From Corynebacterium variabile (GTDB lineage Bacteria > Actinomycetota > Actinomycetes > Mycobacteriales > Mycobacteriaceae), in assembly GCF_006539825.1 (NCBI RefSeq), contig NZ_BJNT01000004.1, forward strand, positions 124,001 through 188,000: DNA of 64,000 bases, given 5' to 3'. The notes beneath the pieces were generated by a model. The model did no database searches. It saw only the letters and a program-made list of their open reading frames with translations, and was not told the origin of the DNA. This document shows positions 1 through 64,000 of the stretch, piece after piece. Position numbers and translations under genes: made by a program. Within the stretch, counting starts at the first letter, position 1; every line of letters begins with the position of its first letter.

Positions 1-224
1 CCGACGGCCGGTACCGTTTCACCGTCGACCCGGCCCCGGGCACCTACCGCCTGCGCTTCCACACCGGTGACTTCCTCGCCGCCGCCGACACCGCCACCCT
101 TTACCCGTGGGTGGACATCACGTTCACTGTCGAGGACCCCGAGGTGGACCCGGCGACCCCTTCCCACCTGCATATTCCGCTGCTGCTCAACCCCTTCGGC
201 TACTCCACCTACCGCGGATCCTGA
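1..224 (+). CDS. uraH: 5-hydroxyisourate hydrolase, C-terminal part (cut by window edge)
   Basis: The reading frame is open from base 3 and ends at TGA 222-224. The last residues read HLHIPLLLNPFGYSTYRGS; the YSTYRGS ending is the C-terminal signature of HIU hydrolases (transthyretin-like proteins) and carries part of their active site. The family hydrolyses 5-hydroxyisourate, the product of urate oxidation, on the way to allantoin. About 73 residues are present of a usual 110 or so. It belongs functionally with the allantoinase and allantoicase genes 35 kb away, but it sits directly before the unrelated moxR block. Confidence 0.9.
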   Translation, partial: DGRYRFTVDPAPGTYRLRFHTGDFLAAADTATLYPWVDITFTVEDPEVDPATPSHLHIPLLLNPFGYSTYRGS

Positions 225-240
225 GGGGGAGGACGCGTCG

Positions 241-1209
241 ATGAACGACACCACCACTGACGCCGCCGTCACAGCGGTCCGCGATCTGGCCCACACCCTG
301 CACACCTCCCTGGCGCAGGTCCTCAAGGGCAAGACCGCGGCGATCGACGCCGTCATCACCACCGTGCTGGCCGGCGGGCACGTCCTGCTGGAGGACGTCC
401 CCGGCGTCGGTAAGACGACCCTGGCCACAGCCCTCGCCGGATCGGTGAACGCCGAGGTCCGGCGCATCCAGTTCACCTCGGACATGCTGCCCACCGACGT
501 CACCGGCGTGACCGTCTACGACGACGAGGCCCGGCGCTTCCAGTTCCACCCCGGCCCCGTCTTCACCAATTTCGCCGTGGGTGACGAGGTCAACCGGGCC
601 TCGCCGAGGACGCAGTCCGCCCTGCTGGAGGCGATGGCCGAACGTCGCGTCACCGTCGACGGCACCACCCATGACCTGCCGGACCTGTTCATGGTCATCG
701 CGACCCAGAACCCGCAGGACATGGCCGGGACCTTCCCGCTGCCCGAGGCGCAGCGTGACCGTTTCATGACCCGGATTTCGCTGGGCTACCCGGAGCCGCA
801 GGCGGAGATCGACATGGTGCTCTCCCAGGGTGCGCGGCGTCCTGAGGAGCTGGTGCGCAGCGTCGTCAGTGTCGACGACGTCCTCGCCGCCCAGCATGCG
901 GTCCGGGACATCGCCGTCGGTGAGCCGGTCGCCCGCTACCTGGTGGACATTGTCTCGGCGACGCGGCGTCACCCCGACATCGCCCTCGGCGCCAGCCCAC
1001 GTGCCACCCTGCACCTGATCCGCGCGGCCCGGGCACGTGCGGCGATGCAGGGCCGTGGCTTCGTCATCCCCGACGATGTCGCCCACCTGGCGGCCATGGT
1101 GCTGCCGCACCGCCTGTCGATGCGGGGACGCTTCGCCACGGTCGGCGACGCCCACTCCACGGCGGTGACTGTCGTCTCCCGGATCGTCGCCTCGACCGGG
1201 CTGCGCTGA
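241..1209 (+). CDS. moxR: MoxR-family AAA+ ATPase
   Basis: This protein of about 322 residues is probably a chaperone-like AAA+ ATPase. Visible motifs are Walker A (GVGKTTLA, about residue 57), the Walker B/sensor region (VGDEVNRASPRTQSALLEAM) and ATQNPQDMAGTFPLPEAQRDRF, all characteristic of MoxR. The ATG at 241 was chosen because GAGGGGGA lies just upstream and because residues before it do not resemble the family. It is followed closely by a DUF58 gene and a transglutaminase gene, the standard actinobacterial MoxR-DUF58-TgpA arrangement, suggesting a role in assembling or maturing a cell-envelope protein. The substrate cannot be read from the sequence. Confidence 0.95.
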   Translation: MNDTTTDAAVTAVRDLAHTLHTSLAQVLKGKTAAIDAVITTVLAGGHVLLEDVPGVGKTTLATALAGSVNAEVRRIQFTSDMLPTDVTGVTVYDDEARRFQFHPGPVFTNFAVGDEVNRASPRTQSALLEAMAERRVTVDGTTHDLPDLFMVIATQNPQDMAGTFPLPEAQRDRFMTRISLGYPEPQAEIDMVLSQGARRPEELVRSVVSVDDVLAAQHAVRDIAVGEPVARYLVDIVSATRRHPDIALGASPRATLHLIRAARARAAMQGRGFVIPDDVAHLAAMVLPHRLSMRGRFATVGDAHSTAVTVVSRIVASTGLR

Positions 1210-1219
1210 CGGGGCTGCG

Positions 1220-2344
1220 ATGAGGGCGAAGCGAAAGACCCTGCCGGTCGCACTCACCGGGCGTGGCTGGGGGTTCCTCATCTGCGCCGTGATTCTCGTG
1301 GTCCTGTGGCGCGTCCTCGAACTCCAGGACCTGCGCTACCTCATGGTGCTTCCCGCGGTGATGCTGCTGCTCTCCCTGCTGTTCGTGCTGGTGGTACCGC
1401 CTCTGGCGCGGATGCGCACCGAGGTCGACGTGCCGGACGCCACCCCGACGGTCGGTGGCGGCATCGCCTGCTCCGCGACGGTCGTCCAACGCCTCCCGCT
1501 CACGCTGCACACCCGGGTGCTGTGGCTCTTCGGTGACCGCGCCGTCCGGCAGGACGCCACTGTCGCACGCGCCCCGGTCGAGTCCCGGGTGGCCTTCCGC
1601 GCCCGGCAGCGTGGTGTGCAGTGGACCGGTATCACCGGGCTCGTCCTGCCGGACCCGTTGGGCCTGGTCGTCCGCCGGATCCGGGTGGACGCCGGCCGTG
1701 ACCTCCTGGTCCTGCCCCGCCCGCTCGACGGATTGCCCGAGGAGATCCCAGGCCCGCTGCCGGCCCGCTCCGACGACGGTGACGGCGCCGCCGTGGACTA
1801 CTCGGCGGTGTCCGGCGTCCCGGCCGGTGTGCTGCGCGAGTTCCGTACCGGGGACGCCGTGCGCCAGGTCCACTGGAAACAGAGCGCCCGCCTGGGCAAG
1901 CTGCTGGTCAACCAGTACGACGCCCCCGATCTGAAGGACGCGACGGTGCACCTCGTCGCCGATGCCACCTGCTACAGCTCTGAGGCGTCCTTCGAGACGG
2001 CGGTCTCGACGACGGTCACGCTCGCCGACCGGCTGCTGGAGGAGGGCTACCGCGTCCTTCTCACCTGCGGTGACCGGCCGGTCGAGGCCTGCGGTCACGG
2101 CGACGAGGTGCGCCGCGTCCTGGCGCTCGTCAGCACCACGAACACAGCCGGGGACACTGCCGGGGACACACCCGGGGACGCCCCGGTGCTCCCCGCCGAC
2201 GTGATCGTCACCGGCACCGTCACCCGCGGTCTCAGTGACCGGATGCGGGACGCCGGAGACAATGGAGCCACCGGTGAACTCGTCGCCGTGGAGAAGCTTG
2301 CCGTGGAACTCCCCGCGGATACTCCGGAGGTGGCGTCCCGGTGA
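1220..2344 (+). CDS. DUF58 domain membrane protein
   Basis: This 374-residue protein has two N-terminal membrane segments (about residues 15-35 and 38-58) followed by a soluble region. The DUF58 core lies near residues 195-235 and reads GVLREFRTGDAVRQVHWKQS followed by ARLGKLLVNQYD. DUF58 proteins resemble von Willebrand factor A domains and are nearly always paired with MoxR ATPases. It starts 10 bases after moxR and ends in a GTGA overlap with the next gene, so the three are translationally coupled. Its function is inferred only from this partnership. Confidence 0.9.
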   Translation: MRAKRKTLPVALTGRGWGFLICAVILVVLWRVLELQDLRYLMVLPAVMLLLSLLFVLVVPPLARMRTEVDVPDATPTVGGGIACSATVVQRLPLTLHTRVLWLFGDRAVRQDATVARAPVESRVAFRARQRGVQWTGITGLVLPDPLGLVVRRIRVDAGRDLLVLPRPLDGLPEEIPGPLPARSDDGDGAAVDYSAVSGVPAGVLREFRTGDAVRQVHWKQSARLGKLLVNQYDAPDLKDATVHLVADATCYSSEASFETAVSTTVTLADRLLEEGYRVLLTCGDRPVEACGHGDEVRRVLALVSTTNTAGDTAGDTPGDAPVLPADVIVTGTVTRGLSDRMRDAGDNGATGELVAVEKLAVELPADTPEVASR

Positions 2345-4626
2345 GCGCCCCGACTTCCGCCTCCACCCGTAGCTTCCGACCCCGACTGCTGATGGCGGGC
2401 GTCCTCATCACCCTGCTGTGCGCCGTGGTCCTGCAGTCGATGGACCTCATCTTCCACGTCGGCGCGTGGCAGAGGCAGATCCTCCTCATCTTCGGCGTGA
2501 CCGTCCTGCCCGCGACGGCCGTGGCCGCGGTCCTCCCGCCACGTCGGGAGACACTCGCCCTGGTCAGTGGTGCCCTGGCCGGTGCGGGGACATGGCTCGC
2601 CCTGTTCCTCGGCACCGGCCGTGCAGGGGAGTGGTTACGCCGCCCGGTCGACATGTTCGACCGGGCGGCGCAGATCGTCAACACCGCGGCGACCCCCTTC
2701 GACCCCACCGGCCCGGTCAGCGACCTGCTGCTGCTCATGGGCCTGATGCTGGGCATCGCGGCGGCGTCCCTGCTGGTCGGGGTGGGTGCGCCCTTCGCCA
2801 CCGGCGGGTTCCTGTCACTGCTGCTGCTCGCCCCGGTCGCGGCGACGGGTGTGGTCGTCGACCGGCCGCTGATCATCGCGGCCGGCGTCCTGCTGGTGCT
2901 GCTGGCCTGGACCGCCGCGCCCCGGATCTCGGTGCCGGGACTGACGATGGCGGCGCTGGCCGGCGTCATCGCGGTGGGCGTCGTCGCCGCGATGCCGGAC
3001 GCGACCGACCGCGTCTGGAACCCGGCGGTGGTGAAGTCCCCGGTGAACAGCACCGTGCCGGACGTCACCGTCTCCCTGGCCGAGGACCTGCAGAAGCGCA
3101 GCGGATCCAGGGTCTTCAGCTTCGAGACGGAGACTCCGGGCGCCCACTACTTCACGCTGGCCACTCTCGCCGACTTCGACGGCGGACGCTGGACCCCGAG
3201 GGAGGACGCTGCGGATATCAGCCTCGATGAACCCCGGTCGGCACAGGTGCCGCCGGGCCTGGAGTCGACGACGGTGACGATGGACGGGTTGCGCAGTGAG
3301 TGGCTGCCGCTGCCGCAGTCGGCGTACCGGGTGGTGCCGCTGGACGAGCACCGCAATGACTTCGACCCGGGAAAGTGGACCTGGATGACAGACTCCGCGA
3401 CCGCAAAGGCGTCGACGGCCGTGACCCGCGACGGTGACCTGTACACCGTCGAGTCGGTGCCGCTGGTCTCCAGCCGGCTCGGCGACGTGGACCTGAGTGC
3501 CCTGGCGGCGTCGGGTGTGGACACCGGGGCGATCGACCAGGCGTCCTACCTGGAACTTCCGGGAGAGGTGCCGGCGTCACTGCGCGATGCGGCGACCGAG
3601 GCGGCCGGGGGAGCGACGGACCGGATCCAGGCCGGGTACGCGCTGGAGAACTGGTTCCGCACCGGCGGTTTCCGCTACGACGACTCGGTCCCCTACGACC
3701 CCGGGGCGGATCCGGACTCGCCGTACTCGGTCATGGAGTCCCTGCTGACCCAGCGGGCCGGGTTCTGCGTGCACTACGCCTCGACCTTCACCGTCATGGC
3801 CCGTGAGCTGGGGATCCCCACCCGCATGGCGGTGGGCTACGCGGCCCGGTCCAATGCTGACGGGCCGACGAACGTGAAGGCCCGCGAGCTGCACGCCTGG
3901 CCGGAGATCCTCGTCGACGGCGTCGGCTGGGTCGCCTTCGAGCCGACACCCGGTGGTCCCGGTGGCATGGACGTCCCCGCGGAGGGGCAGCCTGCCGGGG
4001 AGTCCCCTGCCCAGGAGACCCCGGAACCGCCGGAGCCCTCGGAGCAGCCGCCGGCTGAATCCGAAACGCCGACGGAAACTCCGGAACCCACGGAGCCGTC
4101 GGAATCCTCGGAGATCCCGCAGTCGGAGGAAATGCCGGAGGATCCGGAGTCCTCTGAGGTTGATGAGGACGACGCCGCGGATTCAAGGTTCACAGTTCCG
4201 CTCCCGGTGCTGGTCGCGGCGGGTGTGATCCTGCTGCTCCTGGTCCCGGCGCTGGTGCGGTGGCTGGTGGGCCGGTGGCGCCGCCGGGGGATCACCTCCG
4301 GTGACCACCCCGCGCAGGACGCCTGGTCCGAGACCACCGCGAAGGCCACGGACCTGGGGCTGAGCCCGGCGGTGGAGGACCTCCGCGCCCGCACCCCCGA
4401 GGCCTGGGCCGAACAGCTCGGCGGTGAGCAGGTGCAGGCGCTGGCGTCCGCCGCCTCGGCGGAGCGCTTCGGCGGCCGGGACTACTCGGACTCGCGTGAG
4501 GAGCTGCGTGGGCTGCTGGACGGTGCGGTCGAGGACCTTGCCGGGCGCGGCGGTCGCGCCGCCCGGGTGCTGGCCGTGCTGGTGCCCCGGTCGTTGTTCC
4601 GGTCGTTTTTCCGGCGGCATCGATGA
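2341..4626 (+). CDS. TgpA-like transmembrane transglutaminase-family protein
   Basis: This 761-residue protein starts at GTG 2341, inside the DUF58 stop. The N-terminal third is a bundle of membrane helices (DUF3488-like). It is followed by an extracytoplasmic region with a transglutaminase-like core: catalytic Cys in RAGFCVHYAS (about residue 478), His in LHAWPEILVDG, and the acidic residue in AFEPTPG (Glu where many relatives have Asp). A Pro/Glu/Ser-rich low-complexity linker (about residues 550-615) leads to a last membrane helix and a cytoplasmic tail of roughly 130 residues. It probably acts on envelope proteins or peptidoglycan with the MoxR/DUF58 partners. Confidence 0.92.
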   Translation: MSAPTSASTRSFRPRLLMAGVLITLLCAVVLQSMDLIFHVGAWQRQILLIFGVTVLPATAVAAVLPPRRETLALVSGALAGAGTWLALFLGTGRAGEWLRRPVDMFDRAAQIVNTAATPFDPTGPVSDLLLLMGLMLGIAAASLLVGVGAPFATGGFLSLLLLAPVAATGVVVDRPLIIAAGVLLVLLAWTAAPRISVPGLTMAALAGVIAVGVVAAMPDATDRVWNPAVVKSPVNSTVPDVTVSLAEDLQKRSGSRVFSFETETPGAHYFTLATLADFDGGRWTPREDAADISLDEPRSAQVPPGLESTTVTMDGLRSEWLPLPQSAYRVVPLDEHRNDFDPGKWTWMTDSATAKASTAVTRDGDLYTVESVPLVSSRLGDVDLSALAASGVDTGAIDQASYLELPGEVPASLRDAATEAAGGATDRIQAGYALENWFRTGGFRYDDSVPYDPGADPDSPYSVMESLLTQRAGFCVHYASTFTVMARELGIPTRMAVGYAARSNADGPTNVKARELHAWPEILVDGVGWVAFEPTPGGPGGMDVPAEGQPAGESPAQETPEPPEPSEQPPAESETPTETPEPTEPSESSEIPQSEEMPEDPESSEVDEDDAADSRFTVPLPVLVAAGVILLLLVPALVRWLVGRWRRRGITSGDHPAQDAWSETTAKATDLGLSPAVEDLRARTPEAWAEQLGGEQVQALASAASAERFGGRDYSDSREELRGLLDGAVEDLAGRGGRAARVLAVLVPRSLFRSFFRRHR

Positions 4627-4722
4627 TCCGGCGGTGAACGGCCGGGGAGTCGGGTATGTTGGGTCGGGTAATGTAATGAATCACAATTCAGAGCAACCGA
4701 TCCGCCCGTACCGAGGAGCCCC

Positions 4723-6486
4723 ATGGACACCAGAGAATCGCTGATCCTCGACGCTGCCGACCTCAACTTCTGTCTCTACGACTGGCTCGACGTCGAATCC
4801 CTCACCGACCTCGAGCGCTACGCCGAGCACAGCCGGGAGACCTTCGACGGACTGCTGGACGTCTCCCGGCAGCTCAGCGAAGACCTCTTCGCGCCGCACA
4901 ACCGCACCGGCGACCTCAATGAACCGACGCTCGTCGACGGCAAGGTGCAGACCATCGACGAGGTGAAGCCCGCCCTCAAGGCTTTCGCGGACGCCGGCTT
5001 CCTCACCGCGACGATGGACGAGGAGTTCGGCGGCTTCAGCCTCCCGGCCACGATCTACCGGGCGGCGTTCCTCTGGTTCCAGGCCGCGAACGTCGGCACC
5101 GTCTCCTACGCCCTGCTCACCACCGGTGCGGCAAACCTCATCCGCACCCACGCCACCGAGGAACTGCAGAAGAAGTTCCTCCCCCCGATGCTCGACGGTC
5201 GTTGGTTCGGCACGATGAACCTGTCCGAGCCCGGCACCGGCTCCGCCCTCGGAGACCTCACCACCGCCGCGACGAAGCAGGAGGACGGCACGTACCGCCT
5301 CCGCGGTGACAAGATGTGGATCTCCGGCGGCGACCAGGAGATCTCCGAGAACATCGTCCACCTCGTCCTCGCCCGCACCGGCGGCCCCGGGGTGAAGGGA
5401 CTGTCGCTGTTCATCGTCCCCAAGTGGCTGGGCGAGCCCGGCAACCTCACGGAACGCAACGGCGTCACCCTCGTCGGCGTCAACCACAAGATGGGCTACC
5501 GCGGCACGGTGAACACCGCGCTGAACTACGACGACGCCACCGGATACCTCATCGGGGAGGAAGGCCGCGGCCTGTTCTACATGTTCCACATGATGAACGA
5601 GGCACGGATCGGCGTCGGTGCCGGCGCGACCGCCCTCGGCGTCACCGGGTTCCTGCACTCCCGGGACTACGCCCGCGGTCGCATCCAGGGCCGTCCGCTG
5701 GACGCCAAGGACCCGAAGACCCCGGCCGTCCCGATCATCCGCCACGCCGACGTGCGCCGGATGCTGCTGGAGCAGAAGGCCTACGCCGAGGGCGCGGTCG
5801 CGGTGATCCTCTATGCCGCGAAGGTGCTCGATGAGTCGGTGGCGGCGTCCTCCCCGGAGGAGCGCACTGCGGCCCACCAGCTGCTGGAGGTGCTCACGCC
5901 GGTCGCGAAGTCCTGGCCGTCGCAGTGGTGCCTGGAGGGCAACAGCCTGGCGATCCAGGTGCTCGGCGGATCCGGCTACACCCGCGACTACCCGGTCGAG
6001 CAGTTCTACCGCGACAACCGGCTCAACCCGATCCACGAGGGAACCCACGGCATCCAGGGCCTTGACCTGCTCGGACGCAAGGTCCTGCTCGACGGCGGCT
6101 CCGGTTTCCGCGACCTGCTCGGCCGGATCACCACGACCTGCGACGGGCTGGCGGACAGCCACCCGGAGCTCGCTGACCCGCTGCGCTCCCGCACCACGCG
6201 CCTCGCCGAGGTCACGGCCATCGCCTGGGAGGACAAGGACGCCGGTACCGCACTGTCCAACGCGACCATGTACCTCGAGGCCGCGGGCGACATCGTCATC
6301 GCCTGGCTGCTCGCCGACCAGGTCCGCGCCCTGGGGGAGAAGACCGGCTCCGAGGACTTCGCCAAGTCGAAGCTGCTCACCGCGTCCTTCTTCATCGACC
6401 ACCTGCTGCCGCGGGTGGACGCCCAGCTCGACCTCGTTGCCAGCAAGGACCGGCGGCTCCACGACCTCGACGATGCCCTCATCTGA
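4723..6486 (+). CDS. acyl-CoA dehydrogenase (DmdC-like long form)
   Basis: This 587-residue FAD-dependent acyl-CoA dehydrogenase is of the long (about 590 residue) subfamily that includes 3-methylmercaptopropionyl-CoA dehydrogenases, with a C-terminal extension. Visible motifs: NLSEPGTGSALGDL (flavin/substrate loop), MWISGGDQEISENIVHLVLA, NEARIGVG, and the putative catalytic Glu in IHEGTHGIQGLDLLGRK. GAGGAG precedes the ATG at 4723. The MaoC gene follows 51 bases later, so the pair probably performs dehydrogenation then hydration of an acyl-CoA. The specific substrate is unknown. Confidence 0.93.
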   Translation: MDTRESLILDAADLNFCLYDWLDVESLTDLERYAEHSRETFDGLLDVSRQLSEDLFAPHNRTGDLNEPTLVDGKVQTIDEVKPALKAFADAGFLTATMDEEFGGFSLPATIYRAAFLWFQAANVGTVSYALLTTGAANLIRTHATEELQKKFLPPMLDGRWFGTMNLSEPGTGSALGDLTTAATKQEDGTYRLRGDKMWISGGDQEISENIVHLVLARTGGPGVKGLSLFIVPKWLGEPGNLTERNGVTLVGVNHKMGYRGTVNTALNYDDATGYLIGEEGRGLFYMFHMMNEARIGVGAGATALGVTGFLHSRDYARGRIQGRPLDAKDPKTPAVPIIRHADVRRMLLEQKAYAEGAVAVILYAAKVLDESVAASSPEERTAAHQLLEVLTPVAKSWPSQWCLEGNSLAIQVLGGSGYTRDYPVEQFYRDNRLNPIHEGTHGIQGLDLLGRKVLLDGGSGFRDLLGRITTTCDGLADSHPELADPLRSRTTRLAEVTAIAWEDKDAGTALSNATMYLEAAGDIVIAWLLADQVRALGEKTGSEDFAKSKLLTASFFIDHLLPRVDAQLDLVASKDRRLHDLDDALI

Positions 6487-6537
6487 CCCCGGATCCGACC
6501 TCTGTTCCGATCCTTTTCCACCTACCCAGGAGATTCC

Positions 6538-7008
6538 ATGCGCACCTTCACCACCACCGAGGAACTGACCGACGCCAAGGGCGAGGACCTCGGCGTCACC
6601 GACTGGACCACCATGACCCAGGAGCGGGTCAACACCATGGCGGACGCCATCGACGACCACCAGTGGATCCACGTCGACAAGGAGCGGGCGGACGCCGGCC
6701 CCTTCGGCGGCCCCATCGCCCACGGCTTCCTCAGTCTCTCGTACCTGCCCACCCTCGCCGGCCAGACCTTCGACTTCTCCGCCTGGCCCGCACTGATCAA
6801 CTACGGCCTGAACAAGGCACGCTTCCCCGTCCCGGTGCACGTCGGCGACCGGATCCGCGCCCACGCCGTTCTCGCCGACGTGGTCCCCAAAGGTTCCGGC
6901 ACGCTGGTCACCCTCGACCTCACCCTCGAGATCGATGGTGGGGACGGCACCGTGAAACCCGGTTGCCTGTGCGAGTTCCTCGTGCTGCTGCTCGGCGAGC
7001 CGTCCTAG
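6538..7008 (+). CDS. MaoC-family (R)-enoyl-CoA hydratase-like protein
   Basis: This 156-residue single hot-dog domain has the MaoC active-site segment IDDHQWIHVDKERA, with the conserved Asp and His, and GGPIAHGFLSLSYLP downstream. Relatives hydrate 2-enoyl-CoA to 3-hydroxyacyl-CoA. AGGAG lies 5-9 bases before the ATG. It is co-directional with the acyl-CoA dehydrogenase. Its stop overlaps the stop of the opposing oxidase gene in a CTAG palindrome, so the two transcription units converge with no intergenic space. Confidence 0.92.
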   Translation: MRTFTTTEELTDAKGEDLGVTDWTTMTQERVNTMADAIDDHQWIHVDKERADAGPFGGPIAHGFLSLSYLPTLAGQTFDFSAWPALINYGLNKARFPVPVHVGDRIRAHAVLADVVPKGSGTLVTLDLTLEIDGGDGTVKPGCLCEFLVLLLGEPS

Positions 7009-8069
7009 AGCTGCTCCACCATCTCGGCGACGCGCTCGGCCGTGCCCCAGCTCAGGGTCACGCCCGCCCCGCCGTGCCCGTAGGCGGCGATGACCGGGAT
7101 GCTGACCTCGTCCGTGTCCACCTGCTCGATGCGCAGTGATGACCGGGAAGGACGCAGCCCCGCGCCGTGACCGAGGATCGGCAGCTCCTTCAGCGCCGGG
7201 ACCAGGGCCTCGGCCCGGGCGAGGATCGCTTCGGCGGTCTCCGCGTCCGGATCCTCATTCCCGTTGCCGACCTCGGCGATTCCACCGACGACAATGTCGT
7301 CCACCCGGGGGAAGACGTAGGTCATGTTCTCCGGATCGTCGTCATCGACGTACCAGTCGGTGAGGACGGGGCCACCGTCCTCTCCGCCGTCCCCGTCCTC
7401 GTCGTCGGAGCCGTTGGCGAAGACGATGACCTGGCCGCGAACCGGGGTGACCTCGTCGTCTCCGCCGAGCAGTTCGCCGCCGCGGAGTCCCCCGCAGATG
7501 ATGACCGCTTCCGGGGGAGCGGTGTTGTAGGCGCCCTTGACCAGCAGGTCGAGGGACTCCACCGTCTTCCACCGGAACGCCACCCCGGCGATCCGGCAGG
7601 AGTCCATGAGCCAGGCGAGGTAGGTCGGGGTCATGATCAGCGGCAGTGTCGTCTCGACACCGCGCTCGGCTCCCTGGGCGCCCTCGCGCTCGACCTCGGT
7701 CACGGCGTCCTCCCCGAGAACCTCGGTGACAGTCGGGACCCAGGAGCGGTCCGGCGGGTCGAGGCGCTCGCGGAGGAAGCCGCGGCGCATCTCGACCGGT
7801 GCGATGTCGTCGGTGACATCGTCGGCGCCCTCGGACTGTGCGGCCTCGGCCTGCCCCGCCAGCTCGACGAACCTGATCAGCGAGCGCTTCTCCAGGTCAG
7901 GAGCATTCTCGACGGTGACGTCGTAGGGGAACCAGAGGGCGCCGGCGCGGGCGGAGACGGTGTCCCCGGGGCCGTGGTCGGCGACGACGGTCACCTCATG
8001 ACCGGCTCCGGCGAGTTCGAGGGCACAGGACAGGCCGGTGACGCCGGCCCCGATGACGGTGATGCGCAT
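7005..8069 (-). CDS. D-amino-acid oxidase-like FAD oxidoreductase
   Basis: This 354-residue protein starts with the dinucleotide-binding strand ITVIGAGVTGLSCALELA. It has the DAO-type segments VRGQVIVFAN, TYVFPRVDDIVVGG and, near the C-terminus, GAGLRPSRSSLRIE, which contains the substrate-carboxylate Arg typical of D-amino-acid oxidase. The family oxidises D-amino acids to 2-oxo acids, ammonia and hydrogen peroxide. An acidic loop rich in Asp and Glu (about residues 225-240) is unusual. It is apparently monocistronic, and a 72-bp palindromic element lies directly upstream. Confidence 0.88.
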   Translation of the reverse strand: MRITVIGAGVTGLSCALELAGAGHEVTVVADHGPGDTVSARAGALWFPYDVTVENAPDLEKRSLIRFVELAGQAEAAQSEGADDVTDDIAPVEMRRGFLRERLDPPDRSWVPTVTEVLGEDAVTEVEREGAQGAERGVETTLPLIMTPTYLAWLMDSCRIAGVAFRWKTVESLDLLVKGAYNTAPPEAVIICGGLRGGELLGGDDEVTPVRGQVIVFANGSDDEDGDGGEDGGPVLTDWYVDDDDPENMTYVFPRVDDIVVGGIAEVGNGNEDPDAETAEAILARAEALVPALKELPILGHGAGLRPSRSSLRIEQVDTDEVSIPVIAAYGHGGAGVTLSWGTAERVAEMVEQL

Positions 8070-8111
8070 GGTTCACAGCGTAGGCGTTCCATCCGGGACG
8101 GCTGGCAGGGC

Positions 8112-8183
8112 ATGTCGGCAACGCGCAGCGTGAGGTCGCTCACGAGGGGTCCCAGACAGCCTCAGACTGCGCGATGCGGACAT
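8112..8183. repeat. 72-bp palindromic element, copy 1
   Basis: This imperfect inverted repeat has arms starting ATGTCGGCAACGCGCAG and ending CTGCGCGATGCGGACAT around a short loop. It is one of four copies in the window that are exactly 72 bp long and share the same arm sequence (others at 21973, 31275 and 33533). This copy is the most degenerate. It lies between two leftward genes, upstream of the D-amino-acid-oxidase-like gene and downstream of the amidohydrolase at 8225. Confidence 0.85.
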
Positions 8184-8224
8184 CCCCCGTTACGACACCC
8201 GACCGGGCCCGACGTCCCTGCCCC

Positions 8225-9631
8225 TCAGTACGCCGGGGTGAACCCGCCGGCGACCGCGGAGCGGACCATGCCCTCGTCGGCGGCCCGGTTGACCTCGTTG
8301 TAGGTCACGCCGTCGGCACCGGTCACGCCACCGGGCAGGTCCGCGTCGAAGGCGACCTTCCCGCCGACGTAGACCTTGCGCATGTGGCGCAGTCCGCAGG
8401 CCAGCACATAGGTCGCCACCGGATCCCACACCGGCCCGGTCGCCGGATGCCGAGGATCGACGACGACCAGGTCGGCGTACTTGCCGACCGTCAGCGAACC
8501 CACCTTGTCCGACACCCCGATGGAGGACGCCGAGCCGAGGGTGTGCAGGTGAAGCACCCGGTCCACCGACATGATCGAGGCGTCCGAATGGACCGCACGC
8601 TGGGTGAACAGTCCGGTGCGCATGTTTTCGAAGGGGTCGGAGGTGTCCGTGCAGGACTGGTCGTCGACACCCATGCCCACGGTCACGTCCTTGGTGAGCA
8701 ACCCGGTGATGTCGGCGATGCCGGAGCCGAGGCGGCCGTTGGACATCGCCTGCCACACCACCGACGTACCGGACTCCACCACCCGTTCGACCATCCGCTC
8801 GGTCGGGTGGACGAAGTGCCCGAAGGCGAAGTCGGTGCCGAGGACACCGGCGTCGTCGTACCAGTCGAACTTCGCCTGCTGGATCTCGATCTGTTCGGCG
8901 GTCTCCACGAAGTGCGCCTGGTTGGTGATCGACCACTTCTCCATCAGCTCTTTCTCCAGCTCGGCGGTCCGCCGGCCGGACGCCCACTGCACCGCGCCGT
9001 AGACCGAGCCGCCGAGGTTCAGTGCCGGGGTCTTGGCGTCGATGGTGGTCAGGTGGGACATCGCGGCGTCGAATCCGGCGACGGCGTCCGCCTCGGGAAG
9101 CTGCTCGTCGTCGACGCGTACCGAGGTGACGAACCGGATACCGGCGTCCGCCACGCCGTCGATCTGGCGGGTGACGAAGTCCGGGTCGTGGACCTTCACC
9201 GCCTTCAGCGTGGAGGACGCGTAGTCGAACCGGCACACCACGCGCGACTGGGTGAAGTTGTAGACGCTGGTCACACCCGCGGCGAGGTGGTCGAGTCCAC
9301 CGGCGCGGGAGAGCCAGTACATGATCTCCGGGTCTGCCTCGGCGAGCATCGCGGAGTTCTGCGTGACCCAGGTGTACAGCGGTTCGGTGTGGGCGATGCC
9401 GCGCATGCCGCCGGTGTAGATGTGGCTGTGCGCGGAGATGAATCCGGGCGCGAGGAAGGCGCCGTTGAGGTCGACGACCTCGGAGAACGCCGCGGTGGTC
9501 GCAGGGTCCGGTGTCCCTTCGCCGAGACCTGTGATGCGTCCGTCGTCGTCGACGGAGAGCCAGCCGCGGAACCAGCGGGGCTGGGCGGGGTCGACGGGGA
9601 TGATGACGGCGTCGATGAAGAGCGTGCTCAT
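8225..9631 (-). CDS. metal-dependent amidohydrolase / aminohydrolase (TrzA/AtzB/SsnA-like)
   Basis: This 468-residue amidohydrolase has all four metal ligands of the mononuclear deaminase subfamily: SAHSH (HxH) near residue 65, the His in QAHFVETAEQ, the His in FGHFVHPTERM, and the Asp in GMGVDDQS. The family removes amino or substituted-amino groups from heterocycles (8-oxoguanine, triazines, thiomethyladenosine); the substrate here is not identifiable. It has its own upstream promoter box and a conserved 5' leader shared with the operon at 18140, so it is probably co-regulated with the transporter and cytosine-deaminase-like gene. An SD-like AGGAGG precedes the ATG. Confidence 0.88.
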   Translation of the reverse strand: MSTLFIDAVIIPVDPAQPRWFRGWLSVDDDGRITGLGEGTPDPATTAAFSEVVDLNGAFLAPGFISAHSHIYTGGMRGIAHTEPLYTWVTQNSAMLAEADPEIMYWLSRAGGLDHLAAGVTSVYNFTQSRVVCRFDYASSTLKAVKVHDPDFVTRQIDGVADAGIRFVTSVRVDDEQLPEADAVAGFDAAMSHLTTIDAKTPALNLGGSVYGAVQWASGRRTAELEKELMEKWSITNQAHFVETAEQIEIQQAKFDWYDDAGVLGTDFAFGHFVHPTERMVERVVESGTSVVWQAMSNGRLGSGIADITGLLTKDVTVGMGVDDQSCTDTSDPFENMRTGLFTQRAVHSDASIMSVDRVLHLHTLGSASSIGVSDKVGSLTVGKYADLVVVDPRHPATGPVWDPVATYVLACGLRHMRKVYVGGKVAFDADLPGGVTGADGVTYNEVNRAADEGMVRSAVAGGFTPAY

Positions 9632-9691
9632 GGCAGATGGAACCTCCTGGGTCCGGCTGGGGTCAGTGACATGTCAGATGACGGTCAGACG

Positions 9692-9751
9692 GCGGTGTGC
9701 AGGAATGCTCTCTTGTGCCCTGCGTGAGGCAGGGCAGCGGTCGTGCACCGC
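9692..9751 (-). ncRNA. candidate structured leader / riboswitch, copy A
   Basis: Read leftward, GCGGTGCA (9751-9744) can pair with TGCACACCGC (9701-9692) to close a stem P1. Inside, GCCCTGC/GCAGGGC (9735-9729 with 9723-9717) forms a perfect 7-bp hairpin P2. Between P2 and P1 lies ACAAGAGAGCATTCC, which is nearly identical in copy B, as is ACGACCG on the other side of the internal loop. P2 differs in sequence between copies but still pairs. It lies between a -10 element (9769-9764) and the amidohydrolase start at 9631. It could be a known class I cannot name with certainty (the NMT1-associated xanthine class is one candidate) or a new one. Confidence 0.55.
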
Positions 9752-9763
9752 GTTACCGTTCTG

Positions 9764-9806
9764 AATCTACGGTGCCGGTGTTTCTGTCCGGTTTCCTGGC
9801 AGTCAA
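9764..9806 (-). promoter_or_regulatory. promoter with GlnR-like box for the 9631 amidohydrolase
   Basis: Read leftward, the segments are TTGAC (9806-9802), six bases, GAAAC (9795-9791), six bases, GAAAC (9784-9780), ten bases, then the -10-like TAGATT (9769-9764). The 11-base period and the sequence TTnAC-n6-GAAAC match the GlnR-type half-sites of other actinobacteria apart from the first base. The same module stands at 18402-18433 and 43938-43991. The predicted transcript has a leader of about 125 nt. Confidence 0.55.
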
Positions 9807-9825
9807 CGGGCGCTCCAGGGGCAGT

Positions 9826-10482
9826 TCAGCCGGGGAGAACCTCGGTCGTCCAGGCATCCGCGGAACCCTCAGCGCGCACATAGTGCACCCGCTGCGAGGG
9901 ACCGTCACTGTCGGCGGTCCAGAACAGGTACTCCCGCGGAACGACGGCGAAGCCCGCCCAGGTCTCCGGCGGGGTCAGTCCGGGGTTCTCCGCATTGAAC
10001 TGCGCCCACACCCGGTGGCGTTCCTCCGCCGGCTTCTCCGCCAGATCCTTGTCGCTGAGCCAGGCGAGCAGCTGCAGGTAGCGGGACCGGTCGGCGAAGG
10101 CGTCCGCCTCCTCGTCCGGTGTCGAGCGGACAGCATCACCCACCACGGTGACCTGCTTCGACCGGTCCGCGGCGAGAACGGTGAGCGAGACCTTCGAGTT
10201 CGGCCCGATGTGCCGCACCTTCTCCGAGCGAGAGTCGGTGTGGAAGAAGATGCGTCCCTCCTCCGTGCGGCTCACCATGACATTCCTGGTCCGCGGATAA
10301 CCGTCGGGGCCGACCGTGGCGAGCGTCATGAGCACCGGCGGCACCTCGGAGAGGTCCGCGGATGTCGGCGGCCAGGTCAGCCCGGCGTCCTCGGCGATAA
10401 GGACGCGGAAGTCCACCATCCAGGCGTCGAACAGGGCGGCGGGGTCAGCGGTCTGGTCCATGATGTCCACGCTACTTCTCAT
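9826..10482 (-). CDS. pyridoxamine 5'-phosphate oxidase-family flavoprotein
   Basis: This 218-residue protein has the FMN-binding split-barrel layout of PNP oxidases: MTLATVGPDGYPRTRNVMVSR, then FHTDSRSEKVRHI, and a C-terminal ERHRVWAQF and EYLFWT region. It is the last gene of the leftward operon, and its ATG overlaps the stop of the creatininase-family gene (ATGA). As a true PdxH it would make pyridoxal phosphate. Its position in a catabolic operon makes a different FMN- or F420-linked oxidoreductase role equally possible. Confidence 0.8.
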   Translation of the reverse strand: MRSSVDIMDQTADPAALFDAWMVDFRVLIAEDAGLTWPPTSADLSEVPPVLMTLATVGPDGYPRTRNVMVSRTEEGRIFFHTDSRSEKVRHIGPNSKVSLTVLAADRSKQVTVVGDAVRSTPDEEADAFADRSRYLQLLAWLSDKDLAEKPAEERHRVWAQFNAENPGLTPPETWAGFAVVPREYLFWTADSDGPSQRVHYVRAEGSADAWTTEVLPG

Positions 10483-11264
10483 GACAGATTCCCCGGATTG
10501 AACGTCAGGACCTCGGGCAGCGCATCCAGCACGGAGGTGACGTAGTCCTCGAACAACCGCTCACCGGCCGACGCCGAAGCACCCGTCGGATCACCGACCA
10601 CACCGGACGCATCGAAGTCCGTGGACAGCCAGCCGAACTTCACCGTCTTGCCGAAACCGACATGGTCGCAGGCTGCGACCGAGGAAGCCACCTTAGGCCC
10701 CAGCTCAGCAGCGGCGTCCATATCCACCAGCTCCGGTGCGACATGCAGCATCATCGAGGTCTCCGACCAGCCGGCGTGGATGCCCATGCCGCATTCCGTC
10801 TCGCCCGGGGTCGGTGGCGAAGAGACCAGGAAGGTCCGCAGGTCGAAGCGTCGACGCAGCTCCCGCAGGGCGACCTCCAGCAGTGCGGAGTTGCCGCCGT
10901 GCCCGTTGACGAAAAGCACCCGGCGCACCCCGGCAGCGGCCAATGACCGACCGAGGTCCACCAGCGTCGCGAACAACGTCGAGGCCTTCAGCCACAGCGT
11001 CCCGGGCAGTGCAGCATGCTCATCGGACTTGGTCACCGACAGTGCCGGCAGCAGCCACAGGTCATGCCCGGCGTCCACGGCACGGGACACCACCGCGGAC
11101 GCCACGGCCTCGGCCATCACCAGGTCAGTGGACATCGGCAGGTGCGGACCGTGGGGCTCCACGGCGCCGACCGGCACCACGGCCAACGACCCGGCGGTAA
11201 TCACCCGGCCGACCTCAGCCGTCGTCAGATCCGCCCAGCGGCGGGACGCGGTACTCACATCCAC
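10479..11264 (-). CDS. creatininase-family amidohydrolase
   Basis: This 261-residue protein shows the creatininase fold signatures: VPVGAVEPHGPHLPMSTD (metal-binding Glu, His and Asp, about residues 32-49), VNGHGGNSALLEVALRELR and GIHAGWSETSMML. Members hydrolyse cyclic amides such as creatinine, or act in formamide and mycofactocin-type pathways. It is embedded in the operon, overlapping the FAD oxidase upstream by 10 bases and the PNPOx-like gene downstream by 4. Opening a cyclic amide of a heterocycle would fit the neighbours, but the substrate is inference. Confidence 0.85.
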   Translation of the reverse strand: MDVSTASRRWADLTTAEVGRVITAGSLAVVPVGAVEPHGPHLPMSTDLVMAEAVASAVVSRAVDAGHDLWLLPALSVTKSDEHAALPGTLWLKASTLFATLVDLGRSLAAAGVRRVLFVNGHGGNSALLEVALRELRRRFDLRTFLVSSPPTPGETECGMGIHAGWSETSMMLHVAPELVDMDAAAELGPKVASSVAACDHVGFGKTVKFGWLSTDFDASGVVGDPTGASASAGERLFEDYVTSVLDALPEVLTFNPGNLS

Positions 11265-12691
11265 CTCCCGGGGTTGAGCAGTCCGTGCGGGTCGAAGTCC
11301 GCGGCCAGTCGCCGCACCCGGTCAGGCTCCAGGTCGATGTACCACTGGTGCGGGGAGTGCACGGAGACACCGAGCGCCTCCAGCTGCGGTACCCCGGCGG
11401 CGATCCGGTCACGCACCGTGTCGATGGACTCACCGGGCAGGACCGGCCCGTTGAGCATGCCGAACATCATGTCGTTGCCGACCTCCAGGTGGAAGTTCGC
11501 GCGCAACTCATTCCCGCCACCGTCAGGCACCGAGTACACGTCCAGCACCTCCTCGAACCGGTCGACGACGGCTGTACCCTGGCACTCCATGTGGAACCAG
11601 CGGCCCGGCTCCTTCTTCTGCAGCCACCACGTCGGGTGGTTGTAGGACAGGGTCGAGAGCTTCACCGAGGCGTTGATCCCGGTACGGGACGCCTCCATGC
11701 GTCCACCGTGGTCGGCGACGATCGTCTCGAACTCCGTCAGACGCGAGGCGTCGAGGATGCCGCGGACACTGCCGCGTCCCGGCACCAGTGCCTCGTCGTC
11801 CGGTAGCGCGGCGACGATGTCGGGACCGTCGGCGGACATCAGCCGGGGCTGCAGCCGGGCCCGCATCACCGCGGTCGCCGCGGCGAACGCCGAGGACCGG
11901 TCGGGGAAGGACGCGTAGACGTTCCGCCAGTCACCCAGCGGTTCGACCTTCACCGTCGCCCGGACGATGACGCCCGCCACCCCGTAGGTGTGCACGTAGG
12001 GTTGGGCGTCCTCACCCTCGAGGTGGATGATGCGGGCATCGGCGGTCGCGGGGACGATGTCGACGGCGGTGACGAAACCCTCGTGGTTGCGGCCGTGGAC
12101 GATGGTGCCGGTGCCGGCGGAGCCGCCACCGAGGAAACCGCCGAGCGTGGACTGCACCGTCGAGGGGTACATCCACAGCTGCTGGCCGTGCTCCTGGGCG
12201 TAGCTTTCCAGCGAGAGCATCTTCGCCCCGGCGTCCGCGGTGATCGTGCCGGCGTCCGGATCCACACCGTGGATGGTGGTCAGCGAGGTCATGTCCAGCA
12301 CGAGACCACCGAACCGGGGCAGCACCTGCCCGTAGTTGCCGGTGCCCTTGCCGCGGGTGGTCACCGGGACGCCGTGACGCACCGCGGCACGCATGATCTC
12401 CGGGACCTCGTCGACGGAGCGCGGATAGCAGACCACGTCGGGGACGCTGAGTTCCCCGGCGTCCAGCTGCGCGGTGATCACCGGGGACATGCCCGATCCG
12501 TCGCGGGACGCCCGGTCGACCGACCGCGGCAGTTGGGAGACCCCACGGGGCCCGAGGACCGCGATGAGGTCGTCGACCAGGGCGTCGACGTCCGCGGGCG
12601 AGAAGTCGGGGCGTCCGTCATCGCCGGCGACGGCGAAGAGATGGCCGACGTCGGTGCTGACCTTCACGCCCTCGCGTATTGCCTGGCTCAC
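11255..12691 (-). CDS. FAD-binding oxidase (GlcD / FAD_binding_4 type)
   Basis: This 478-residue protein starts at GTG 12691 inside the upstream stop codon. The FAD-binding type-4 domain is clear: VVCYPRSVDEVPEIMRAAV, then VTTRGKGTGNYGQVLPRFGG and VLDMTSLTTIHGVDPDAGTI (about residues 85-160). The C-terminus has the cap-domain ending RVRRLAADFDPHGLLNPG typical of the glycolate oxidase/vanillyl-alcohol oxidase superfamily. It probably oxidises an intermediate produced by the transporter and amidohydrolase of the same operon. The substrate is unknown. Confidence 0.87.
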   Translation of the reverse strand: MSQAIREGVKVSTDVGHLFAVAGDDGRPDFSPADVDALVDDLIAVLGPRGVSQLPRSVDRASRDGSGMSPVITAQLDAGELSVPDVVCYPRSVDEVPEIMRAAVRHGVPVTTRGKGTGNYGQVLPRFGGLVLDMTSLTTIHGVDPDAGTITADAGAKMLSLESYAQEHGQQLWMYPSTVQSTLGGFLGGGSAGTGTIVHGRNHEGFVTAVDIVPATADARIIHLEGEDAQPYVHTYGVAGVIVRATVKVEPLGDWRNVYASFPDRSSAFAAATAVMRARLQPRLMSADGPDIVAALPDDEALVPGRGSVRGILDASRLTEFETIVADHGGRMEASRTGINASVKLSTLSYNHPTWWLQKKEPGRWFHMECQGTAVVDRFEEVLDVYSVPDGGGNELRANFHLEVGNDMMFGMLNGPVLPGESIDTVRDRIAAGVPQLEALGVSVHSPHQWYIDLEPDRVRRLAADFDPHGLLNPGRWM

Positions 12692-13872
12692 AGCGACACT
12701 TCCGGGTCGAGGAACTCGTTGGTGGCGATCTCGTCCAGGGCGATGCCGTCCTTCACCGGGGTGTTCTGCTCGGCGAAGATCGGGGTGACGATGTCGGTGA
12801 CCTCCTGCAACCGGTCGGCGTCGAAGGACCCGAGGGTGCCGTCGGAGCCGTTGGCGACGAGCCCCTCGTCGCGCATGGTCTCGTGACCGTAGACGGCGTT
12901 GTCGGCGTCATAGATCCAGCCGGCGTTGAAGTCGGAGACCGCCTGGACAATGAGGTCGTTGGCGGCGTCCGGGTTCTCCATGTAGGACTTCGTGCCGCGC
13001 TGCAGGACCGGGATCAGTTCCTTGAGGCAGCCGGCGTTGTCGTCCTTCGCGTCCGAGCGGACCGCGAGGGTGGACTTGTACGTCGGGAATCCGGCGTCAT
13101 GCACCAGCTGGTAGTCGACGGGCTTCTTCCAGCCGTCGATGGTGTTCTCGTAGTTGTACGGCTCCGCGGAGGAGAAGCCCTGCTGGGCCTTCGCCCCGCC
13201 GGCGGCGACGAAGTTCGCCGGGGCGCCGTCGAAGCTCTCGTCGATCTGGGACTCGTCGAGGATGCCCGCACCCGTGAGGTAGCGGACGTAGGGGCGGTCA
13301 GGGAAGACGAGGACGGTGGCGTCCTTCTCCTTGAGGTCCTTGATCTCCTTGACATCCGGGTAGGTCTCCGGGTCCCACATGATCATCTGAGGGGATTTCT
13401 CCATCGTCGCCATGACACCCACGGTCGGCATCGAGTCCGACTGCTGGAGCGACTCGTCGGTGTCGACGTAGCCCAGCATGATGTCCTGGTCCTGGTACAT
13501 CTGCGAGGTCACCGTCTGGTTGCCGATTGCCGGACCACCGGAGCGGATCTCCAGGTCCACGCCGGTGAACCCGTTGTCGCCGTCGAACAGTGGGCCGGAG
13601 ACGACCTTGTTGTCCGCGTTGATGTCCAGGGCGTCCTTCCCGTCCCCGGCAGGGTCGAGCAGGTCGTACAACGGGCCGTGCTCGGCCTCGGGGAACCAGT
13701 CGGTCTGGACGGTGACGGTCGAAGGGCACACGGCCGACAGGTCGGTGGCGCCGATGTCGCCGTCATAGGAGGACGCGGCGGAGGTGCTGTCGCCGCCACC
13801 ACAGGCGGCGAGGACGCTGACGACGGCGGTGGTCAGGACGCCGGCGGCGACGGTGCGGGTTCTGTTTTTCAC
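12688..13872 (-). CDS. NMT1/THI5-type ABC transporter substrate-binding lipoprotein 2
   Basis: This 394-residue exported lipoprotein (lipobox SVLAAC, Cys about residue 24) has a periplasmic-binding fold. The segment VQTDWFPEAEHGPLY matches the W-P-HG-Y pattern of NMT1/THI5-like proteins that bind pyrimidine, riboflavin or purine-like ligands. The start codon is GTG with GGGGTGA upstream. It is a tandem duplicate of the gene at 13877-15064, only 4 bases away, with roughly three quarters of residues identical by eye; the ligand-loop segments are conserved. It probably feeds the same permease, perhaps with a different ligand preference. Confidence 0.88.
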   Translation of the reverse strand: MKNRTRTVAAGVLTTAVVSVLAACGGGDSTSAASSYDGDIGATDLSAVCPSTVTVQTDWFPEAEHGPLYDLLDPAGDGKDALDINADNKVVSGPLFDGDNGFTGVDLEIRSGGPAIGNQTVTSQMYQDQDIMLGYVDTDESLQQSDSMPTVGVMATMEKSPQMIMWDPETYPDVKEIKDLKEKDATVLVFPDRPYVRYLTGAGILDESQIDESFDGAPANFVAAGGAKAQQGFSSAEPYNYENTIDGWKKPVDYQLVHDAGFPTYKSTLAVRSDAKDDNAGCLKELIPVLQRGTKSYMENPDAANDLIVQAVSDFNAGWIYDADNAVYGHETMRDEGLVANGSDGTLGSFDADRLQEVTDIVTPIFAEQNTPVKDGIALDEIATNEFLDPEVSL

Positions 13873-13876
13873 GGTG

Positions 13877-15064
13877 TCACCCCAGGGAGATCGACGGGTC
13901 GAGGAACTCGTTGGTGGCGATCTCGTCCATGGCGATGCCGTCCTTCACCGGGGTGTTCTGCTTGGCGAAGATGGGGCTCAGGATGTCGACGAGCTTGTCC
14001 AGGCGACCGTCCTCGAAGGAACCGAGGGTGCCGTCGGCGCCGTCGGCGACCAGGCCCTCGTCACGCATCTTGGACACGCCGTAGTCGGCGTTCGCCTGGT
14101 CGTAGACCCAGCCGGAGTTGAAGTCGGCGACGGACTTGACGATGAGGTCGTTGGCCGCCGTCGGATCCTCCATGTAGGACTTCGTGCCGCGCTGCAGGAC
14201 CGGGATGAGCTCCTTGAGGCAGTCGGCGTTGTCGTCCTTGGCATCCGAGCGCACGGCCAGCGAGGACTTGTAGGTCGGGAAGCCGGCATCGTGGATGAGC
14301 TGGTAGTCGACCGGCTTCTTCCAGCCGTCGATGGTGTTCTCGTAGTTGTACGGCTCCGAGGAGGAGTAGCCCTGCTGGGCCTTCCCGCCACCGGCGGCGA
14401 CGAAGGTGGCCGGGGCGCCGTCGTAGGATTCGTCGATCTGCGACTCGTCGAGGATCCCGGCGCCGGTGAGGTACTTGATGTAGGACATGTCGGCGAAGGT
14501 CAGCACGGTCGCGCCGGTGTCCTTGAGGTCGGCGATGGAGTGCACGTCCGGGTAGGTCTCCGGGTCCCACATGATCATCTGCGGCGACTTCTCCAGCGTG
14601 GTCATGACGCCGACGGTGGGCATGGCGTCCGACTGCTGGATGGACTGGTCGGTGTCGACGTAACCGAGGAGGATGTCCTGGTCCTGGTACATCTGCGAGG
14701 TGACGGACTGGTTGCCGATCGCCGGGCCGCCGGAACGGATCTCCAGGTCGACACCGGTGTAGCCGTTGTCGCCGTCGAACAGCGGGCCGGACACGGTCTT
14801 CTTGTCCGCGTCGATGGTGACGGCGTCCTTGCCCTCGCCGCCGTAGTTGAGCTGCTGGTAGAGGTGGCCGTGCTCGGCTTCGGGGAACCAGTCGGTCTGG
14901 ACGGTGACGGTGGACGGGCAGACGGCCGACAGGTCGGTCGATCCGATCTCGCCGTCGTAGGAGGACGCGGCGGAGGTGCTGTCGTCGCCACCACAGGCGG
15001 CGAGGGAGACGGCGGTGCCGGCGGCGAGGGTGGCCGCGGCGAGGGTACGGACGGTGTACTTCAT
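13877..15064 (-). CDS. NMT1/THI5-type ABC transporter substrate-binding lipoprotein 1
   Basis: This 395-residue lipoprotein (signal ending VSLAAC) carries the same VQTDWFPEAEHGHLY motif as its downstream twin. Shared blocks include FDGDNGYTGVDLEIRSGGP and PYNYENTIDGWKKPVDY. It is the binding protein nearest to the permease gene, with 38 bases between them. NMT1-type proteins deliver aromatic heterocycles (thiamine pyrimidine precursors, riboflavin, hydroxymethylpyrimidine analogues). With a cytosine-deaminase-like enzyme in the operon, uptake of a pyrimidine- or purine-like compound is the likely job. Confidence 0.9.
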   Translation of the reverse strand: MKYTVRTLAAATLAAGTAVSLAACGGDDSTSAASSYDGEIGSTDLSAVCPSTVTVQTDWFPEAEHGHLYQQLNYGGEGKDAVTIDADKKTVSGPLFDGDNGYTGVDLEIRSGGPAIGNQSVTSQMYQDQDILLGYVDTDQSIQQSDAMPTVGVMTTLEKSPQMIMWDPETYPDVHSIADLKDTGATVLTFADMSYIKYLTGAGILDESQIDESYDGAPATFVAAGGGKAQQGYSSSEPYNYENTIDGWKKPVDYQLIHDAGFPTYKSSLAVRSDAKDDNADCLKELIPVLQRGTKSYMEDPTAANDLIVKSVADFNSGWVYDQANADYGVSKMRDEGLVADGADGTLGSFEDGRLDKLVDILSPIFAKQNTPVKDGIAMDEIATNEFLDPSISLG

Positions 15065-15102
15065 GGGGAGCTCCTGAGAGGTCAGAGGGGGTGGGACAGG
15101 GT

Positions 15103-16008
15103 CTACTTGCCGTACCAGCGGCCGACGACGCGGTTGCCGATCAGGCCGAAGACGAGGAAGACGACGACGCCGAGGAGGGACGCCAGGATGATCGCGGCGA
15201 ACAGGTCCGGGGACTGCAGCCGGGAGCGGTAGTTGTCCAGCAGGACGCCGATGCCCGGCGTCCCCTGCTTGAAGAAGAAGTCACCGACGATCGCGCCGAC
15301 GACCGCGAGGCCACCGGAGGTACGCAGGCCGACGAAGATCGAGGGCATCGCCGCGGGCATCTCGAGCTTGCGCAGGACGGTCAGCCGGGAGGGCTTGTGC
15401 AGTGCGAAGAGGTCGCGCATGCCCGGGTCGACGGACTGCAGGCCGAAGAGCGTGTTCGAGACCATGGGGAACAGGGCGATGAGGACGCAGACGAAGACGC
15501 GGGCGGAGAAGCCGAAGCCGAACCAGAAACCGATGAGCGGGACGAGGGCCAGCACCGGGATGCACTGGAGGAAGACGGCGTAGGGGAACAGGGCGGTCTC
15601 GGCGCGTTTCGACTGGGCCATGACGATCGCCCAGACGATGCCGATGACCGCGGCGATGAGCAGGCCGGTCATCGCGATCTTCGTGGTCTGCCACAGGGCC
15701 TGCCACATCTCGCCGGCGTTCGGACCGAACAGTCCCTCGGTGACGACCTGGTCGGGCGGCGGCATGAGGAAGCGGCGGGATTCGTCGAGGAAGACGTAGC
15801 TGACCAGGTACCAGACGGCGACGACGACGGCGAGGACGGCCAGCGGCAGCAGGACCGAGGCGTAGGGGATGTTGACCTTCCGCGTCGGCCGGCCGGTAGC
15901 GGGTGTGGAGCCGACCGGTGCGGCGGTCGCGGCGGCGGCGGTGGGGACGGACACGGCGTCCTCCTTGGACGTGGTCTGTGCGGTGGAGGTGGGTGCGGTG
16001 GTCGTCAT
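15103..16008 (-). CDS. ABC transporter permease (binding-protein-dependent)
   Basis: This 301-residue inner-membrane permease of the SsuC/ThiX type has a cytoplasmic N-terminal stretch rich in Ala and Thr, about six membrane helices, and the EAA-like loop FALHKPSRLTVLRKLEMPAAMPSIF that contacts the ATPase. The ATPase gene precedes it in the transcript, with its stop overlapping this ATG (ATGA). It forms the transporter with the products at 16005-16751 and the two binding lipoproteins. Confidence 0.93.
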   Translation of the reverse strand: MTTTAPTSTAQTTSKEDAVSVPTAAAATAAPVGSTPATGRPTRKVNIPYASVLLPLAVLAVVVAVWYLVSYVFLDESRRFLMPPPDQVVTEGLFGPNAGEMWQALWQTTKIAMTGLLIAAVIGIVWAIVMAQSKRAETALFPYAVFLQCIPVLALVPLIGFWFGFGFSARVFVCVLIALFPMVSNTLFGLQSVDPGMRDLFALHKPSRLTVLRKLEMPAAMPSIFVGLRTSGGLAVVGAIVGDFFFKQGTPGIGVLLDNYRSRLQSPDLFAAIILASLLGVVVFLVFGLIGNRVVGRWYGK

Positions 16009-16751
16009 GAGTGGGCCGCCATCAGGGAGGTGGAGACCCGTTCGGCGATCGCGGTGAACTCCGGGGTGAAGCGCAGCTCGGGGCTGCGGGGGAAGTCGAA
16101 GGGTACGTCGACGACGTCGACGATGGTGCCGGGGCGGCCGGACATCACCGCGACCTGCGTGGAGATGAATACCGCCTCGCTCACCGAGTGGGTGATGAAC
16201 AGCCCGCCGAAGCCCTTCTCCGCGAAGAGCTGGGTGAGTTCCACACCGAGGCGTTCACGGGTGATCTCGTCGAGCGCGGCGAAGGGCTCGTCGAAGAGGA
16301 ACAGTTCCGGCTCGATGGTCAGGGCGCGCGCCAGGGAGACGCGCATCTTCATGCCGCCGGAGAGCTGGTGGGGCAGGTGGTCCTCGAAACCGGTGAGCCC
16401 GACGGTCTCCAGTGCCTCGGTGCAGCGCTTCTCCTGCTCGGCCTTGGGCAGGTGGTCGAGTTCGCCGAGGAGCAGGACATTGTCCTTCACCGAGCGCCAG
16501 GGCAGGAGGGTGGCATCCTGGAAGACGTAGGCGATCCGGTCGGTGGAGGTGGTCATCACGCCGTCGGTGGCGGTCTCCAGGCCGGAGGCCAGGCGCAACA
16601 GGGTGGACTTGCCGCAGCCCGACGGGCCGACGACGCTGATGAACTCACCGGGGCGCACGTCGACGGACACGCCGGTCAGGGCGGTCGTGCCGCCGTCGAA
16701 GGTCATGCCGGTGTCGGCGAAGCTGACGAGTGGGGTACTCGGGGTACTCAC
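16005..16751 (-). CDS. ABC transporter ATP-binding protein (SsuB/TauB/ThiZ type)
   Basis: This 248-residue ATPase has Walker A GPSGCGKSTLLRL (about residue 39), Q-loop YVFQDATLLPWRSV, signature LSGGMKMRVSLARAL, Walker B LFLFDEPFAALDE and the switch His in FITHSVSEAV. The start is GTG 16751. It is the energy component of the NMT1-type uptake system. It is preceded in the operon by the cytosine-deaminase-like amidohydrolase (66 bases away). Confidence 0.94.
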   Translation of the reverse strand: MSTPSTPLVSFADTGMTFDGGTTALTGVSVDVRPGEFISVVGPSGCGKSTLLRLASGLETATDGVMTTSTDRIAYVFQDATLLPWRSVKDNVLLLGELDHLPKAEQEKRCTEALETVGLTGFEDHLPHQLSGGMKMRVSLARALTIEPELFLFDEPFAALDEITRERLGVELTQLFAEKGFGGLFITHSVSEAVFISTQVAVMSGRPGTIVDVVDVPFDFPRSPELRFTPEFTAIAERVSTSLMAAHS

Positions 16752-16817
16752 GGGTGTTCTCCTTTTTTCGCGGTGGATGCGGGGTCGGAGGCCGGGCTGC
16801 TCTGAGGAACGGGAAGC

Positions 16818-18140
16818 TCAGCCGACCGGCCGGAGGTCGGGGAGATGGGTGGTCAGGGTGGTCTGTGCGGCGAGGCGTCCGCCCGAGATGACGGTGCGGT
16901 CGGCCGGTGCCGCGGCGAGGAACGTGGCTGCGGTGGGGTGCCCCGGGGTGTCCGGGGCGCGGATGCACAGCAGGTCGGCGGTCTGTCCGGGCACGGGGCC
17001 TGCCGGTGGCAGCCCCAGGGCGGTGCGCGCGTCGACCGTGACCAGGTCGATGGCCTGCTCCGGGGTCTGGTGTGCGGCGGTGACCAGCAGGGACGCGGTC
17101 TCGAGTGGATCACCGCGACCGGTCGGGTTGAAGGGGTCACGGATGTTGTCACCACCGGCGGCGACGGCGACTCCGTGGTCGCGCAGCGCGGTGAGCGGGG
17201 CGATGCCACGCTCATGCAGCCCCTGCGTTCCGTCGCCGCCCTGGAGGTACAGGTTCGTCGCCGGCAGGGCGATGACGTGGATCCCGGCGTCCTTCAGGGA
17301 GGACGCAGTGTCCGCCAGTTCCGACGCGTCCATCTGGGACAGTCGGCAGCAGTGGCCGGCGCCGCGGATCCGGTCGGCGGGCCAGCCGATGACACGCCCG
17401 GCATAGCGGTGGACGGTCAGTGCGCGGTCACCGGAAGAACCGGCGAGGAACTCGTCGGTGTGCAGGTCACAGCCCACGCCACGGGCCTCGGCGACATCCA
17501 GCAGGGCATCGGTCTGGGCCAGCGGGTCCCCGGCAAGGTGCGGGGCACCGCCGACGAGGTCCGCTCCGGCGTCCAGTGCACCACCGGTCAGGGCGGTGAC
17601 CTGGTCGTCCGGGGTGTGGGCGGGCACCAGGGCGACGATCTGGAGGGTCATCAGGCCCGCCAGTTCCTCCTGGAGCCGGGTCAGGGCCCGGATGCCGCGG
17701 AAGGCGGCGGAGGAGAGGGAGGAGTCATCGGACGGGTAGACATCCACGTGGGTGCGCACCGCGGTGGTGCCCTGGGCGAGCATCAGCCAGGCGGCGCGCC
17801 GGGCCCGGTCGAGGATGTCCTCCTCGGTGAATCCGTCGGCGGCCTTCACCCAGGAGGCGATGGCACCGTCGAGGTCGCCGGCGGGCGGGTTCACGAGGTC
17901 ATGGCTCAGTGCCTTGTCCAGGTGGGCGTGCGGGTCGGCGGCGGCCGGGAACACGGTGTACCCGTGCAGGTCCAGCCAGTTCTCGTCGGACGTTGCCGCG
18001 GGTACACGGGCGGGATCGTGGGGGAGGACCCCGGCGACGGTCGTGCCGTCGACGGTGATGTCCACCAGTCGTCCGGCCGGGGCACCGTACAGGTGCACGC
18101 CGGCGATGCCGTGGAGCTGTGCTCCGGGAATGACACTCAT
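16818..18140 (-). CDS. cytosine deaminase-like amidohydrolase
   Basis: This 440-residue amidohydrolase of the CodA/N-isopropylammelide hydrolase group has its metal and catalytic sites visible: DPHAHLDKAL (HxH), LHTDEF, GHCCRLSQM and GGDNIRDPFNPTGRGDPLE, where the Asp equals the metal ligand of cytosine deaminase. Such enzymes deaminate cytosine, isoguanine, creatinine or triazines. It is the first gene of the leftward operon and is preceded by a conserved structured leader. It is probably cytoplasmic and acts on the compound imported by the downstream ABC system. Confidence 0.87.
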   Translation of the reverse strand: MSVIPGAQLHGIAGVHLYGAPAGRLVDITVDGTTVAGVLPHDPARVPAATSDENWLDLHGYTVFPAAADPHAHLDKALSHDLVNPPAGDLDGAIASWVKAADGFTEEDILDRARRAAWLMLAQGTTAVRTHVDVYPSDDSSLSSAAFRGIRALTRLQEELAGLMTLQIVALVPAHTPDDQVTALTGGALDAGADLVGGAPHLAGDPLAQTDALLDVAEARGVGCDLHTDEFLAGSSGDRALTVHRYAGRVIGWPADRIRGAGHCCRLSQMDASELADTASSLKDAGIHVIALPATNLYLQGGDGTQGLHERGIAPLTALRDHGVAVAAGGDNIRDPFNPTGRGDPLETASLLVTAAHQTPEQAIDLVTVDARTALGLPPAGPVPGQTADLLCIRAPDTPGHPTAATFLAAAPADRTVISGGRLAAQTTLTTHLPDLRPVG

Positions 18141-18291
18141 CGGACCCTCCTCTACCGGGTCTTGGGGGTGACCGGTGCAGCCGTCGGCGGTGCGCGTCCC
18201 GTGGTCAACGGAAGCGTCACATCGCCGGTTGCACTGGTCGCTGGTACCGGACGCCGGACGGCGACCGGGAGAAGATCGACCATGACAGTCG

Positions 18292-18379
18292 GCGGTGTGC
18301 AGGAGTGCTCTCTTGTGTCCGTCGTCTGCGCCGGGCTGGGGCGGAGACGTTCAGGAACCGGACAACGGTCGTGCACCGC
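18292..18379 (-). ncRNA. candidate structured leader / riboswitch, copy B
   Basis: This is the same architecture as the leader at 9692-9751. P1 pairs 18379-18372 (GCGGTGCA) with 18301-18292 (TGCACACCGC). P2 begins TGTCCG (18364-18359) and closes with CGGACA (18321-18316), with a further inner helix CGTCT/AGACG. The joining strand ACAAGAGAGCACTCC and the opposite ACGACCG match copy A, while P2 has a different sequence and is longer. It lies in the 5' leader of the NMT1 transporter operon, about 150 bases before the first start codon. Confidence 0.55.
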
Positions 18380-18401
18380 GTGGTTCGTCATGCAGGAGGT
18401 G

Positions 18402-18433
18402 AATCTACGGAGACCGTGTTTCCCGTCTGTTTC
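18402..18433 (-). promoter_or_regulatory. promoter with GAAAC direct repeats, leftward operon
   Basis: Read leftward, the order is GAAAC (18433-18429), six bases, GAAAC (18422-18418), ten bases, then TAGATT (18407-18402). Spacing and sequence around the -10 (CCGTAGATTCA) are the same as at 9764-9784. It drives the eight-gene operon from 18140 down to 9826. Confidence 0.5.
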
Positions 18434-18450
18434 GGGTTCTGTTCACTGCG

Positions 18451-18506
18451 GTGACACTTCGGGTGTGTCGGAGTATAAGGGTGCGGTCGTGTTTCTCCCG
18501 TGTTGC
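18451..18506 (+). promoter_or_regulatory. rightward promoter for the reductase operon with downstream GAAAC-type box
   Basis: GTGACA (18451-18456) and TATAAG (18474-18479) are 17 bases apart, a good sigma-70-type promoter pointing to the gene at 18614. Just downstream, GTTTC-n6-GTTGC (18491-18506) is a GlnR-like box in reverse orientation. The leader of about 125 nt can form a 7-bp closing stem, GGTGCCA (18531-18537) with TGGCACC (18586-18592). The stretch 18141-18613 holds only these divergent control regions. Confidence 0.5.
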
Positions 18507-18613
18507 ATATCCTCTGACCTGCAGTGATGTGGTGCCATGTCGGCGGGACAGTGCTACGGTGTGACGTGTACGCGCCGGGCTGGGGTGGCACCGATCTCTG
18601 CGAAGGTGAATCC

Positions 18614-19594
18614 ATGTCCGCTCCTGTGTCCGCTGTGTCCGCTCCGTCAACCGTCACAGTCACCGTGACCGCCCGACGCCCGCTCACAGCCCGCGTCGAC
18701 GAGTTCCGTCTCGAACCAGCCGCCCCCGGCGTCCTCCCCGGATGGACGCCCGGCGCCCACCTGGACGTCACCGTCCCCGGCGGTGGAGCAGGGGAAGCGC
18801 TGGTGCGCCAGTACTCGCTGTGCTCCGACCCCGCCGACCGCTCCGGCTACACCATCGCCGTGGACCGCGCCGCGGACTCACGCGGCGGTTCGACAGCACT
18901 CCACGAGCTCGCCACCGTCGGTACACCACTGCAGGTCGGGGAGCCGCGCAACCACTTCCCGCTGACCCGCGCACTGAACTACGTCTTCGTCGCCGGCGGC
19001 ATCGGCGTCACTCCGATGATCGCGCTGGCCGCGCAGGTCGCCCGCTCCGACCGCCCCTGGCGCATGCTCTGCCTCGCCCGCACCACCGACGCCATGCCCT
19101 ACCTGCCGGAACTGCGCTCCACCTTCGGGGGCGCGGTGAGCTTCCACGGCTCCTCCGGAGGACGCGTCGACCTCGCCGCCGAGCTGGCTGACCTGCCCCG
19201 CGGCACCGCCGTCTACGTCTGCGGGCCCGGCACCCTGGCCGACGACGTCGCCGCCGTGGTCGCCGACCAACCGGCGGTGGACGTCTTCACCGAACAGTTC
19301 ACCGCCCCGGACACCTCGGGGGAGACCACCTCGTTCGACGTCTCCCTGGCGTCCTCCGGGGAGACCTTCACCGTGCCCTCGGACGCCTCGGTGCTGTCCG
19401 TTCTCGAGGACCACGGCCGGCTCGTGGCGTCCTCCTGCCGGGAGGGGATGTGCGGGACCTGCGAGGTCGAGGTCGTCTCCGGGGAGGTCGACCACCGCGA
19501 CGCGGTGCTGACCCCCGAGGAGCGCGCCGAGAACGAGTCGATGATGGTGTGCGTCTCCCGGTGCTTCTCCGGACGGCTGGTGCTGGACCTGTGA
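18614..19594 (+). CDS. ferredoxin-NAD(P)H reductase with C-terminal 2Fe-2S domain (phthalate dioxygenase reductase type)
   Basis: This protein of about 326 residues comprises an N-terminal FAD/FMN barrel (VRQYSLCSDP, about residue 63), an NAD(P)-binding domain (YVFVAGGIGVTPMIALA) and a C-terminal plant-type ferredoxin domain with ligands in CREGMCGTCEVEVVSG and a fourth Cys near SMMVCVSRC. Such reductases pass electrons from NADH to a Rieske-type oxygenase or demethylase. No Rieske oxygenase gene is in the window, so its partner is missing or is encoded elsewhere. The ATG at 18614 follows GAAGGTG; upstream in-frame codons look non-coding. It is the first gene of the rightward three-gene operon. 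Confidence 0.9.
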   Translation: MSAPVSAVSAPSTVTVTVTARRPLTARVDEFRLEPAAPGVLPGWTPGAHLDVTVPGGGAGEALVRQYSLCSDPADRSGYTIAVDRAADSRGGSTALHELATVGTPLQVGEPRNHFPLTRALNYVFVAGGIGVTPMIALAAQVARSDRPWRMLCLARTTDAMPYLPELRSTFGGAVSFHGSSGGRVDLAAELADLPRGTAVYVCGPGTLADDVAAVVADQPAVDVFTEQFTAPDTSGETTSFDVSLASSGETFTVPSDASVLSVLEDHGRLVASSCREGMCGTCEVEVVSGEVDHRDAVLTPEERAENESMMVCVSRCFSGRLVLDL

Positions 19595-20871
19595 GCACCG
19601 TCCTGCGCGGCGCCCTGACCTCGGTGGGGACGTCATCCGATGTCGCCGTCGTCGACGGGACGATCACCACCGTCCTGCCCACGGACGCCGAGATCGTCGA
19701 CGTCTCCGGCTGCATCGTCACCCCGGGCCTGGTCAACGCCCACCACCACCTGCTGCAGTCCGCGTTCCGGACGCTGCCCGGCACCCGCGGTGTGCGGATG
19801 GCCGGGTGGCTGTCGGTGATGGGGCAGGCCTACCGCGACTACGCCGTCGCCCCGGAACTCGGTGCCGCGGCGGCCTCCGTCGGCGTGGCGGAGTCTCTGC
19901 TGTGCGGGGTGACGACCGTCGCCGACCACCATCTGACCTGGCCGGACGGGGTTCCACCGGTGGATCTCGCCGTGGCTACGGCAGGTGCAGCCGACGCTCT
20001 CGGTGCCAGGCTCTGCTTCGTGCGCGGCACCACCGGGGAGGACGCCGACGCCGTCGTCGACTCGGTCCGTGCCATCCACTCCGCCTTCGCCGGGATGGAC
20101 GGGGACCCGGTGGGACGCGGCATGCTGCAGCTCGCCGTCGGCCCCTCCGGCGCCCACACCGACGGGCCCGAGACCTTCGCCGCCCTGCGCGACGTGGCCA
20201 GGGAACTGGGGCTGCTGCGCCGCACGCAGTCCAATGAACAGGTCGACGTCGAACGTGCCGCAGAGAAGTACGGGTGCCGGCCGCTGGACCTGCTGGCAGA
20301 CTGGGGCTGGCTGGAGCCCGGCGTGACCCTGGCCCACCTGTGCGGGATCTCGGAGGCCGAGCTCGAGGTCGTGGCGTCCTCCGGGGTGACCGTGACCCAC
20401 GCGCCGGGCTGCGATGTGCCGATGGGCTGGGGCATCTCCCCGGTCGGTGACCTGCTGGACCGCGGGGTGACCGTCGGTCTGGGCACCTCCGGCGGCGGCT
20501 CGAACGACGGCGGGCACCTGCTCGCCGACGCCCGGCTGGCGGTGCAGGTCTCCGGACTGACCGGGCGCGTCCTCACCGCCGAGGAGGCGCTGGGCATGGC
20601 GACCGCCGGGTCCGCCGCGGGTCTGGGGCGTCCGGAACTGGGCGTCCTCGATGCCGGAACCCCTGCCGACCTGTGCGTCTGGGACTGCTCCGGGGTCGCC
20701 GACGCCGGCGTCCACGACTGGCCCGCGGGCCTGCTGTGGGCCAGCCCGGGACGCAGACCGCGCGACGTGATGGTCGCCGGGGAATGGGTGGTGCGCGACG
20801 GTGAACTGCTCACCGCGGATGCCCACGGACTCGCCGCCGAGCTGAACTCTCTTCTCGCTCAACGATCCTGA
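19591..20871 (+). CDS. amidohydrolase-family protein with altered metal site (8-oxoguanine deaminase-like)
   Basis: This 426-residue protein starts at GTG 19591, overlapping the reductase stop. It follows the 8-oxoguanine deaminase/TrzA pattern: VNAHHHLLQSAFRTLPG with HxH, the His in TLAHLCGISEAE, and GLGTSGGGSNDGG. Two canonical metal ligands are replaced: the usual HLAE reads QSNE (His to Gln), and GVDGSASND reads GTSGGGSND (Asp to Ser). The enzyme may bind metal differently, act on another bond, or be inactive. The reading frame is intact and coding quality is normal, so it is not an obvious pseudogene. Its partners are the reductase and the oxygenase downstream. Confidence 0.85.
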   Translation: MSTVLRGALTSVGTSSDVAVVDGTITTVLPTDAEIVDVSGCIVTPGLVNAHHHLLQSAFRTLPGTRGVRMAGWLSVMGQAYRDYAVAPELGAAAASVGVAESLLCGVTTVADHHLTWPDGVPPVDLAVATAGAADALGARLCFVRGTTGEDADAVVDSVRAIHSAFAGMDGDPVGRGMLQLAVGPSGAHTDGPETFAALRDVARELGLLRRTQSNEQVDVERAAEKYGCRPLDLLADWGWLEPGVTLAHLCGISEAELEVVASSGVTVTHAPGCDVPMGWGISPVGDLLDRGVTVGLGTSGGGSNDGGHLLADARLAVQVSGLTGRVLTAEEALGMATAGSAAGLGRPELGVLDAGTPADLCVWDCSGVADAGVHDWPAGLLWASPGRRPRDVMVAGEWVVRDGELLTADAHGLAAELNSLLAQRS

Positions 20872-20882
20872 AAGGACCTGAC

Positions 20883-21953
20883 ATGACTGACTTCCACGTC
20901 CCCGTCATCGACATCACCGCCTACGCCACCGGCGGCACCGACGCCGAGAAGGCCGAGGTCGCCGCCGCGGTGGACGCCGCCGCCCGCGAGGTCGGCTTCA
21001 TCCAGCTCACCGGGCACGGCATCGACCCGCAGGTGTGGGACGGCCTGGCCTCGGCGCTGGACGCCTTCTTCCTGCGAGACCTCGAGGTGAAGAAGGAGGT
21101 CACCACGCCGCCGAGCGTGAACCGCGGGTACTCGGCCCCGAAGTCCGAGCGGCTGTCGTTGTCGCTGGGCGTGGAGTCCGCGACCGGGATGAACGACTTC
21201 TTCGAGGCCTTCAACATCGGTGTGCAGGCGTCCGACTTCCCGGAACTCGACCTGCCGGCCGCGGACTACCCGGAGAACGTGTGGCCCGCCGAGACCGGTG
21301 CCGGTGCCGAGGGGATGGCCGGCTTCCGGTCGCAACTGGAGGCGTGGTTCGGCGCTGCCCAGGGAGTGGCCGAGACTCTCGTCGACATCTTCGAGGACGC
21401 CCTGGGCCAGCCCCGCGGCACCATCGGATCCCTGTCCGACCACTCCATCGACGTGCTGCGCACCATCAACTACGCCCTGGAGCCAGGGGTGACCGTGGAG
21501 CTCGACGGTGAGCTCAACGGGATGGGCGAGCACACCGACTACGGCATCGTCACCGTGCTCTGGGCCGACCGGGTCGCCGGGCTGCAGGTGCTGGGCTCGG
21601 ACGGGTCGTGGAACGATGTGCTGCCCGAGCCGGGTGCGCTGCTGGTCAACCTGGGTGATGTCACCGCCCGGCTGACCAATGACCAGTGGAAGTCGACGCT
21701 GCACAGGGTGAAGCCGCCGGTGGTGGACGGCACGATCCTGCGCCGTCGGTCGGCGGCGTTCTTCCACGACGGGAACGTGGACGCCGTCGTCGGTCCGCTG
21801 CCGGGCATGGTCGACGACTCGCACCCCGCCCGCTACGAGCCGTTGACCGTGGGCGAGCATGTGGCCCGCAAGCTCGCCGGGTCGCGGTCCCTGGAGCTCA
21901 ACGCCTCGGACACGGCGCGTGAGTCGGAGCGGGTGCTGTCCTCGCGGCGGTAG
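20883..21953 (+). CDS. Fe(II)/2-oxoglutarate-dependent oxygenase (isopenicillin N synthase-like)
   Basis: This 356-residue double-stranded beta-helix oxygenase has an N-terminal DIOX_N region (VPVIDITAYATGG, VGFIQLTGHGID) and the iron site HTDYGIVTVL with a distal His in STLHRVKPP. The 2-oxoglutarate-binding Arg lies in RRRSAAFFHDG. It is the last gene of the rightward operon (11 bases after the amidohydrolase, AAAGGA before the ATG). Hydroxylation of a purine or other heterocycle, as in fungal xanthine dioxygenase, is a reasonable but unproven guess. A second, distant paralog lies at 31370-32449. Confidence 0.9.
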   Translation: MTDFHVPVIDITAYATGGTDAEKAEVAAAVDAAAREVGFIQLTGHGIDPQVWDGLASALDAFFLRDLEVKKEVTTPPSVNRGYSAPKSERLSLSLGVESATGMNDFFEAFNIGVQASDFPELDLPAADYPENVWPAETGAGAEGMAGFRSQLEAWFGAAQGVAETLVDIFEDALGQPRGTIGSLSDHSIDVLRTINYALEPGVTVELDGELNGMGEHTDYGIVTVLWADRVAGLQVLGSDGSWNDVLPEPGALLVNLGDVTARLTNDQWKSTLHRVKPPVVDGTILRRRSAAFFHDGNVDAVVGPLPGMVDDSHPARYEPLTVGEHVARKLAGSRSLELNASDTARESERVLSSRR

Positions 21954-21972
21954 GCGGGTCTTCCTTGCACGC

Positions 21973-22044
21973 ATGTCCGCATCACGCAGTCTGAGGTCGT
22001 TGGAGCAGGGGGCTGACCAGCTTCAGGCTGCGTGATGCCGACAT
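21973..22044. repeat. 72-bp palindromic element, copy 2
   Basis: The arms begin ATGTCCGCATCACGCAG and end CTGCGTGATGCCGACAT. It sits between convergent genes. The leftward flavin-monooxygenase gene reads into it, so its last eight or so codons and its stop (22025-22023) come from the repeat. It may act as a bidirectional terminator. Confidence 0.88.
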
Positions 22045-23291
22045 CGGGACGTCAGATGCCCTCGCAGCGTGTCCGCCGTGTACTCCCGGCGGAACAGGCC
22101 GCGCTCCTGCAGGACCGGGACGACCAGGTCCACCACATCATCGAGCCCGCCGGGCAGGGTGGGCGGCATGAGGTTGAATCCGTCGGCCGCACCATTGACG
22201 ACCCACCGCTCCATCTCGTCGGCGATCTGCTCCGGAGTGCCGACGAAGGTCGCGTGGCCGCCACCGGCGGCGAGGTAACCCAGCAGGTCACGGACGGTCG
22301 GACGACCGTCCGGGGAGGACGCGAGAATCCGCAGGATCGTGGCGTAGCGTCCCGCCGGACCGGTGAACTCCGCCAACGGCGGAAGGTCAGGCACCGGTTC
22401 ATCGAGTGCCCATCCGGAGGTGTCCCGGCCGACGAAGAAGGACAGCTGACGGAGGGAGTCCGCCACCGGCAGCAGTTCGTTGAGCTCCCGCTGCTTCGCC
22501 CTGGCCTCCTCCTCGGTGGCCCCGACGAAGGTCACCAGACCCGGCATGATCACCAGGTTATCCGGGTCGCGACCGTACTCGGCGGCGCGCCGTCGCAGGT
22601 CCATGCGGTAGTCGCGGGCGGATCCGAGGTCCCACGCCACGGCGTAGACACCTTCGGCGTACCGGGCGGCAAGGTCACGACCCGGCTCGGACGCCCCGGC
22701 CTGAAAGAGCACCGGGTGGCCCTGGGGGGTGGCGGGGATGTTCAGCGGCCCGTCGACGTCGAAGAAATGTCCGTGATGGTCCACCGGGACAGCCGCGGTC
22801 GGCGGTGACCCGGCCGGCCAGGACTCCCACAGGGCGGTCACGGCACCGATGAACTCGGCGGCGCGGGCATAGCGTTCCTCGTGGTCGGGCAGCCGGTCCA
22901 TCCCGTGGTTGCGGGCCTCGGCGTCCGTCATGGAGGTCACCACGTTGATTCCGGCGCGGCCACCGGAGATATGGTCCAGGCTCGCGCTGAGCCGGGCGGT
23001 GTGGAAGGGATCCCAGAATGTCGAGGAGATGGTGCTGACCAGGCCGATTCTCGTGGTCGCCCGGGCCAGGGCGGTCAGCGCGGTGACGGGTTCGAGGAAC
23101 CAGGACGGTCCCGGGGTCGGGCTCAACGACTGGCCGTCGGCGAGGAAGACGGCGTCGAAGCGCCCCCGTTCCGCGGTCCGGGCCAGGTCCTCCCACCAGG
23201 TCACGTCGCCGAGCCGGTCGACGGCGGAGCCCGGTGCCCGCCAGGCGGCGGAATGGTGCCCGCAGCCGTGGGCGAAGAGATTGAGGTGCAT
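22023..23291 (-). CDS. LLM-class flavin-dependent monooxygenase (NtaA/SnaA/DszA type)
   Basis: This 422-residue luciferase-like enzyme shows FDAVFLADGQSL, ATTRIGLVSTIS and GRAGINVVTSMTDAEARNHG, the phosphate/flavin-contact segments of the nitrilotriacetate/pristinamycin/DszA monooxygenase group. It would use reduced FMN from a separate reductase. The start ATG 23291 overlaps the SDR stop by one base (TGATG), so the two are coupled and both lie behind a TPP riboswitch. The final residues (about SRCRHHAA) are encoded by the 72-bp repeat. The substrate is unknown; thiamine control suggests thiamine, a thiazole/pyrimidine moiety or their breakdown products. Confidence 0.88.
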   Translation of the reverse strand: MHLNLFAHGCGHHSAAWRAPGSAVDRLGDVTWWEDLARTAERGRFDAVFLADGQSLSPTPGPSWFLEPVTALTALARATTRIGLVSTISSTFWDPFHTARLSASLDHISGGRAGINVVTSMTDAEARNHGMDRLPDHEERYARAAEFIGAVTALWESWPAGSPPTAAVPVDHHGHFFDVDGPLNIPATPQGHPVLFQAGASEPGRDLAARYAEGVYAVAWDLGSARDYRMDLRRRAAEYGRDPDNLVIMPGLVTFVGATEEEARAKQRELNELLPVADSLRQLSFFVGRDTSGWALDEPVPDLPPLAEFTGPAGRYATILRILASSPDGRPTVRDLLGYLAAGGGHATFVGTPEQIADEMERWVVNGAADGFNLMPPTLPGGLDDVVDLVVPVLQERGLFRREYTADTLRGHLTSRCRHHAA

Positions 23292-24058
23292 CAGTTCTTC
23301 ACCAGGCCACCGTCGACGACGAGGTTCTGGCCGGTGACCGCGCGGGCCCACGGGGACGCGAAGAACAGGGCCGTGTCCGCGAACTGCTCCGGAGTGGTGA
23401 CCTCACGCAACGGGGTTCCGGCGGCGATGCCGTCGAAGACGACCTCCGGCGTGGCGGCGGAGGCGTCCGTGGTGCGCAGCAGGCCACCGGAGATCATGTT
23501 CACGGTGATGTTCTCCGGTCCGAGATCATCGGCGAAGGTCCTGGTCAGCGACAGAAGCGCGGCCTTGGCGGCGGTGTAGTCGTGGTAGGGGACGACGGGG
23601 TTCTGGAAGAGGTTCGTGCCGATGTTCACCACGCGTCCGCTGCCGATCTCCCGGAAGTTGGGCAGCGCGGCCTGGATGACGTTCACCGCACCGCCCACCG
23701 CCCCCTCGAACTGCTGCTGGAAGCTGCTCCAGGCGATGTCGGAAGCCTTGGGACGGGCGTCCCCATTGAAGGAGAAGTCGACCAGCGCATTGTTGACGAC
23801 CGTGGTGACGGGTCCGAGGCCGGCGTCCCCGACCGCGGCGAACAGGGCGTCGACCTGCTCCCGGTCGCGGACGTCCGCCTGCACGGCGAGGAGGCGTCCG
23901 GGGTTCTCCGTCATGAGGGACGCCGCGGTATCCCCGCTGGAGTGGTAGTTGACGATCACTGTCGCGCCTTCGCGGAGGAAGGCGTCGGTGAGTGCCCGGC
24001 CGAGGCCGCGGGCGCCCCCGGTGACGAGGACGGTCTGATCGGTGAGGTTCATGCTCAT
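23291..24058 (-). CDS. short-chain dehydrogenase/reductase
   Basis: This 255-residue classical SDR has cofactor motif TGGARGLGRALTDAF (about residue 13), NNALVDFSF (the NNAG-like segment), and the active site Tyr-Lys in YHDYTAAKAALLS. It resembles 3-oxoacyl-ACP-reductase-type enzymes. It is the first gene after the TPP riboswitch, 67 bases downstream, with GAAAGG upstream of the ATG. It is coupled to the monooxygenase gene. The reaction is not known; the pairing suggests oxidation followed by reduction of one substrate. Confidence 0.9.
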   Translation of the reverse strand: MSMNLTDQTVLVTGGARGLGRALTDAFLREGATVIVNYHSSGDTAASLMTENPGRLLAVQADVRDREQVDALFAAVGDAGLGPVTTVVNNALVDFSFNGDARPKASDIAWSSFQQQFEGAVGGAVNVIQAALPNFREIGSGRVVNIGTNLFQNPVVPYHDYTAAKAALLSLTRTFADDLGPENITVNMISGGLLRTTDASAATPEVVFDGIAAGTPLREVTTPEQFADTALFFASPWARAVTGQNLVVDGGLVKN

Positions 24059-24125
24059 GCCTTTCGGTCACAAGCGGTAAGGACCTTCGGGCATGCGTGC
24101 CTGAACGTGCACAGACGCGCGTAAA

Positions 24126-24214
24126 CCCTGACAATCCCTCCGCCAGTACGAACTGGTTCAGGTTCAACGGGTGTGATCTCAGCCGCCCGGATCGGACGGC
24201 ACCCCGTGTCAGGG
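24126..24214 (-). ncRNA. TPP (thiamine pyrophosphate) riboswitch
   Basis: Read leftward, the element starts with P1 CCCTGACA (24214-24207), then the signature GGGGTGCC, the conserved CTGAGA (within GGCTGAGATCACACCC), then TGAACCTGAACCAGTT and GGCGGAGGGA, and closes with TGTCAGGG (24133-24126). These are the invariant THI-box blocks in correct order. It lies between the end of the acyl-CoA ligase gene and the SDR gene. It should reduce expression of the SDR/monooxygenase pair when thiamine pyrophosphate is plentiful. Confidence 0.95.
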
Positions 24215-24237
24215 AGCGAGCGTAGCAGGATCGCCGG

Positions 24238-25896
24238 TTACGCCGTCGCCGGCGACTGGACCGTGAGCTTCCCGGCGTCCAGCTGCTTGCGCAGGTCCAG
24301 CTTGCTGATCTTGCCGGTGGCGGTCAGGGGGATCGCGTCGGTGACGGCGACCGCGTCCGGGATCCACCACTTGGCGACCTGGCCGTTGAAGAAGCCGAGC
24401 AGCTCCGCGGCGTCGATCGTCGCTCCCTCTTCGGGCACCACGACCAGCAGCGGCCGCTCCTGCCACTTCTCGTCCGGCATGGCGATGACCGCAGCCTGCT
24501 TGACCGTGGGATGGCCCACGGCGGTGTTCTCCAGTTCGATGGAGCTGATCCACTCACCACCGGATTTGATGAGGTCCTTCGCCCGGTCCTCGATGTGCAT
24601 GTAGCCCAGCGGGGAGATGGACGCCACGTCACCGGTGTCGAACCAGCCGTCGGCGGTGAAGGCGTCCGCACCGACCGTGCCCGGGCCGTCGGCGCTGAAG
24701 TAGGACGACGCGATCCAGGGACCACGGATCTGCAGGGCGCCGACCGCCTCGCCGTCCTGGGGGAGGACGCCGCCCTCGTCGTCGACGATGCGCAGCTCCA
24801 CACCGAAGGGCGGGGCACCCTGGCTGGCGCGTGCCTTCTGCCGCTCCTCCTCGGGCAGCTTCTCCAGGGCGGGCGAGGTGTGGAACATCGAGCCCAGCGG
24901 GCTGGTCTCGCTCATGCCCCAGGCGTGGACGAGGTCGACACCGTAGCGCTCCTCATAGGCCACCATGAGGGAGTAGGGCACCGCCGAACCGCCGCCGACG
25001 AGGGTCTTCACGGAGTCGATGCGCTTTCCGGTGGCGTCCAGGTAGGCGATGAGGCCCTGCCAGACGGTCGGCACGCCGGCGGAGCTGGTGACGCCCTCCT
25101 CCTCGATGAGCTCCTGCAGGACGGCAGGATCGCCCATCTTCGGTCCGGGGAAGACCAGCTTCGTGCCGGTCAGCGCGGTGGCGTAGGGGATGCCCCAGGC
25201 GTTGACGTGGAACATCGGGACGATCGGCATGGCGACCTCCTTGGCGGAGAGGTCGAAGACGTCCGGGAGGGAGACACCGAAGCTGTGCAGCACCGTGGAA
25301 CGGTGGCTGTAGAGGACGCCCTTGGGGTTGCCGGTGGTACCGGAGGTGTAGCACAGGGCGGATGCCGTGTTCTCGTCGAACAGCGGCCAGTCGTAGTCGT
25401 CGGACTCGTCGGCGATGAAGGCTTCGTAGCTCACGGCATCGAAGGAAGTCTCCGGCATGTGCCCGTCATCGGTGAGGATGACGAGCTGCGGTGCATTGTC
25501 CAGGCGGGGGAGCAGTGCCTCGACGGTGCCGACGAACATCGGGTCGAGGAAGAGGAACTTGTCTGAGGCATCGTTGATAATGAAGACGAGCTGGTCCTCG
25601 AACAGGCGCGGGTTGATGGTGTGGCACACCAGACCCGAGCCGGAGACACCGTAGTAGAGCTCGAAGTGGCGGTAGTCGTTCCAGGCCATGGTGCCGATAC
25701 GGTCACCCTGCTCCACACCGTGACGTGCCAGGGCGTTAGCCAGCTTCCGGGCGCGTGAGAAGGCGTCCCGGTAGGTGTAGCGGTGGCGCGGGTTGTCGAC
25801 CGTGAAGGAGACGATCTCCTGGTCGGCGAACCGCCGGTCCGCGTGGCGCGCGATGCTGCTGATGAGCAGCGGCTGGTCCATCATCTGTCCGAGCAT
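24238..25896 (-). CDS. medium/long-chain acyl-CoA ligase (AMP-binding)
   Basis: This 552-residue adenylate-forming enzyme has the P-loop CYTSGTTGNPKGV (about residue 183), the Thr/Tyr region VHAWGMSETSPLG, and the C-terminal DGWFDTGDVASISPLGYMHI and DRAKDLIKSGGEWISSIELE, with catalytic Lys expected near the end in TATGKISKLDLRKQL. It resembles fatty-acid-CoA ligases of the AlkK/FadD group. A separate promoter lies upstream (25962-25990). It is likely independent of the riboswitch unit that follows it. Confidence 0.93.
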   Translation of the reverse strand: MLGQMMDQPLLISSIARHADRRFADQEIVSFTVDNPRHRYTYRDAFSRARKLANALARHGVEQGDRIGTMAWNDYRHFELYYGVSGSGLVCHTINPRLFEDQLVFIINDASDKFLFLDPMFVGTVEALLPRLDNAPQLVILTDDGHMPETSFDAVSYEAFIADESDDYDWPLFDENTASALCYTSGTTGNPKGVLYSHRSTVLHSFGVSLPDVFDLSAKEVAMPIVPMFHVNAWGIPYATALTGTKLVFPGPKMGDPAVLQELIEEEGVTSSAGVPTVWQGLIAYLDATGKRIDSVKTLVGGGSAVPYSLMVAYEERYGVDLVHAWGMSETSPLGSMFHTSPALEKLPEEERQKARASQGAPPFGVELRIVDDEGGVLPQDGEAVGALQIRGPWIASSYFSADGPGTVGADAFTADGWFDTGDVASISPLGYMHIEDRAKDLIKSGGEWISSIELENTAVGHPTVKQAAVIAMPDEKWQERPLLVVVPEEGATIDAAELLGFFNGQVAKWWIPDAVAVTDAIPLTATGKISKLDLRKQLDAGKLTVQSPATA

Positions 25897-25961
25897 TGTG
25901 ATGTGTTCCCGTCTGTGGGTAGGAGGTGCTGTGAGTCACTGTTCACTTCTTGCTACCGGTG

Positions 25962-25990
25962 ATACTAAGGGTTTGAGTCTGAAATGTCAG
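25962..25990 (-). promoter_or_regulatory. sigma-70-type promoter for the acyl-CoA ligase
   Basis: Read leftward, CTGACA (25990-25985) and TAGTAT (25967-25962) are separated by 17 bases. The predicted start is about 60 bases before the ligase ATG at 25896. The remaining intergenic sequence up to 26150 shows nothing else I can support. Confidence 0.6.
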
Positions 25991-26150
25991 GCGAACAGGT
26001 CGGTGACTGTCGAAGTGGATCCGATGTGGCTTCTGCGGCTGCCCTCGTCGTGAAATTCCAGACATGTCACCCCCGGTACCGGCGTCCTACTGCCCCCGCT
26101 GGTCCCCACATCCGGGGGAGGGGAGGGTGGCGGGGTGGGACAATGGGGGC

Positions 26151-26594
26151 ATGACCGACAACCACTCTCCCGTCACCCACCTCACCGACGAGCAGTCCCT
26201 GGACCTCCTGGCGACCAAGACCTTCGGCCGTCTCGTCGTCCACCGGAAGAACGACATCGATCTCTTCCCGCTGAACTACATCGTGCATGACGGAAAGATC
26301 CTCTTCCGCACCGCCGAGGGCACCAAACTGTTCAGCCTCAACCTCAACGATGATGTCCTGTTCGAGGTCGACAATGTCGAGCAGACCTCCGAGGACACCG
26401 GCGAAGCCTGGTCCGTCATCGTCAAGGGCACCGCACGCATCCTCAAGGACACGACCGAGATCCACGCGGCCGATGAAGCGCCGCTGAAGCCCTGGCTGCC
26501 GACGCTGAAGTACAACTACGTGGTGATCACCCCGAACGAGGACGGCCTCTCCGGCCGGAAGTTCAACCTCGGCGAAGAGCCCGAGCGGTACTGA
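26151..26594 (+). CDS. small PNPOx-fold flavin-binding protein
   Basis: This 147-residue split-barrel protein contains LLATKTFGRLVVHRKNDIDLFPLNYI, then ILFRTAEGTKLFSLNLNDDVLFEVD and GEAWSVIVKGTA, the pattern of pyridoxamine 5'-phosphate oxidase-like proteins that bind FMN, F420 or heme. The ATG at 26151 was preferred over an upstream in-frame start because the homologous region begins shortly after it and GGGGG lies close upstream. It is monocistronic. Its function is unknown. Confidence 0.85.
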   Translation: MTDNHSPVTHLTDEQSLDLLATKTFGRLVVHRKNDIDLFPLNYIVHDGKILFRTAEGTKLFSLNLNDDVLFEVDNVEQTSEDTGEAWSVIVKGTARILKDTTEIHAADEAPLKPWLPTLKYNYVVITPNEDGLSGRKFNLGEEPERY

Positions 26595-26629
26595 CGCGGT
26601 GCTGACGCGGTACTGACGCGGTACTGACC
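26585..26629 (+). repeat. 11-bp tandem repeat, four units
   Basis: The unit CGGTACTGACG is repeated four times, beginning in the last codons of the PNPOx-like gene and running past its stop; one unit has G for A. Every copy places a TGA in the same register or close to it, so the gene end is followed by further stop codons. Confidence 0.7.
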
Positions 26630-26674
26630 GGGGCCGGGTTGGACGCGTCGGGGGCGATGGTGGCCGTCGGGTAG

Positions 26675-27469
26675 TCAGGCCCCCGCCCTGGCAGCTGCCA
26701 GCAGGGCGGGGTCATGGGCGTTGACGATGAGAAGGTCCGGATCCTGTTGCGCCCACAGCTCCCGGAGCCGGGCGTGGTTGTCCCGGACTTGTGGCCAGTC
26801 GTAGGCCATCAGCCGTTCCATCGCGGTCAGGCTCAGCGGGGCGCCACCACCACCGTCGATCTGACCGCGGTGGTAGAAGGAATCGCCGCTGTGCAGGACC
26901 CATCGGTCGCCGGCGTCGACCGCCACGGCCGCGTGACCGCGGCTGTGTCCGGGCAGTGCGACCAGGACGATCCCGTCGGCGATGTCGCTCAGCTCGGTGG
27001 CGGAGGTGAATCCGCGCCACCTGTCTCCCGAGCGCGGGTCGTGGCGCACCAGGTCAGGTTGCCGGTCGCGTGGGGCGGGGAGGTAGCGCGCCCGCTCGAC
27101 CAGCGTCCGTGGTGCGAGAGCGGCATGTGCCTCGTCCCCGGTCAGATGGATCCGTGCCCACGGAAAATCCGAGATTCCGCCGACGTGGTCGGCATCGACA
27201 TGTGTGAGCACGATGTCATGGACATCCCGGGGGTCGAAACCCAGGGCGCGGACCTGCCGGATCGCGGCCTCGGATTCGGTGAAGACCGGTCGCACGTAGA
27301 AGCGTGACGGCCCGAACATCCGGCCGGGTTCTGTGCCGTAGCGCAGTCCGAGTCCGGTGTCGACGAGAACGAGTCCGGCGGGGGCCTCGATGAGCAGGAC
27401 ATGGCAGACCAGGCCGTCCGACACGCCCCAGGGACGCATGCTGCCGCAGTTGAGGTGGTGGATCTTCAC
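26675..27469 (-). CDS. MBL-fold metallo-hydrolase (lactonase-like)
   Basis: This metallo-beta-lactamase fold protein of about 264 residues has the metal site THVDADHVGG, later PGHSRGHAAV and HSGDSFYH, and an N-terminal VKIHHLNCGSMRPWG typical of AttM/quorum-quenching-lactonase relatives. The GTG at 27469 was chosen because family members begin at this MKIHHLNCG-like segment and GGGTGA precedes it; longer in-frame starts exist at 27484 and 27526. It is monocistronic. The substrate may be a lactone or another ester; this is not shown by the sequence. Confidence 0.87.
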   Translation of the reverse strand: MKIHHLNCGSMRPWGVSDGLVCHVLLIEAPAGLVLVDTGLGLRYGTEPGRMFGPSRFYVRPVFTESEAAIRQVRALGFDPRDVHDIVLTHVDADHVGGISDFPWARIHLTGDEAHAALAPRTLVERARYLPAPRDRQPDLVRHDPRSGDRWRGFTSATELSDIADGIVLVALPGHSRGHAAVAVDAGDRWVLHSGDSFYHRGQIDGGGGAPLSLTAMERLMAYDWPQVRDNHARLRELWAQQDPDLLIVNAHDPALLAAARAGA

Positions 27470-27665
27470 CGGATCACCCGACATCCGCGAGCAGGACCGG
27501 GAAGGTGCCAGTCGGGGGTCGGCCACGCCGCGGTGCCCGAGATCCGGACGGAGAATCGCTCATGGGGCAATACTAGTGACCGGTGCAGGACGGGGCAGGG
27601 AACTGCGGCGACCGTGATGAGGGTCACCGTCAGCGCGGGGTCACGCCACCCGGTACGTTGAACCC

Positions 27666-28826
27666 ATGTCCAGTTCCCCGGTCGCGTCCCAGGTGACCCC
27701 CTTCGCGAAGCCGCAGTACACCGCCGCGAAGAACAGCCGTCCCCCCGCTCCGGTGCGCGTCGCCGGAGGCCCGGGCAACGGTGGCCACGGCACCGAGACC
27801 TGGGTGCGTCCGGTGGCGATGCCGGGTTCCGGCGTCATGGCGGCCGTCTTCTCCACCATTCACCTGGGGGAGGGCGGCGTCACCGTCATCGACCCGGGCT
27901 GGACCGGCAGGAAACAGGAGGGCGAGTTCCTCCGCGACCTCGACAGTTTTCTCCGTGACCGGGGACGCCGCCTCGAACAGATCTCCCAGGTGATCGTCAC
28001 CCACGCTCACCCGGACCACGTCGCCGCGGCGTCCTGCCTGCTGGACGCCACCCGTGCCAGGTTCATCGTCGGCGAGCAGGAGTGGCGCAGTGTGGAGAAG
28101 TCCCGCACCGGCGACGCCGACGACCCCTACGCCCCCTGGCCCGACGCATTCGGGGCACCGGCCGGCGTCCTCGACGCCGCCGTGGAGCACATGAACAATC
28201 CCCGCGTCCCGGGCTTCATCCCCCGACGCCACCCGGACATCCGGCTCGCCGACGGCGACCTCCTCGCCGACCACGGCCTCGACGACGACCTCGGGGCCCG
28301 GGCGGTCATCACCCCCGGTCATACCCCAGGTCACATGTGCCTGGTCAACGCGGACGCCGGGATCTTCCTCGCCGCTGACATGATCCTCCCGGAGATCCAC
28401 CCGGGGATCGGACTGGGCGTCGGCCAGCTCGGCGGCAACCCGGTGGTGCAGTACCTGGAGTCCCTCGACCGGATCTCCGAGTTCGATGATCTGCTGGTCA
28501 TCCCCGGTCACGGATACGTCTTCTCCGGGCTGGCGGCGCGACGTCGGGAGACCGCCGAGCATGTCCTCAGACGCGCGTGGGAGGTGCGGCGCATCCTCGA
28601 CTGGAACCCGGAGATCAGCGTGTGGCGGCTGGCCTCCGCGCTGACATGGTCCGCGGGCTGGGACGGGCTGCGCGAATCACCGATGCTGGTGTCGGGGTTG
28701 CGGCAGACGATGATGTACCGTGACCTGTTAGTTTCCCGCGACCATCTCCGGACTGGAGACGGGGAAGACCCACTGACCCGATGGGAGCAGACCTTTGGCC
28801 TCGACGAACGGTACAGGGCCCTCTGA
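27666..28826 (+). CDS. MBL-fold metallo-hydrolase
   Basis: This 386-residue protein has the metal-binding THAHPDHVAAASCLL (about residue 118), TPGHTPGHMCLV, FLAADMIL and IPGHG, all metallo-beta-lactamase-fold ligands. Its C-terminal segment of about 100 residues (from FSGLAARRRE) is the helical cap seen in glyoxylase/LACTB2-like hydrolases. The ATG at 27666 lies close downstream of a non-coding stretch. The next gene begins within its last 32 bases. Confidence 0.87.
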   Translation: MSSSPVASQVTPFAKPQYTAAKNSRPPAPVRVAGGPGNGGHGTETWVRPVAMPGSGVMAAVFSTIHLGEGGVTVIDPGWTGRKQEGEFLRDLDSFLRDRGRRLEQISQVIVTHAHPDHVAAASCLLDATRARFIVGEQEWRSVEKSRTGDADDPYAPWPDAFGAPAGVLDAAVEHMNNPRVPGFIPRRHPDIRLADGDLLADHGLDDDLGARAVITPGHTPGHMCLVNADAGIFLAADMILPEIHPGIGLGVGQLGGNPVVQYLESLDRISEFDDLLVIPGHGYVFSGLAARRRETAEHVLRRAWEVRRILDWNPEISVWRLASALTWSAGWDGLRESPMLVSGLRQTMMYRDLLVSRDHLRTGDGEDPLTRWEQTFGLDERYRAL

Positions 28827-30594
28827 GGTACCCGCCGGGACACCGGCAGCGGAACCTGCCGAGACCGGCGCGGAGACTGGCGCGGACACTCGCACCGAGA
28901 CCCCGGAAACCCCGGAAACCAGGCTCGGTCGGATGACGACCTACCGCCTGCGACTGAGCTACACGGGGGCAGTTGTCGCCGTGGTGCTGCTCATGCTGTC
29001 GATGACCCCCTCCCTGCTGCCCCGCGGGCCGCTGTTCCAGGGGGCGGTGAGCGGTGCGTCGGCGGCGTGCGGCTACATGATCGGCGTCTTCCTGTCCTGG
29101 GCGGTCCGCTACATGTTCTCCCGCGACTTCTCCGAATGGCGGGGCCGTACCCTCTCCTGGCGGTGGTGGGCACCGCTGGGCGTGGTCGCCCTGGTCGGGT
29201 TCGTCGCCGGGTTGTGGAAGTTCCGCGAGTGGCAGAACGAGGTCCGTGATCTCGTCGGTGAATCCCCTCTGGCCTGGACCGTCTTCCCGGTGACCGTGGT
29301 CGTGGCCGCACTGGTCTTCCTGGTGCTGGTGCTGCTCGGCCAGGGCTGGGGCACGTTGGTCCGGACCCTCTACACATGGCTGGGCCTGCTGGTCCCGCCG
29401 CGGATCGCCCGGGTCGCCTCGATCGCCGTGGTGATCGCGCTCACGGTGTTCCTCGCCAACGGTGTGGTCGCGAAATACTCGATGCAGTTCCTCAACGCGT
29501 CCTTCGCCGCGGCCAACGACCAGACCAGCGAGACGTCCGTGCAACCCACCTCCGAATGGCGCTCCGGCGGTCCGGAATCCCTGGTGAGCTGGGAGTCCCT
29601 GGGTCGGGAAGGACGCACATTCGTCTCCCACGGGCCGTCCACCGAGCAGCTGGAGGAGGTCAACGGCTCCCGTGCTGTCGAACCGATCCGCTCCTTCGTC
29701 GGACTCGGTTCCGGGGACGACCTGCGGGCCAATGCCGCACTCGCCGCCGAGGAACTGGTCCGCGCCGGTGGACTGGGACGTGAGATCATCGCCGTCGGTT
29801 CGGCCACCGGCTCCGGCTGGATCAACCAGGCCACGGTCGATTCGCTGGAGTACATGTACAACGGCAATATCGCCACCGTGTCGATGCAGTACTCCTACCT
29901 GCCCAGCTGGCTGTCCTTCCTGGTGGACAGTGAGCGTGCCCGGCAGGCCGGGGTGTACCTCTTCGAGGCGGTGGACGCGAAGATCCGGGAGCTGCCGGAG
30001 AACCGGCGTCCGAAGATCGTGGTCTTCGGGGAGTCCCTGGGGTCCTTCGGTGCGGAGGCGGCGTTCGGGACGATCCCGACGCTCACCGCCCGGACCGACG
30101 GGGCACTGTTCGTCGGGCCGACGTTCAACAACGACCTGTGGCGGGAAGCCACCGACCAGCGGGACGCCGGTTCCCCCGAGCGGCTCCCGGTGTACGACAA
30201 CGGTGAGCATCTGCGGTTCGCGGCCGAGGCCTCCGACCTGGAAGAGCTGGACTCGGAGTGGAACGAACCCCGGGTGGTGTACCTGCAGCACGCGTCCGAC
30301 CCGATCACCTGGTGGTCGCCGGACCTGATCTTCAACCGGCCGGACTGGCTCAGCGAATCACGGGGACCCGATGTGCTCGATTCGACGCAGTGGATTCCGC
30401 TGATCACGTTCCTGCAGGTCAGTGCGGATATGGCCGTGTCGACGGATGTGCCGGACGGGCACGGGCACACCTATATCTCGGAGATTCCCCGGGCCTGGGC
30501 GAAGATCCTCGAACCTGTCGGCTGGACCGGTGACGAGGGCGAGGAGAAGCTGGAGCAGATCATCCCGCTGCTGTCACGCAGCGGGAGTCTGTGA
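28795..30594 (+). CDS. membrane-anchored alpha/beta-hydrolase (mycobacterial DUF2319-type)
   Basis: This 599-residue protein has five or so N-terminal membrane helices (about residues 55-235), then a large extracytoplasmic domain with the serine-hydrolase nucleophile elbow GESLGSFGAEAAF (Ser about residue 409) and a possible catalytic His in GHGHTYISEIPR. Such two-part proteins are common in mycobacteria and corynebacteria, and their role is unknown. The start given is TTG 28795, overlapping the upstream gene; a start further in is possible because the first 45 residues are low-complexity. Confidence 0.87.
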   Translation: MASTNGTGPSEVPAGTPAAEPAETGAETGADTRTETPETPETRLGRMTTYRLRLSYTGAVVAVVLLMLSMTPSLLPRGPLFQGAVSGASAACGYMIGVFLSWAVRYMFSRDFSEWRGRTLSWRWWAPLGVVALVGFVAGLWKFREWQNEVRDLVGESPLAWTVFPVTVVVAALVFLVLVLLGQGWGTLVRTLYTWLGLLVPPRIARVASIAVVIALTVFLANGVVAKYSMQFLNASFAAANDQTSETSVQPTSEWRSGGPESLVSWESLGREGRTFVSHGPSTEQLEEVNGSRAVEPIRSFVGLGSGDDLRANAALAAEELVRAGGLGREIIAVGSATGSGWINQATVDSLEYMYNGNIATVSMQYSYLPSWLSFLVDSERARQAGVYLFEAVDAKIRELPENRRPKIVVFGESLGSFGAEAAFGTIPTLTARTDGALFVGPTFNNDLWREATDQRDAGSPERLPVYDNGEHLRFAAEASDLEELDSEWNEPRVVYLQHASDPITWWSPDLIFNRPDWLSESRGPDVLDSTQWIPLITFLQVSADMAVSTDVPDGHGHTYISEIPRAWAKILEPVGWTGDEGEEKLEQIIPLLSRSGSL

Positions 30595-30966
30595 CCGCTT
30601 CCTGAGCACCGCGGCGATGATGAGGGTCGTGGCGGCGGTGAGGGCCCACATGAGGACGGTGGCGACTACCCAGGTGCCGGCACCGTGGATCACGAGACCA
30701 CCGGACGGCAGTGTGGCGATCCACAGGGCCAGAAGGGTGGAGACCAGGCCGGCGCCGCCGACGAATCCTTCGGCGTAGCGGCCGACCAGCTTCGTGACCA
30801 CAGGTGCGAGCACCAGTTGGGCGACCGTGAAGACGATCACCGCGACAACGATGCCACCGAACGACAGCGTGAACCTGTCGATGAACAGCGCGCAGAGCAG
30901 GATCGCCACGGCGGAGGACGCCAGAGAGACCGCGAACCGGGTGAGGAACTTCATGACGTCCACCAT
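30574..30966 (-). CDS. small membrane protein, four predicted helices
   Basis: This 130-residue, highly hydrophobic protein has about four membrane segments (residues 8-27, 33-57, 66-92, 98-122) and a basic end (LRKRSQTPAA). It resembles the phage-holin-superfamily-IV/YvlD-like small membrane proteins in size and layout. It converges on and overlaps the last 21 bases of the hydrolase gene. No function can be assigned. Confidence 0.75.
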   Translation of the reverse strand: MVDVMKFLTRFAVSLASSAVAILLCALFIDRFTLSFGGIVVAVIVFTVAQLVLAPVVTKLVGRYAEGFVGGAGLVSTLLALWIATLPSGGLVIHGAGTWVVATVLMWALTAATTLIIAAVLRKRSQTPAA

Positions 30967-31017
30967 GTACCTTGCCTGGGAGTGATATGTACTGGTCAGA
31001 GTACAGGGACGGCGCGG

Positions 31018-31287
31018 TCAGAGGAACAGGGATCCAGGGGTGGGCCGGGTCTCGTTGCGGGCGGTCCGGGCCTTCTCCGCGATACCTGTGTGGTTGAACA
31101 GCAGGTTGAGGAAGAAGGCGGCGAGGGCGGCGAGGACCACTCCGTCGGACAGCAGCGTCTGCGTCCAGGAGGGGAAGTTCGACCAGATCCCGGTGGAGAG
31201 CTTCGACAGCAGGCCCAGTGCCACCGCCAGGGCGATGCTCCTGAGCGGGTCAACGCTTGAGCGGGTGGGAAGGCATGTCGGCATCAC
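31018..31287 (-). pseudogene. C-terminal remnant of an NCS2 xanthine/uracil permease
   Basis: The frame encodes about 80 residues ending the protein, including LGLLSKLSTGIWSNFPSWTQ and DGVVLAALAAFFLNLLFNHTG, which match the last helix and tail of nucleobase:cation symporter-2 proteins (the LLNLLFNH ending is typical). The rest of a permease (about 400 residues) is missing. The open frame begins inside 72-bp palindromic element copy 3, so the break is at or next to the repeat. It is probably the leftover of a purine importer lost from this catabolic region. Confidence 0.7.
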
Positions 31288-31346
31288 GCACTGTGAGGTC
31301 GGTTCAGGGTGGGGTGAACCGACCTCACAGTGCGTGATGCGGACGT
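31275..31346. repeat. 72-bp palindromic element, copy 3 (perfect arms)
   Basis: This is the best-preserved copy. The inner arms are perfectly complementary over 26 bp around an 8-base loop (GGGTGGGG), with outer ends ATGTCGGC and GCGGACGT. It separates the permease remnant from the end of the 2-oxoglutarate oxygenase gene, where it would also make a very strong terminator hairpin. Confidence 0.92.
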
Positions 31347-31369
31347 GGGGTGGGGAACGGGCGGATGCC

Positions 31370-32449
31370 CTACGTCGTGGACTCGGCCTTGCCGAAGTTC
31401 GCCTGGATGCGCATGTCGAGGTACTCGCCGGCGGTCATGGGCTCGTACTTGCCTTCGGGACCGGCGATGACGGCGTCGCGGTCGGCCTGGGCGAAGTAGG
31501 GCATGGAGTAGCGCTCGGGGATGTCGACGCCGATGTCGGCGGCCTTCACCCGGTGGAAGTTCGACTTCAGCCGGTCATCGGACCAGCGCATGAGCATGTC
31601 GCCGATGTTGCAGGTCAGCACGTCGGTGAAGGCGGGGACCGGGGTCCAGGCCTGGACGTCCTGACCGGCGTCCGCACCCGGCATGACCTGGAGGCCGGAC
31701 TGGCCGTCGGTCTGGAACAGCAGGGTGAGCAGGTTGAAGTCGGTGTGCGCTCCGGCCCGCCAGACCGGGTTTCCGTTCGGGTCGGCGACGTTGTCCTTGG
31801 CGTCCATCGCCATGTAGTGGATCATCCGCAGGGTGCACTGGTGCAGGTCGGAGGCAGGGTTGTGGACCTTGCGGAAGTAGTCCTTCTCGAAGCCGAGCTT
31901 CACGGCGAAGAACTCCAGGACGCGCATGGCGACCTCGTGACACTTCGCCTCGAAGGCGAGGGAGTCTTCCTGGAAACCGGCGATGGAGGGGTTGGCGTCC
32001 TCGTCGATCCACAGGCCGTCCATGAGCGGGCGGGTGATCTGGTAGCTCTCCTTCTCGTCCGGGGTGCCGGTCGAGGGGCGGATCTGGGACTTGTACTCGA
32101 AGCCGACGTTCCTGCCCTTCGGCTTGGCGACGGTCTCCAGGGTATCCTTCGGCAGGGCGAAGAAGCGCGCGGAGGTCGCGAAGGCGTCCTCGATCTCGGT
32201 CCTGGTGATGCCGAAGTTCTTCAGCTGGAAGAAGCCGATGGTGGTCGCGGCGTGCCAGAACTCCTCGGCCTTGGCGTCCCACTGCTCAGGCGTGAGGTCC
32301 CAGTTGTCGAGGTCGATAACCGGGACGGAACGGTCGGTGGTCTCGGTGCCGATGCCGCCCATGCGGGTCTCGAGTCCGAGCTCTGCGTTGGTGAAGTTGT
32401 CGGTGGCGATGGTGGTGGCGATGTCGGTGGGCGTGGTGGTCTGAACCAT
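31370..32449 (-). CDS. Fe(II)/2-oxoglutarate-dependent oxygenase (isopenicillin N synthase-like)
   Basis: This 359-residue enzyme has DIOX_N features (VPVIDLDNWDLTPEQWD, TTIGFFQLKNFGI), the iron site GAHTDFNLLTLLFQ with distal His in SNFHRVKAADIG, and the co-substrate Arg in ERYSMPYF. It is apparently monocistronic with its own promoter region. It is only distantly similar to the oxygenase at 20883 and closer to plant-type or fungal dioxygenases. With allantoin genes a few kilobases away, a purine substrate is possible (xanthine dioxygenase converts xanthine to urate by this chemistry), but this is inference. Confidence 0.9.
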   Translation of the reverse strand: MVQTTTPTDIATTIATDNFTNAELGLETRMGGIGTETTDRSVPVIDLDNWDLTPEQWDAKAEEFWHAATTIGFFQLKNFGITRTEIEDAFATSARFFALPKDTLETVAKPKGRNVGFEYKSQIRPSTGTPDEKESYQITRPLMDGLWIDEDANPSIAGFQEDSLAFEAKCHEVAMRVLEFFAVKLGFEKDYFRKVHNPASDLHQCTLRMIHYMAMDAKDNVADPNGNPVWRAGAHTDFNLLTLLFQTDGQSGLQVMPGADAGQDVQAWTPVPAFTDVLTCNIGDMLMRWSDDRLKSNFHRVKAADIGVDIPERYSMPYFAQADRDAVIAGPEGKYEPMTAGEYLDMRIQANFGKAESTT

Positions 32450-32512
32450 GGTGGTCCTTCCATATCACGCGGTTTCCCCTACGATCTTTCGCTCCGTCAT
32501 CCCGACGCCATG

Positions 32513-32626
32513 CAGATCCGGCTGAGCCGCTGTCTTGTATCTGACACCACTGAATCTACGGAGCGGTCTTTGCGGGTCTGTGCCGTGAAAGTGAAAGCGT
32601 CGTTACCCGTGTTTCCTGCCGGTAGA
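32513..32626 (-). promoter_or_regulatory. control region of the 31370 oxygenase: GAAAC box, -10 and leader hairpin
   Basis: Read leftward, TCTAC-n6-GAAAC (32626-32611) is a partial GlnR-like box. CCGTAGATTCA with -10-like TAGATT (32558-32553) is identical to the -10 region of the 9631 and 18140 units. The leader has CAGAT/ATCTG (32543-32539 with 32517-32513) enclosing ACAAGACAG and a CGGC/GCCG hairpin. The box is about 50 bases from the -10 here rather than 10, so the arrangement differs. Nothing else is recognised in 32450-32727 except the aquaporin SD. Confidence 0.4.
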
Positions 32627-32727
32627 GGGGTCGTGTTCGCGCTGGAGGGGTTATGTTCCGCGCCGAAGGCAGCGATGGTCGGAGTGTCATAGGTAACATC
32701 ACTCACTTCCACCACAGGAGTGACGCC

Positions 32728-33495
32728 ATGTCCCCCGTTCCCATGACCCACCGCCTCTGGGCCGAGTTCCTCGGCACCTTCTGGCTCGTCTTCGGCGGCT
32801 GCGGTTCCGCAGTCCTCGCCGCCAAGGTCGTCTCCGACGGCACCATCAACATGGGCATCGGCTTCGTCGGTGTCGCGCTGGCCTTCGGCCTCACCGTCGT
32901 CACCGGCGCCTACGCGGTCGGCCACATCTCCGGCGGACACTTCAACCCCGCCGTCAAACTCGGCTGTGCTGTCGCGAAGCGCGTCGAGTGGGCAGCGGTC
33001 GTCCCCTACTGGATCGCCCAGGTCGTCGGCGGTGCAGTCGCTGGTGGCGTCCTCTTCGTCATCGCCAACGGCAAGGACGGCTTCAGTGCGAGCGAGTCCG
33101 GTTTCGCCACCAACGGCTACGGCGAGCACTCCCCGGACAGCTACTCCCTGGCTGAGGTGATCGTCGCCGAGGTCGTGCTCACCGCGGTCTTCCTCTGGGT
33201 GATCCTCGGGGTGACCTCGAAGAAGGCCCCCGCCGGGTTCGCGCCGCTGGCCATCGGCCTGACGCTGACCCTGATCCACCTCATCTCGATCCCGGTCTCC
33301 AACACCTCGGTGAACCCCGCCCGCTCACTCGGCGTGGCCTGGTACGCCGGTGGGGACGCACTGTCGCAGGTGTGGGTGTTCATCCTCGCCCCGCTGGTCG
33401 GTGCGGCGATCGCCGGCATCAGTTACGCCTTTCTCACCGGCGACGAAGATGACGCCCCGGCCGAGGCGGAGGCCCGCGTCGGCGCAGAGGGGTAG
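32728..33495 (+). CDS. aqpZ: aquaporin Z-type water channel
   Basis: This 255-residue major intrinsic protein has six membrane helices and both NPA boxes ([11 protein letters not shown] and [11 protein letters not shown]). The Arg after the second NPA and the His in [10 protein letters not shown] match the narrow filter of orthodox water channels rather than glycerol or urea facilitators. CAGGAG precedes the ATG at 32728. It is divergent from the 2-oxoglutarate oxygenase. Confidence 0.95.
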
Positions 33496-33532
33496 TGCGA
33501 CAGGCCCGATCAGTACCGCGGGCCGTCCGGGA

Positions 33533-33604
33533 GTGTCGGCATTACGCAGGCTGAGGTCGTTCCAGACCTCTCGCGAACGACCTCAGGCTGCGTGCTGCGG
33601 ACAG
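33533..33604. repeat. 72-bp palindromic element, copy 4
   Basis: The arms read GTGTCGGCATTACGCAG inward, and the other end is CTGCGTGCTGCGGACAG. The inner part TGAGGTCGTTC pairs with GAACGACCTCA. It lies between the convergent aquaporin and flavoprotein genes, where it could terminate both. Confidence 0.9.
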
Positions 33605-33626
33605 AGGGGAAAGGGGGCACCGAGGT

Positions 33627-35162
33627 TCAGTAACGCGGGCCGTCCGGGTACCAGGCCTCGCCCTCGCGGTGCGGGCCGGCCTCTGTGATCTCGATGTGCT
33701 CGAAGGCCCGGAACTCACGGAAGAACGTCGGCCAGTTCTCCTTGGTGATGTCGGTGGCGATCCGCTGAGCGACACGGGTCAGACCGGCGAAGATGCCGGA
33801 GAGCTGGTTACCGGCCACACCGTGGGAGGCACGGGCACCGGTGGACAGGTGCACCAGGCGGGGGATGTACTCCTTCGCCTCGGCGGATGCTGCGTCCTTC
33901 GCCTGGAACTGGAAACCGTCGCCCAGGTAGGGGCAGCCGCCCATCGGGTGCCCCTCGGCCGGGCCGAATTCGTCGGACCACAGGGCGATGTCGTCGAGGA
34001 ACTCCTCCAGCTCCGGACGCAGACCCAGGTCCACGGCGTACCCGGTGGCGGAGATGACCACGTCGCCGACGTGCTCGACACCCTTGTCGTCGGTGACGAC
34101 GACCTCCTCGACACCGTCGGTGGTGCGCACGGTCGCGTCCGCCCAGCGGGTGTCGGTGAGCATGGAGAAGTTGCCGTGGCAGAAGGCACGCCACACGGAC
34201 GCCTGCGTCGGCGGCTGCGGCAGACCACCGTTGAACAGGGAGAATTCCCACTTCTGCTCGTCGGTCAGATCGTAGAAGTGCTCCTGCATGCCGGGGAATT
34301 CCATCCAGCGCAGCGAGTTCTGGCGCGGGATGTCGGAACGGCGCACGTGCATCTCCACCGACGCGGCACCGGCCTCCAGCGCCGTGGAGGCGTTGTCGAA
34401 GCCGGAGGCACCGCCGCCGAGCACGAGGACGCGCTTACCGGCCAGGGCATTGAAGTCGATGTCGTCCTCGGTGTGGAAGCGCAGATGCTCCGGCAGGTTC
34501 TCGACCAGCGGCGGCAGGAAGGTTCCGCCACCACCCTTGAGCCCGAGGGAGAAGATGACGCGCCGGGCCCGGTACTCGACCCGCTCACCGTCGCGGGTGG
34601 CGACGACGGTGAAGTAGCCTGACGCGTCCGGCTTGTGGACGGCGGTGACGGTGGTGTTGAAGTCCACGTCCGCACCGGTGACGTCGCGGTACCAGGTGAG
34701 GTACTCGTTCCAGTCCTCACGGGGGACCAGGTCGGTGGCATCCCACGCCTCCTTGCCGTACTTCGCCTCGAACCAGCGCTCGGTGTGCAGCGACGGGATG
34801 TCGAGCTCGATACCCTTCATGTTCTTCGGGCTGCGCAGCGTGTGCATGCGGGCGTAGCGGGTCCAGCAGCCGACCTCGTGGGCCGGGCCACCCTCGATGA
34901 CCTTCACCGCACCGATGCGGTGGCGCGACAGGGCGAAGGCGGAGCCCAGACCGGCCTGGCCGGCACCGAGGACGAGGACGTTGTACGCCCCCTCGGCCGG
35001 GGCGGGGACCCAGTCGTGGTTGTGGCCGATGAGCGCCATGTCGGCGCGGGCCTGGTCCGCCAGCGCCGCGAGGCGGGCGGACGCCTCGGCATCCGGCAGG
35101 GGAGCGGGGCGGTTGCGCTCCGGCTTGGTCGGGTCATAGATGACGGTCATGGGGGCCATCAT
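33627..35162 (-). CDS. flavin-containing monooxygenase-like NAD(P)/FAD protein
   Basis: This protein of about 511 residues has an FAD Rossmann site NVLVLGAGQAGLGSAFALS (about residue 62), a second dinucleotide site RVLVLGGGASGFDNAS (about residue 240), and the late ISATGYAVDLGLRPEL segment characteristic of FMO/CzcO-type monooxygenases. The start at ATG 35162 was chosen because the preceding in-frame residues are Pro/Arg-rich and non-conserved. It is a single gene, with a palindromic repeat at its 3' end. Its location beside allantoicase suggests, but does not prove, a role in nitrogen-compound oxidation. Confidence 0.85.
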   Translation of the reverse strand: MMAPMTVIYDPTKPERNRPAPLPDAEASARLAALADQARADMALIGHNHDWVPAPAEGAYNVLVLGAGQAGLGSAFALSRHRIGAVKVIEGGPAHEVGCWTRYARMHTLRSPKNMKGIELDIPSLHTERWFEAKYGKEAWDATDLVPREDWNEYLTWYRDVTGADVDFNTTVTAVHKPDASGYFTVVATRDGERVEYRARRVIFSLGLKGGGGTFLPPLVENLPEHLRFHTEDDIDFNALAGKRVLVLGGGASGFDNASTALEAGAASVEMHVRRSDIPRQNSLRWMEFPGMQEHFYDLTDEQKWEFSLFNGGLPQPPTQASVWRAFCHGNFSMLTDTRWADATVRTTDGVEEVVVTDDKGVEHVGDVVISATGYAVDLGLRPELEEFLDDIALWSDEFGPAEGHPMGGCPYLGDGFQFQAKDAASAEAKEYIPRLVHLSTGARASHGVAGNQLSGIFAGLTRVAQRIATDITKENWPTFFREFRAFEHIEITEAGPHREGEAWYPDGPRY

Positions 35163-35226
35163 ATTCTGAGGGTCAGGCCGCCCTGATACGGAGGGGTTAC
35201 AGGCATGTGTCCCTCGGTGAGGGTGA

Positions 35227-36273
35227 CTACCAGCGCGCCTCGACAGTGGCGCGTCCCTCCTCGGTGAGGTCCCCCCACACACGCAGGCGGGCGATGCCAC
35301 CGTCGGGGTAGACATCGGCGCGCACCGCGACGACCGGGGTCGGGCCGGTCTCGCCCTCGGCCGGGTCGGAGACGAGGAAGCGGTGACGGGTGTCCGGCAG
35401 CGCGCGAGTCTTCGTGACCAGCTCGATCTCCTCTCCGGAGTCGGTGATACCGGTGAGGCTCACATCGCCGGGGGAGTTGAAGACGAAGTAGGAGGTGTCG
35501 ATCTCGACCCAGCGCACCCGCCCCTCACCGGCGAGCTGCACGGTGACGGAATCGTTGCCCTCGGTGCGACGACGCGCATTCTCCCAGCCCTCACCCATGT
35601 TGCGGGTCCGACCGAGGGAGATGACGTTGTTCGGGCTGGAGTAGAACATGTTCGTGCAGTCGGTGACGCGGCCACCGTTCTCCACCGCGGCGAGGTCGAT
35701 GGTGCAGCCCAGGAAGCGGGGGTCCGGCACCGGCTGGCCGTGGACGCGAAGGCGGGCGATGCCGCCGTCGGGGATCATGTCGAGGCGGATGTGGGTGAAG
35801 CGCTGCTCGGCGGCGGCGGGGAAGACCTCGAAGTAGTGCTTGTGGTCGCCCTTCGCGTCACTCGCGGGCACCAGGGTGGTCCAGGCGCTCTCCGGCAGGG
35901 CGGCGATCTTCTCGGCCGGAAGGTATTCGTCGCAGGTCAGACCGTGGACGGCGATCTGGGTGGGGTAGTTGCCCTTGAACCAGGCGGTGTCCACGACAAT
36001 GCCCTTGATCTGCCCGGGGACGCCGAGGCGCACGATGGCGGAGTCGTACCCGCCGATCTCGTCGTGGCGGCGACGGCGGGTCTCCCAGCCGTCGTAGACC
36101 TTGCCCTTGTTGCCGAACTCGTCGGGGTCGAAACCGGGCTCGTGGGCGGCGATGAGGTTCTCGCGCTCGGCGAAGGCCTCGTCGGAGGCCCAGATCACGG
36201 AGCCGGCGAGGGCGCGGCTGGCGAGGTCCGGCCAGATGGTGAACCCGGGCTGTTCGGTGGGGGTGGCACTCAT
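35227..36273 (-). CDS. alc: allantoicase
   Basis: This 348-residue protein consists of two repeated allantoicase half-domains. The first contains GKVYDGWETRRRRHDEIGGYD, VRLGVPGQIKGIVVDTAWFKGN and FTHIRLDMIPDGGIARLRVHG; the second has GEGWENARRR, VRWVEIDTSYFVFNSPG and DVYPDGGIARLRVWG. Allantoicase hydrolyses allantoate to ureidoglycolate and urea. ATG 36273 has GAGGAAG upstream and follows the allantoinase stop by 16 bases. It is the last gene of the aldolase-allantoinase-allantoicase operon. The urea product would feed the urease encoded near 62 kb. Confidence 0.95.
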   Translation of the reverse strand: MSATPTEQPGFTIWPDLASRALAGSVIWASDEAFAERENLIAAHEPGFDPDEFGNKGKVYDGWETRRRRHDEIGGYDSAIVRLGVPGQIKGIVVDTAWFKGNYPTQIAVHGLTCDEYLPAEKIAALPESAWTTLVPASDAKGDHKHYFEVFPAAAEQRFTHIRLDMIPDGGIARLRVHGQPVPDPRFLGCTIDLAAVENGGRVTDCTNMFYSSPNNVISLGRTRNMGEGWENARRRTEGNDSVTVQLAGEGRVRWVEIDTSYFVFNSPGDVSLTGITDSGEEIELVTKTRALPDTRHRFLVSDPAEGETGPTPVVAVRADVYPDGGIARLRVWGDLTEEGRATVEARW

Positions 36274-36289
36274 GATGTCTTCCTCAGTT

Positions 36290-37867
36290 CTACTGGGCGT
36301 CCGACGAGGGGCGCAGGGTGAAGGGCCGGACGTCGGCGGGGAATACCGCCAGATCGCCGGGTTCACCGGCGGCGGCAGGGGTCTGGGGGGTGGCAGGGCG
36401 GACGTACACCGTCTCGCCGCCAATGTAGCTGCGGGTCACCACGCCGGCCAGCGCGCGCTGGGCGTAGGCGGTGACCTTGTTGCGCTGGTTGAGGTTCTCG
36501 GGCAGGACGACGAAGGCGTCGTCCGCGCTGACCTGTGCCAGGTCTGCGCGGCGTCCGACCTGGATCGCGCCACGGTCGGTCAGGCCGGCCCACTCGGCGG
36601 GGTTCTGGCACATCCAGCGGACCACGTCGGTGATCCCGAGGCCGCGCAGCCGGGCCTGCGACCAGACGACGGGCAGGCCGAGCTCGACGGCGCCGATGCC
36701 GCCCCAGGCGGTCCCGAAGGAGCCGCCGGAGCCGCGGTGGTCGGCGCCACCGGCACCGAGGTCATTGCCCTTGGCGGCCAGCGCGGCAAAGGCGGTGAGC
36801 TCGTTGTTCTCGTGGGCGGACGCCTGTGCCTCGGCAACCTCGGCGAAGCGCTTCAGCTCGGCGGTGCAGGGGGAGTGGTCGGAGACGACGGTGCCGATGA
36901 CGCCGTCGACGAGGCCCTTCCACAGTCGCTCACGGTTGCCGGCCGTCCGGATCGGCGGGCAGCACTTGTACTGCGTCGCACCGTTCTGGATCTCCTCGCT
37001 GAACAGGGAGAGGTAGTGCGGGCAGGTCTCCGCGGTGATGCGCACGCCGCGTTCCTGGGCGGCGGCGATCTGGTCGATCGAGCCGGAGTCCGACAGGTGA
37101 AGGATGTGGGTCCGGCAGCCGGTCTCCTCGGCGGCGGCGATGACGGTGGCGATGGCCTTCGCCTCCGAGGCCGAGGGGCGGGACGCCAGGAAGCTGTCGA
37201 AGGTCTCGTCGACCCCACCGGCCGCATCCACATGTGAGGTGGCTTCGTCGATGATGTCGCCGTCCTCGGCGTGGACGATGAGCAGGCCGTCGAACTCGGC
37301 GATCTCGGTCATGGCCTGGTGCAGCTGCTCTGTGGACAGCGGCGCGAACTCGTCGACACCGGAGTGCAGCAGGAAGCACTTGAAGCCGAAGACGCCACGG
37401 TCCCACAGGGCCTTCAGGTCACCGGTACCGAGGTTCTCCGGCACGGCCCCGCCCCAGAAACCGACGTTGACCTTCACCTTCTCCTTCGCCACAGCCTGCT
37501 TCTCGTCGAGGGCGGCGACGGTGACGGTGGAGGGGATGGAGTTCAGGGGCATGTCGAGCAGGGTGGTGACACCGCCGGACGCCGCGGCGCGGGTGACAGA
37601 GGTGAAGCCCTCCCAATCGGTGCGTCCCGGCTCGTTGACGTGGACGTGGGTGTCCACCAGGCCGGGGATGAGGACCTGGTCGACGGGGACGTCGATGATC
37701 TCGGCGTCGTGCCCGGCGTGGATGTCGGAGGTCAGTCCCGGGGTGACGGAGACGATGGTCTCGCCGTCGATGACGACCGTGACGGGGCCGAGGACGGGTC
37801 GGGTGCCGGTTTCGGCGTCCTCCGGGAGGTAGACGGCCTGTTCAGCGCGGAAGATTCGGGTGCTCAT
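36290..37867 (-). CDS. allB: allantoinase
   Basis: This 525-residue dihydroorotase-family amidohydrolase has the binuclear metal site visible: DTHVHVNEPGRTDWEGF (HxH), the carboxylated Lys in FGFKCFLLHSG, His in IVHAEDGD and THILHLSDSG, and Asp in VVSDHSPCT. Allantoinase opens allantoin to allantoate. It is longer than the usual 450-470 residues through inserts near the N-terminus (PEDAETGTRPVLGP), around the SSD-like AGGADHRGSGGSFG loop and at the C-terminus. It follows the aldolase gene by 28 bases. Confidence 0.94.
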   Translation of the reverse strand: MSTRIFRAEQAVYLPEDAETGTRPVLGPVTVVIDGETIVSVTPGLTSDIHAGHDAEIIDVPVDQVLIPGLVDTHVHVNEPGRTDWEGFTSVTRAAASGGVTTLLDMPLNSIPSTVTVAALDEKQAVAKEKVKVNVGFWGGAVPENLGTGDLKALWDRGVFGFKCFLLHSGVDEFAPLSTEQLHQAMTEIAEFDGLLIVHAEDGDIIDEATSHVDAAGGVDETFDSFLASRPSASEAKAIATVIAAAEETGCRTHILHLSDSGSIDQIAAAQERGVRITAETCPHYLSLFSEEIQNGATQYKCCPPIRTAGNRERLWKGLVDGVIGTVVSDHSPCTAELKRFAEVAEAQASAHENNELTAFAALAAKGNDLGAGGADHRGSGGSFGTAWGGIGAVELGLPVVWSQARLRGLGITDVVRWMCQNPAEWAGLTDRGAIQVGRRADLAQVSADDAFVVLPENLNQRNKVTAYAQRALAGVVTRSYIGGETVYVRPATPQTPAAAGEPGDLAVFPADVRPFTLRPSSDAQ

Positions 37868-37895
37868 GATGCCTTTCTACTGTGTTTACGGTCGC

Positions 37896-39260
37896 CTACA
37901 GCCGTCCGGTGACCAGCAGGGTGCGCAGGTCCCCGGAAGAGACGCCGGTGGTGGCCAGTTCCTCGTCGGTGACCGCGCCGCACGCGTGGGCGCGCAGCAG
38001 GTAACCGGACATCGCTTTGGCGGTGGCGGGTTCGTCCATCCAGCGGGTCTCGTCGCCGGCGACGTAGTCGCGCAGTCGCTCGGCACTGACCTCCCAGGAT
38101 GCCCGGAAGTAGGCGATCGTCGCCAGGTGGCGGGTGACGAGTTGGTGGGCGTGCAGGTCCCAGCCCTGGCGGACCGCACGGCGTAGGTGACGGGTGACCA
38201 GGCGGTGATGGATCCGCCAGCCGTCGAGGATCTGCTCCGGGGAACCGACCGGGATGCGGTTGGTGGAGCCGTCGGACAGTTCCACGCCCACCGCGGTGGT
38301 CGCGACCTGGAGGACGTCCTTGGCGTGGTCGGCGACCGGGTGCTCCATGGACTGCTCGGCGGCGTCCACCCCGAGGGAGGCGGAGTAGTCGTAGGTGCCG
38401 TAGTGCAGCGACAGGATGCGGCCCTGACCGGCGGCGAGGATGCGGGCCGGTTCGGCCTCACCCTTGATGCCGACGATGGCCTGTGGGGTCTCCACCTGCA
38501 CCTCGAAGGGGATCCGGGTCGACTCGGGGACGCCGAAGGATTCCTCCAGCTGCTCCAGGATCTCGACGAAGGTCTCGACCTGGCTGTGGTGCTGGACCTT
38601 CGGCAGGGTCAGGCGCAGGGCGCGGGGGTCGTTCGCCAGCACCTTCGTCAGGACGCCGCGTCCGGCCAGCCCTGACAGGACGATCACCAGGGTCCGCAGG
38701 CCACGGTCGCGGACGGCCGGGTCGAAGGACTTGAAGCGGATCCCGGCGAAGGCGGGGGCGTATCCGGGGCGCTCGCCGGTTGTGCCACTGCCATCGGCGT
38801 CGAGCCAGTCGGCGAGGATGTCCGCGGCCTCGGCTGCCCGGGCGTCCTCGTCGGCGTCCCTGTCCTCGAGCGGGACGCCACGCTGGGTGAAGCCGTCCTC
38901 GAAGTCGATCCGGAGATCCTCGACCGGTTCGCGCTGCAGCTTGGCGACGGTGAGTGCACCGACGGTGGCGGCGTCCTGCTCCGGAACGCCGAGTGCCAGG
39001 GCGAGACCGGTGGCGGAACCGTAGGATTCCAGGGCCGCGAGGGCGGCGTCGCCCCAGGTCCGGGCGATCTGCGGATCGCGGGTGGCGCCGGTCATGAGGT
39101 GGGCGGGGACGTACACGGTGTGCACGGGCTGGCGCCAGGTCACCGGGTTCGCCCACGGGCCGCGCACCAGGTCATCGGTGGTAGTCAGGCGCGCGTCGGC
39201 GTGGCGTCCCAGTGCGGCGCACAGGGCGCCGGGATCAGGAGCAGAGTTTGCAGAGGTCAC
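37896..39260 (-). CDS. HpcH/HpaI aldolase-like protein (DUF6986 type)
   Basis: This 454-residue TIM-barrel aldolase/citrate-lyase-like protein shows VYVPAHLMTG, LRIDFEDGF (metal-binding acidic residues), LTLPKVQHHSQVETFVEILEQLEE and FEVQVETPQAIVG, the CitE/malate-synthase-like core. Actinobacterial allantoin clusters often carry this type next to allantoinase, where it could use glyoxylate from ureidoglycolate; the exact reaction is not established here. Start GTG 39260 lies six bases after a TAAACT -10 element, so the transcript is probably leaderless. It is the first gene of the three-gene operon ending with allantoicase. Confidence 0.85.
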   Translation of the reverse strand: MTSANSAPDPGALCAALGRHADARLTTTDDLVRGPWANPVTWRQPVHTVYVPAHLMTGATRDPQIARTWGDAALAALESYGSATGLALALGVPEQDAATVGALTVAKLQREPVEDLRIDFEDGFTQRGVPLEDRDADEDARAAEAADILADWLDADGSGTTGERPGYAPAFAGIRFKSFDPAVRDRGLRTLVIVLSGLAGRGVLTKVLANDPRALRLTLPKVQHHSQVETFVEILEQLEESFGVPESTRIPFEVQVETPQAIVGIKGEAEPARILAAGQGRILSLHYGTYDYSASLGVDAAEQSMEHPVADHAKDVLQVATTAVGVELSDGSTNRIPVGSPEQILDGWRIHHRLVTRHLRRAVRQGWDLHAHQLVTRHLATIAYFRASWEVSAERLRDYVAGDETRWMDEPATAKAMSGYLLRAHACGAVTDEELATTGVSSGDLRTLLVTGRL

Positions 39261-39266
39261 GCAGAC

Positions 39267-39328
39267 AGTTTAGTCCAGGATGCGGACCGAGTTTACGGAG
39301 ACCTCGGCGGCGGTGGTGACCGGTCACC
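39267..39328 (-). promoter_or_regulatory. leaderless promoter and 14-bp palindrome of the allantoin operon
   Basis: Read leftward, TAAACT (39272-39267) is followed by six bases and the GTG start, the geometry of leaderless actinobacterial transcripts. A second similar hexamer TAAACT lies about 23 bases further upstream. At 39315-39328 the perfect palindrome GGTGACCGGTCACC is a candidate operator. It lies just after the stop of the PhoX gene. Confidence 0.5.
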
Positions 39329-39336
39329 GGGGCAGG

Positions 39337-41454
39337 CTATCCGCCGATGGGCGCGGCACCGTACGTGTCGCGCCAGACGACGACGGTGGACGGCCGGGCG
39401 AGGGAGTGCCCGCCGTCGGGCCAGTGCGAGGTGGTGTTCTCGGTGGTGGCCTCCTCGTCTTCACCCGGGTGCTGCACGTTGACAATCACCCGGTCCTCGG
39501 TGACCACCGGGCCACAGGTCTCCGCCCCCGCGGGCACGGTGAGGAACTGCTTCGTGAGCCCACGGGTCGCACCCTCGAGGGAGACGGCGAACAGACCGTC
39601 GTTGGATTCCAGGGCGTTGCCGTCGGTGGAGACCCACAGGTTGCCGTAGGAGTCGAAGGCGAGATTGTCCGGGCACGAGATCGGAGAGACGCTGTCTTTG
39701 TCGAAGCCGCCGAAGTAGGTCTCCGCCGCCGCCGGGTCGCCGCAGACCAGCAGGAGGTTCCAGGTGAACTTTTCGCCGGCGTGCTGGTCGTCCAGCTCCA
39801 GGACGTATCCGTTCTTGTTCTCGGTGACCGGGGCGTACTCCCTCGGTTCCTCGTCGTTCTTCCCTGGCCGGGCCGCACCCCGGTACTCGTTGTTCGTCAG
39901 CGCGGCGTAGACCTTGCCCGTGGTGGGGTGGGGCTGGACGTCCTCGGGTCGGTCCATCTTCGTCGCCCCGACCTTGTCCGCGGCGAGGCGGGTGAAGATC
40001 AGGACCTCTTCGCCGCTCATCCCGTCGACATGGGACTCCACCGCGCCGTCGGAGCCACAGGTGGCGAGCTTCACCCAGTGGCCGGAGCCGTCGAAGGCTC
40101 CGTCGTCGGGCAGGGTGTCGGCGGTGAAATCGTCGGAGTTCCCCTCGAAGACGGCCACGTACAGGACGCCCTCGTCGAGAGCCTTCATGTTCTCCGCCCG
40201 GGCGTCGGCGGCGGTGCCCTCCCCGCCTTCGACGAGCTTTTTCGAGGAGACGAACTTGTAGATGTACTCGAAGCGGGAGTCGTCGCCGGAGTAGGAGACG
40301 ATCGTGCCGTCGTCGGTGACGTGGACGGCGGCGGCCTCGTGCTTGAACCGGCCCAGGGCGGTGTGCTTCACCGGAGTCGAGGTGGGGTCCCACGGGTCGA
40401 TCTCGACGACCCAGTTGAACCGGTGGGCCTCGTGGGGCTCCTTGCGGATGTCGAAGCGACGGTCGAAACGTTCCCACTTCCGGGCGGTCTCGGCGTCCTC
40501 CATGCCGTAGCGGGCGAAGCGCTCCTGTGCGTCCTTCCCCTTCGCCTCCGCGCCACCGGCGAAGTACTGGTCGACATTCTCCTCGCCGGACAGGATCGTG
40601 CCCCAGGGGGTTACACTGCCGGCGCAGTTGTTGAAGGTGCCGTGGACCTCGGTCCCCGACCGGTCGGCGGAGGTCTTTAGCAGGTCATGGCCGGCGGCCG
40701 GGCCGGTGACCTGGAACACCGTCTCGCCGTGGATCCGGCGGTTGTAGCGGCCCATGACCGGGACCAGCCGACCGTCTGTGTCATTGGACTGCAGTTCGAT
40801 GATCGAGAGGCCGTGGTTGGCGATCTCGATGCGGACCTGCTCCTCGGTGGGGTTGTCGGCGTCGTAGCCGGGGAACATCTGCTGCGGGGTGGTGTACTCG
40901 TGGTTGGAGACCAGGAGGAACCGGCGGTCCTGGCCGGGGACGGGCAGGAGAGCCGCGAAGTCGCAGTTGTAGCCGTACTGCTTCTCGGCATTCGTCCGGG
41001 TCTGGTTGTCCACCGACCAGTCGGCGGCGCCGGGGACGACCGGGTCTCCCCAGCGGATGACGACATCGCTGCTGTAGCCGTGGGGGACCGTCACGGCGTC
41101 CTTCGTGTTCGGTGCGACGGGGTCGAACCGGAGACCTGCCGGTGCCTCCGGGGCTCCACCACCGGTCGGGGTGCCGCTGGCTGATGCGGGGGCGTCGTCA
41201 CCACCACAGGCGGCGAGCAGGCTGCCTCCGCCGAGGACCACGGCGGCCGTACCTGCACCACGCAGGACGCTCCGACGGCCGACCTCGCGGCGCAGGATGT
41301 CCCGGAAGTAGGGGTTGTCGGAGGTGTTCGGCACCGCTTTGGCGCAGGCGTCACCGCACTTGTAGACGCAGGTGCGGTGGGAACGGCTGGAAGTGAAATT
41401 GAGTTTGGCGAGCAGGTCTCGGCCCAGGAGTGGCACGGTTCTCTTCTCCGTCAC
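39337..41454 (-). CDS. PhoX-family alkaline phosphatase (DUF839), Tat-exported
   Basis: This 705-residue protein has a PhoX N-terminus: TCVYKCGDACAK, then a twin-arginine signal GRRSVLRGAGTAAVVLGGGS followed by LLAACGGDD, which adds a lipoprotein-like Cys. The mature part has PhoX blocks FNNCAGSVTPWGTILSGEENVDQYF, HRFNWVVEIDPWDP, DRPEDVQPHP and YGNLWVSTDGN. PhoX enzymes are calcium/iron-dependent phosphatases outside the membrane. Start GTG 41454. It has no visible link to the flanking ureide genes. The DUF839 core is strong evidence; the activity is inferred. Confidence 0.9.
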   Translation of the reverse strand: MTEKRTVPLLGRDLLAKLNFTSSRSHRTCVYKCGDACAKAVPNTSDNPYFRDILRREVGRRSVLRGAGTAAVVLGGGSLLAACGGDDAPASASGTPTGGGAPEAPAGLRFDPVAPNTKDAVTVPHGYSSDVVIRWGDPVVPGAADWSVDNQTRTNAEKQYGYNCDFAALLPVPGQDRRFLLVSNHEYTTPQQMFPGYDADNPTEEQVRIEIANHGLSIIELQSNDTDGRLVPVMGRYNRRIHGETVFQVTGPAAGHDLLKTSADRSGTEVHGTFNNCAGSVTPWGTILSGEENVDQYFAGGAEAKGKDAQERFARYGMEDAETARKWERFDRRFDIRKEPHEAHRFNWVVEIDPWDPTSTPVKHTALGRFKHEAAAVHVTDDGTIVSYSGDDSRFEYIYKFVSSKKLVEGGEGTAADARAENMKALDEGVLYVAVFEGNSDDFTADTLPDDGAFDGSGHWVKLATCGSDGAVESHVDGMSGEEVLIFTRLAADKVGATKMDRPEDVQPHPTTGKVYAALTNNEYRGAARPGKNDEEPREYAPVTENKNGYVLELDDQHAGEKFTWNLLLVCGDPAAAETYFGGFDKDSVSPISCPDNLAFDSYGNLWVSTDGNALESNDGLFAVSLEGATRGLTKQFLTVPAGAETCGPVVTEDRVIVNVQHPGEDEEATTENTTSHWPDGGHSLARPSTVVVWRDTYGAAPIGG

Positions 41455-41529
41455 AGTCAGTTGGTGATTCGTCGGTGATCAGTCGGGATCACCGGCGGAC
41501 TGTACGGAGGCGGACTGGCGCTGCGATGG

Positions 41530-41585
41530 CCTCCCGGTGGCGGTGCGGTGGCGCTGAGGTGAACACCTGACAACGCCACCGGAGG
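41530..41585 (-). terminator. hairpin terminator candidate after the NCS1 permease gene
   Basis: Arms at 41574-41585 and 41530-41542 pair over about 12 bp with one bulged base (CCTCCGGTGGCG against CGCCACCGGGAGG). It begins six bases past the NCS1 permease stop. There is no T-run, as is common in high-GC actinobacteria. Confidence 0.55.
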
Positions 41586-41591
41586 TGATGG

Positions 41592-43097
41592 TCAGTCCAG
41601 GATGCGTGCCGTGTCTGCCTGGGCCTTCGCGGCGGTCGTGGCGTCACGCATGATCACCGACGGTCGGATGTTCTCCAGCAGGATGACGAGCACACCGGCG
41701 AGGATCGCCCCGATGAACCAGGTGTAGGTGGCGGCGTCCTCGAAGGCAGGGACGACCACGATGACGATGCCCACGACCGCGGCCACGCAGATGGCGATGA
41801 CCGAGTTCACGTTGAAGCCCTTCGAGTACCAGTAGGCGCCGGAGGGGGAGGAGTCGAACAGGGCGGGGATGTTCAGGTCGCCACGGTTGATGACGTAGAA
41901 ATACGCGATGAGGACGCCGAACACCGGTCCGATGAACGCGGCGAGCGTGTCCAGTGTGTAGTGGATGGTGTCCGGAGAGTTGTAGAGGTTCCACGGCGTG
42001 AGGAAGATCGAGCCGGCCGCGGCGATCATGCCGCCCATGCGCCAGGAGATCATTTTCGGGGCGACGGTCGAGAAGTCGAAGGCCGGGGCAATGAAGTTCG
42101 CCACGATATTGATACCGACGGTGGCGATGAGCAGGGTCAGTGCACCGAAAGCGATGGCGTAGGTGTTGTCCAGCTCGGCGATGGTGTCCACCGGGTCGGT
42201 GATCATCCGGCCGTAGACCGGGACAGTCGCGGAGGCGGTGAGCACCACCATGATCGAAAAGACCAGGAAGTTCAGCGGAAGACCGAGGAAGTTGCCGATC
42301 TTCACCGCCTTCTGCGACTTCCCGTACCGGGAGATGTCGCCGAAGTTCAGCATCGGACCGGAGAAGTAGCTCACTGTGGTGGCGACGGCGGCGCAGAAGG
42401 TGGAGAAGACGGCGAAGCCGGTGAGCCGGTGGTCGGAGAGGTTGAGGTTGACGTTGTCCCAACCGGCCTCGCTGACCAGGTAGATCGCCAGGACCGCCAT
42501 GACGATGTAGACGGCGGGACCACAGAAGTCGATGAACTTTCGGATGGACTCCATGCCGCGCCAGAAGACCAGCGCCTGGACGACCCAGAGAATCGCGAAG
42601 GCGATGTAGCCGAGGACGGACAGCCCGAGGAAGCCGTGGAGATCCTTGTCCGCCCACTCCGCCCAGTCCGGCTGCAGCTTCACCATGAGGATCACCAGCG
42701 CGTGGGACGCCAGGTAGGTCTGGATGCCGTACCAGGCCACCGCGATACAGCCACGGATCAGAGCGGGGATCTTCGCGCCCTGGATACCGAAAGCGGCACG
42801 GCAGACCACGGCAAAGGGGGTGCCGGAGCGCTGCGAGGGCAGGGAGACGAGGTTACAGGCGAAGTAGACGATGAAAATGCCGACCAGGAGGGCGAGGAGG
42901 ACCTGCCAGGAGGTCAGTCCCATGGCGAACAGGGCGCCGGCGGTGGTGTACCCGCCGACGGAGTGCACGTCTGACATCCAGAAGGCGAAGATGTTGTAGG
43001 CGCCCCACTTCTGTTCCTTCAGCGGGGCGATGTCGTCGTTGATCAGCTGAGGATCGGCACCCTCCGGGTACACGACCTCGTCTTTCATGCCGCTCAT
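41592..43097 (-). CDS. NCS1-family nucleobase/allantoin/hydantoin permease
   Basis: This 501-residue transporter has about twelve membrane helices. N-terminal NDDIAPLKEQKWGAYNIFAFWMSDVHSVGGYT and the SGPMLNFGDISRYGKSQKAVKIGNFLG segment (helix 6) are characteristic of nucleobase:cation symporter-1 proteins for cytosine, purines, uracil, allantoin or hydantoins. It is cotranscribed with the racemase-family gene (ATGA overlap). Given the allantoin genes nearby, allantoin or a hydantoin is the most likely cargo. Confidence 0.93.
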   Translation of the reverse strand: MSGMKDEVVYPEGADPQLINDDIAPLKEQKWGAYNIFAFWMSDVHSVGGYTTAGALFAMGLTSWQVLLALLVGIFIVYFACNLVSLPSQRSGTPFAVVCRAAFGIQGAKIPALIRGCIAVAWYGIQTYLASHALVILMVKLQPDWAEWADKDLHGFLGLSVLGYIAFAILWVVQALVFWRGMESIRKFIDFCGPAVYIVMAVLAIYLVSEAGWDNVNLNLSDHRLTGFAVFSTFCAAVATTVSYFSGPMLNFGDISRYGKSQKAVKIGNFLGLPLNFLVFSIMVVLTASATVPVYGRMITDPVDTIAELDNTYAIAFGALTLLIATVGINIVANFIAPAFDFSTVAPKMISWRMGGMIAAAGSIFLTPWNLYNSPDTIHYTLDTLAAFIGPVFGVLIAYFYVINRGDLNIPALFDSSPSGAYWYSKGFNVNSVIAICVAAVVGIVIVVVPAFEDAATYTWFIGAILAGVLVILLENIRPSVIMRDATTAAKAQADTARILD

Positions 43098-43882
43098 GGA
43101 AGCTCCGTTTCTGGGATCTCGAGTTCCTCGAAGCCGGACAGCCTCTTGGGGGATCGGGCGGCGTAGGTGCCGACCCGGGAGGTGGTGAGGCCCTGCCGGA
43201 CCAGTGACTCGGCGATACCGACCGCCGCGGTGACGCCGTCCACGACCGGTGCACCGAGCTCGACGCTGAGTTCACGGGCGCGGCCGGCCATGCCGCCGCA
43301 GCCGAGGCAGACAACCTCGGCACCTGCCGCCAGGGCCTCGCCGGCGAGGTCGAGGATGAGTTCATCGGTGCGTTCGGCGTCCTCCTCGAGTTCGAGGACG
43401 CCGAGCCCGGTGCCCCTGACAGAGACACAACGGTCGTGGACACCGGCGAGCTCGAGGCGCCCCCGGATCATCGGGACGGTGCGGTCGAGGGTGGTGACGA
43501 CCGCGTACCGGTCACCGACGGCCATCGCGGCGATGGCCGCGGCCTCGGTGATGTCCACGACCGGCACGTCGACGAGTTCCTGGAGTGCTTCGCGGCCTTG
43601 GTCGCCGTAGCCGGCGATGATCCAGGCGTCGATCGCCGGGGTGTCCAGGGTGATCGGGGCGGTGTGGCGGCGGTGGACGGCGGTGATGACGCCGACCTGT
43701 GACAGTGCGGCCTCGACGTGGGTCTCCACGGACTCGGGGCCGATGGTCGGGGTGACGCCGACGATGGTCGTGTCCGGTGCCGCGACGGCGGTCGCGGCGT
43801 CCACGATGGTCTGCGTCATGGTGGCGCTGGTGTTGACGTTGACGATGCCGAGGGTGATGCCGGTGCGTGAGGAAGTGCTCAA
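43094..43882 (-). CDS. Asp/Glu/hydantoin racemase-superfamily protein (allantoin racemase-like)
   Basis: This 262-residue protein has the superfamily layout VNTSATMTQTIVDAA at the N-terminus, VVDITEAAAIAAMAVGDRYAVVTTLDRTVPM in the middle, and the C-terminal active-site Cys in VVCLGCGGMAGR. The first catalytic Cys of hydantoin and allantoin racemases appears replaced by Gly (IIAGYGDQGREAL). The start is TTG 43882 with GGAG upstream. It is the first gene before the NCS1 permease, so the pair likely imports and epimerises or decarboxylates a hydantoin-like compound. Confidence 0.85.
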   Translation of the reverse strand: MSTSSRTGITLGIVNVNTSATMTQTIVDAATAVAAPDTTIVGVTPTIGPESVETHVEAALSQVGVITAVHRRHTAPITLDTPAIDAWIIAGYGDQGREALQELVDVPVVDITEAAAIAAMAVGDRYAVVTTLDRTVPMIRGRLELAGVHDRCVSVRGTGLGVLELEEDAERTDELILDLAGEALAAGAEVVCLGCGGMAGRARELSVELGAPVVDGVTAAVGIAESLVRQGLTTSRVGTYAARSPKRLSGFEELEIPETELP

Positions 43883-43937
43883 GATTCAGGGCTCCAGTGG
43901 TGGGTGACGGGGATGCGGTGCCTGTTTGACCGGAGTG

Positions 43938-43991
43938 ACTCTACGCCGGCGAATGTTTCCCGGGGAAGCATCTCTGTTTCGATTCAGTAAA
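43938..43991 (-). promoter_or_regulatory. promoter with GlnR-like box for racemase-permease unit
   Basis: Read leftward, TTTAC (43991-43987), six bases, GAAAC (43980-43976), then a second GAAAC at 43959-43955 (two turns away), eleven bases, and -10-like TAGAGT (43943-43938). This is the same module as at 9764-9806 and 18402-18433. The start codon is about 56 bases downstream of the -10. Confidence 0.5.
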
Positions 43992-44079
43992 CCGCCCGGA
44001 AGAACTCATGCCTTCGCCGTGGTGCGGTGCGGAGATGTGGCGCGGACTACTTCTCCGGTATCTGCTCTGACCTTGATAA

Positions 44080-44101
44080 CTGCACCGAACGTGCGGTACA
44101 G
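44080..44101. promoter_or_regulatory. 22-bp palindromic operator candidate before the MFS gene
   Basis: The half-sites CTGCACCGAAC and GTGCGGTACAG form an inverted repeat of the type CTGyACCGnACGTnCGGTrCAG. It ends 12 bases before the MFS ATG, overlapping the expected start of transcription downstream of TGATAAC. The natural candidate to bind it is the TetR-family protein encoded at the end of the same operon. Confidence 0.6.
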
Positions 44102-44113
44102 TTACGGACTGTT

Positions 44114-45625
44114 ATGAGTACGACCCTGCACACTCCGGACCACGTGACCACGACCGCATCCCTGTCGCCCGCCAGGCGATGGGGATTCCTCGTGCTGCTC
44201 AGCCTCGGCCTCTTCCTTGTCGGCGCCGACAACTCGATCCTCTACACCGCACTGCCGGAGCTGCGCGCCCAGCTGCACACCACCGACCTCGAGGGTCTGT
44301 GGATCATCAACGCCTACCCGCTGGTCCTCTGCGGCCTGCTCCTCGGCACCGGCACGCTCGGTGACCGGATCGGGCACCGCCTGATGTTCACCATCGGCGT
44401 CACCACCTTCGGCATCGGCTCCCTGCTCGCCGCCCTCGCCCCGAACGCCGAGTACCTCATCGGTGCCCGCGCCGTCCTCGGTGTCGCCGCCGCGACGATG
44501 ATGCCCGCCACCCTGGCACTGATCAGCCAGATCTTCCCGGATGAACGTGAACGCAGCACCGCCATCGGCATCTGGGTGTCCGTCGCCGTCGTCGGCTCCG
44601 CCTCAGGCCCGGTGCTCGGCGGCCTGTTGCTGGAGCACTACTCCTGGCACTCCGTCTTCCTCATCAACGTCCCGGTCGCCGCGATCGCACTGATCGGCAC
44701 CCTCCTCTTCGCCCCGCCGAATATGCCGAACCGCAACCGGAAGTGGGACTTCGCGTCCTCCCTGTACGCGATGTTCGCCATGGTCGGCATGGTCATGGGT
44801 ATCAAGGAGCTGGCGAACCCGGACCGCAACATGATCCTCTTCGCCCTGGCGATCGTGGTCGGCTGCATCGGTGTGGCGGCGTTCCGTCACCGCCAGCGCG
44901 TCCTGGTCGCCGACGGGCGGGAACCGCTGCTGGAGTTCAGTATCTTCCGCAACCGGATGTTCACCGGCGGCACCCTCGCCGCCGTGCTGGCGATGTTCGT
45001 CATGGCCGGTGCGGAGATGGTGACCACCCAGCGCTACCAGACCTCCGGCGGATTCAGCCCGCTCGAGGCCGGACTGCTCGTCGCCTCGGCGGCTCTGCCG
45101 GCGATCCCGGCGTCCGTCCTCGGTGGGGCGTACCTGCACAAGGTCGGGTTCCGGACACTGATCAGCGGTGGCTTCCTCGTCATCGCCGCCGGTCTGGGCG
45201 TCGGCATGTGGGCTTTCGAGCAGGCCCCGCTGTGGGTCTTCGTGCTCTGTTTCGTCGCGATCGGCACGGGCGCCGGCATGGTCATGTCCGTCTCCTCGAC
45301 GGCGATCATCGGGTCGGCGCCATCGTCGAAGGCGGGCATGGCGTCCTCCATCGAGGAGGTCTCCTACGAGTTCGGGACGCTGGTCTCCGTCTCGATCCTC
45401 GGTAGTCTGATGCCCATGTTCTACACGCTCATGGCGCCGGAGTCGGTCTCGCACGACGCCGAGCTGGGCGTGAACGACCCGGTGTTCGGGGCGGACGCAG
45501 CCGCCGCCTACGACTCCGCCTACCTGTACATCCTGGCCATCATCTGCGGCGTGGCCCTGCTCGCCGCGGTCCTGACCGCCCGGTGTTTCACCGGGAACCC
45601 GAAGGGCACCGTTGCGCACCAGTAA
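44114..45625 (+). CDS. MFS drug/metabolite exporter (DHA2, 14-helix type)
   Basis: This 503-residue protein has about fourteen membrane helices. Motifs: WIINAYPLVLCGLLLGTGTLGDRIGHRLMF (motif A region), GVAAATMMPATLALISQIFP (DHA2 signature) and GSASGPVLGGLLLEHYSWHSVFLINVPV (motif C). It resembles QacA/SmvA-type exporters. ATG 44114 was taken; upstream in-frame codons overlap the operator. It is translationally coupled to a TetR gene whose TTG start lies inside its last codons. Confidence 0.93.
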   Translation: MSTTLHTPDHVTTTASLSPARRWGFLVLLSLGLFLVGADNSILYTALPELRAQLHTTDLEGLWIINAYPLVLCGLLLGTGTLGDRIGHRLMFTIGVTTFGIGSLLAALAPNAEYLIGARAVLGVAAATMMPATLALISQIFPDERERSTAIGIWVSVAVVGSASGPVLGGLLLEHYSWHSVFLINVPVAAIALIGTLLFAPPNMPNRNRKWDFASSLYAMFAMVGMVMGIKELANPDRNMILFALAIVVGCIGVAAFRHRQRVLVADGREPLLEFSIFRNRMFTGGTLAAVLAMFVMAGAEMVTTQRYQTSGGFSPLEAGLLVASAALPAIPASVLGGAYLHKVGFRTLISGGFLVIAAGLGVGMWAFEQAPLWVFVLCFVAIGTGAGMVMSVSSTAIIGSAPSSKAGMASSIEEVSYEFGTLVSVSILGSLMPMFYTLMAPESVSHDAELGVNDPVFGADAAAAYDSAYLYILAIICGVALLAAVLTARCFTGNPKGTVAHQ

Positions 45626-46154
45626 GAGGGACCTCATCCTGGACACCGCCGTCGGTCTCATCGGGGACGCCGGCCTCGACGCGGTGACCTACGAATCACT
45701 GGCGGACGCCGCGGGCTTCTCCAAGTCGGGCATCGTCTACCACTTCCCGTCGCGCCGGGACCTGCTCGTCGGGATCCACCGGTACCTCGCCGCAGAGTGG
45801 GAGAAGGACCTGGTCGCCGCGGCCGGGGCCCCGGCAGAGGAGGTGGACGCCGCGACGCGTCTGCGGGCGGTCGTGACCACGATGTCCCATTCGGCGACCC
45901 GGGCGGAGCTGATGGTGCAGCTCGACGTGGTGTCTGACCCCGAATTCGCCGAGATCTGGGACGAGGTCGACAAGCGCTGGATGCCGTCGACCGCGGAGCT
46001 CACCGCGGACGGGGAGGACGGGGAACTCGCCCGGATGGCGTACCTGGTGCAGATCGCCGCGGACGGGCTGTGGGTCCACGACCACGTGCACCGGACACTG
46101 ACGAAGGCCCAGCGCGAGGCGCTGACGGCGACGCTGCTCGGGTTGATTCCCTAG
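45612..46154 (+). CDS. TetR-family transcriptional regulator
   Basis: This 180-residue protein has an N-terminal TetR helix-turn-helix: RDLILDTAVGLIGDAGLDAVTYESLADAAGFSKSGIVYHFPSRRDLL. It starts at TTG 45612 within the exporter gene and ends in a CTAG that is also the stop of the opposing racemase gene. It probably represses its own operon through the palindrome at 44080-44101 and responds to an exporter substrate through its variable C-terminal domain. Confidence 0.93.
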   Translation: MRTSKRDLILDTAVGLIGDAGLDAVTYESLADAAGFSKSGIVYHFPSRRDLLVGIHRYLAAEWEKDLVAAAGAPAEEVDAATRLRAVVTTMSHSATRAELMVQLDVVSDPEFAEIWDEVDKRWMPSTAELTADGEDGELARMAYLVQIAADGLWVHDHVHRTLTKAQREALTATLLGLIP

Positions 46155-46876
46155 ATTCCAGGCCGGGGCTCAGTGTCGCCGACGGCGGCGTCCACCAGGG
46201 CGCGGGTGTGGATCGCGACCGTGTCGAGGCAGGGGACCGGCGAGACGGAATCGTTGAGCACCATCGGCAGTTCCGTGCAGCCGAGCACGACCTGGTCGAC
46301 GCCCTCAGCGCGGTGGACCCGGTCGATGATCCCCACGAACCGGTCGCGGGTCTCGTCGGTGACGACGCCGAGTTCCAGTTCAGTGGCGATCCGGTGCTGG
46401 ACCTCCTCGATCTCCGCAGCGTCCGGCAGGACCACCTCGACCCCGGCATCGGTAAAGGGGCGGGTGAAGAAACCGTTGGTCTCCGGGGACATGGTGAACC
46501 CGGTGCCGAGCAGCAGCACCTTGCCGGTCCCGCGGGCGACAGCCTCGTCGCGCACGGCGTCCACCGCGGAGACCAGCGGGACCGGGGAGGCCTCCACCAG
46601 CCGGTCGAAGACGATGTGCGGGGTGATCGCGGTGAGGCTGGCGACCTGTGCCCCGGCGGCGGCCAGGGAGCCGATGCCGGCGGAGAGGTAGGCGGTCAAC
46701 CCGTCGAAGTCCTGCGCGGCGCAGTGCCGGAAGACCTCGAAGACGCTCAGTGACTCCACCGTGAGCTGAGGCAGGACGTCGTCGCCGAGTCTGGCCTGCA
46801 CGCCCTCGCAGATCGCCCGGTAGTAGAGCAGGGTCGATTCCGGGCCGGTGCCGCCGATGATGCCGAGTTTGGTCAT
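46151..46876 (-). CDS. aspartate/glutamate racemase-family protein
   Basis: This 241-residue protein shows TKLGIIGGTGPESTLLYYRAI at the N-terminus, the segment AITPHIVFDRLV at the position of the first catalytic loop, and the second-loop Cys in QVVLGCTELPMVL. It resembles broad-specificity amino acid racemases (RacX/YgeA group). The first Cys is not visible in its loop, so activity on a standard amino acid is uncertain. ATG 46876 starts the conserved region directly. Confidence 0.87.
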   Translation of the reverse strand: MTKLGIIGGTGPESTLLYYRAICEGVQARLGDDVLPQLTVESLSVFEVFRHCAAQDFDGLTAYLSAGIGSLAAAGAQVASLTAITPHIVFDRLVEASPVPLVSAVDAVRDEAVARGTGKVLLLGTGFTMSPETNGFFTRPFTDAGVEVVLPDAAEIEEVQHRIATELELGVVTDETRDRFVGIIDRVHRAEGVDQVVLGCTELPMVLNDSVSPVPCLDTVAIHTRALVDAAVGDTEPRPGI

Positions 46877-46896
46877 GCCTCCGTTGGTACCACCGG

Positions 46897-48243
46897 TCAG
46901 GCGTGCGTGGCGTCCTTCTGACGGACGCTCGTCGTCACCGCGGCGATCGCGGTGGTCAGCGGTACGGCGGCGACGAGGGCCAGGGAACCGGTCGCCGAAC
47001 GCAGGATCTCGGTGGCCATGATGTCCGAGGTGAGTATGTGGGTCAGGCTCCGTCCGGAGACACTGAGCAGGACCAGCAGCGGCAGCGCGGCACCGGCATA
47101 GGACAGCACCAGGGTGTACACCGTCGAGGCCAGGTGGTCGCGTCCCACGCGCATGGCGGTGGTGAACAGCTTCCATCGCGATGCATCCGGGTTCGCCGTC
47201 TGCAGCTCACTGATCGTGGACGCCTGCGCCACCGTCACATCGTTGAGCACACCGAGTGTGCCGAGGATGAACCCGGCCAACAGCAGGCCCGTGACCTGCA
47301 CCCCGGGCAGATACAGCAGGATCTGGAAATTGTTCTCGTCGGCGAGTCCACGCAGCTCGGAGGTGTCGATCGCCAGTGCTGCCAGACCTGTGCCGAAGAG
47401 CATGGCGACCAGCGTGCCGCCCAACGAGGACGCCGTCTTCCAGTTCATCCCGTGCACCAGGAACAGCACCAGGTAGAGCACCGCCGCGCACGCCGTGATC
47501 GCCAGCATCACCGGATTGCCGCCGCGGGCCAGCGCCGGCAGCAGGAACACCCCGATGACGCCGAGGGTGATCGCCAGGCCGAGGATCGCCCGCACCCCGC
47601 GCCACGCACCGACCAGGCAGATGGCGAGGACGGTGACGGCCAGCCAGATCCACAGCGGCGTCCCGCGCTGGAAGTCCTGGAAAGCGTAGGAACGGTTGCC
47701 GTCCGCGTCGGTGGTGGTGGCCAGCAGCACGTGATCGCCGACATTCACGTCGGCGTCCTCGTCGTTGTTCGGGGACGCCAGCAGCGTGCGGCGTCCTTCA
47801 TCGGGGCCGTCGGTGATGTCGACGATGAGCTGGTCACAGGGGTCGGGGCCGACTGCCTCGGAGGTGGGGGCGGAGTCGAAGACCTTGCCGATCTGGGCTG
47901 AGGCGCACGAACCGGTGGTCTCCATGGCGACGGTGCCCTCGGCGACCTCCTGGGCCAGATTCGAGGTCTCGTGGAAACCGTCGGAGGTGACGGCCTTGCC
48001 GTGCGGCCACTGCAGCGCCACGGCGATGACCGTGGCGATAGCCCCCAGGAACAGGAAGGACGACAGGATGGCGCGCGACGGAGTCCAGGTGATCTTCCGC
48101 GGGTCGGAGAACCACGGGCCCATGTCATGGGAGTGACTGTGGCCGTGGGAGTGGAGCTCCTTCGGCGGATGCGCGTGGTCATGCGCGTGGTCATGCGCGT
48201 GGTCGTGCTCGGGGTGTTCTTCCGGAGCGGCGTGGCGTCCCAC
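46897..48243 (-). CDS. YibE/F-family membrane protein with His-rich N-terminus
   Basis: This 448-residue protein has a cytoplasmic N-terminus carrying repeated His-Asp-His-Ala (HDHAHDHAHDHAH) and [10 protein letters not shown], then one membrane helix, an extracytoplasmic domain of about 120 residues, and seven or so further helices typical of YibE/F. The family function is unknown. The histidine-rich tail suggests metal (Ni, Zn or Co) binding. It ends 20 bases before the racemase start. Start GTG 48243. Confidence 0.88.
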   Translation of the reverse strand: MGRHAAPEEHPEHDHAHDHAHDHAHPPKELHSHGHSHSHDMGPWFSDPRKITWTPSRAILSSFLFLGAIATVIAVALQWPHGKAVTSDGFHETSNLAQEVAEGTVAMETTGSCASAQIGKVFDSAPTSEAVGPDPCDQLIVDITDGPDEGRRTLLASPNNDEDADVNVGDHVLLATTTDADGNRSYAFQDFQRGTPLWIWLAVTVLAICLVGAWRGVRAILGLAITLGVIGVFLLPALARGGNPVMLAITACAAVLYLVLFLVHGMNWKTASSLGGTLVAMLFGTGLAALAIDTSELRGLADENNFQILLYLPGVQVTGLLLAGFILGTLGVLNDVTVAQASTISELQTANPDASRWKLFTTAMRVGRDHLASTVYTLVLSYAGAALPLLVLLSVSGRSLTHILTSDIMATEILRSATGSLALVAAVPLTTAIAAVTTSVRQKDATHA

Positions 48244-48444
48244 TGTGGTGGTGCCTTTCTGTCGGCGGGCGGCGTCCCGGGCAGGCGGAACGGACCTGCC
48301 CAGTCTGCCACGGCACGGCAGGGGTGACTGTGCGGCCGCCCTGTCTGGAGGGTGCCCTCAGAAGTACGGGGTGAGATAGGTAGAGTCGCGAACCGAATGA
48401 CGTTTTAACCATGCTCACCACAGACACTCAAGGAGAAGGTCACG

Positions 48445-49812
48445 ATGGCAGATCAACAACCGTGGGGCGGGGCGCCGGATCCCGGACAGCAGGCGCAGAA
48501 CCAGTACGGGCAGCCGCAGGGCGGATACTCACCCCAGCATGCCGCCCCGCAGCAGAAGGGGGCCGGGCTCGCGGCGCTGCGTCCGCTGGTCACTCCGCTG
48601 AACGCGGGTATCGGGGCGGGCGTGTTGTTCCTGCTGACCGTGCTGAGCTACTGGCTGAGCTGGGAGCGTTTCAGCGAGGACGGCAACAAGGCAACCTTCA
48701 ACGGCTTCGGGATCCAGAAGATCTCCGGAGACGGGGAGACGATACGGAACCTGGTGACGGGCTCCTTCTTCCTCGGCCTGTTGGTGGTCCTGCTCCTTGT
48801 CGCTGCAGCGCTGCTGGCGGTGACGACGGCGTACCAGAAGATCGCCGCACTGTGTCTGACCGTCGCCGGTGGAATCGGACTCCTGTACGCGTTTATCGGC
48901 CTGTTCTCTGACTTCGGCATGGACAAGAGCTTCTTCGGCTCATCCGCAGGGCCGGACGACGACGCCATTGACTGGGGACTGACCTTCGGCATCTTCTTCG
49001 CACTGGTCATCAGTCTGGTGACTCTCGCCCTCGGCATCCTCTACTTCCTGTCCGCGCAGGGCCCGCTGCTCTCTACTGCAGCCCCGACGGCACCGGCCAA
49101 CGGTCTGGCGGCGGTGCTTCGACCGGTCTATGTCGCCGGTGCGGGCGTCGTCCTGTTCCTGCTTCTTGTGCTGAGTTACATCCTCGAGTGGCGTTCTGCC
49201 GGTGACGACACCGGTGACGTGTCCGTCAACGGACTCGGCCACCGCAGCACGGAGTACAATATCTACGGCGAAACCGGAACGATCAGCGACATCAGCCTGT
49301 TCCCGCTGTTCGCAGCGGCTTTCACCTTCGCTCTCATCCTCTTCGGTGCGCTGGTCCTCAGCGCGACGGTGTGGAAGAAGATCGGCGGTCTGCTTATCGC
49401 CGTGGGCGCCGCACTTGCCCTGCTCACCGCGTTCGTCGGATTGGTCTCTGACTTCGGCCTGTTCCGTGACACGGCCGGTGAGGGCTACGACGGCTACACT
49501 CCGTCGACCTCTGTCTCCGTCGGCGTCTTCCTCGTCCTCTTCTTCAGCCTGGTGCTGCTCGTCGTGGCGGTGCTGTACCTGCTGGTCGACTTCGGCATCC
49601 TCGGCGGCACCAAGCCGCAGCAGCAGTTCGGCCAGCAGTTCGGCCAGGCGCCGCAGGGCCAGCCGGGCCAGCCGCAGTGGAACCAGTACGGCCAGGCTCC
49701 GCAGCAGCCGCAGCAGGGTCAGCAGTACCCGCCGCAGAACCCCGGTCAGAACCCCGGTCAGAACCCCGGTCAGAACCCCGGCCAGATTCCGCCGGCCCCC
49801 GGCCGCTGGTAG
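48445..49812 (+). CDS. repeat-built membrane protein with Gln/Pro/Gly tails
   Basis: This 455-residue protein of unknown function has an N-terminal Gln/Pro/Gly-rich stretch, then two homologous four-helix units (about residues 40-215 and 220-390). Each begins with an L-S-Y-W/I-L-S/E-W type helix and contains SDFG near helix three. It ends in a Gln-rich tail with QNPG repeats. AAGGAGAAGG lies before the ATG. The layout suggests an envelope-associated scaffold, but no family was recognised. Confidence 0.8.
   Translation: MADQQPWGGAPDPGQQAQNQYGQPQGGYSPQHAAPQQKGAGLAALRPLVTPLNAGIGAGVLFLLTVLSYWLSWERFSEDGNKATFNGFGIQKISGDGETIRNLVTGSFFLGLLVVLLLVAAALLAVTTAYQKIAALCLTVAGGIGLLYAFIGLFSDFGMDKSFFGSSAGPDDDAIDWGLTFGIFFALVISLVTLALGILYFLSAQGPLLSTAAPTAPANGLAAVLRPVYVAGAGVVLFLLLVLSYILEWRSAGDDTGDVSVNGLGHRSTEYNIYGETGTISDISLFPLFAAAFTFALILFGALVLSATVWKKIGGLLIAVGAALALLTAFVGLVSDFGLFRDTAGEGYDGYTPSTSVSVGVFLVLFFSLVLLVVAVLYLLVDFGILGGTKPQQQFGQQFGQAPQGQPGQPQWNQYGQAPQQPQQGQQYPPQNPGQNPGQNPGQNPGQIPPAPGRW
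49735..49782 (+). repeat. 12-bp tandem repeat, four units, coding QNPG
   Basis: The unit CAGAACCCCGGT is repeated four times in a row inside the C-terminal tail of the preceding membrane protein gene, giving (QNPG)x4. Units are identical at the DNA level, so copy number could change by slippage without shifting frame. Confidence 0.9.
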
Positions 49813-49833
49813 ATGCCGGGGTAGCTGGCATCT
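49811..49833 (+). terminator. hairpin terminator candidate
   Basis: AGATGCC (49811-49817) pairs perfectly with GGCATCT (49827-49833) around a 9-base loop, immediately at the stop codon of the membrane protein gene. It has no T-run. Confidence 0.45.
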
Positions 49834-50150
49834 GCACCTGCACAGTGGCAGCTGGTCCTGGCGGCCCGGAAGGGAAAGGCGACAGGAGCAGATGCCGTCC
49901 TGCAGTAGGGGATGCCGCAGGAGACTCTGGCGTGCTGCTCCGTGGGACTGCTAAGGCGGCGCCCATGTACGCAGGCACTTACACGGGGACCGCCTCCCTG
50001 AAGCTCCGCACCCGCCGCTGACGGCGAGGAGCGTTCCAGAGCACTTCAACAGACGAACTTCTTCTCCGCCGTCTTCCGGCCCACATCACCATCGTGGAGC
50101 CGGGCGGCGGTTTCGTGCTGCCCGGCTCCGGAAGACTTCTGGAGACCACC
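49834..50150. other. intergenic stretch without supported gene
   Basis: I see no convincing coding signal up to about 50080. The frame continuing upstream from 50151 encodes a Gly-rich segment (GGGFVLPGSG) that could be the damaged or divergent nucleotide-binding start of the following epimerase-like gene, with a possible GTG start at 50094. Confidence 0.4.
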
Positions 50151-51074
50151 ATGTCCCGTACCCCTCATCTGTCCGCGTCCTCCCGCGGCGCCACCGTCGC
50201 CGACCTCGTCCGCGGGAACGCCGGAGACCGTGACCTGCTCCGTCGGGTCGTCGCCGGTGGTCCGGGCGGTGAGCCGGTCGCCGAACCCGCCGCCGCGGTC
50301 TTCCACTGCATCCACACCAGTTACGACGCCCGGGCCTGGGCCGCCGACCTGCCCGACCGGGAGCAGGCGGTGATGGACGTCGCCGCAGAGTACGGAGTCC
50401 CCGTCGTCTTCCCCGAATCCGTCTACGCCTTCGGCACGGCGGCGCAGGATCTTGATGACGGCCCTGATGGCGGCCCTGATGGCGGCACAGCGGAGCGCGC
50501 CGTCACAGGAGAGGTGGAGCCGGCGTCCCCGCTCGGGGAGATCCGGGCACGACTGCTCGCGGCCCGTGCGGCACATCCCGCACGCACCCTCTCCGTCGTC
50601 GCCGCCGACCTCATCGGACCGACCGCCGACCCGGCGTCCGCGGTCTTCCAGCTGCTCGTGTTCGGACCCGCCGCGGCGGGGAAGAGGGCGTGGGTGCTCG
50701 GTGACCCGGACGTGCCACGGTCGGTCACCTGGATCCCCGACCTCACCGCGGCGATGGTCTCGGCGGCGGAGCATGCCGGAGAGCTCGCTCCCCGGGGCAC
50801 CGCCGTGCTCCTCGCGCCCACCACCCTGACCATGACCCAGCGGCAGATGGCCGAGGCCGTCGCCCCGGACGGGCGCGCCCGGGTCAGTCACATCCCCTGG
50901 TGGATCCTCCGGGTCGCGGGAGTGTTTTCACCGATGATGCGGGAGCTGCGACGGCAACGCTATCTGTGGGACGCCCCGGCAGTCCTGCGCCCCGGGCACC
51001 TGGAGGAAAGGTACGGACTGCGGCCCACCGCACAGAAGGATGTCCTCACCCGTTCCCACTGGTCACACAGTTAG
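50151..51074 (+). CDS. NAD-dependent epimerase/dehydratase-like protein, unusual N-terminus
   Basis: This protein of about 307 residues matches extended SDR/epimerases from VADLVRGNAGDRDLLRRV on, with VFHCIHTSYDARAW, VVFPESVYAFG and the C-terminal substrate region (SVTWIPDLTAAMVSAAEHAG). The usual N-terminal TGxxGxxG dinucleotide site is absent after the ATG at 50151, which has a good GGAG six bases upstream. If translation starts at GTG 50094, a Gly-rich but irregular GGGFVLPGSG is added. It may be truncated, diverged or no longer NAD-binding. Confidence 0.75.
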   Translation: MSRTPHLSASSRGATVADLVRGNAGDRDLLRRVVAGGPGGEPVAEPAAAVFHCIHTSYDARAWAADLPDREQAVMDVAAEYGVPVVFPESVYAFGTAAQDLDDGPDGGPDGGTAERAVTGEVEPASPLGEIRARLLAARAAHPARTLSVVAADLIGPTADPASAVFQLLVFGPAAAGKRAWVLGDPDVPRSVTWIPDLTAAMVSAAEHAGELAPRGTAVLLAPTTLTMTQRQMAEAVAPDGRARVSHIPWWILRVAGVFSPMMRELRRQRYLWDAPAVLRPGHLEERYGLRPTAQKDVLTRSHWSHS

Positions 51075-51108
51075 GACAGGCGCCGCCGACGCTGCTAACT
51101 TGGATGCC

Positions 51109-51594
51109 ATGTCCACCACCAGCCAGGTCGCCGCGAATCAGGGTGTTTCGGGAGCCACTGCCCCGTCGCCCGACACCGCTGCGTCGACCGCACAGGCTCC
51201 GTCGGCCACGCCGGCGAAGTCGCTGAGCCGCGCCGACCGGTTCATGTACCGCATGCTGCGGATCCGTCCCGAGCAGATCGACAAGATCGACATGGAGGCC
51301 ATCGCCGGCGCCCACCGGGCCTTCCGCTGGGCGATCGTGGTCTCCGCCGTACGCTGCACGATCAGCTACGTGATCATCCCGATCCTGATCCCGGTGCTCA
51401 GCGTCATGGGGTCCCTGGCCGCTCCGATCACCATCGCCCTGTGCGTGGTCGCACTGGTCAACGGCTGGCTCGGCGTCCGCCGGTTCTGGGTCACCGACCA
51501 CCGCGGTAAATGGGGCTACACCTGGTTCATGGCGCTGATCTACGTGATCAGCATCGTGACCATCGTCCACGAGATTGTGAAGGTCGTGTCCTGA
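51109..51594 (+). CDS. conserved actinobacterial membrane protein
   Basis: This 161-residue protein has a Ser/Thr/Ala-rich N-terminal 45 residues, then a basic segment (SRADRFMYRMLRIRPEQIDKID) and three membrane helices (about residues 80-105, 108-125, 140-158). The family was not recognised by name. It is translationally coupled to the next small gene (TGATG). Start ATG 51109. Confidence 0.8.
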   Translation: MSTTSQVAANQGVSGATAPSPDTAASTAQAPSATPAKSLSRADRFMYRMLRIRPEQIDKIDMEAIAGAHRAFRWAIVVSAVRCTISYVIIPILIPVLSVMGSLAAPITIALCVVALVNGWLGVRRFWVTDHRGKWGYTWFMALIYVISIVTIVHEIVKVVS

Positions 51595-51761
51595 TGAAGA
51601 ACGACGAAGCCACCGAGTACGAGGCCGCCCTGCAGGAGCAGCAGGACCGCGAGGCACAGCAGCCGGAGATCCCGCACTCCTCCAACGCCGACGTGGTCAC
51701 GCTGGTCCTCGGCGCGATCATGATCATCGGCCTTGTCGTCTGCATGACCATTTACATGTAG
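51594..51761 (+). CDS. small single-helix membrane protein
   Basis: This 55-residue protein starts at ATG 51594 inside the upstream stop codon. It has an acidic, Gln/Glu-rich N-terminal half (EYEAALQEQQDREAQQPE) followed by one membrane helix (VVTLVLGAIMIIGLVVCMTIYM). It is probably a partner subunit of the preceding membrane protein. Its function is unknown. Confidence 0.75.
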   Translation: MKNDEATEYEAALQEQQDREAQQPEIPHSSNADVVTLVLGAIMIIGLVVCMTIYM

Positions 51762-51765
51762 CTCT

Positions 51766-52539
51766 CTACGGGCATCGCGCCGTCACCACGAAGTGAGGCC
51801 TGGACTCATGCCCCGGCGCCACCCCGAAACGCAGGTCCAGTTCCGCGACCTGCGGCAATGGCTTCACAATGACATCGGTGAATCCCGCGACCAGGAACAC
51901 CTCGGCGAAGTCCTCCATGGACGCTGCGGTGCCCAGCGGCAGTGCCCCGAGCGTCGCCGGGTCATAGGTACGGACGAAGGCGTCCTCCCCGTCTGCGGAC
52001 GGGACCTTCATCGCGGGGGCCACACCGTGCGGGAACCAGGTCGCGTCCACCGCGACGACCGTTCCACCCGGACGCAGCAGCGTCCGCCAGGCCCGGGCTG
52101 CGGCGACCGGGTCGGGGAGCGTCCACAGCACGTAACGATTGACGACGGCATCGAGAGAGGACGCCAGGATGCCGGGAGCATGGGCGTCACCGATGAGGAC
52201 GCGCAGGTCAGGGTGTGCGGCCTGGGCGGCGGAGACCATACCGGGGGAGTGGTCAACACCGGTGACGCGGTGACCTGCATCCGCCAGCAGCGACGCCAGA
52301 TAGCCGGACCCGGTGCCGACGTCGAGAATGTCGAGAGCTCCGGATCCCTCCCTGCCGCAGCCGTCCAGCGCGGTGGCGAACACCGACGCCCACAGTTCAC
52401 GGTCGACCGCGGCACGCGCCCCGGAGACCTGGTGTGCGTGGTACTCGGCGGCGCGGCCGGACCAGTAGAAGTCCAACCTGTCCTGCAGCGCGGCGGTCTC
52501 GGTAATTGCGCTGGTCTCGGTGGTTGCGGCTGTGGTCAT
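51766..52539 (-). CDS. class I SAM-dependent methyltransferase
   Basis: This 257-residue protein has motif I LDILDVGTGSGYLASLLADAG (about residue 72), motif II VTGVDHSPGMVSAAQ and VLWTLPDPVAAARAWRTLLRPGG. It is the last gene of a four-gene operon with an iron/metal-type ABC transporter, joined by an ATGA overlap. Methyltransferases in this position may modify a siderophore or metallophore; that link is inference. Confidence 0.88.
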   Translation of the reverse strand: MTTAATTETSAITETAALQDRLDFYWSGRAAEYHAHQVSGARAAVDRELWASVFATALDGCGREGSGALDILDVGTGSGYLASLLADAGHRVTGVDHSPGMVSAAQAAHPDLRVLIGDAHAPGILASSLDAVVNRYVLWTLPDPVAAARAWRTLLRPGGTVVAVDATWFPHGVAPAMKVPSADGEDAFVRTYDPATLGALPLGTAASMEDFAEVFLVAGFTDVIVKPLPQVAELDLRFGVAPGHESRPHFVVTARCP

Positions 52540-53351
52540 GAGGACACCTCTTCCTTCGTCAGGACCTCCGGGCGAACCGGCGTGGTCCGGGCGGGTCGCG
52601 GGAATACCAGGGTGATCTCTCCGTCCACGTCGAGCCGTGTCACCGGCAGGCCGTACACCGGTTCCAGCACCTCCGGGGTGAGCACCTCGTCCGGCGTCCC
52701 GGTCGCGACCACCATGCCGTGGTCCAGGACCACGAGCCGGTCACAGTACCGGGCGGCGAGGTTCAGGTCGTGGAGCACCACCACCGAGCCGGGCAGGCCG
52801 GCGACGAGTTCCAGGACATCGTGCTGGTAACGGATGTCCAGGTGGTTCGTCGGCTCGTCGAGCAGCACATGGCGGGCCTGCTGGACCAGTGCCCTGGCGA
52901 TGAGCGCCCGCTGCCGTTCCCCGCCGGACAGTGCCGACAGGTCCCTGCGGGCCAGGGAAGTCATCCCAACCGCGTCCAATGAATCTTCGACGATCTCCCG
53001 GTCCCGCTCACCCGACCGGGATCCGAAGCTCTGGTGCGGCAGCCGGCCGAGCATCGCCAGTTCGGCGACTGTCATCGGCATGCCGGAGGACGCCGCGTCC
53101 CGTTCCTGGGCGACGACCGCCACGGTGCGCGCAATCTCCCGCCGCCGCACCTGCGTCAGGTCCTCCCCGTCGAGCAGGACGCGACCCGCTGTGAGGGACG
53201 CGGACCCGTACAGGGCACGCAGCAGAGTGGTCTTCCCGGAGCCGTTCGGGCCGACGAGACCGAGCGTCCCGGAATCCGGCACGGTCAGGTCCACACCGGC
53301 CACGGCACGGGCGGAATCGTAGTTGATCTGGACGTTCTCCGCGGTGATCAT
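52536..53351 (-). CDS. FecE/FhuC-type ABC transporter ATP-binding protein
   Basis: This 271-residue ATPase has Walker A GPNGSGKTTLLRALYG, signature LSGGERQRALIARAL, Walker B HVLLDEPTNHLD and switch VVLHDLNLAARYCD, typical of siderophore, heme or cobalamin importers. It overlaps the binding-protein gene upstream (ATGA) and the methyltransferase downstream (ATGA). Confidence 0.94.
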   Translation of the reverse strand: MITAENVQINYDSARAVAGVDLTVPDSGTLGLVGPNGSGKTTLLRALYGSASLTAGRVLLDGEDLTQVRRREIARTVAVVAQERDAASSGMPMTVAELAMLGRLPHQSFGSRSGERDREIVEDSLDAVGMTSLARRDLSALSGGERQRALIARALVQQARHVLLDEPTNHLDIRYQHDVLELVAGLPGSVVVLHDLNLAARYCDRLVVLDHGMVVATGTPDEVLTPEVLEPVYGLPVTRLDVDGEITLVFPRPARTTPVRPEVLTKEEVSS

Positions 53352-54370
53352 CGGCGGGTTCCACCGGATGCCGGGTCCGGAGCCGCCGCGCCGGAGGCGT
53401 CCGGCAGGTCGCGCAGATAGGCGTCGACCTGCTCCAGGCCGTCGACGGCCAGCGGGGTCGGTGGTTCGGCGTAGTTCAGCAGCAACGGCAGGACCTGGCC
53501 ACGCTGCCCGGCGGTGGTGCGGTCCATGCCCGGCAGTCCCTTCACGGCGCCCACGATCTCGTCGGCGGAACCGTCGGAGTACAGGGCGAGGACCACGTCC
53601 GGGTTGCGGTCCACGATGTCCTCGGCCGTGACCTCGAAGACCCGGTCCGACTGGTCGGCGTAGACGTTCTCCGCACCCGCGGCCTCCACCACAGGGGCGG
53701 CCATCGAGCCGGTGCCGTAGGCGTAGGTCACCCCGCCTCCGACGGTCGGGTAGAGCACGGCGATGCGGTAGGGGGAGCCGTCAGGCTTCGTGGGGGTGGC
53801 GGCGTCCTCGATGGACGCCAGGCGGTCCTGCAGGGCCGTGACATACTCCTCCGCCTCCGCGCCCCGGTCGAAGACGGTGCCGTACAACCGGATCTGGTCC
53901 CAGGCATCGTGCCAGGTCACAGGTCTTTCCAGGGAACCGCAGAGGGCAGGCTCCTCGATCAACGGCACGTCCGAGCTGGCCAGGGTCTGCCGGTTGACGG
54001 TGTCCGTCTCGCCGAGGACGAGGTCCGGACCGGTGGCGACGACCTCCTCACGGGAGATCTGGAGATGGCCTGAGGCGTCCGTCTTGTCGGTCAGGGAAGG
54101 GATCGCCGCCAGGGCGTCGTTGGTGGCGTCATCGTAGTAGGCGGTGGGATACTTCCCGGCCCGGTTCTTCACCCGGTCGAGGACGCCCAGGTGCTGCAGC
54201 GTCGGCACCGACGCGGACTTCAGCAGTGTCACATTCTCCGGCGGACCGTCGAGGTGGACGGTGTCACCGCAGTTGTCGACCTCAATGGCGGAGGTGCTGC
54301 CCTCGGAGCCGCAGGAGGCGAGGCTCACGGTGAGGCCGGCGGCGAGAGTGAGTGCGAGGGTCATTTTCAC
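53348..54370 (-). CDS. FecB-type metal/siderophore ABC transporter binding lipoprotein
   Basis: This protein of about 340 residues starts at GTG 54370, overlapping the permease stop (GTGA). The signal peptide is MTLALTLAAGLTVSLASC with lipobox Cys. It has a helical-backbone binding fold with DNCGDTVHLDGPPENVTLLKS, VVATGPDLVLGE and DIVDRNPDVVLALY. A run of extra residues upstream in the same frame is not supported. The ligand is likely a ferric siderophore or cobalamin; it cannot be fixed from sequence. Confidence 0.9.
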   Translation of the reverse strand: MKMTLALTLAAGLTVSLASCGSEGSTSAIEVDNCGDTVHLDGPPENVTLLKSASVPTLQHLGVLDRVKNRAGKYPTAYYDDATNDALAAIPSLTDKTDASGHLQISREEVVATGPDLVLGETDTVNRQTLASSDVPLIEEPALCGSLERPVTWHDAWDQIRLYGTVFDRGAEAEEYVTALQDRLASIEDAATPTKPDGSPYRIAVLYPTVGGGVTYAYGTGSMAAPVVEAAGAENVYADQSDRVFEVTAEDIVDRNPDVVLALYSDGSADEIVGAVKGLPGMDRTTAGQRGQVLPLLLNYAEPPTPLAVDGLEQVDAYLRDLPDASGAAAPDPASGGTRR

Positions 54371-55530
54371 TGGTCTGCTCCCTGGTGCATACGACGGACG
54401 AGGATGAGGAGGAACGGGGCGCCCACCAGGGCGGTGATGATGCCGATGGGAATCTCCTGCGGGGCGAGCAGGGTGCGGGAACCGATGTCCGCCCAGCACA
54501 GCAGGATCGCGCCGAGGAGGGCGGCGACCGGGAGGACCGCCCGGTGTGCCCCGCCGACCATCCGACGGGCGAGATGTGGGACGACCAGGCCGACGAAGCC
54601 GATCGACCCGGCCATCGCCACGACCGTGCCGACGAGCAGGCAGGACAGGATGAGCAGCAGGATGCGCATGCGCTCCGGGTGGACGCCCAGGGTCAGTGCG
54701 GTCTCGTCACCGGCGGTGAGCGCGTCGAGACGCGGGCCGAGAATGAGGAGGACGGCGGTGACCACCAGGACCACGACGGCGACCGCGACGAGCGGCCCGG
54801 ACCAGGACGCCAGGCCCAGGGACCCGAGCAGCCAGAACATCACCGACCGGCTGGATTCGGCGGAGTCCGAGGCGAAGATCATGAAGCTGGTCAGCGCGGA
54901 CAGGGCGTAGCCGACGGCGACACCGGCCATGATCAGTCGGTTCGGGGTGAGGCGTCCTCCGGAGCGGGCCACACCGAAGACCACGAAGGACGCCACGGTG
55001 GCGCCGAGGAAGGCGCTGGTCTGCAGGGCGTAGTCGCCGAACCCGGCGCCGACACCGGTGAGGATCGCGGCGGCGGCCCCGACCGAGGCGCCGGAGTTCA
55101 CACCGAGGACGTAGGGGTCGGCGAGCACATTGCGGACCGTGGCCTGGAGGATGACGCCGGCGACGGCGAGCCCGGCGCCGACGAGTGCGCCGAGGACGGC
55201 CCGGGGTGCGCGGATCGTCCAGATGACGGCGTCGTGCCGGGCGAGGTCTGTGGGGGTTCCGCCGGTGTCGCCGAGATCCAGGGCGGTGCCGAAAAGGTGG
55301 TGGGCGAGGATGCGGGCGGAGTCGGCGGGGGAGACCCCCACCGGACCGAAGCCGACGCTGAACACCAGGGTGACCAGCAGTGCTGCAGTGAGGGAGAGGA
55401 GCCAGAGTCCGGTGCGCCGGCGTGCGGCGTGGACGCCGAGAACGTCCGCGCGGGCGGTGGTGCCGGTGCTCGTGGCGCCGGTGACAGCGGTTCCTGTGTT
55501 GTCGTCGCGTCGGTTGCCGAGGATGGTCAC
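54367..55530 (-). CDS. FecCD-family ABC transporter permease
   Basis: This 387-residue permease has about ten membrane helices and FecCD blocks RAPRAVLGALVGAGLAVAGVILQ, NPLADPYVLG-like NVLADPYVLGVNSGASVGAA and GFVGLVVPHLARRMVG. The first about 30 residues are a polar Thr-rich extension. Start GTG 55530. It is the first gene of the operon, 36 bases downstream of a palindromic operator candidate at 55567-55588. Confidence 0.93.
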   Translation of the reverse strand: MTILGNRRDDNTGTAVTGATSTGTTARADVLGVHAARRRTGLWLLSLTAALLVTLVFSVGFGPVGVSPADSARILAHHLFGTALDLGDTGGTPTDLARHDAVIWTIRAPRAVLGALVGAGLAVAGVILQATVRNVLADPYVLGVNSGASVGAAAAILTGVGAGFGDYALQTSAFLGATVASFVVFGVARSGGRLTPNRLIMAGVAVGYALSALTSFMIFASDSAESSRSVMFWLLGSLGLASWSGPLVAVAVVVLVVTAVLLILGPRLDALTAGDETALTLGVHPERMRILLLILSCLLVGTVVAMAGSIGFVGLVVPHLARRMVGGAHRAVLPVAALLGAILLCWADIGSRTLLAPQEIPIGIITALVGAPFLLILVRRMHQGADQ

Positions 55531-55566
55531 CGCACTGACGCTAGCCTCCGCGTCCGCTCAGTTTCA

Positions 55567-55588
55567 CATTCAATCGACCGTTTGAATG
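55567..55588. promoter_or_regulatory. palindromic operator candidate before the FecCD operon
   Basis: CATTCAA (55567-55573) and TTGAATG (55582-55588) form a perfect inverted repeat with an 8-base spacer in an unusually AT-rich patch. It lies 36 bases from the permease start and also about 50 bases before the divergent gene at 55640, so one regulator could control both. It does not resemble the DtxR iron box I know. Confidence 0.5.
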
Positions 55589-55639
55589 AAGGTTTTACCT
55601 GGCTGTAACGAAGTGGAGGCGTCTGACTATTGTGCCTTC

Positions 55640-56689
55640 GTGACGTTTCAGGAACAGAACATCAGCCCCGGTAATCCGTTCACCGGAGGACGCACCAGGC
55701 GCCGCGCGACAACCGGGCAGGCCCGGCTGATCATCGCCCTGCTCGTAGTACTCATCGTGGTCGTGGCGACGGCCGGTGCCTGGTTGATCTGGGGACGTGG
55801 CGGGGACGACGATTCGGTCACCGGTCCTGTAGCTGCGTCTTCGTCTGCGGTGCCGGAAACGGAGAGCGAGGCGCAGCCGGAGATCGACTCCGTCGCGTTG
55901 CTGGAGAACGCCCAGGTTGACAGTGTGAATCCGGCGCCGGTGCCGGAGTCGGTCGAGGCTTGGGGCGACTACGTGAAGAACCGCTCCTGGACCGGGATGC
56001 TGCGTGTCTTCGAACTTGCCGAGGCCTCCCCGGTGACGGAGGAGGGCGGTTCGCAGTTCCGGAACACCATGAACCATTGCGGGGAAGTCATGTACCTCGT
56101 GACTTTCCGCTCGGTCAACGAGAACGTCCTGCTGGACGCGCAACTGCTGGATGCCGCGAAGAGCGTTCGGGCGCATGCGGAACTGCACGACGGCTGGATG
56201 CTCGGGACCAACTGCGAGCTACCGCAGTTCGTGTTCGTCAGCTCGACGGACACCAGCAACCTCGGTGATGTCGCCTACGACGTCACCGAGTACCGGCAGT
56301 CCTCGGTCGCGGCGCCTGCAGCCGGGCCCGCTGCGGAGCCGACTTTTGTTGCCTGCGATGACGGCATGCTGACGGCAAAGGGCCGCTACAGCGACGGATC
56401 CTGGCGGGATACGCCTGAGTGCGACACCGAACAACACCGCCGTGCGGTCCGTGCAGAGGCAGTGTGCGGCGGACCCTACCCGCCGGCCGGGGCCACGCAG
56501 GCCGAGTACGCGGCACTCTGCGGTGGCAGCTCCATGCCGATGCCCCTGGACACGACTCCGGCAGCACCTGTACCGTCCCCAGTTCCTTCTCCGGTTAACC
56601 CGCCGGCACCTGCTCCTGATCCTGGTCCCGGCTTCGCTGACCCCGGCTACGACCCCGAGGGGGATACAGCCCGTGGCGAGTCCGAGTAA
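55640..56689 (+). CDS. hypothetical membrane-anchored secreted protein
   Basis: This protein of about 349 residues has a short cytoplasmic segment rich in Arg (TGGRTRRRATTGQAR), one membrane helix (LIIALLVVLIVVVATAGAWLIW), then an exported domain with conserved-looking Cys residues (NHCGEVMY, TNCELPQF, ACDDG, ECDTE, AVCGG, ALCGG) and a Pro-rich C-terminus. The GTG at 55640 was chosen because family-like polar residues begin there; an ATG at 55586 would add 18 residues but overlaps the operator palindrome. No family was recognised. Confidence 0.75.
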   Translation: MTFQEQNISPGNPFTGGRTRRRATTGQARLIIALLVVLIVVVATAGAWLIWGRGGDDDSVTGPVAASSSAVPETESEAQPEIDSVALLENAQVDSVNPAPVPESVEAWGDYVKNRSWTGMLRVFELAEASPVTEEGGSQFRNTMNHCGEVMYLVTFRSVNENVLLDAQLLDAAKSVRAHAELHDGWMLGTNCELPQFVFVSSTDTSNLGDVAYDVTEYRQSSVAAPAAGPAAEPTFVACDDGMLTAKGRYSDGSWRDTPECDTEQHRRAVRAEAVCGGPYPPAGATQAEYAALCGGSSMPMPLDTTPAAPVPSPVPSPVNPPAPAPDPGPGFADPGYDPEGDTARGESE

Positions 56690-56717
56690 TTCGTAGGGGA
56701 CGCGATACGGTTTCGGC

Positions 56718-57078
56718 TCATACCCGGAGCCGTTCGACGGGAAGCGTGTGCAACCTGTCCTCGACCGGATAACCTCGGCGTCCGAGGCGGAAGGCGATGC
56801 CCGCGATGAACGCGTCCCCGAGACGGTCACGGAGCTTCCGTAGTCCGGACAACTGCTTCGGATCGACATGGTCGCTGGCCTTTCATCTCGAAGGACACCA
56901 CGGCACCGTCCTGCCGTTCCAGGACGAAGTCGACTCCATCGTTGTCACGGGTGCACCAGTGCCCGGCAGTCACCACATCATCCATCCACGTTGACTCCCG
57001 GATGATCTCCTGGACCACGAAAGATCCCAGCAGATGCCCGAACTCGGTGAGAGCGGAGGCGGCACCCAGCTGGAGCTT
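56718..57078 (-). pseudogene. DUF4143/AAA-type protein fragment with frameshift
   Basis: The leftward frame from about 57078 encodes FGHLLGSFVVQEIIRESTWMDD and DNDGVDFVLERQDGAVVSFEMK, the C-terminal PD-(D/E)XK-like end of DUF4143 ATPases. At about 56880 one extra A (GAAAGGCC for GAAGGCC) shifts the frame. The other frame continues with ASDHVDPKQLSGLRKLRD and RRGYPVEDRLHTLPVERL to a stop at 56718. The N-terminal ATPase part is missing, so this is a decayed remnant covering most of the gap 56690-57114. Confidence 0.8.
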
Positions 57079-57114
57079 GGACCAGCGAACAGCCGTCGGT
57101 CCACAATGGAGACC

Positions 57115-58125
57115 ATGAAGTACTCCCTCGTCGAACTCGCACCCGTCACACCCGGACACACCAAGCACGAGGCCCTGACCCGCGCACTGGACGCCGCCGT
57201 CGAGGCCGAGCAGCTCGGCTACCACCGTATCTGGTTCGCCGAACACCACAACGCCACCGGTTACGCGTCCCAGGTCCCCGAGCAGCTCATCGCCCTAGCC
57301 GCCGAACGTACCGACCACATCCGCGTCGGCTCCGGCGCGGTGCTGCTCAACCACTACAGCCCGTACTCCGTCGCCGAGCGGTTCCTCCAGCTCGAGGCGC
57401 TCTTCCCCGGGCGCGTCGACCTCGGCCTGGGCCGCGCGACCGGTGGGCCGGTGGTGGACGCCGCGCTCCAGCGCGACCGGAGTGCGCAGCGGCGCGACGA
57501 CTACGGCGACCAGGTCCAGGAAATCCTCGCCTACTACCACCGCGCCTTCGGCGAGAAGCACCCCTTCGCAACGCTCGACCTGACCCACGGCATCGACTCC
57601 GTCCCCGAGGTGTTCACCCTCGGGTCCTCCGGGAACAGTGCGGGCTTCGCGGGTCAGCTCGGCATCGGCTACGCCTTCGCCGGCTTCATCAACCCGCGCG
57701 CGGCGAAGGCGGCGCTGCGCTCCTACCGGGAGAGCTTCACCGCCACGCCCTTCGGTCCGGGGACGCCGCAGATCATCCTCGCCCTCAACATCGTCGCCGC
57801 GCCGACCGAGGAGGAGGCACTCACCCTGACCTGGCCGAACCGGGCGATGTGGGCGGACCTGCGCGCCGGGAAGCCGGGTCCGGTGCCGCTGCTGGCGGAT
57901 GCGGCGTCCTCCCTCAGCCAGGAACAGAAGGACATCCCGGCCCACGTCGAGGGCCTGATGCTGCCGCAGTGCCTCGCCGGGACGCCTGACTCGCTGCGTG
58001 GCCAGCTGCGTCCGTTCGCCGAGAAGTTTGGCGTCACCGAAATCATGGTGCAGGACGCCCTGAACGACCCGGAGCTGCGCAGTCGCTCGCGAGCGCTCAT
58101 CGCCGAAGCACTGGCGGGGCTGTGA
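57115..58125 (+). CDS. LLM-class flavin-dependent oxidoreductase (MsnO8 type)
   Basis: This protein of about 336 residues starts MKYSLVELAPVTPG and has FAEHHNATGYAS, RVGSGAVLLNHYSPYSVAERFLQLEALFPGRVDLGLGRATGG and FTLGSSGNSAGFAGQLGIGYAFAGFINP, the bacterial-luciferase-like fold of the MsnO8 subgroup, binding FMN or F420. ATG 57115 has GGAG close by; ATG 57106 is an alternative. It is a single gene followed by a long inverted repeat. Confidence 0.9.
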   Translation: MKYSLVELAPVTPGHTKHEALTRALDAAVEAEQLGYHRIWFAEHHNATGYASQVPEQLIALAAERTDHIRVGSGAVLLNHYSPYSVAERFLQLEALFPGRVDLGLGRATGGPVVDAALQRDRSAQRRDDYGDQVQEILAYYHRAFGEKHPFATLDLTHGIDSVPEVFTLGSSGNSAGFAGQLGIGYAFAGFINPRAAKAALRSYRESFTATPFGPGTPQIILALNIVAAPTEEEALTLTWPNRAMWADLRAGKPGPVPLLADAASSLSQEQKDIPAHVEGLMLPQCLAGTPDSLRGQLRPFAEKFGVTEIMVQDALNDPELRSRSRALIAEALAGL

Positions 58126-58137
58126 CCGACCGCCCGC

Positions 58138-58204
58138 GTACACGATCATGACGGATCGGGCCGTTGCGTTGTACGGAGGACACGGATCCGTCACGATTGT
58201 GTAC
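58138..58204. repeat. 20-bp arm inverted repeat (terminator or operator)
   Basis: 58138-58157 and 58185-58204 are inverted copies matching at 18 of 20 positions, separated by 27 bases. It begins 13 bases past the flavin oxidoreductase stop and ends just before the ArsR operator. It may be a terminator hairpin or a tandem regulator site; outer ends are GTACAC and GTGTAC. Confidence 0.8.
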
Positions 58205-58213
58205 AGCGCTGTC

Positions 58214-58237
58214 CCCGACCACAGGTCGGGCTACACT
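58214..58237 (+). promoter_or_regulatory. ArsR promoter: operator palindrome and leaderless -10
   Basis: CCCGACC-ACA-GGTCGGG (58214-58230) is a perfect palindrome lying between the -35 and -10 positions of TACACT (58232-58237). The ATG of the ArsR gene is eight bases after the -10, so the transcript is probably leaderless and autorepressed by ArsR. Confidence 0.6.
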
Positions 58238-58245
58238 ACAGACCC

Positions 58246-58593
58246 ATGACCGGCGGCGACGGACACAATCACGCGCAGGACGCACAGAGCGACGAACTCA
58301 CCCACCTGTGCATACTGTCCGACGACTGGGCGGACACGTTCCGACTGCTCGGCGACCCCACCCGCCTGCGACTGCTCACCCTGCTGCACTACGAGGGCCC
58401 GGGGACGCTGAGCATGTCCGAGCTCGCTGACCGTGCAGGAGTGAAGACCGCCACCGCGTCCGCCGCGCTCAGGCTCCTGACCACGGCGGGTATCGTCACG
58501 GCGACCCGGGACGGCCGGATGATGCGCTACGCGCTGACGGATGAACGCGTCCACCGGCTGCTCCATCACCTCGGCGGCACGCACGCGCACTGA
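58246..58593 (+). CDS. ArsR/SmtB-family metal-responsive repressor
   Basis: This 115-residue winged-helix protein contains TFRLLGDPTRLRLLTLLHYEG, then SMSELADRAGVKTATASAALRLLTTAGIVTATRDGRMMRYALTD. Potential metal ligands lie at both ends: GHNHAQ and HLC near the N-terminus and DERVHRLLHHLGGTHAH at the C-terminus (alpha-5-type and terminal His sites as in Ni/Co/Zn sensors). It is convergent with the PcuC-like gene. The metal identity is not determined; copper, nickel or zinc are possible. Confidence 0.9.
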   Translation: MTGGDGHNHAQDAQSDELTHLCILSDDWADTFRLLGDPTRLRLLTLLHYEGPGTLSMSELADRAGVKTATASAALRLLTTAGIVTATRDGRMMRYALTDERVHRLLHHLGGTHAH

Positions 58594-58612
58594 CCGGTCA
58601 GCCTGACCGGCG

Positions 58613-59260
58613 TCAGTGATCGGCGTGGTCCATGCCGTCCATGCCGTCCATGCCGTCCATGTCTCCCATGTCCGTACCGTCGTAGTCCTCGTGCCCGGAC
58701 TGCTGGACGCGGACCGGGATGTCCGTCAGCTCGTAGGTGCTCCCGTCCTCGGCAGTGAGGGTGAGGGTGAGCACGTCACCTGCGGCGATGTCCTCATGGT
58801 TGTCCATCACCATGATGTGGTGTCCACCCGGGGCCATCTCCACCGTTCCGTTCGCCGGGATCGTCATGCCGTCCTCCATTTCACGCATGACGCCGTCGAC
58901 GACCTCGTGGTACTGGTAGATGCCCGGCATCGACCCGGCGACCTTCGTGAGGTGGATGTCCGTGTCGGTGTGGTTCGTGAGGCTTCCGAAGACCGCGGTC
59001 ATGGCCGTGTCAGAGTCCTTCGCGCCGACATAGCCGTCTTCGAGGGTGACAGCACCCTGCTCCGCCTCCTCACCTGAGGCACCTGCGGCTCCTGTGCCTT
59101 CCGCGGAACCGGTGGAGCTGTCGGTCGAGGCCGACGATGCGGTGCTCTGTGCCGCGTCCTCGGAATCCTCGTCGCTGCAGGCGGCGAGACCCAGGGCCAG
59201 GGTGGTGGCCAATGCTCCGGTGGTCAGCAGGCGGGGGAGACGGAAAGAAGAGGGGGTCAT
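58613..59260 (-). CDS. pcuC: copper chaperone PCu(A)C-like lipoprotein
   Basis: This protein of about 215 residues has signal PRLLTTGALATTLALGLAAC with a lipobox Cys, then an acidic linker and the PCu(A)C domain with YQYHEVVDGVMREMEDGMTI and MAPGGHHIMVM, holding the His and Met copper ligands. The C-terminal tail is Met/His/Asp-rich (DMDGMDGMDGMDHADH). ATG 59260 has GAGGA at good spacing, whereas the upstream GTG lies inside that SD. It delivers copper to cytochrome oxidase or stores it outside the membrane. Confidence 0.9.
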   Translation of the reverse strand: MTPSSFRLPRLLTTGALATTLALGLAACSDEDSEDAAQSTASSASTDSSTGSAEGTGAAGASGEEAEQGAVTLEDGYVGAKDSDTAMTAVFGSLTNHTDTDIHLTKVAGSMPGIYQYHEVVDGVMREMEDGMTIPANGTVEMAPGGHHIMVMDNHEDIAAGDVLTLTLTAEDGSTYELTDIPVRVQQSGHEDYDGTDMGDMDGMDGMDGMDHADH

Positions 59261-59393
59261 CGGTGTCCTCACAGTAACGGGATATCAGTACACGCGCTGC
59301 CGGGACAGTCCGACAGTCCAACTCAGGTAGTCGCGCGGGAACCCCGGAAAGTTCCCCGGAACTTTCGCCGCAGAATCGCCGACTACTTCGTCT

Positions 59394-60901
59394 GTGACGA
59401 CGACAACACAGCACCCCTCATCCGGTGCCGGTTCCTCCGGCCCCGCCAGGTCAACCGCCTCCGGACCACCCCGCCCTTCCCGCCAGACCTCGCGGTTGTT
59501 GACCCGCCTGCACTTCTTCGCAGGAATCCTCTGCGCCCGTTCATCCTGGTCGCCGCGGTCAGCGGACTGCTGTACGCGGTGGCCCCGACGGTCGAGCAGG
59601 TCGTCTACCACGACATGCTCACCGACACAGCGACGGACGAACACCCCACCGCCGAAGCGGTGAGCGCGCAGGTGGAGACCGCCCGGGAGAAGCACCCGGA
59701 CCTCGCCCTGGCCGGTATCCGCCTCGGCGACGCCGGCGAGACAACCCGCGTCCTGTTCACTGACCCGGAACTGCCGGAATCCACCCTGCGTGCGGTCTTC
59801 ATCGACCCCTACAGCGGTGATGTCAAGGGCGACAGCACCCAGTACGGCAGTTCCGCGTCGCTGCCGCTGCGGCAGTGGATCTCGGACGGGCACAGGAATC
59901 TCTGGCTCGGGGAGAACGGACGCCTGTACTCCGAACTCGCGGCGAGCTGGCTCGGCGTCCTCGCCGTCGGCGGAGTCATCGTCCTGTGGCGACGTCAGCG
60001 GAAGGGCAGCGGTACCGGATCCCGGGCCCGGGGGATGCTGCGCCGCGACGGGAAGGGCCGCACCCGCGTGATGCGGCGTCACGGTGCCACCGGGACGATC
60101 ATCGCGGTCGGCCTGGTCTTCCTCACTGTCACCGGTCTGACCTGGTCATCTGTCGCCGGGACAAACATCACGCAGGTCCGGGAGAACCTGAACTGGGGCA
60201 CCCCCTCGGTCTCCACCGACCTGCCCGGGATGCAGGGCTCCGCTCCGACGGTATCCGCAGAGCATGCCGGCCACGCAGGCCACGCCGGTCATGACATGGC
60301 GTCGATGTCACCGACGACCGTCAGCGGACTCAACGCCGGCTCCATCGACCGGGTGGTCGACGGTGCGCAGCGGGAACTGCGCACCCCGATGACGCTCACC
60401 CCGCCCACCGCCGACGGCGCGGCCTGGTCCGTCGCCGAGAACCGCGACTCCTGGCGGCTGACAACGGATGCCGTCGCCGTCGACTGGGCCACCGGCAAGG
60501 TCACCGACCGGCTCGACTCCGCCGACTGGCCGTTGGCGGCACAGGCCACCGCGTGGCTGATCCAGCTGCACATGGGCACCCTGTTCGGCCTGCCGAACCA
60601 GATCGTGCTCGCCCTGCTCGCCGCGGCGATCATCGCCATGGTGGTGCGGGGGTACGCCATGTGGTGGATGCGCAGGGGACGCAGCGTGCTCGCGGCCCCG
60701 CCGCGGCACGCCGGGTGGGGACGCCCCACCGTCGGGACGCTCGTCCTCGGCGCGGCCCTGGTGGTCTACGGTGTCATCGCCCCGGTCTTCGGGGCGACCT
60801 GCCTGGTGTTCCTGGCACTGAGCCTGGCGTGGGACATCTCCCGTCGCCTGATCCGGCGACGTGGAGGCGAGGTCACGCCTGGGGATCGCCTTCCTGGGTG
60901 A
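59394..60901 (+). pseudogene. PepSY-domain membrane protein, frameshifted near residue 48
   Basis: The first frame (GTG 59394) gives a Ser/Pro-rich start and RLLTRLHFFAGILCA. The remainder of the first helix and of the protein (FILVAAVSGLLYAVAPTVEQVVYHDML onward) continues in the -1 frame from about 59537. A C-run GCGCCCG appears one C short of the expected GCGCCCCG. The rest, about 450 residues, is a normal PepSY-associated protein with several helices, a His-rich loop (HAGHAGHAGHDM) and PepSY-type sequence. It may be a real pseudogene, a -1 recoding site or an assembly error. Its neighbour is the copper chaperone gene. Confidence 0.75.
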
Positions 60902-61598
60902 CGCCGGCGACCTGCACCTCGCCGTCGAGCTTGAAGAAGAGCAGGCTCATGACGTCGTCGCCGTTCTCGTCGGTGATGTAGACGAGGCGGGAGGCACGCA
61001 GGGTGTCCTCGTCGATGTCGGTGCGCTCCAGCATCTCGTTCATGCCGTCGATGTCTTCGTCGGCGAGATCCTCGAACTCGGACTCGGCGGGCTTCTCGGT
61101 CCGGCCGACATCGACGCCGCGGGCGAAGTACTCCTCGACCTCGGCGATCCCGTCTTCGCTGAAGGACCCGAGGTCGTCCTTCTCCTGCTGGTAGACGGCG
61201 TCCACCAGGTTGTCGCTGCCCCAGTCGAGGTAGTCGTCGACGGTCTCGACCTCGGTGAAGGACTCCGCGATGTCGTGCATGCGGTCCTCATCGCTGTCAT
61301 CGTCACCGCCGATGAGGAAATAGGCGGCGACAGCTGCGGAGATGACGACGATCACGGCGATGACACCACCGATGATCAGGCCCGTCTTCTTCGTCGGCGA
61401 CTGCCCGGCGGGCGGCTGCTGGCCCCAGTGGGAGGGGTCGAGGCCCTGTCCCTGCTGCCACGCCTGGCCGGGATGGTCTGACTGAGCCTGCCACAGCTGC
61501 TGCGGATCCTGTGGCGGCTGCTGCTGCTGAGGGTTCTGCCCGTACGGGTTCTGTGGATTCTTCGGTTCGCCCCAGGAGTTTCCGGACTGATCAGACAT
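60873..61598 (-). CDS. hypothetical membrane-anchored protein
   Basis: This protein of about 241 residues has a Gln/Pro/Gly-rich cytoplasmic start (QNPQQQQPPQDPQQLW), one membrane helix (TGLIIGGVIAVIVVISAAVAAYFLI), then an acidic extracytoplasmic domain rich in Asp and Glu. It has the architecture of corynebacterial DUF4878-like envelope proteins, but no family was recognised. It converges on the PepSY gene, overlapping its last 29 bases. The start ATG 61598 was preferred over 61631 because it has AGGAAG upstream. Confidence 0.78.
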   Translation of the reverse strand: MSDQSGNSWGEPKNPQNPYGQNPQQQQPPQDPQQLWQAQSDHPGQAWQQGQGLDPSHWGQQPPAGQSPTKKTGLIIGGVIAVIVVISAAVAAYFLIGGDDDSDEDRMHDIAESFTEVETVDDYLDWGSDNLVDAVYQQEKDDLGSFSEDGIAEVEEYFARGVDVGRTEKPAESEFEDLADEDIDGMNEMLERTDIDEDTLRASRLVYITDENGDDVMSLLFFKLDGEVQVAGVTQEGDPQA

Positions 61599-61716
61599 GT
61601 CTTCTTCCTCTGTTGTCGACTCTGTTTCCACTGTAGAACTTTACGGAGGTGATTTTCAGGCCCGAATGTGGGGAAAGGGACACCCGGGAACCGGTGGAGG
61701 ACGCCGCCCGCCGAGT

Positions 61717-61732
61717 GTTTCCGCGGAGTTAA
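61717..61732 (+). promoter_or_regulatory. GlnR-like box in the urease promoter region
   Basis: GTTTC-n6-GTTAA (61717-61732), which reads leftward as TTAAC-TCCGCG-GAAAC, is the same box as at 9791-9806 and 43976-43991. It lies about 73 bases before ureA in a 206-base region between divergent genes that otherwise shows no features. A -10 for ureA could not be fixed. Confidence 0.5.
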
Positions 61733-61804
61733 ACCCCACAATCGGCGGCACACGGCGTCCCGCCCCGGCAGTACCGTAGGGGCAGAACCGACCGGAAGGA
61801 CGCC

Positions 61805-62110
61805 ATGGATCTCACTCCCCGGGAGCAGGAGAAACTCCTCCTGTTCACCGCCGCTGAAGTCTCCCGCCGCCGCCTCGCCCGCGGCCTGGCACTCAACGTC
61901 CCGGAGGCGACCGCGCTGATCAGCGAGGCCGTCGTCGAGGCCGCCCGGGACGGGCGCACCGTCGCCGAGGCGATGGAGATCGGCACACAGGTCCTCGGCC
62001 CCGACCAGGTGCAGGAGGGCGTGCGTGACCTGCTCAGCCTCATCCAGGTCGAGGCGACCTTCCCCGACGGGACGAAGCTGGTCAGCGTCCACGACCCGAT
62101 CGGGCAGTAG
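61805..62110 (+). CDS. ureA: urease gamma subunit
   Basis: This 101-residue protein begins [20 protein letters not shown], with [33 protein letters not shown] and [16 protein letters not shown], all standard for UreA. It is one of the three structural subunits of the nickel enzyme that hydrolyses urea to ammonia and carbamate. GGAAGG precedes the ATG. The next gene in the operon is not ureB but a CbiX-like protein. Confidence 0.97.
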
Positions 62111-62120
62111 GAGGAGCGGC

Positions 62121-62879
62121 ATGAGCATCACCGTCCTCTACGCCGGCGCCGAGGCGTCCACCCCGGATGCGCTCGCCAACGCCACCGGCGTCCCCGTCGT
62201 CACCGGCCCCCGCGCGCTCGCCCCCTACCTGGAGCAGGCACGTCAGCAGGAGGAACCGCTGGTCGTCATCCCCGCCGGGACCGACCGTGACCTCACCTCG
62301 GTCACCCAGGCCGCGCAGGCCCTGCAGTGGGCACAGCGTTCCGGTACCGAGGTCATTCTCGGCCCGTCGCTGGTGGACGCCACCCGCGCCATCGCCGAGA
62401 TGCGTCGTCATCTGCGCGCCGCGAAAGGGAAGGACGCCGTCCTGATTCTCGCGAAGACGGTGGATCCTTTCGCGGACGCCGAGCTGCTGCGCAGGGTGCG
62501 CCTGGCCCGGCAGTTCTCCGAGGACCTCGAGGTCGAGGTCGCTTTCGAGGGATCCTGGCCGACCCTGGAGAAGGCCCGCGAGCGGCTGCGTCTGCTGGGT
62601 GCCCACGACGTCGTCGAGTTCCGCGCGGACCTAGCGCTGGGGGAGGACAGGGAGGATGCAGGCACGGCTGAACCACTGTTCCGGGCGTCCGCCCTGGCCA
62701 CGGCGGTGGAGCGGGCGGCGCACACGGCAGTCCACCTGGCCCGTGACCACCATGACGACGGCATCGCCGTCGGCCTGCTCGCCGACCACGCCGCCGGGTT
62801 CGCCCACTCCCACGGCGACGAAGACCATTCGCCTTCGCACCCCCGTTCCCACGGCCATTCGCACAGCCACCACCACTAG
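62121..62879 (+). CDS. CbiX/SirB-like chelatase-fold protein with His-rich tail, inserted in the urease operon
   Basis: This protein of about 252 residues starts at ATG 62121 with GAGGAG upstream. Residues 105-190 resemble the second half of CbiX/sirohydrochlorin chelatases ([26 protein letters not shown], then [29 protein letters not shown]). The N-terminal half is a similar but more diverged unit. The C-terminal 30 residues are rich in His ([24 protein letters not shown]), as in nickel-handling proteins. Lying between ureA and ureB with short gaps, it is probably a nickel chaperone or storage protein for urease. I know no standard urease accessory protein of this type. Confidence 0.75.
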
Positions 62880-62893
62880 GCAGGAGAACCACC

Positions 62894-63298
62894 ATGTCCG
62901 GATCCGCCGCCGGCTACGGCACCGCACCGGGTGCCGCGCCGACCATCGAGCTCAACCCGGGGCGTCGTACCACCACGCTGCGGGTCGCCAACACCGGTGA
63001 CCGCGCCGTCCAGGTCGGTTCGCACTACCACTTCTTCGAGGTCAACCCCGCGCTCTCCTTCGACCGGGAGGCCGCCTGGGGCATGCACCTGTCCATCCCC
63101 TCCGGGCTGGCCGTGCGCTTCGAACCCGGAGACACCCGTGAGGTGGAGCTCGTGGACTTCGGTGGACGCCGCGTCCTGTTCGGTTTCGCGGGGCTGACCG
63201 AAGGAGCCCTCGATGACCCGGCCGTGAAGGCCGCCGCGCTGGAGAACCTTCCTGTCTTCCTGGCCAGCAATGACACACTCCCGGAGGAACTGAACTGA
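62894..63298 (+). CDS. ureB: urease beta subunit
   Basis: This 134-residue protein has UreB features: [34 protein letters not shown], then [25 protein letters not shown] and [20 protein letters not shown] precedes the ATG. The stop codon overlaps the ureC start (TGATG). Its C-terminus (about residues 105-134, [20 protein letters not shown]) is longer than in compact UreB proteins. Confidence 0.96.
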
Positions 63299-64000
63299 TG
63301 AGCTCGATCGACCGACACCGCTACCAGGAGATCTACGGCCCCACCACCGGGGACACCGTCCGGCTGGCGGACACCGACCTCACCGTACGCATCACCCGTG
63401 ACTTCCTGGCGGACGCCTACGGCGACGAGTCCGTCTACGGCGGCGGCAAGGCTGTGCGCGACGGCATGGCCCAGGACCCCACCGCCACCGCGGCGACCGG
63501 CGCGCTCGACACCGTCATCACCGGCGTCATCGTGCTCGACGCCGTCGCGGGCGTGGTCAAGGGTGATGTCGGCATTCGCGACGGCCGCATCGTGAAGATC
63601 GGCAAGGCCGGCAACCCGAACACCCAGGACGGCGTGGACCCGGAGCTGGTCATGGGGCCAGGTACCGAGGTCATCGCCGGTGAACACCGCGTCCTCACCG
63701 CGGGTGGGGTGGACTCCCACATCCACTACATCACCCCGCAGCAGGCAGAACACGGCCTCGCCGGCGGCATCACCACCTTCTTCGGCGGCGGGACCGGACC
63801 GGCCGAGGGGACGCTCGGCACGACCTGCACCCCGGGCCCGAACGGCGTGCAGTTCATGCTGCGCGCCGCCGAGGGCATGCCGGTGAACACCGGCTTCCTC
63901 GGCAAGGGCTCCGGAGCCCTGCCCGAGGCGCTGGCCGAGCAGATCGTCGGCGGTGCCGCGGGCCTGAAGATCCACGAGGACTGGGGTGCGACCCCGGCGA
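63298..64000 (+). CDS. ureC: urease alpha subunit (cut by window edge)
   Basis: The first 234 residues of about 570 are present: [21 protein letters not shown], then [12 protein letters not shown]-like [14 protein letters not shown] (HxH nickel ligands), [18 protein letters not shown] and GLKIHEDWG, with the Lys that is carbamylated to bridge the two nickels. It is the catalytic subunit of urease. The window ends just after the active-site Lys. Confidence 0.98.

Follow-up and report, generated by a model that had tools for sequence, protein, structure and literature searches.

A conserved structured leader RNA, probably a small-molecule switch, upstream of two gene sets in Corynebacterium

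Introduction

The NMT1 RNA (xanthine riboswitch I, RF03054) is described in PMC7373994 as an RNA of the hairpin type, in which conserved strands join two stems, and as an OFF switch by reporter assay. According to that account, its operons encode NMT1-type binding proteins, IPNS-like dioxygenases and amidohydrolases, and its gene context is of an oxidised-purine type, with pcbC, NMT1, tauA, PDR and amidohydrolases. Corynebacterium has conserved leaders of its own. The purS motif (WRC-75-1) is presented in PMC11109978 as a weak riboswitch candidate restricted to the genus, with a possible anti-Shine-Dalgarno loop, and the ilvB motif of the ilvBNC leader, initially a riboswitch candidate, was reported as an upstream ORF (uORF) (PMC10272879, PMC11109978).

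Here we describe two leaders, W1 and W2, in a 64,000-nucleotide stretch of Corynebacterium variabile DNA (the window). They resemble the NMT1 RNAs, as worded in PMC7373994, in layout (P1, P2 and conserved joining regions) and in the types of genes downstream, but they belong to Corynebacterium and not to Proteobacteria, and we propose an ON switch for them instead of an OFF switch. The purS motif, to which they can be likened by description, differs in lying upstream of the phosphoribosylformylglycinamidine (purine) synthesis operon (PMC11109978).

Results

Both leaders were found where the original prediction had placed them, W1 before an amidohydrolase gene and W2 before an NMT1-type transporter/cytosine-deaminase-like operon (Table 1), and the strands said to be common, GCGGTGCA / TGCACACCGC, ACGACCG and ACAAGAGAGCAyTCC, were present in the two of them. 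The core comprised 39 nt, with 37 identical letters, and was interrupted by a hairpin which, as predicted, differed in sequence and length between W1 and W2 and kept its pairing in both. When ACAAGAGAGCANTCCTGCAC was searched with up to three mismatches, W1 and W2 were the only two sites in the whole window (mean of 0.01 in 100 shuffles, none reaching two), and ACAAGAGAGCANTCC without mismatch was limited to the leader sites in the 3.19-Mb genome. Identity between W1 and W2 was 0.56 in the 60 nt upstream, 0.41 in the hairpin and 0.54 in the 60 nt downstream (shuffles up to 0.60, 0.41 and 0.59, respectively); since flanks and hairpin fell within the shuffle range, a recent local duplication was ruled out. 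The flanks and insert of W1 or W2 were also at or near shuffle level when compared with those of a further carrier, G080.

Table 1. Location of the leader features and downstream genes (positions in the window)
Feature	Position	Strand	Remarks
Leader element W1 (60 nt), before amidohydrolase gene	9692..9751	(-)	R1 match, E 7.7e-16; R1 built from W1
Leader element W2 (88 nt), before cytosine-deaminase-like/ABC operon	18292..18379	(-)	R1 match, E 2.2e-17; R1 built from W2
P2 hairpin of W1 (8 bp)	9716..9736	(-)	end pairing equalled by 2/500 dinucleotide shuffles
P2 hairpin of W2 (6 bp closing stem, then inner stem)	18316..18364	(-)	end pairing equalled by 4/500 dinucleotide shuffles
W1 promoter module GAAAC-n6-GAAAC-n10-TAGATT	9764..9795	(-)	inferred -10 at 9769-9764
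W2 promoter module GAAAC-n6-GAAAC-n10-TAGATT	18402..18433	(-)	inferred -10 at 18407-18402
Conserved AUUCCU, candidate anti-Shine-Dalgarno of W1	9701..9706	(-)	predicted pairing with Shine-Dalgarno 0.92, free fold
Shine-Dalgarno AGGAGG of amidohydrolase gene	9643..9648	(-)	
Conserved ACUCCU, candidate anti-Shine-Dalgarno of W2	18301..18306	(-)	predicted pairing with Shine-Dalgarno 0.66
Shine-Dalgarno AGGAGG of cytosine-deaminase-like gene	18146..18151	(-)	
Cytosine-deaminase-like amidohydrolase, first gene of W2 operon	16818..18140	(-)	
ABC transporter ATPase	16005..16751	(-)	
ABC transporter permease	15103..16008	(-)	
NMT1/THI5-type substrate-binding protein 1	13877..15064	(-)	
NMT1/THI5-type substrate-binding protein 2	12688..13872	(-)	79% identical to protein 1
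FAD-linked oxidase	11255..12691	(-)	
Creatininase-family hydrolase	10479..11264	(-)	
PPOX-type flavin oxidoreductase	9826..10482	(-)	
Amidohydrolase behind W1	8225..9631	(-)	nearest NCBIfam model 8-oxoguanine deaminase, 146 bits vs cut-off 532
DAO-type FAD oxidoreductase behind W1 amidohydrolase	7005..8069	(-)	

The two gene sets probably serve the breakdown of a nitrogen-containing ring compound. A profile of the binding protein gave no match in the PDB, and its AlphaFold model (mean pLDDT 31) was too poor for use. Pfam was run on 25 window proteins, a subset of the ORFs, two of which had no match at all.

A survey of 242 Corynebacterium genomes yielded eight elements in seven genomes, with 33 of the 39 core positions invariant. 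The cores of G176, G030 and G003 were identical, so that the elements stand for only about four independent lineages. Six elements preceded one conserved operon, encoding a cytosine-deaminase-like enzyme, an NMT1-type ABC transporter, an FAD oxidase, a creatininase, a PPOX protein and an amidohydrolase, and the other two, one of them in the seventh carrier (G147), preceded amidohydrolase and DAO genes alone. Within the genus, the W2-type element and the binding-protein operon occurred in the same six genomes.

Under stricter filters, model R2 matched only G000 and G080 among 401 family genomes of 31 genera, and only G000 among 394 class genomes of 137 genera. A strict pattern, blind to W2-type elements by its gap limit of 40, was run over the order (397 genomes, 85 genera) and found only W1. 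Genome contigs gave no match to a pattern in which both blocks had one fixed form and stood no more than 40 nt apart, a pattern that would miss most of the eight elements; a pattern scan of viral contigs gave none either. At 80 loci that carry relatives of the binding protein, the four strong R2 matches were all already-known Corynebacterium elements; the next one (E 0.052) was rejected for lack of the core. Ten further loci, including stray copies of the binding protein, gave nothing credible (best E 0.34), and exact-core matches at two loci (L008 and L011) were discarded because P1 and P2 were absent. Among the papers listed for the motif letters and for Corynebacterium riboswitches and structured RNAs, taken apart from a 224-candidate survey of 2017, no description of the element was noticed. 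So far, the element has been found only in Corynebacterium. Near-complete conservation without members outside one genus is uncommon for aptamers, and this counts against reading the element as one.

The closing stem P1 can be drawn with eight pairs, in which case its 3' side bulges by 2 nt, or with six bulge-free pairs (GCGGTG/CACCGC) plus a small GCA-YKCC-UGC hairpin. In P2, both sides had changed in four of six pairs over the eight sequences, counts that are uncorrected for phylogeny; the covariation score was reached by none of 500 shuffles and was lower in all six slid controls. One P2 pair (21-88) was unpaired in four of the eight elements. The insert varied from 21 to 78 nt with its ends paired. 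In G176, G030 and G003 its stability as a whole was unexceptional (z -0.8, -1.1 and -0.4), and the end pairing of the G080 insert was equalled by 87 of 500 shuffles. Folding of the whole element was beaten or equalled by three of 200 shuffles for W1 (z -2.82) and by nine for W2 (z -1.82). A structured RNA in a probable 5' leader, as originally proposed, is upheld by a P2 that covaries in seven genomes of one genus in front of the same downstream genes. Covariation had been asked of both stems; it was found in P2 and could not be shown for P1, which was invariant in all eight sequences and is therefore without such support. When the whole leader was folded freely, P1 had a probability of only 0.00-0.23, enforcing P1 and P2 together cost 2.3-8.7 kcal/mol, and three leader topologies were near-equal in energy.

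An invariant P1 could be a sequence-specific binding site. Near-invariant P1 and loop strands are what would be expected if the structured leader were the target of a protein that acts in antitermination or in translational regulation, with no small molecule involved, and the covariation of P2 is compatible with any RNA structure; yet the 25 Pfam-scanned proteins included no candidate RNA-binding regulator, and we regard a protein reader of this RNA as unlikely. Alternatively, a transcription factor might recognise the site as an operator in the DNA, a short way downstream of the promoter; the 5' strand carries the dyad GCGGT-N5-ACCGC, and the 3' strand would supply another half-site. The invariance of P1 would suit such an operator, and three elements (W1, G147 and G080) have a perfect dyad, W1 being its sole perfect match in the window (0.34 expected), but it is imperfect in five of the eight elements. 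Moreover, the spacing of the blocks varies with the insert while the insert ends stay paired, which double-stranded DNA would not need, and the Pfam scan of 25 window proteins (67 to 30291) turned up no transcription-factor domain.

Six related operons in Nocardia, Kineosporia and Cellulomonas also bear on the operator. Instead of the RNA element, they have an HTH-cupin gene and, next to it, an ATGTT-N9-AACAT palindrome at about the same place relative to the promoter, as an operator reading would favour. The palindrome occurred in none of the eight Corynebacterium leaders. Nearly full-length HTH-cupin matches, with only 26-34% identity, were obtained in just four of the seven carriers, the other three being matched by the HTH part alone. 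A DNA operator seems a rather poor candidate.

An attenuator based on a leader peptide that would start at a GTG in P1 (V-H-D/H-R-C...) was also considered. The GTG and codons 1-4 were in frame in all eight elements, codon 5 was Cys in seven, three columns varied as far as the Cys codon when G080 was left out, two of them at wobble positions, and the ilvB motif offers a Corynebacterium precedent of a riboswitch candidate later classed as a uORF, by the account in PMC11109978. Unlike that leader as reported, however, none of the eight had a Shine-Dalgarno-like string ahead of the GTG or a common stop (ORFs of 5 to 75 codons); G080 lacks the Cys, and the conserved 3' strand would go unexplained. 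We hold a uORF to be very improbable here.

None of 4227 Rfam models matched the leaders at gathering score; relaxing the threshold to E<=10 gave nothing on the leader strand and only six weak matches, far below the cut-offs, on the opposite strand. RF03054 in particular matched nowhere in the whole genome, nor in the window when held to its gathering score; the control genomes were also without a match, and a Pantoea locus was matched twice, indicating that the model works here. Compared by eye, the Rfam consensus strands of the RF03054 junction were absent from the core. Membership of the NMT1/xanthine class, suggested at the outset, therefore did not hold, and a diverged member is scarcely to be believed, notwithstanding the likeness in layout and gene types and the fact that NMT1 RNAs flank distant Pantoea homologues (only 24-28% identical). 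The similar gene context does give a lead, and nothing firmer, towards an oxidised-purine-like heterocycle as the ligand.

A conserved promoter of one geometry lay upstream of all eight elements, and the module of W1 and W2, GAAAC-n6-GAAAC-n10-TAGATT, occurred without mismatch in the genome at the two leaders only. A sigma-70 consensus scan found no promoter, and no intrinsic terminator was found on the leader strand. The conserved -10 suggests a transcription start ahead of the element, which would then lie within the 5' UTR. In predicted folds, the Shine-Dalgarno sequence paired with the conserved YUCCU in W1 (0.92), G147 (0.67), W2 (0.66) and G028 (0.61), and in these four it was freer once P1 and P2 were enforced; in the other four leaders (G176, G030, G003 and G080) this pairing was 0.00.

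Discussion

We propose, with a probability of roughly 0.6, that the leaders are a cis-regulatory RNA aptamer of a class absent from Rfam, working as a ligand-driven translational switch. The shared element is probably a small-molecule switch, and perhaps a translational ON switch, as the modelled folding of four of the eight leaders would allow. A substrate or intermediate of the pathway would bind the conserved junction, CACSACCGN facing CRASAGAGCAYKCC, between the invariant closing stem P1 and the length-variable hairpin P2. Without the ligand, the 5' strand would fold on itself (CGGU/ACCG) and the conserved YUCCU would pair with the AGGAGG ribosome site, keeping translation low. With the ligand, P1 and the junction would be stabilised, YUCCU withdrawn and the ribosome site freed, and uptake and degradation of the compound would be switched on, all behind a promoter of the nitrogen-control type.

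A further idea, which we consider doubtful, is that heterocycle (oxidised-purine-like) pathways of the kind that NMT1 RNAs run in Proteobacteria have a second, unrelated class of RNA that senses one of their intermediates, and that in Corynebacterium, at a nitrogen-type promoter inherited from a common ancestor, this RNA replaced an HTH-cupin protein and the palindrome that goes with it, by convergent RNA sensing together with a protein-to-RNA swap. If the leaders do act as an RNA switch, the same operon and promoter would be under a DNA-binding protein in some genera and under an RNA in another. The compact class would join the riboswitch candidates limited to Corynebacterium, and its ligand would name the compound taken up and degraded by an unexplained nitrogen-scavenging operon of actinobacteria.

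Distribution of the leader element in Corynebacterium

Both minus-strand leader elements of the original prediction were confirmed at their positions: W1, upstream of an amidohydrolase gene, and W2, upstream of a cytosine-deaminase-like/ABC operon. With up to three mismatches, ACAAGAGAGCANTCCTGCAC matched only W1 and W2 in the window (shuffle mean 0.01), and an exact search with a shorter core found no other match in the 3.19-Mb genome. The two cores were identical at 37 of 39 letters, but similarity in the 60 nt upstream, the hairpin and the 60 nt downstream was not above that of the best shuffles, so that conservation is limited to the core, ruling out the recent duplication that had been named as an alternative. 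Two further genomes of the genus contained CAAGAGAGCACTCC in a common sequence context (L008 and L011), apparently unrelated to the element, as both the closing stem (P1) and the inner hairpin (P2) were absent.

A covariance model (R1) built from W1, W2 and two elements found by pattern search (G147 and Corynebacterium sp. SN15, G028) was run on 242 Corynebacterium genomes with stricter filters, under which weak matches may be lost. It yielded eight elements in seven genomes, namely the four model-building sequences and four new ones, in Corynebacterium sp. CNJ-954 (G176), G030, C. glyciniphilum (G003) and C. sputi (G080). Since G176, G030 and G003 share an identical core, the independent lineages number about four. 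Outside the genus, another model of the element (R2) found none in partial samples of 401 family genomes, 394 class genomes and 80 loci around binding-protein relatives, and neither did a strict pattern, blind to W2-type elements owing to its gap limit, in 397 order genomes.

Positions of the features and pairing of the insert ends (last column, shuffles of 500 that do as well)
Feature	Position	Strand	Length	Insert-end pairing	Shuffles
Leader element W1	9751-9692	minus	60 nt	8 bp	2
Leader element W2	18379-18292	minus	88 nt	6 bp	4
Leader element G147				7 bp	5
Leader element G028				6 bp	6
Leader element G176				5 bp	11
Leader element G030				5 bp	11
Leader element G003				5 bp	15
Leader element G080				3 bp	87
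Terminator-like site	18409-18423	plus
Tandem binding proteins	12688-15064
TPP riboswitch	24216-24117	minus
SDR gene	24058-23291
Luciferase-like monooxygenase gene	23351-22023
5_ureB_sRNA match	63737-63598	minus
CAAGAGAGCACTCC matches	L008 ~1501, L011 ~380
ATGTT-N9-AACAT	L031 5660, L032 5823, L037 6206, L038 6131, L041 6014, L042 5690
HTH-only matches	G003:C448:149538, G176:C41:194636, G030:C1:309318, G028:C2:1096199		104-159 aa (open frames)
RF03054 pair, Pantoea	L128 8496-8814	opposite
Dioxygenase relative, Rhodococcus	L126 10602-13038

Structure of the element

The leader element is real, conserved and structured, and the Rfam comparison proposed earlier placed it in no family. Between its two conserved blocks the insert varies from 21 to 78 nt. 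In the eight-row alignment A3, P2 had both-sided changes at four of six pairs, and its covariation score (0.138, against at most 0.074 for slid versions) was reached by none of 500 shuffles, supporting the RNA nature of the element as originally claimed. One pair (21-88) was unpaired in four of the eight rows. The G080 row was apparently shifted by one gap by MAFFT; by eye its P2 reads GGG/CCC then ACGUGGAU/AUCCGCGU, consistent with its computed fold.

P1 was invariant in all eight elements. RNAalifold favoured a three-way junction of a 6-bp P1 and a 3-bp hairpin, GCA-YKCC-UGC, in which 3 of 14 pairs covaried and whose score was reached by 1 of 500 shuffles. When each element was folded alone, three candidate folds came within 0.4-3.5 kcal/mol of one another in every sequence: a P1 of 8 bp with a bulge, this three-way junction and a 5' hairpin (CGGU/ACCG). 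The capacity of GCGGU to pair with both the adjacent ACCG and the distant CACCGC may explain the frozen strand.

Elsewhere in the window, Rfam models matched a TPP riboswitch (63.8 bits), preceding SDR and luciferase-like monooxygenase genes and no recognised thiamin gene, and 5_ureB_sRNA (43.6 bits). The latter, a Helicobacter family, may simply reflect urease-gene similarity.

Genes, promoters and regulators

Six of the eight elements were upstream of one common operon, encoding in order a cytosine-deaminase-like enzyme, ABC ATPase, permease, NMT1-type binding protein, FAD oxidase, creatininase, PPOX protein and amidohydrolase. A DAO gene followed directly in the window's genome, G176, G030 and G003, and about 3.4 kb beyond the operon in G028; none was found in the G080 stretch looked at. 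Reductase, amidohydrolase and IPNS-type dioxygenase genes were retained upstream in all six genomes, the last inverted in G080. W1 and the G147 element preceded amidohydrolase and DAO genes alone. A binding-protein profile (E<=1e-30) matched 6 of 242 genomes, exactly those with a W2-type element; three stray copies outside the operon in G030 and G028, one adjoining a dioxygenase gene, lacked the element. The window has two NMT1-type binding proteins in tandem, 79% identical, and the other five operon-bearing genomes have one copy each at the cluster by the same profile.

All eight elements had GAAAC-n6-GAAA(C/T)-n10-TA(C/G)NNT upstream. The window's genome has no mismatch-free copy of this module other than those at W1 and W2. 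Among six related operons, GTNAC-n6-GAAAC-n10-TA(G/C)ATT was found at the equivalent position in three Kineosporia loci and Cellulomonas marina, and was absent from two Nocardia loci. This motif is consistent with the GlnR box as presented in a review, which places AmtR instead of GlnR in Corynebacterium (PMC10704036).

In all six related loci (Nocardia, Kineosporia, Cellulomonas), a divergently oriented gene encoded both an HTH and a cupin domain (by Pfam in L031, L032, L037, L042 and L038; in L041 the cupin by Pfam and the HTH by eye in an open frame). ATGTT-N9-AACAT, the candidate operator of this regulator, adjoined the promoter in all six and was present in none of the eight Corynebacterium leaders. 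Near-full-length HTH-cupin matches occurred in four of the seven carrier genomes (26-34% identity), and short matches to just the HTH part (41-44% across some 60-70 residues) lay within a few kb of the cluster in G028, G030, G003 and G176. A swap between the HTH-cupin protein and the Corynebacterium RNA element is regarded as plausible.

Proposed mode of control and possible ligand

No intrinsic terminator was found on the leader strand, the sole terminator-like site being on the opposite one. In free leader folds, assuming transcription to start a few bases past the -10, the Shine-Dalgarno sequence AGGAGG paired with the conserved candidate anti-Shine-Dalgarno YUCCU in W1 (0.92), G147 (0.67), W2 (0.66) and G028 (0.61). 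With P1 and P2 enforced, the unpaired fraction of AGGAGG rose from 0.05 to 0.64, 0.09 to 0.32, 0.20 to 0.34 and 0.23 to 0.66, respectively. This pairing was 0.00 in G176, G030, G003 and G080, where enforcing P1 and P2 freed nothing. Because the operon is catabolic and half of the leaders fit, we propose with moderate confidence that the element would be a translational ON switch. P1 had a probability of 0.00-0.23 in whole-leader free folds; such instability would either count against P1 or be the look of a ligand-stabilised state.

The membership of the NMT1/xanthine class (RF03054) that had been suggested was unsupported by every test made. Genes of that class are described in PMC7373994 as encoding IPNS-like and other dioxygenases, NMT1/THI5-like, tauA-type and PDR-type proteins, and amidohydrolases like 8-hydroxyguanine deaminases. 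Among seven loci searched, RF03054 matched only twice, on a Pantoea plasmid, between a divergent dioxygenase gene and a binding-protein/amidohydrolase pair, distant homologues (24-28%) of window proteins. Homologous clusters of Sulfitobacter and Nitratireductor had no RF03054 match and contained Rid-type genes, with a ureidoglycolate lyase gene adjoining in Nitratireductor. The likeness to NMT1-class genes and these neighbours point weakly to a purine-like or hydantoin-like ligand. The top-ranked relative of the window's IPNS-type dioxygenase among plasmid records (56%, Rhodococcus) adjoins nucleobase:cation symporter and XRE regulator genes, which may hint at a purine substrate.

Context and inference make a new, small class of riboswitch the most probable reading of the element.
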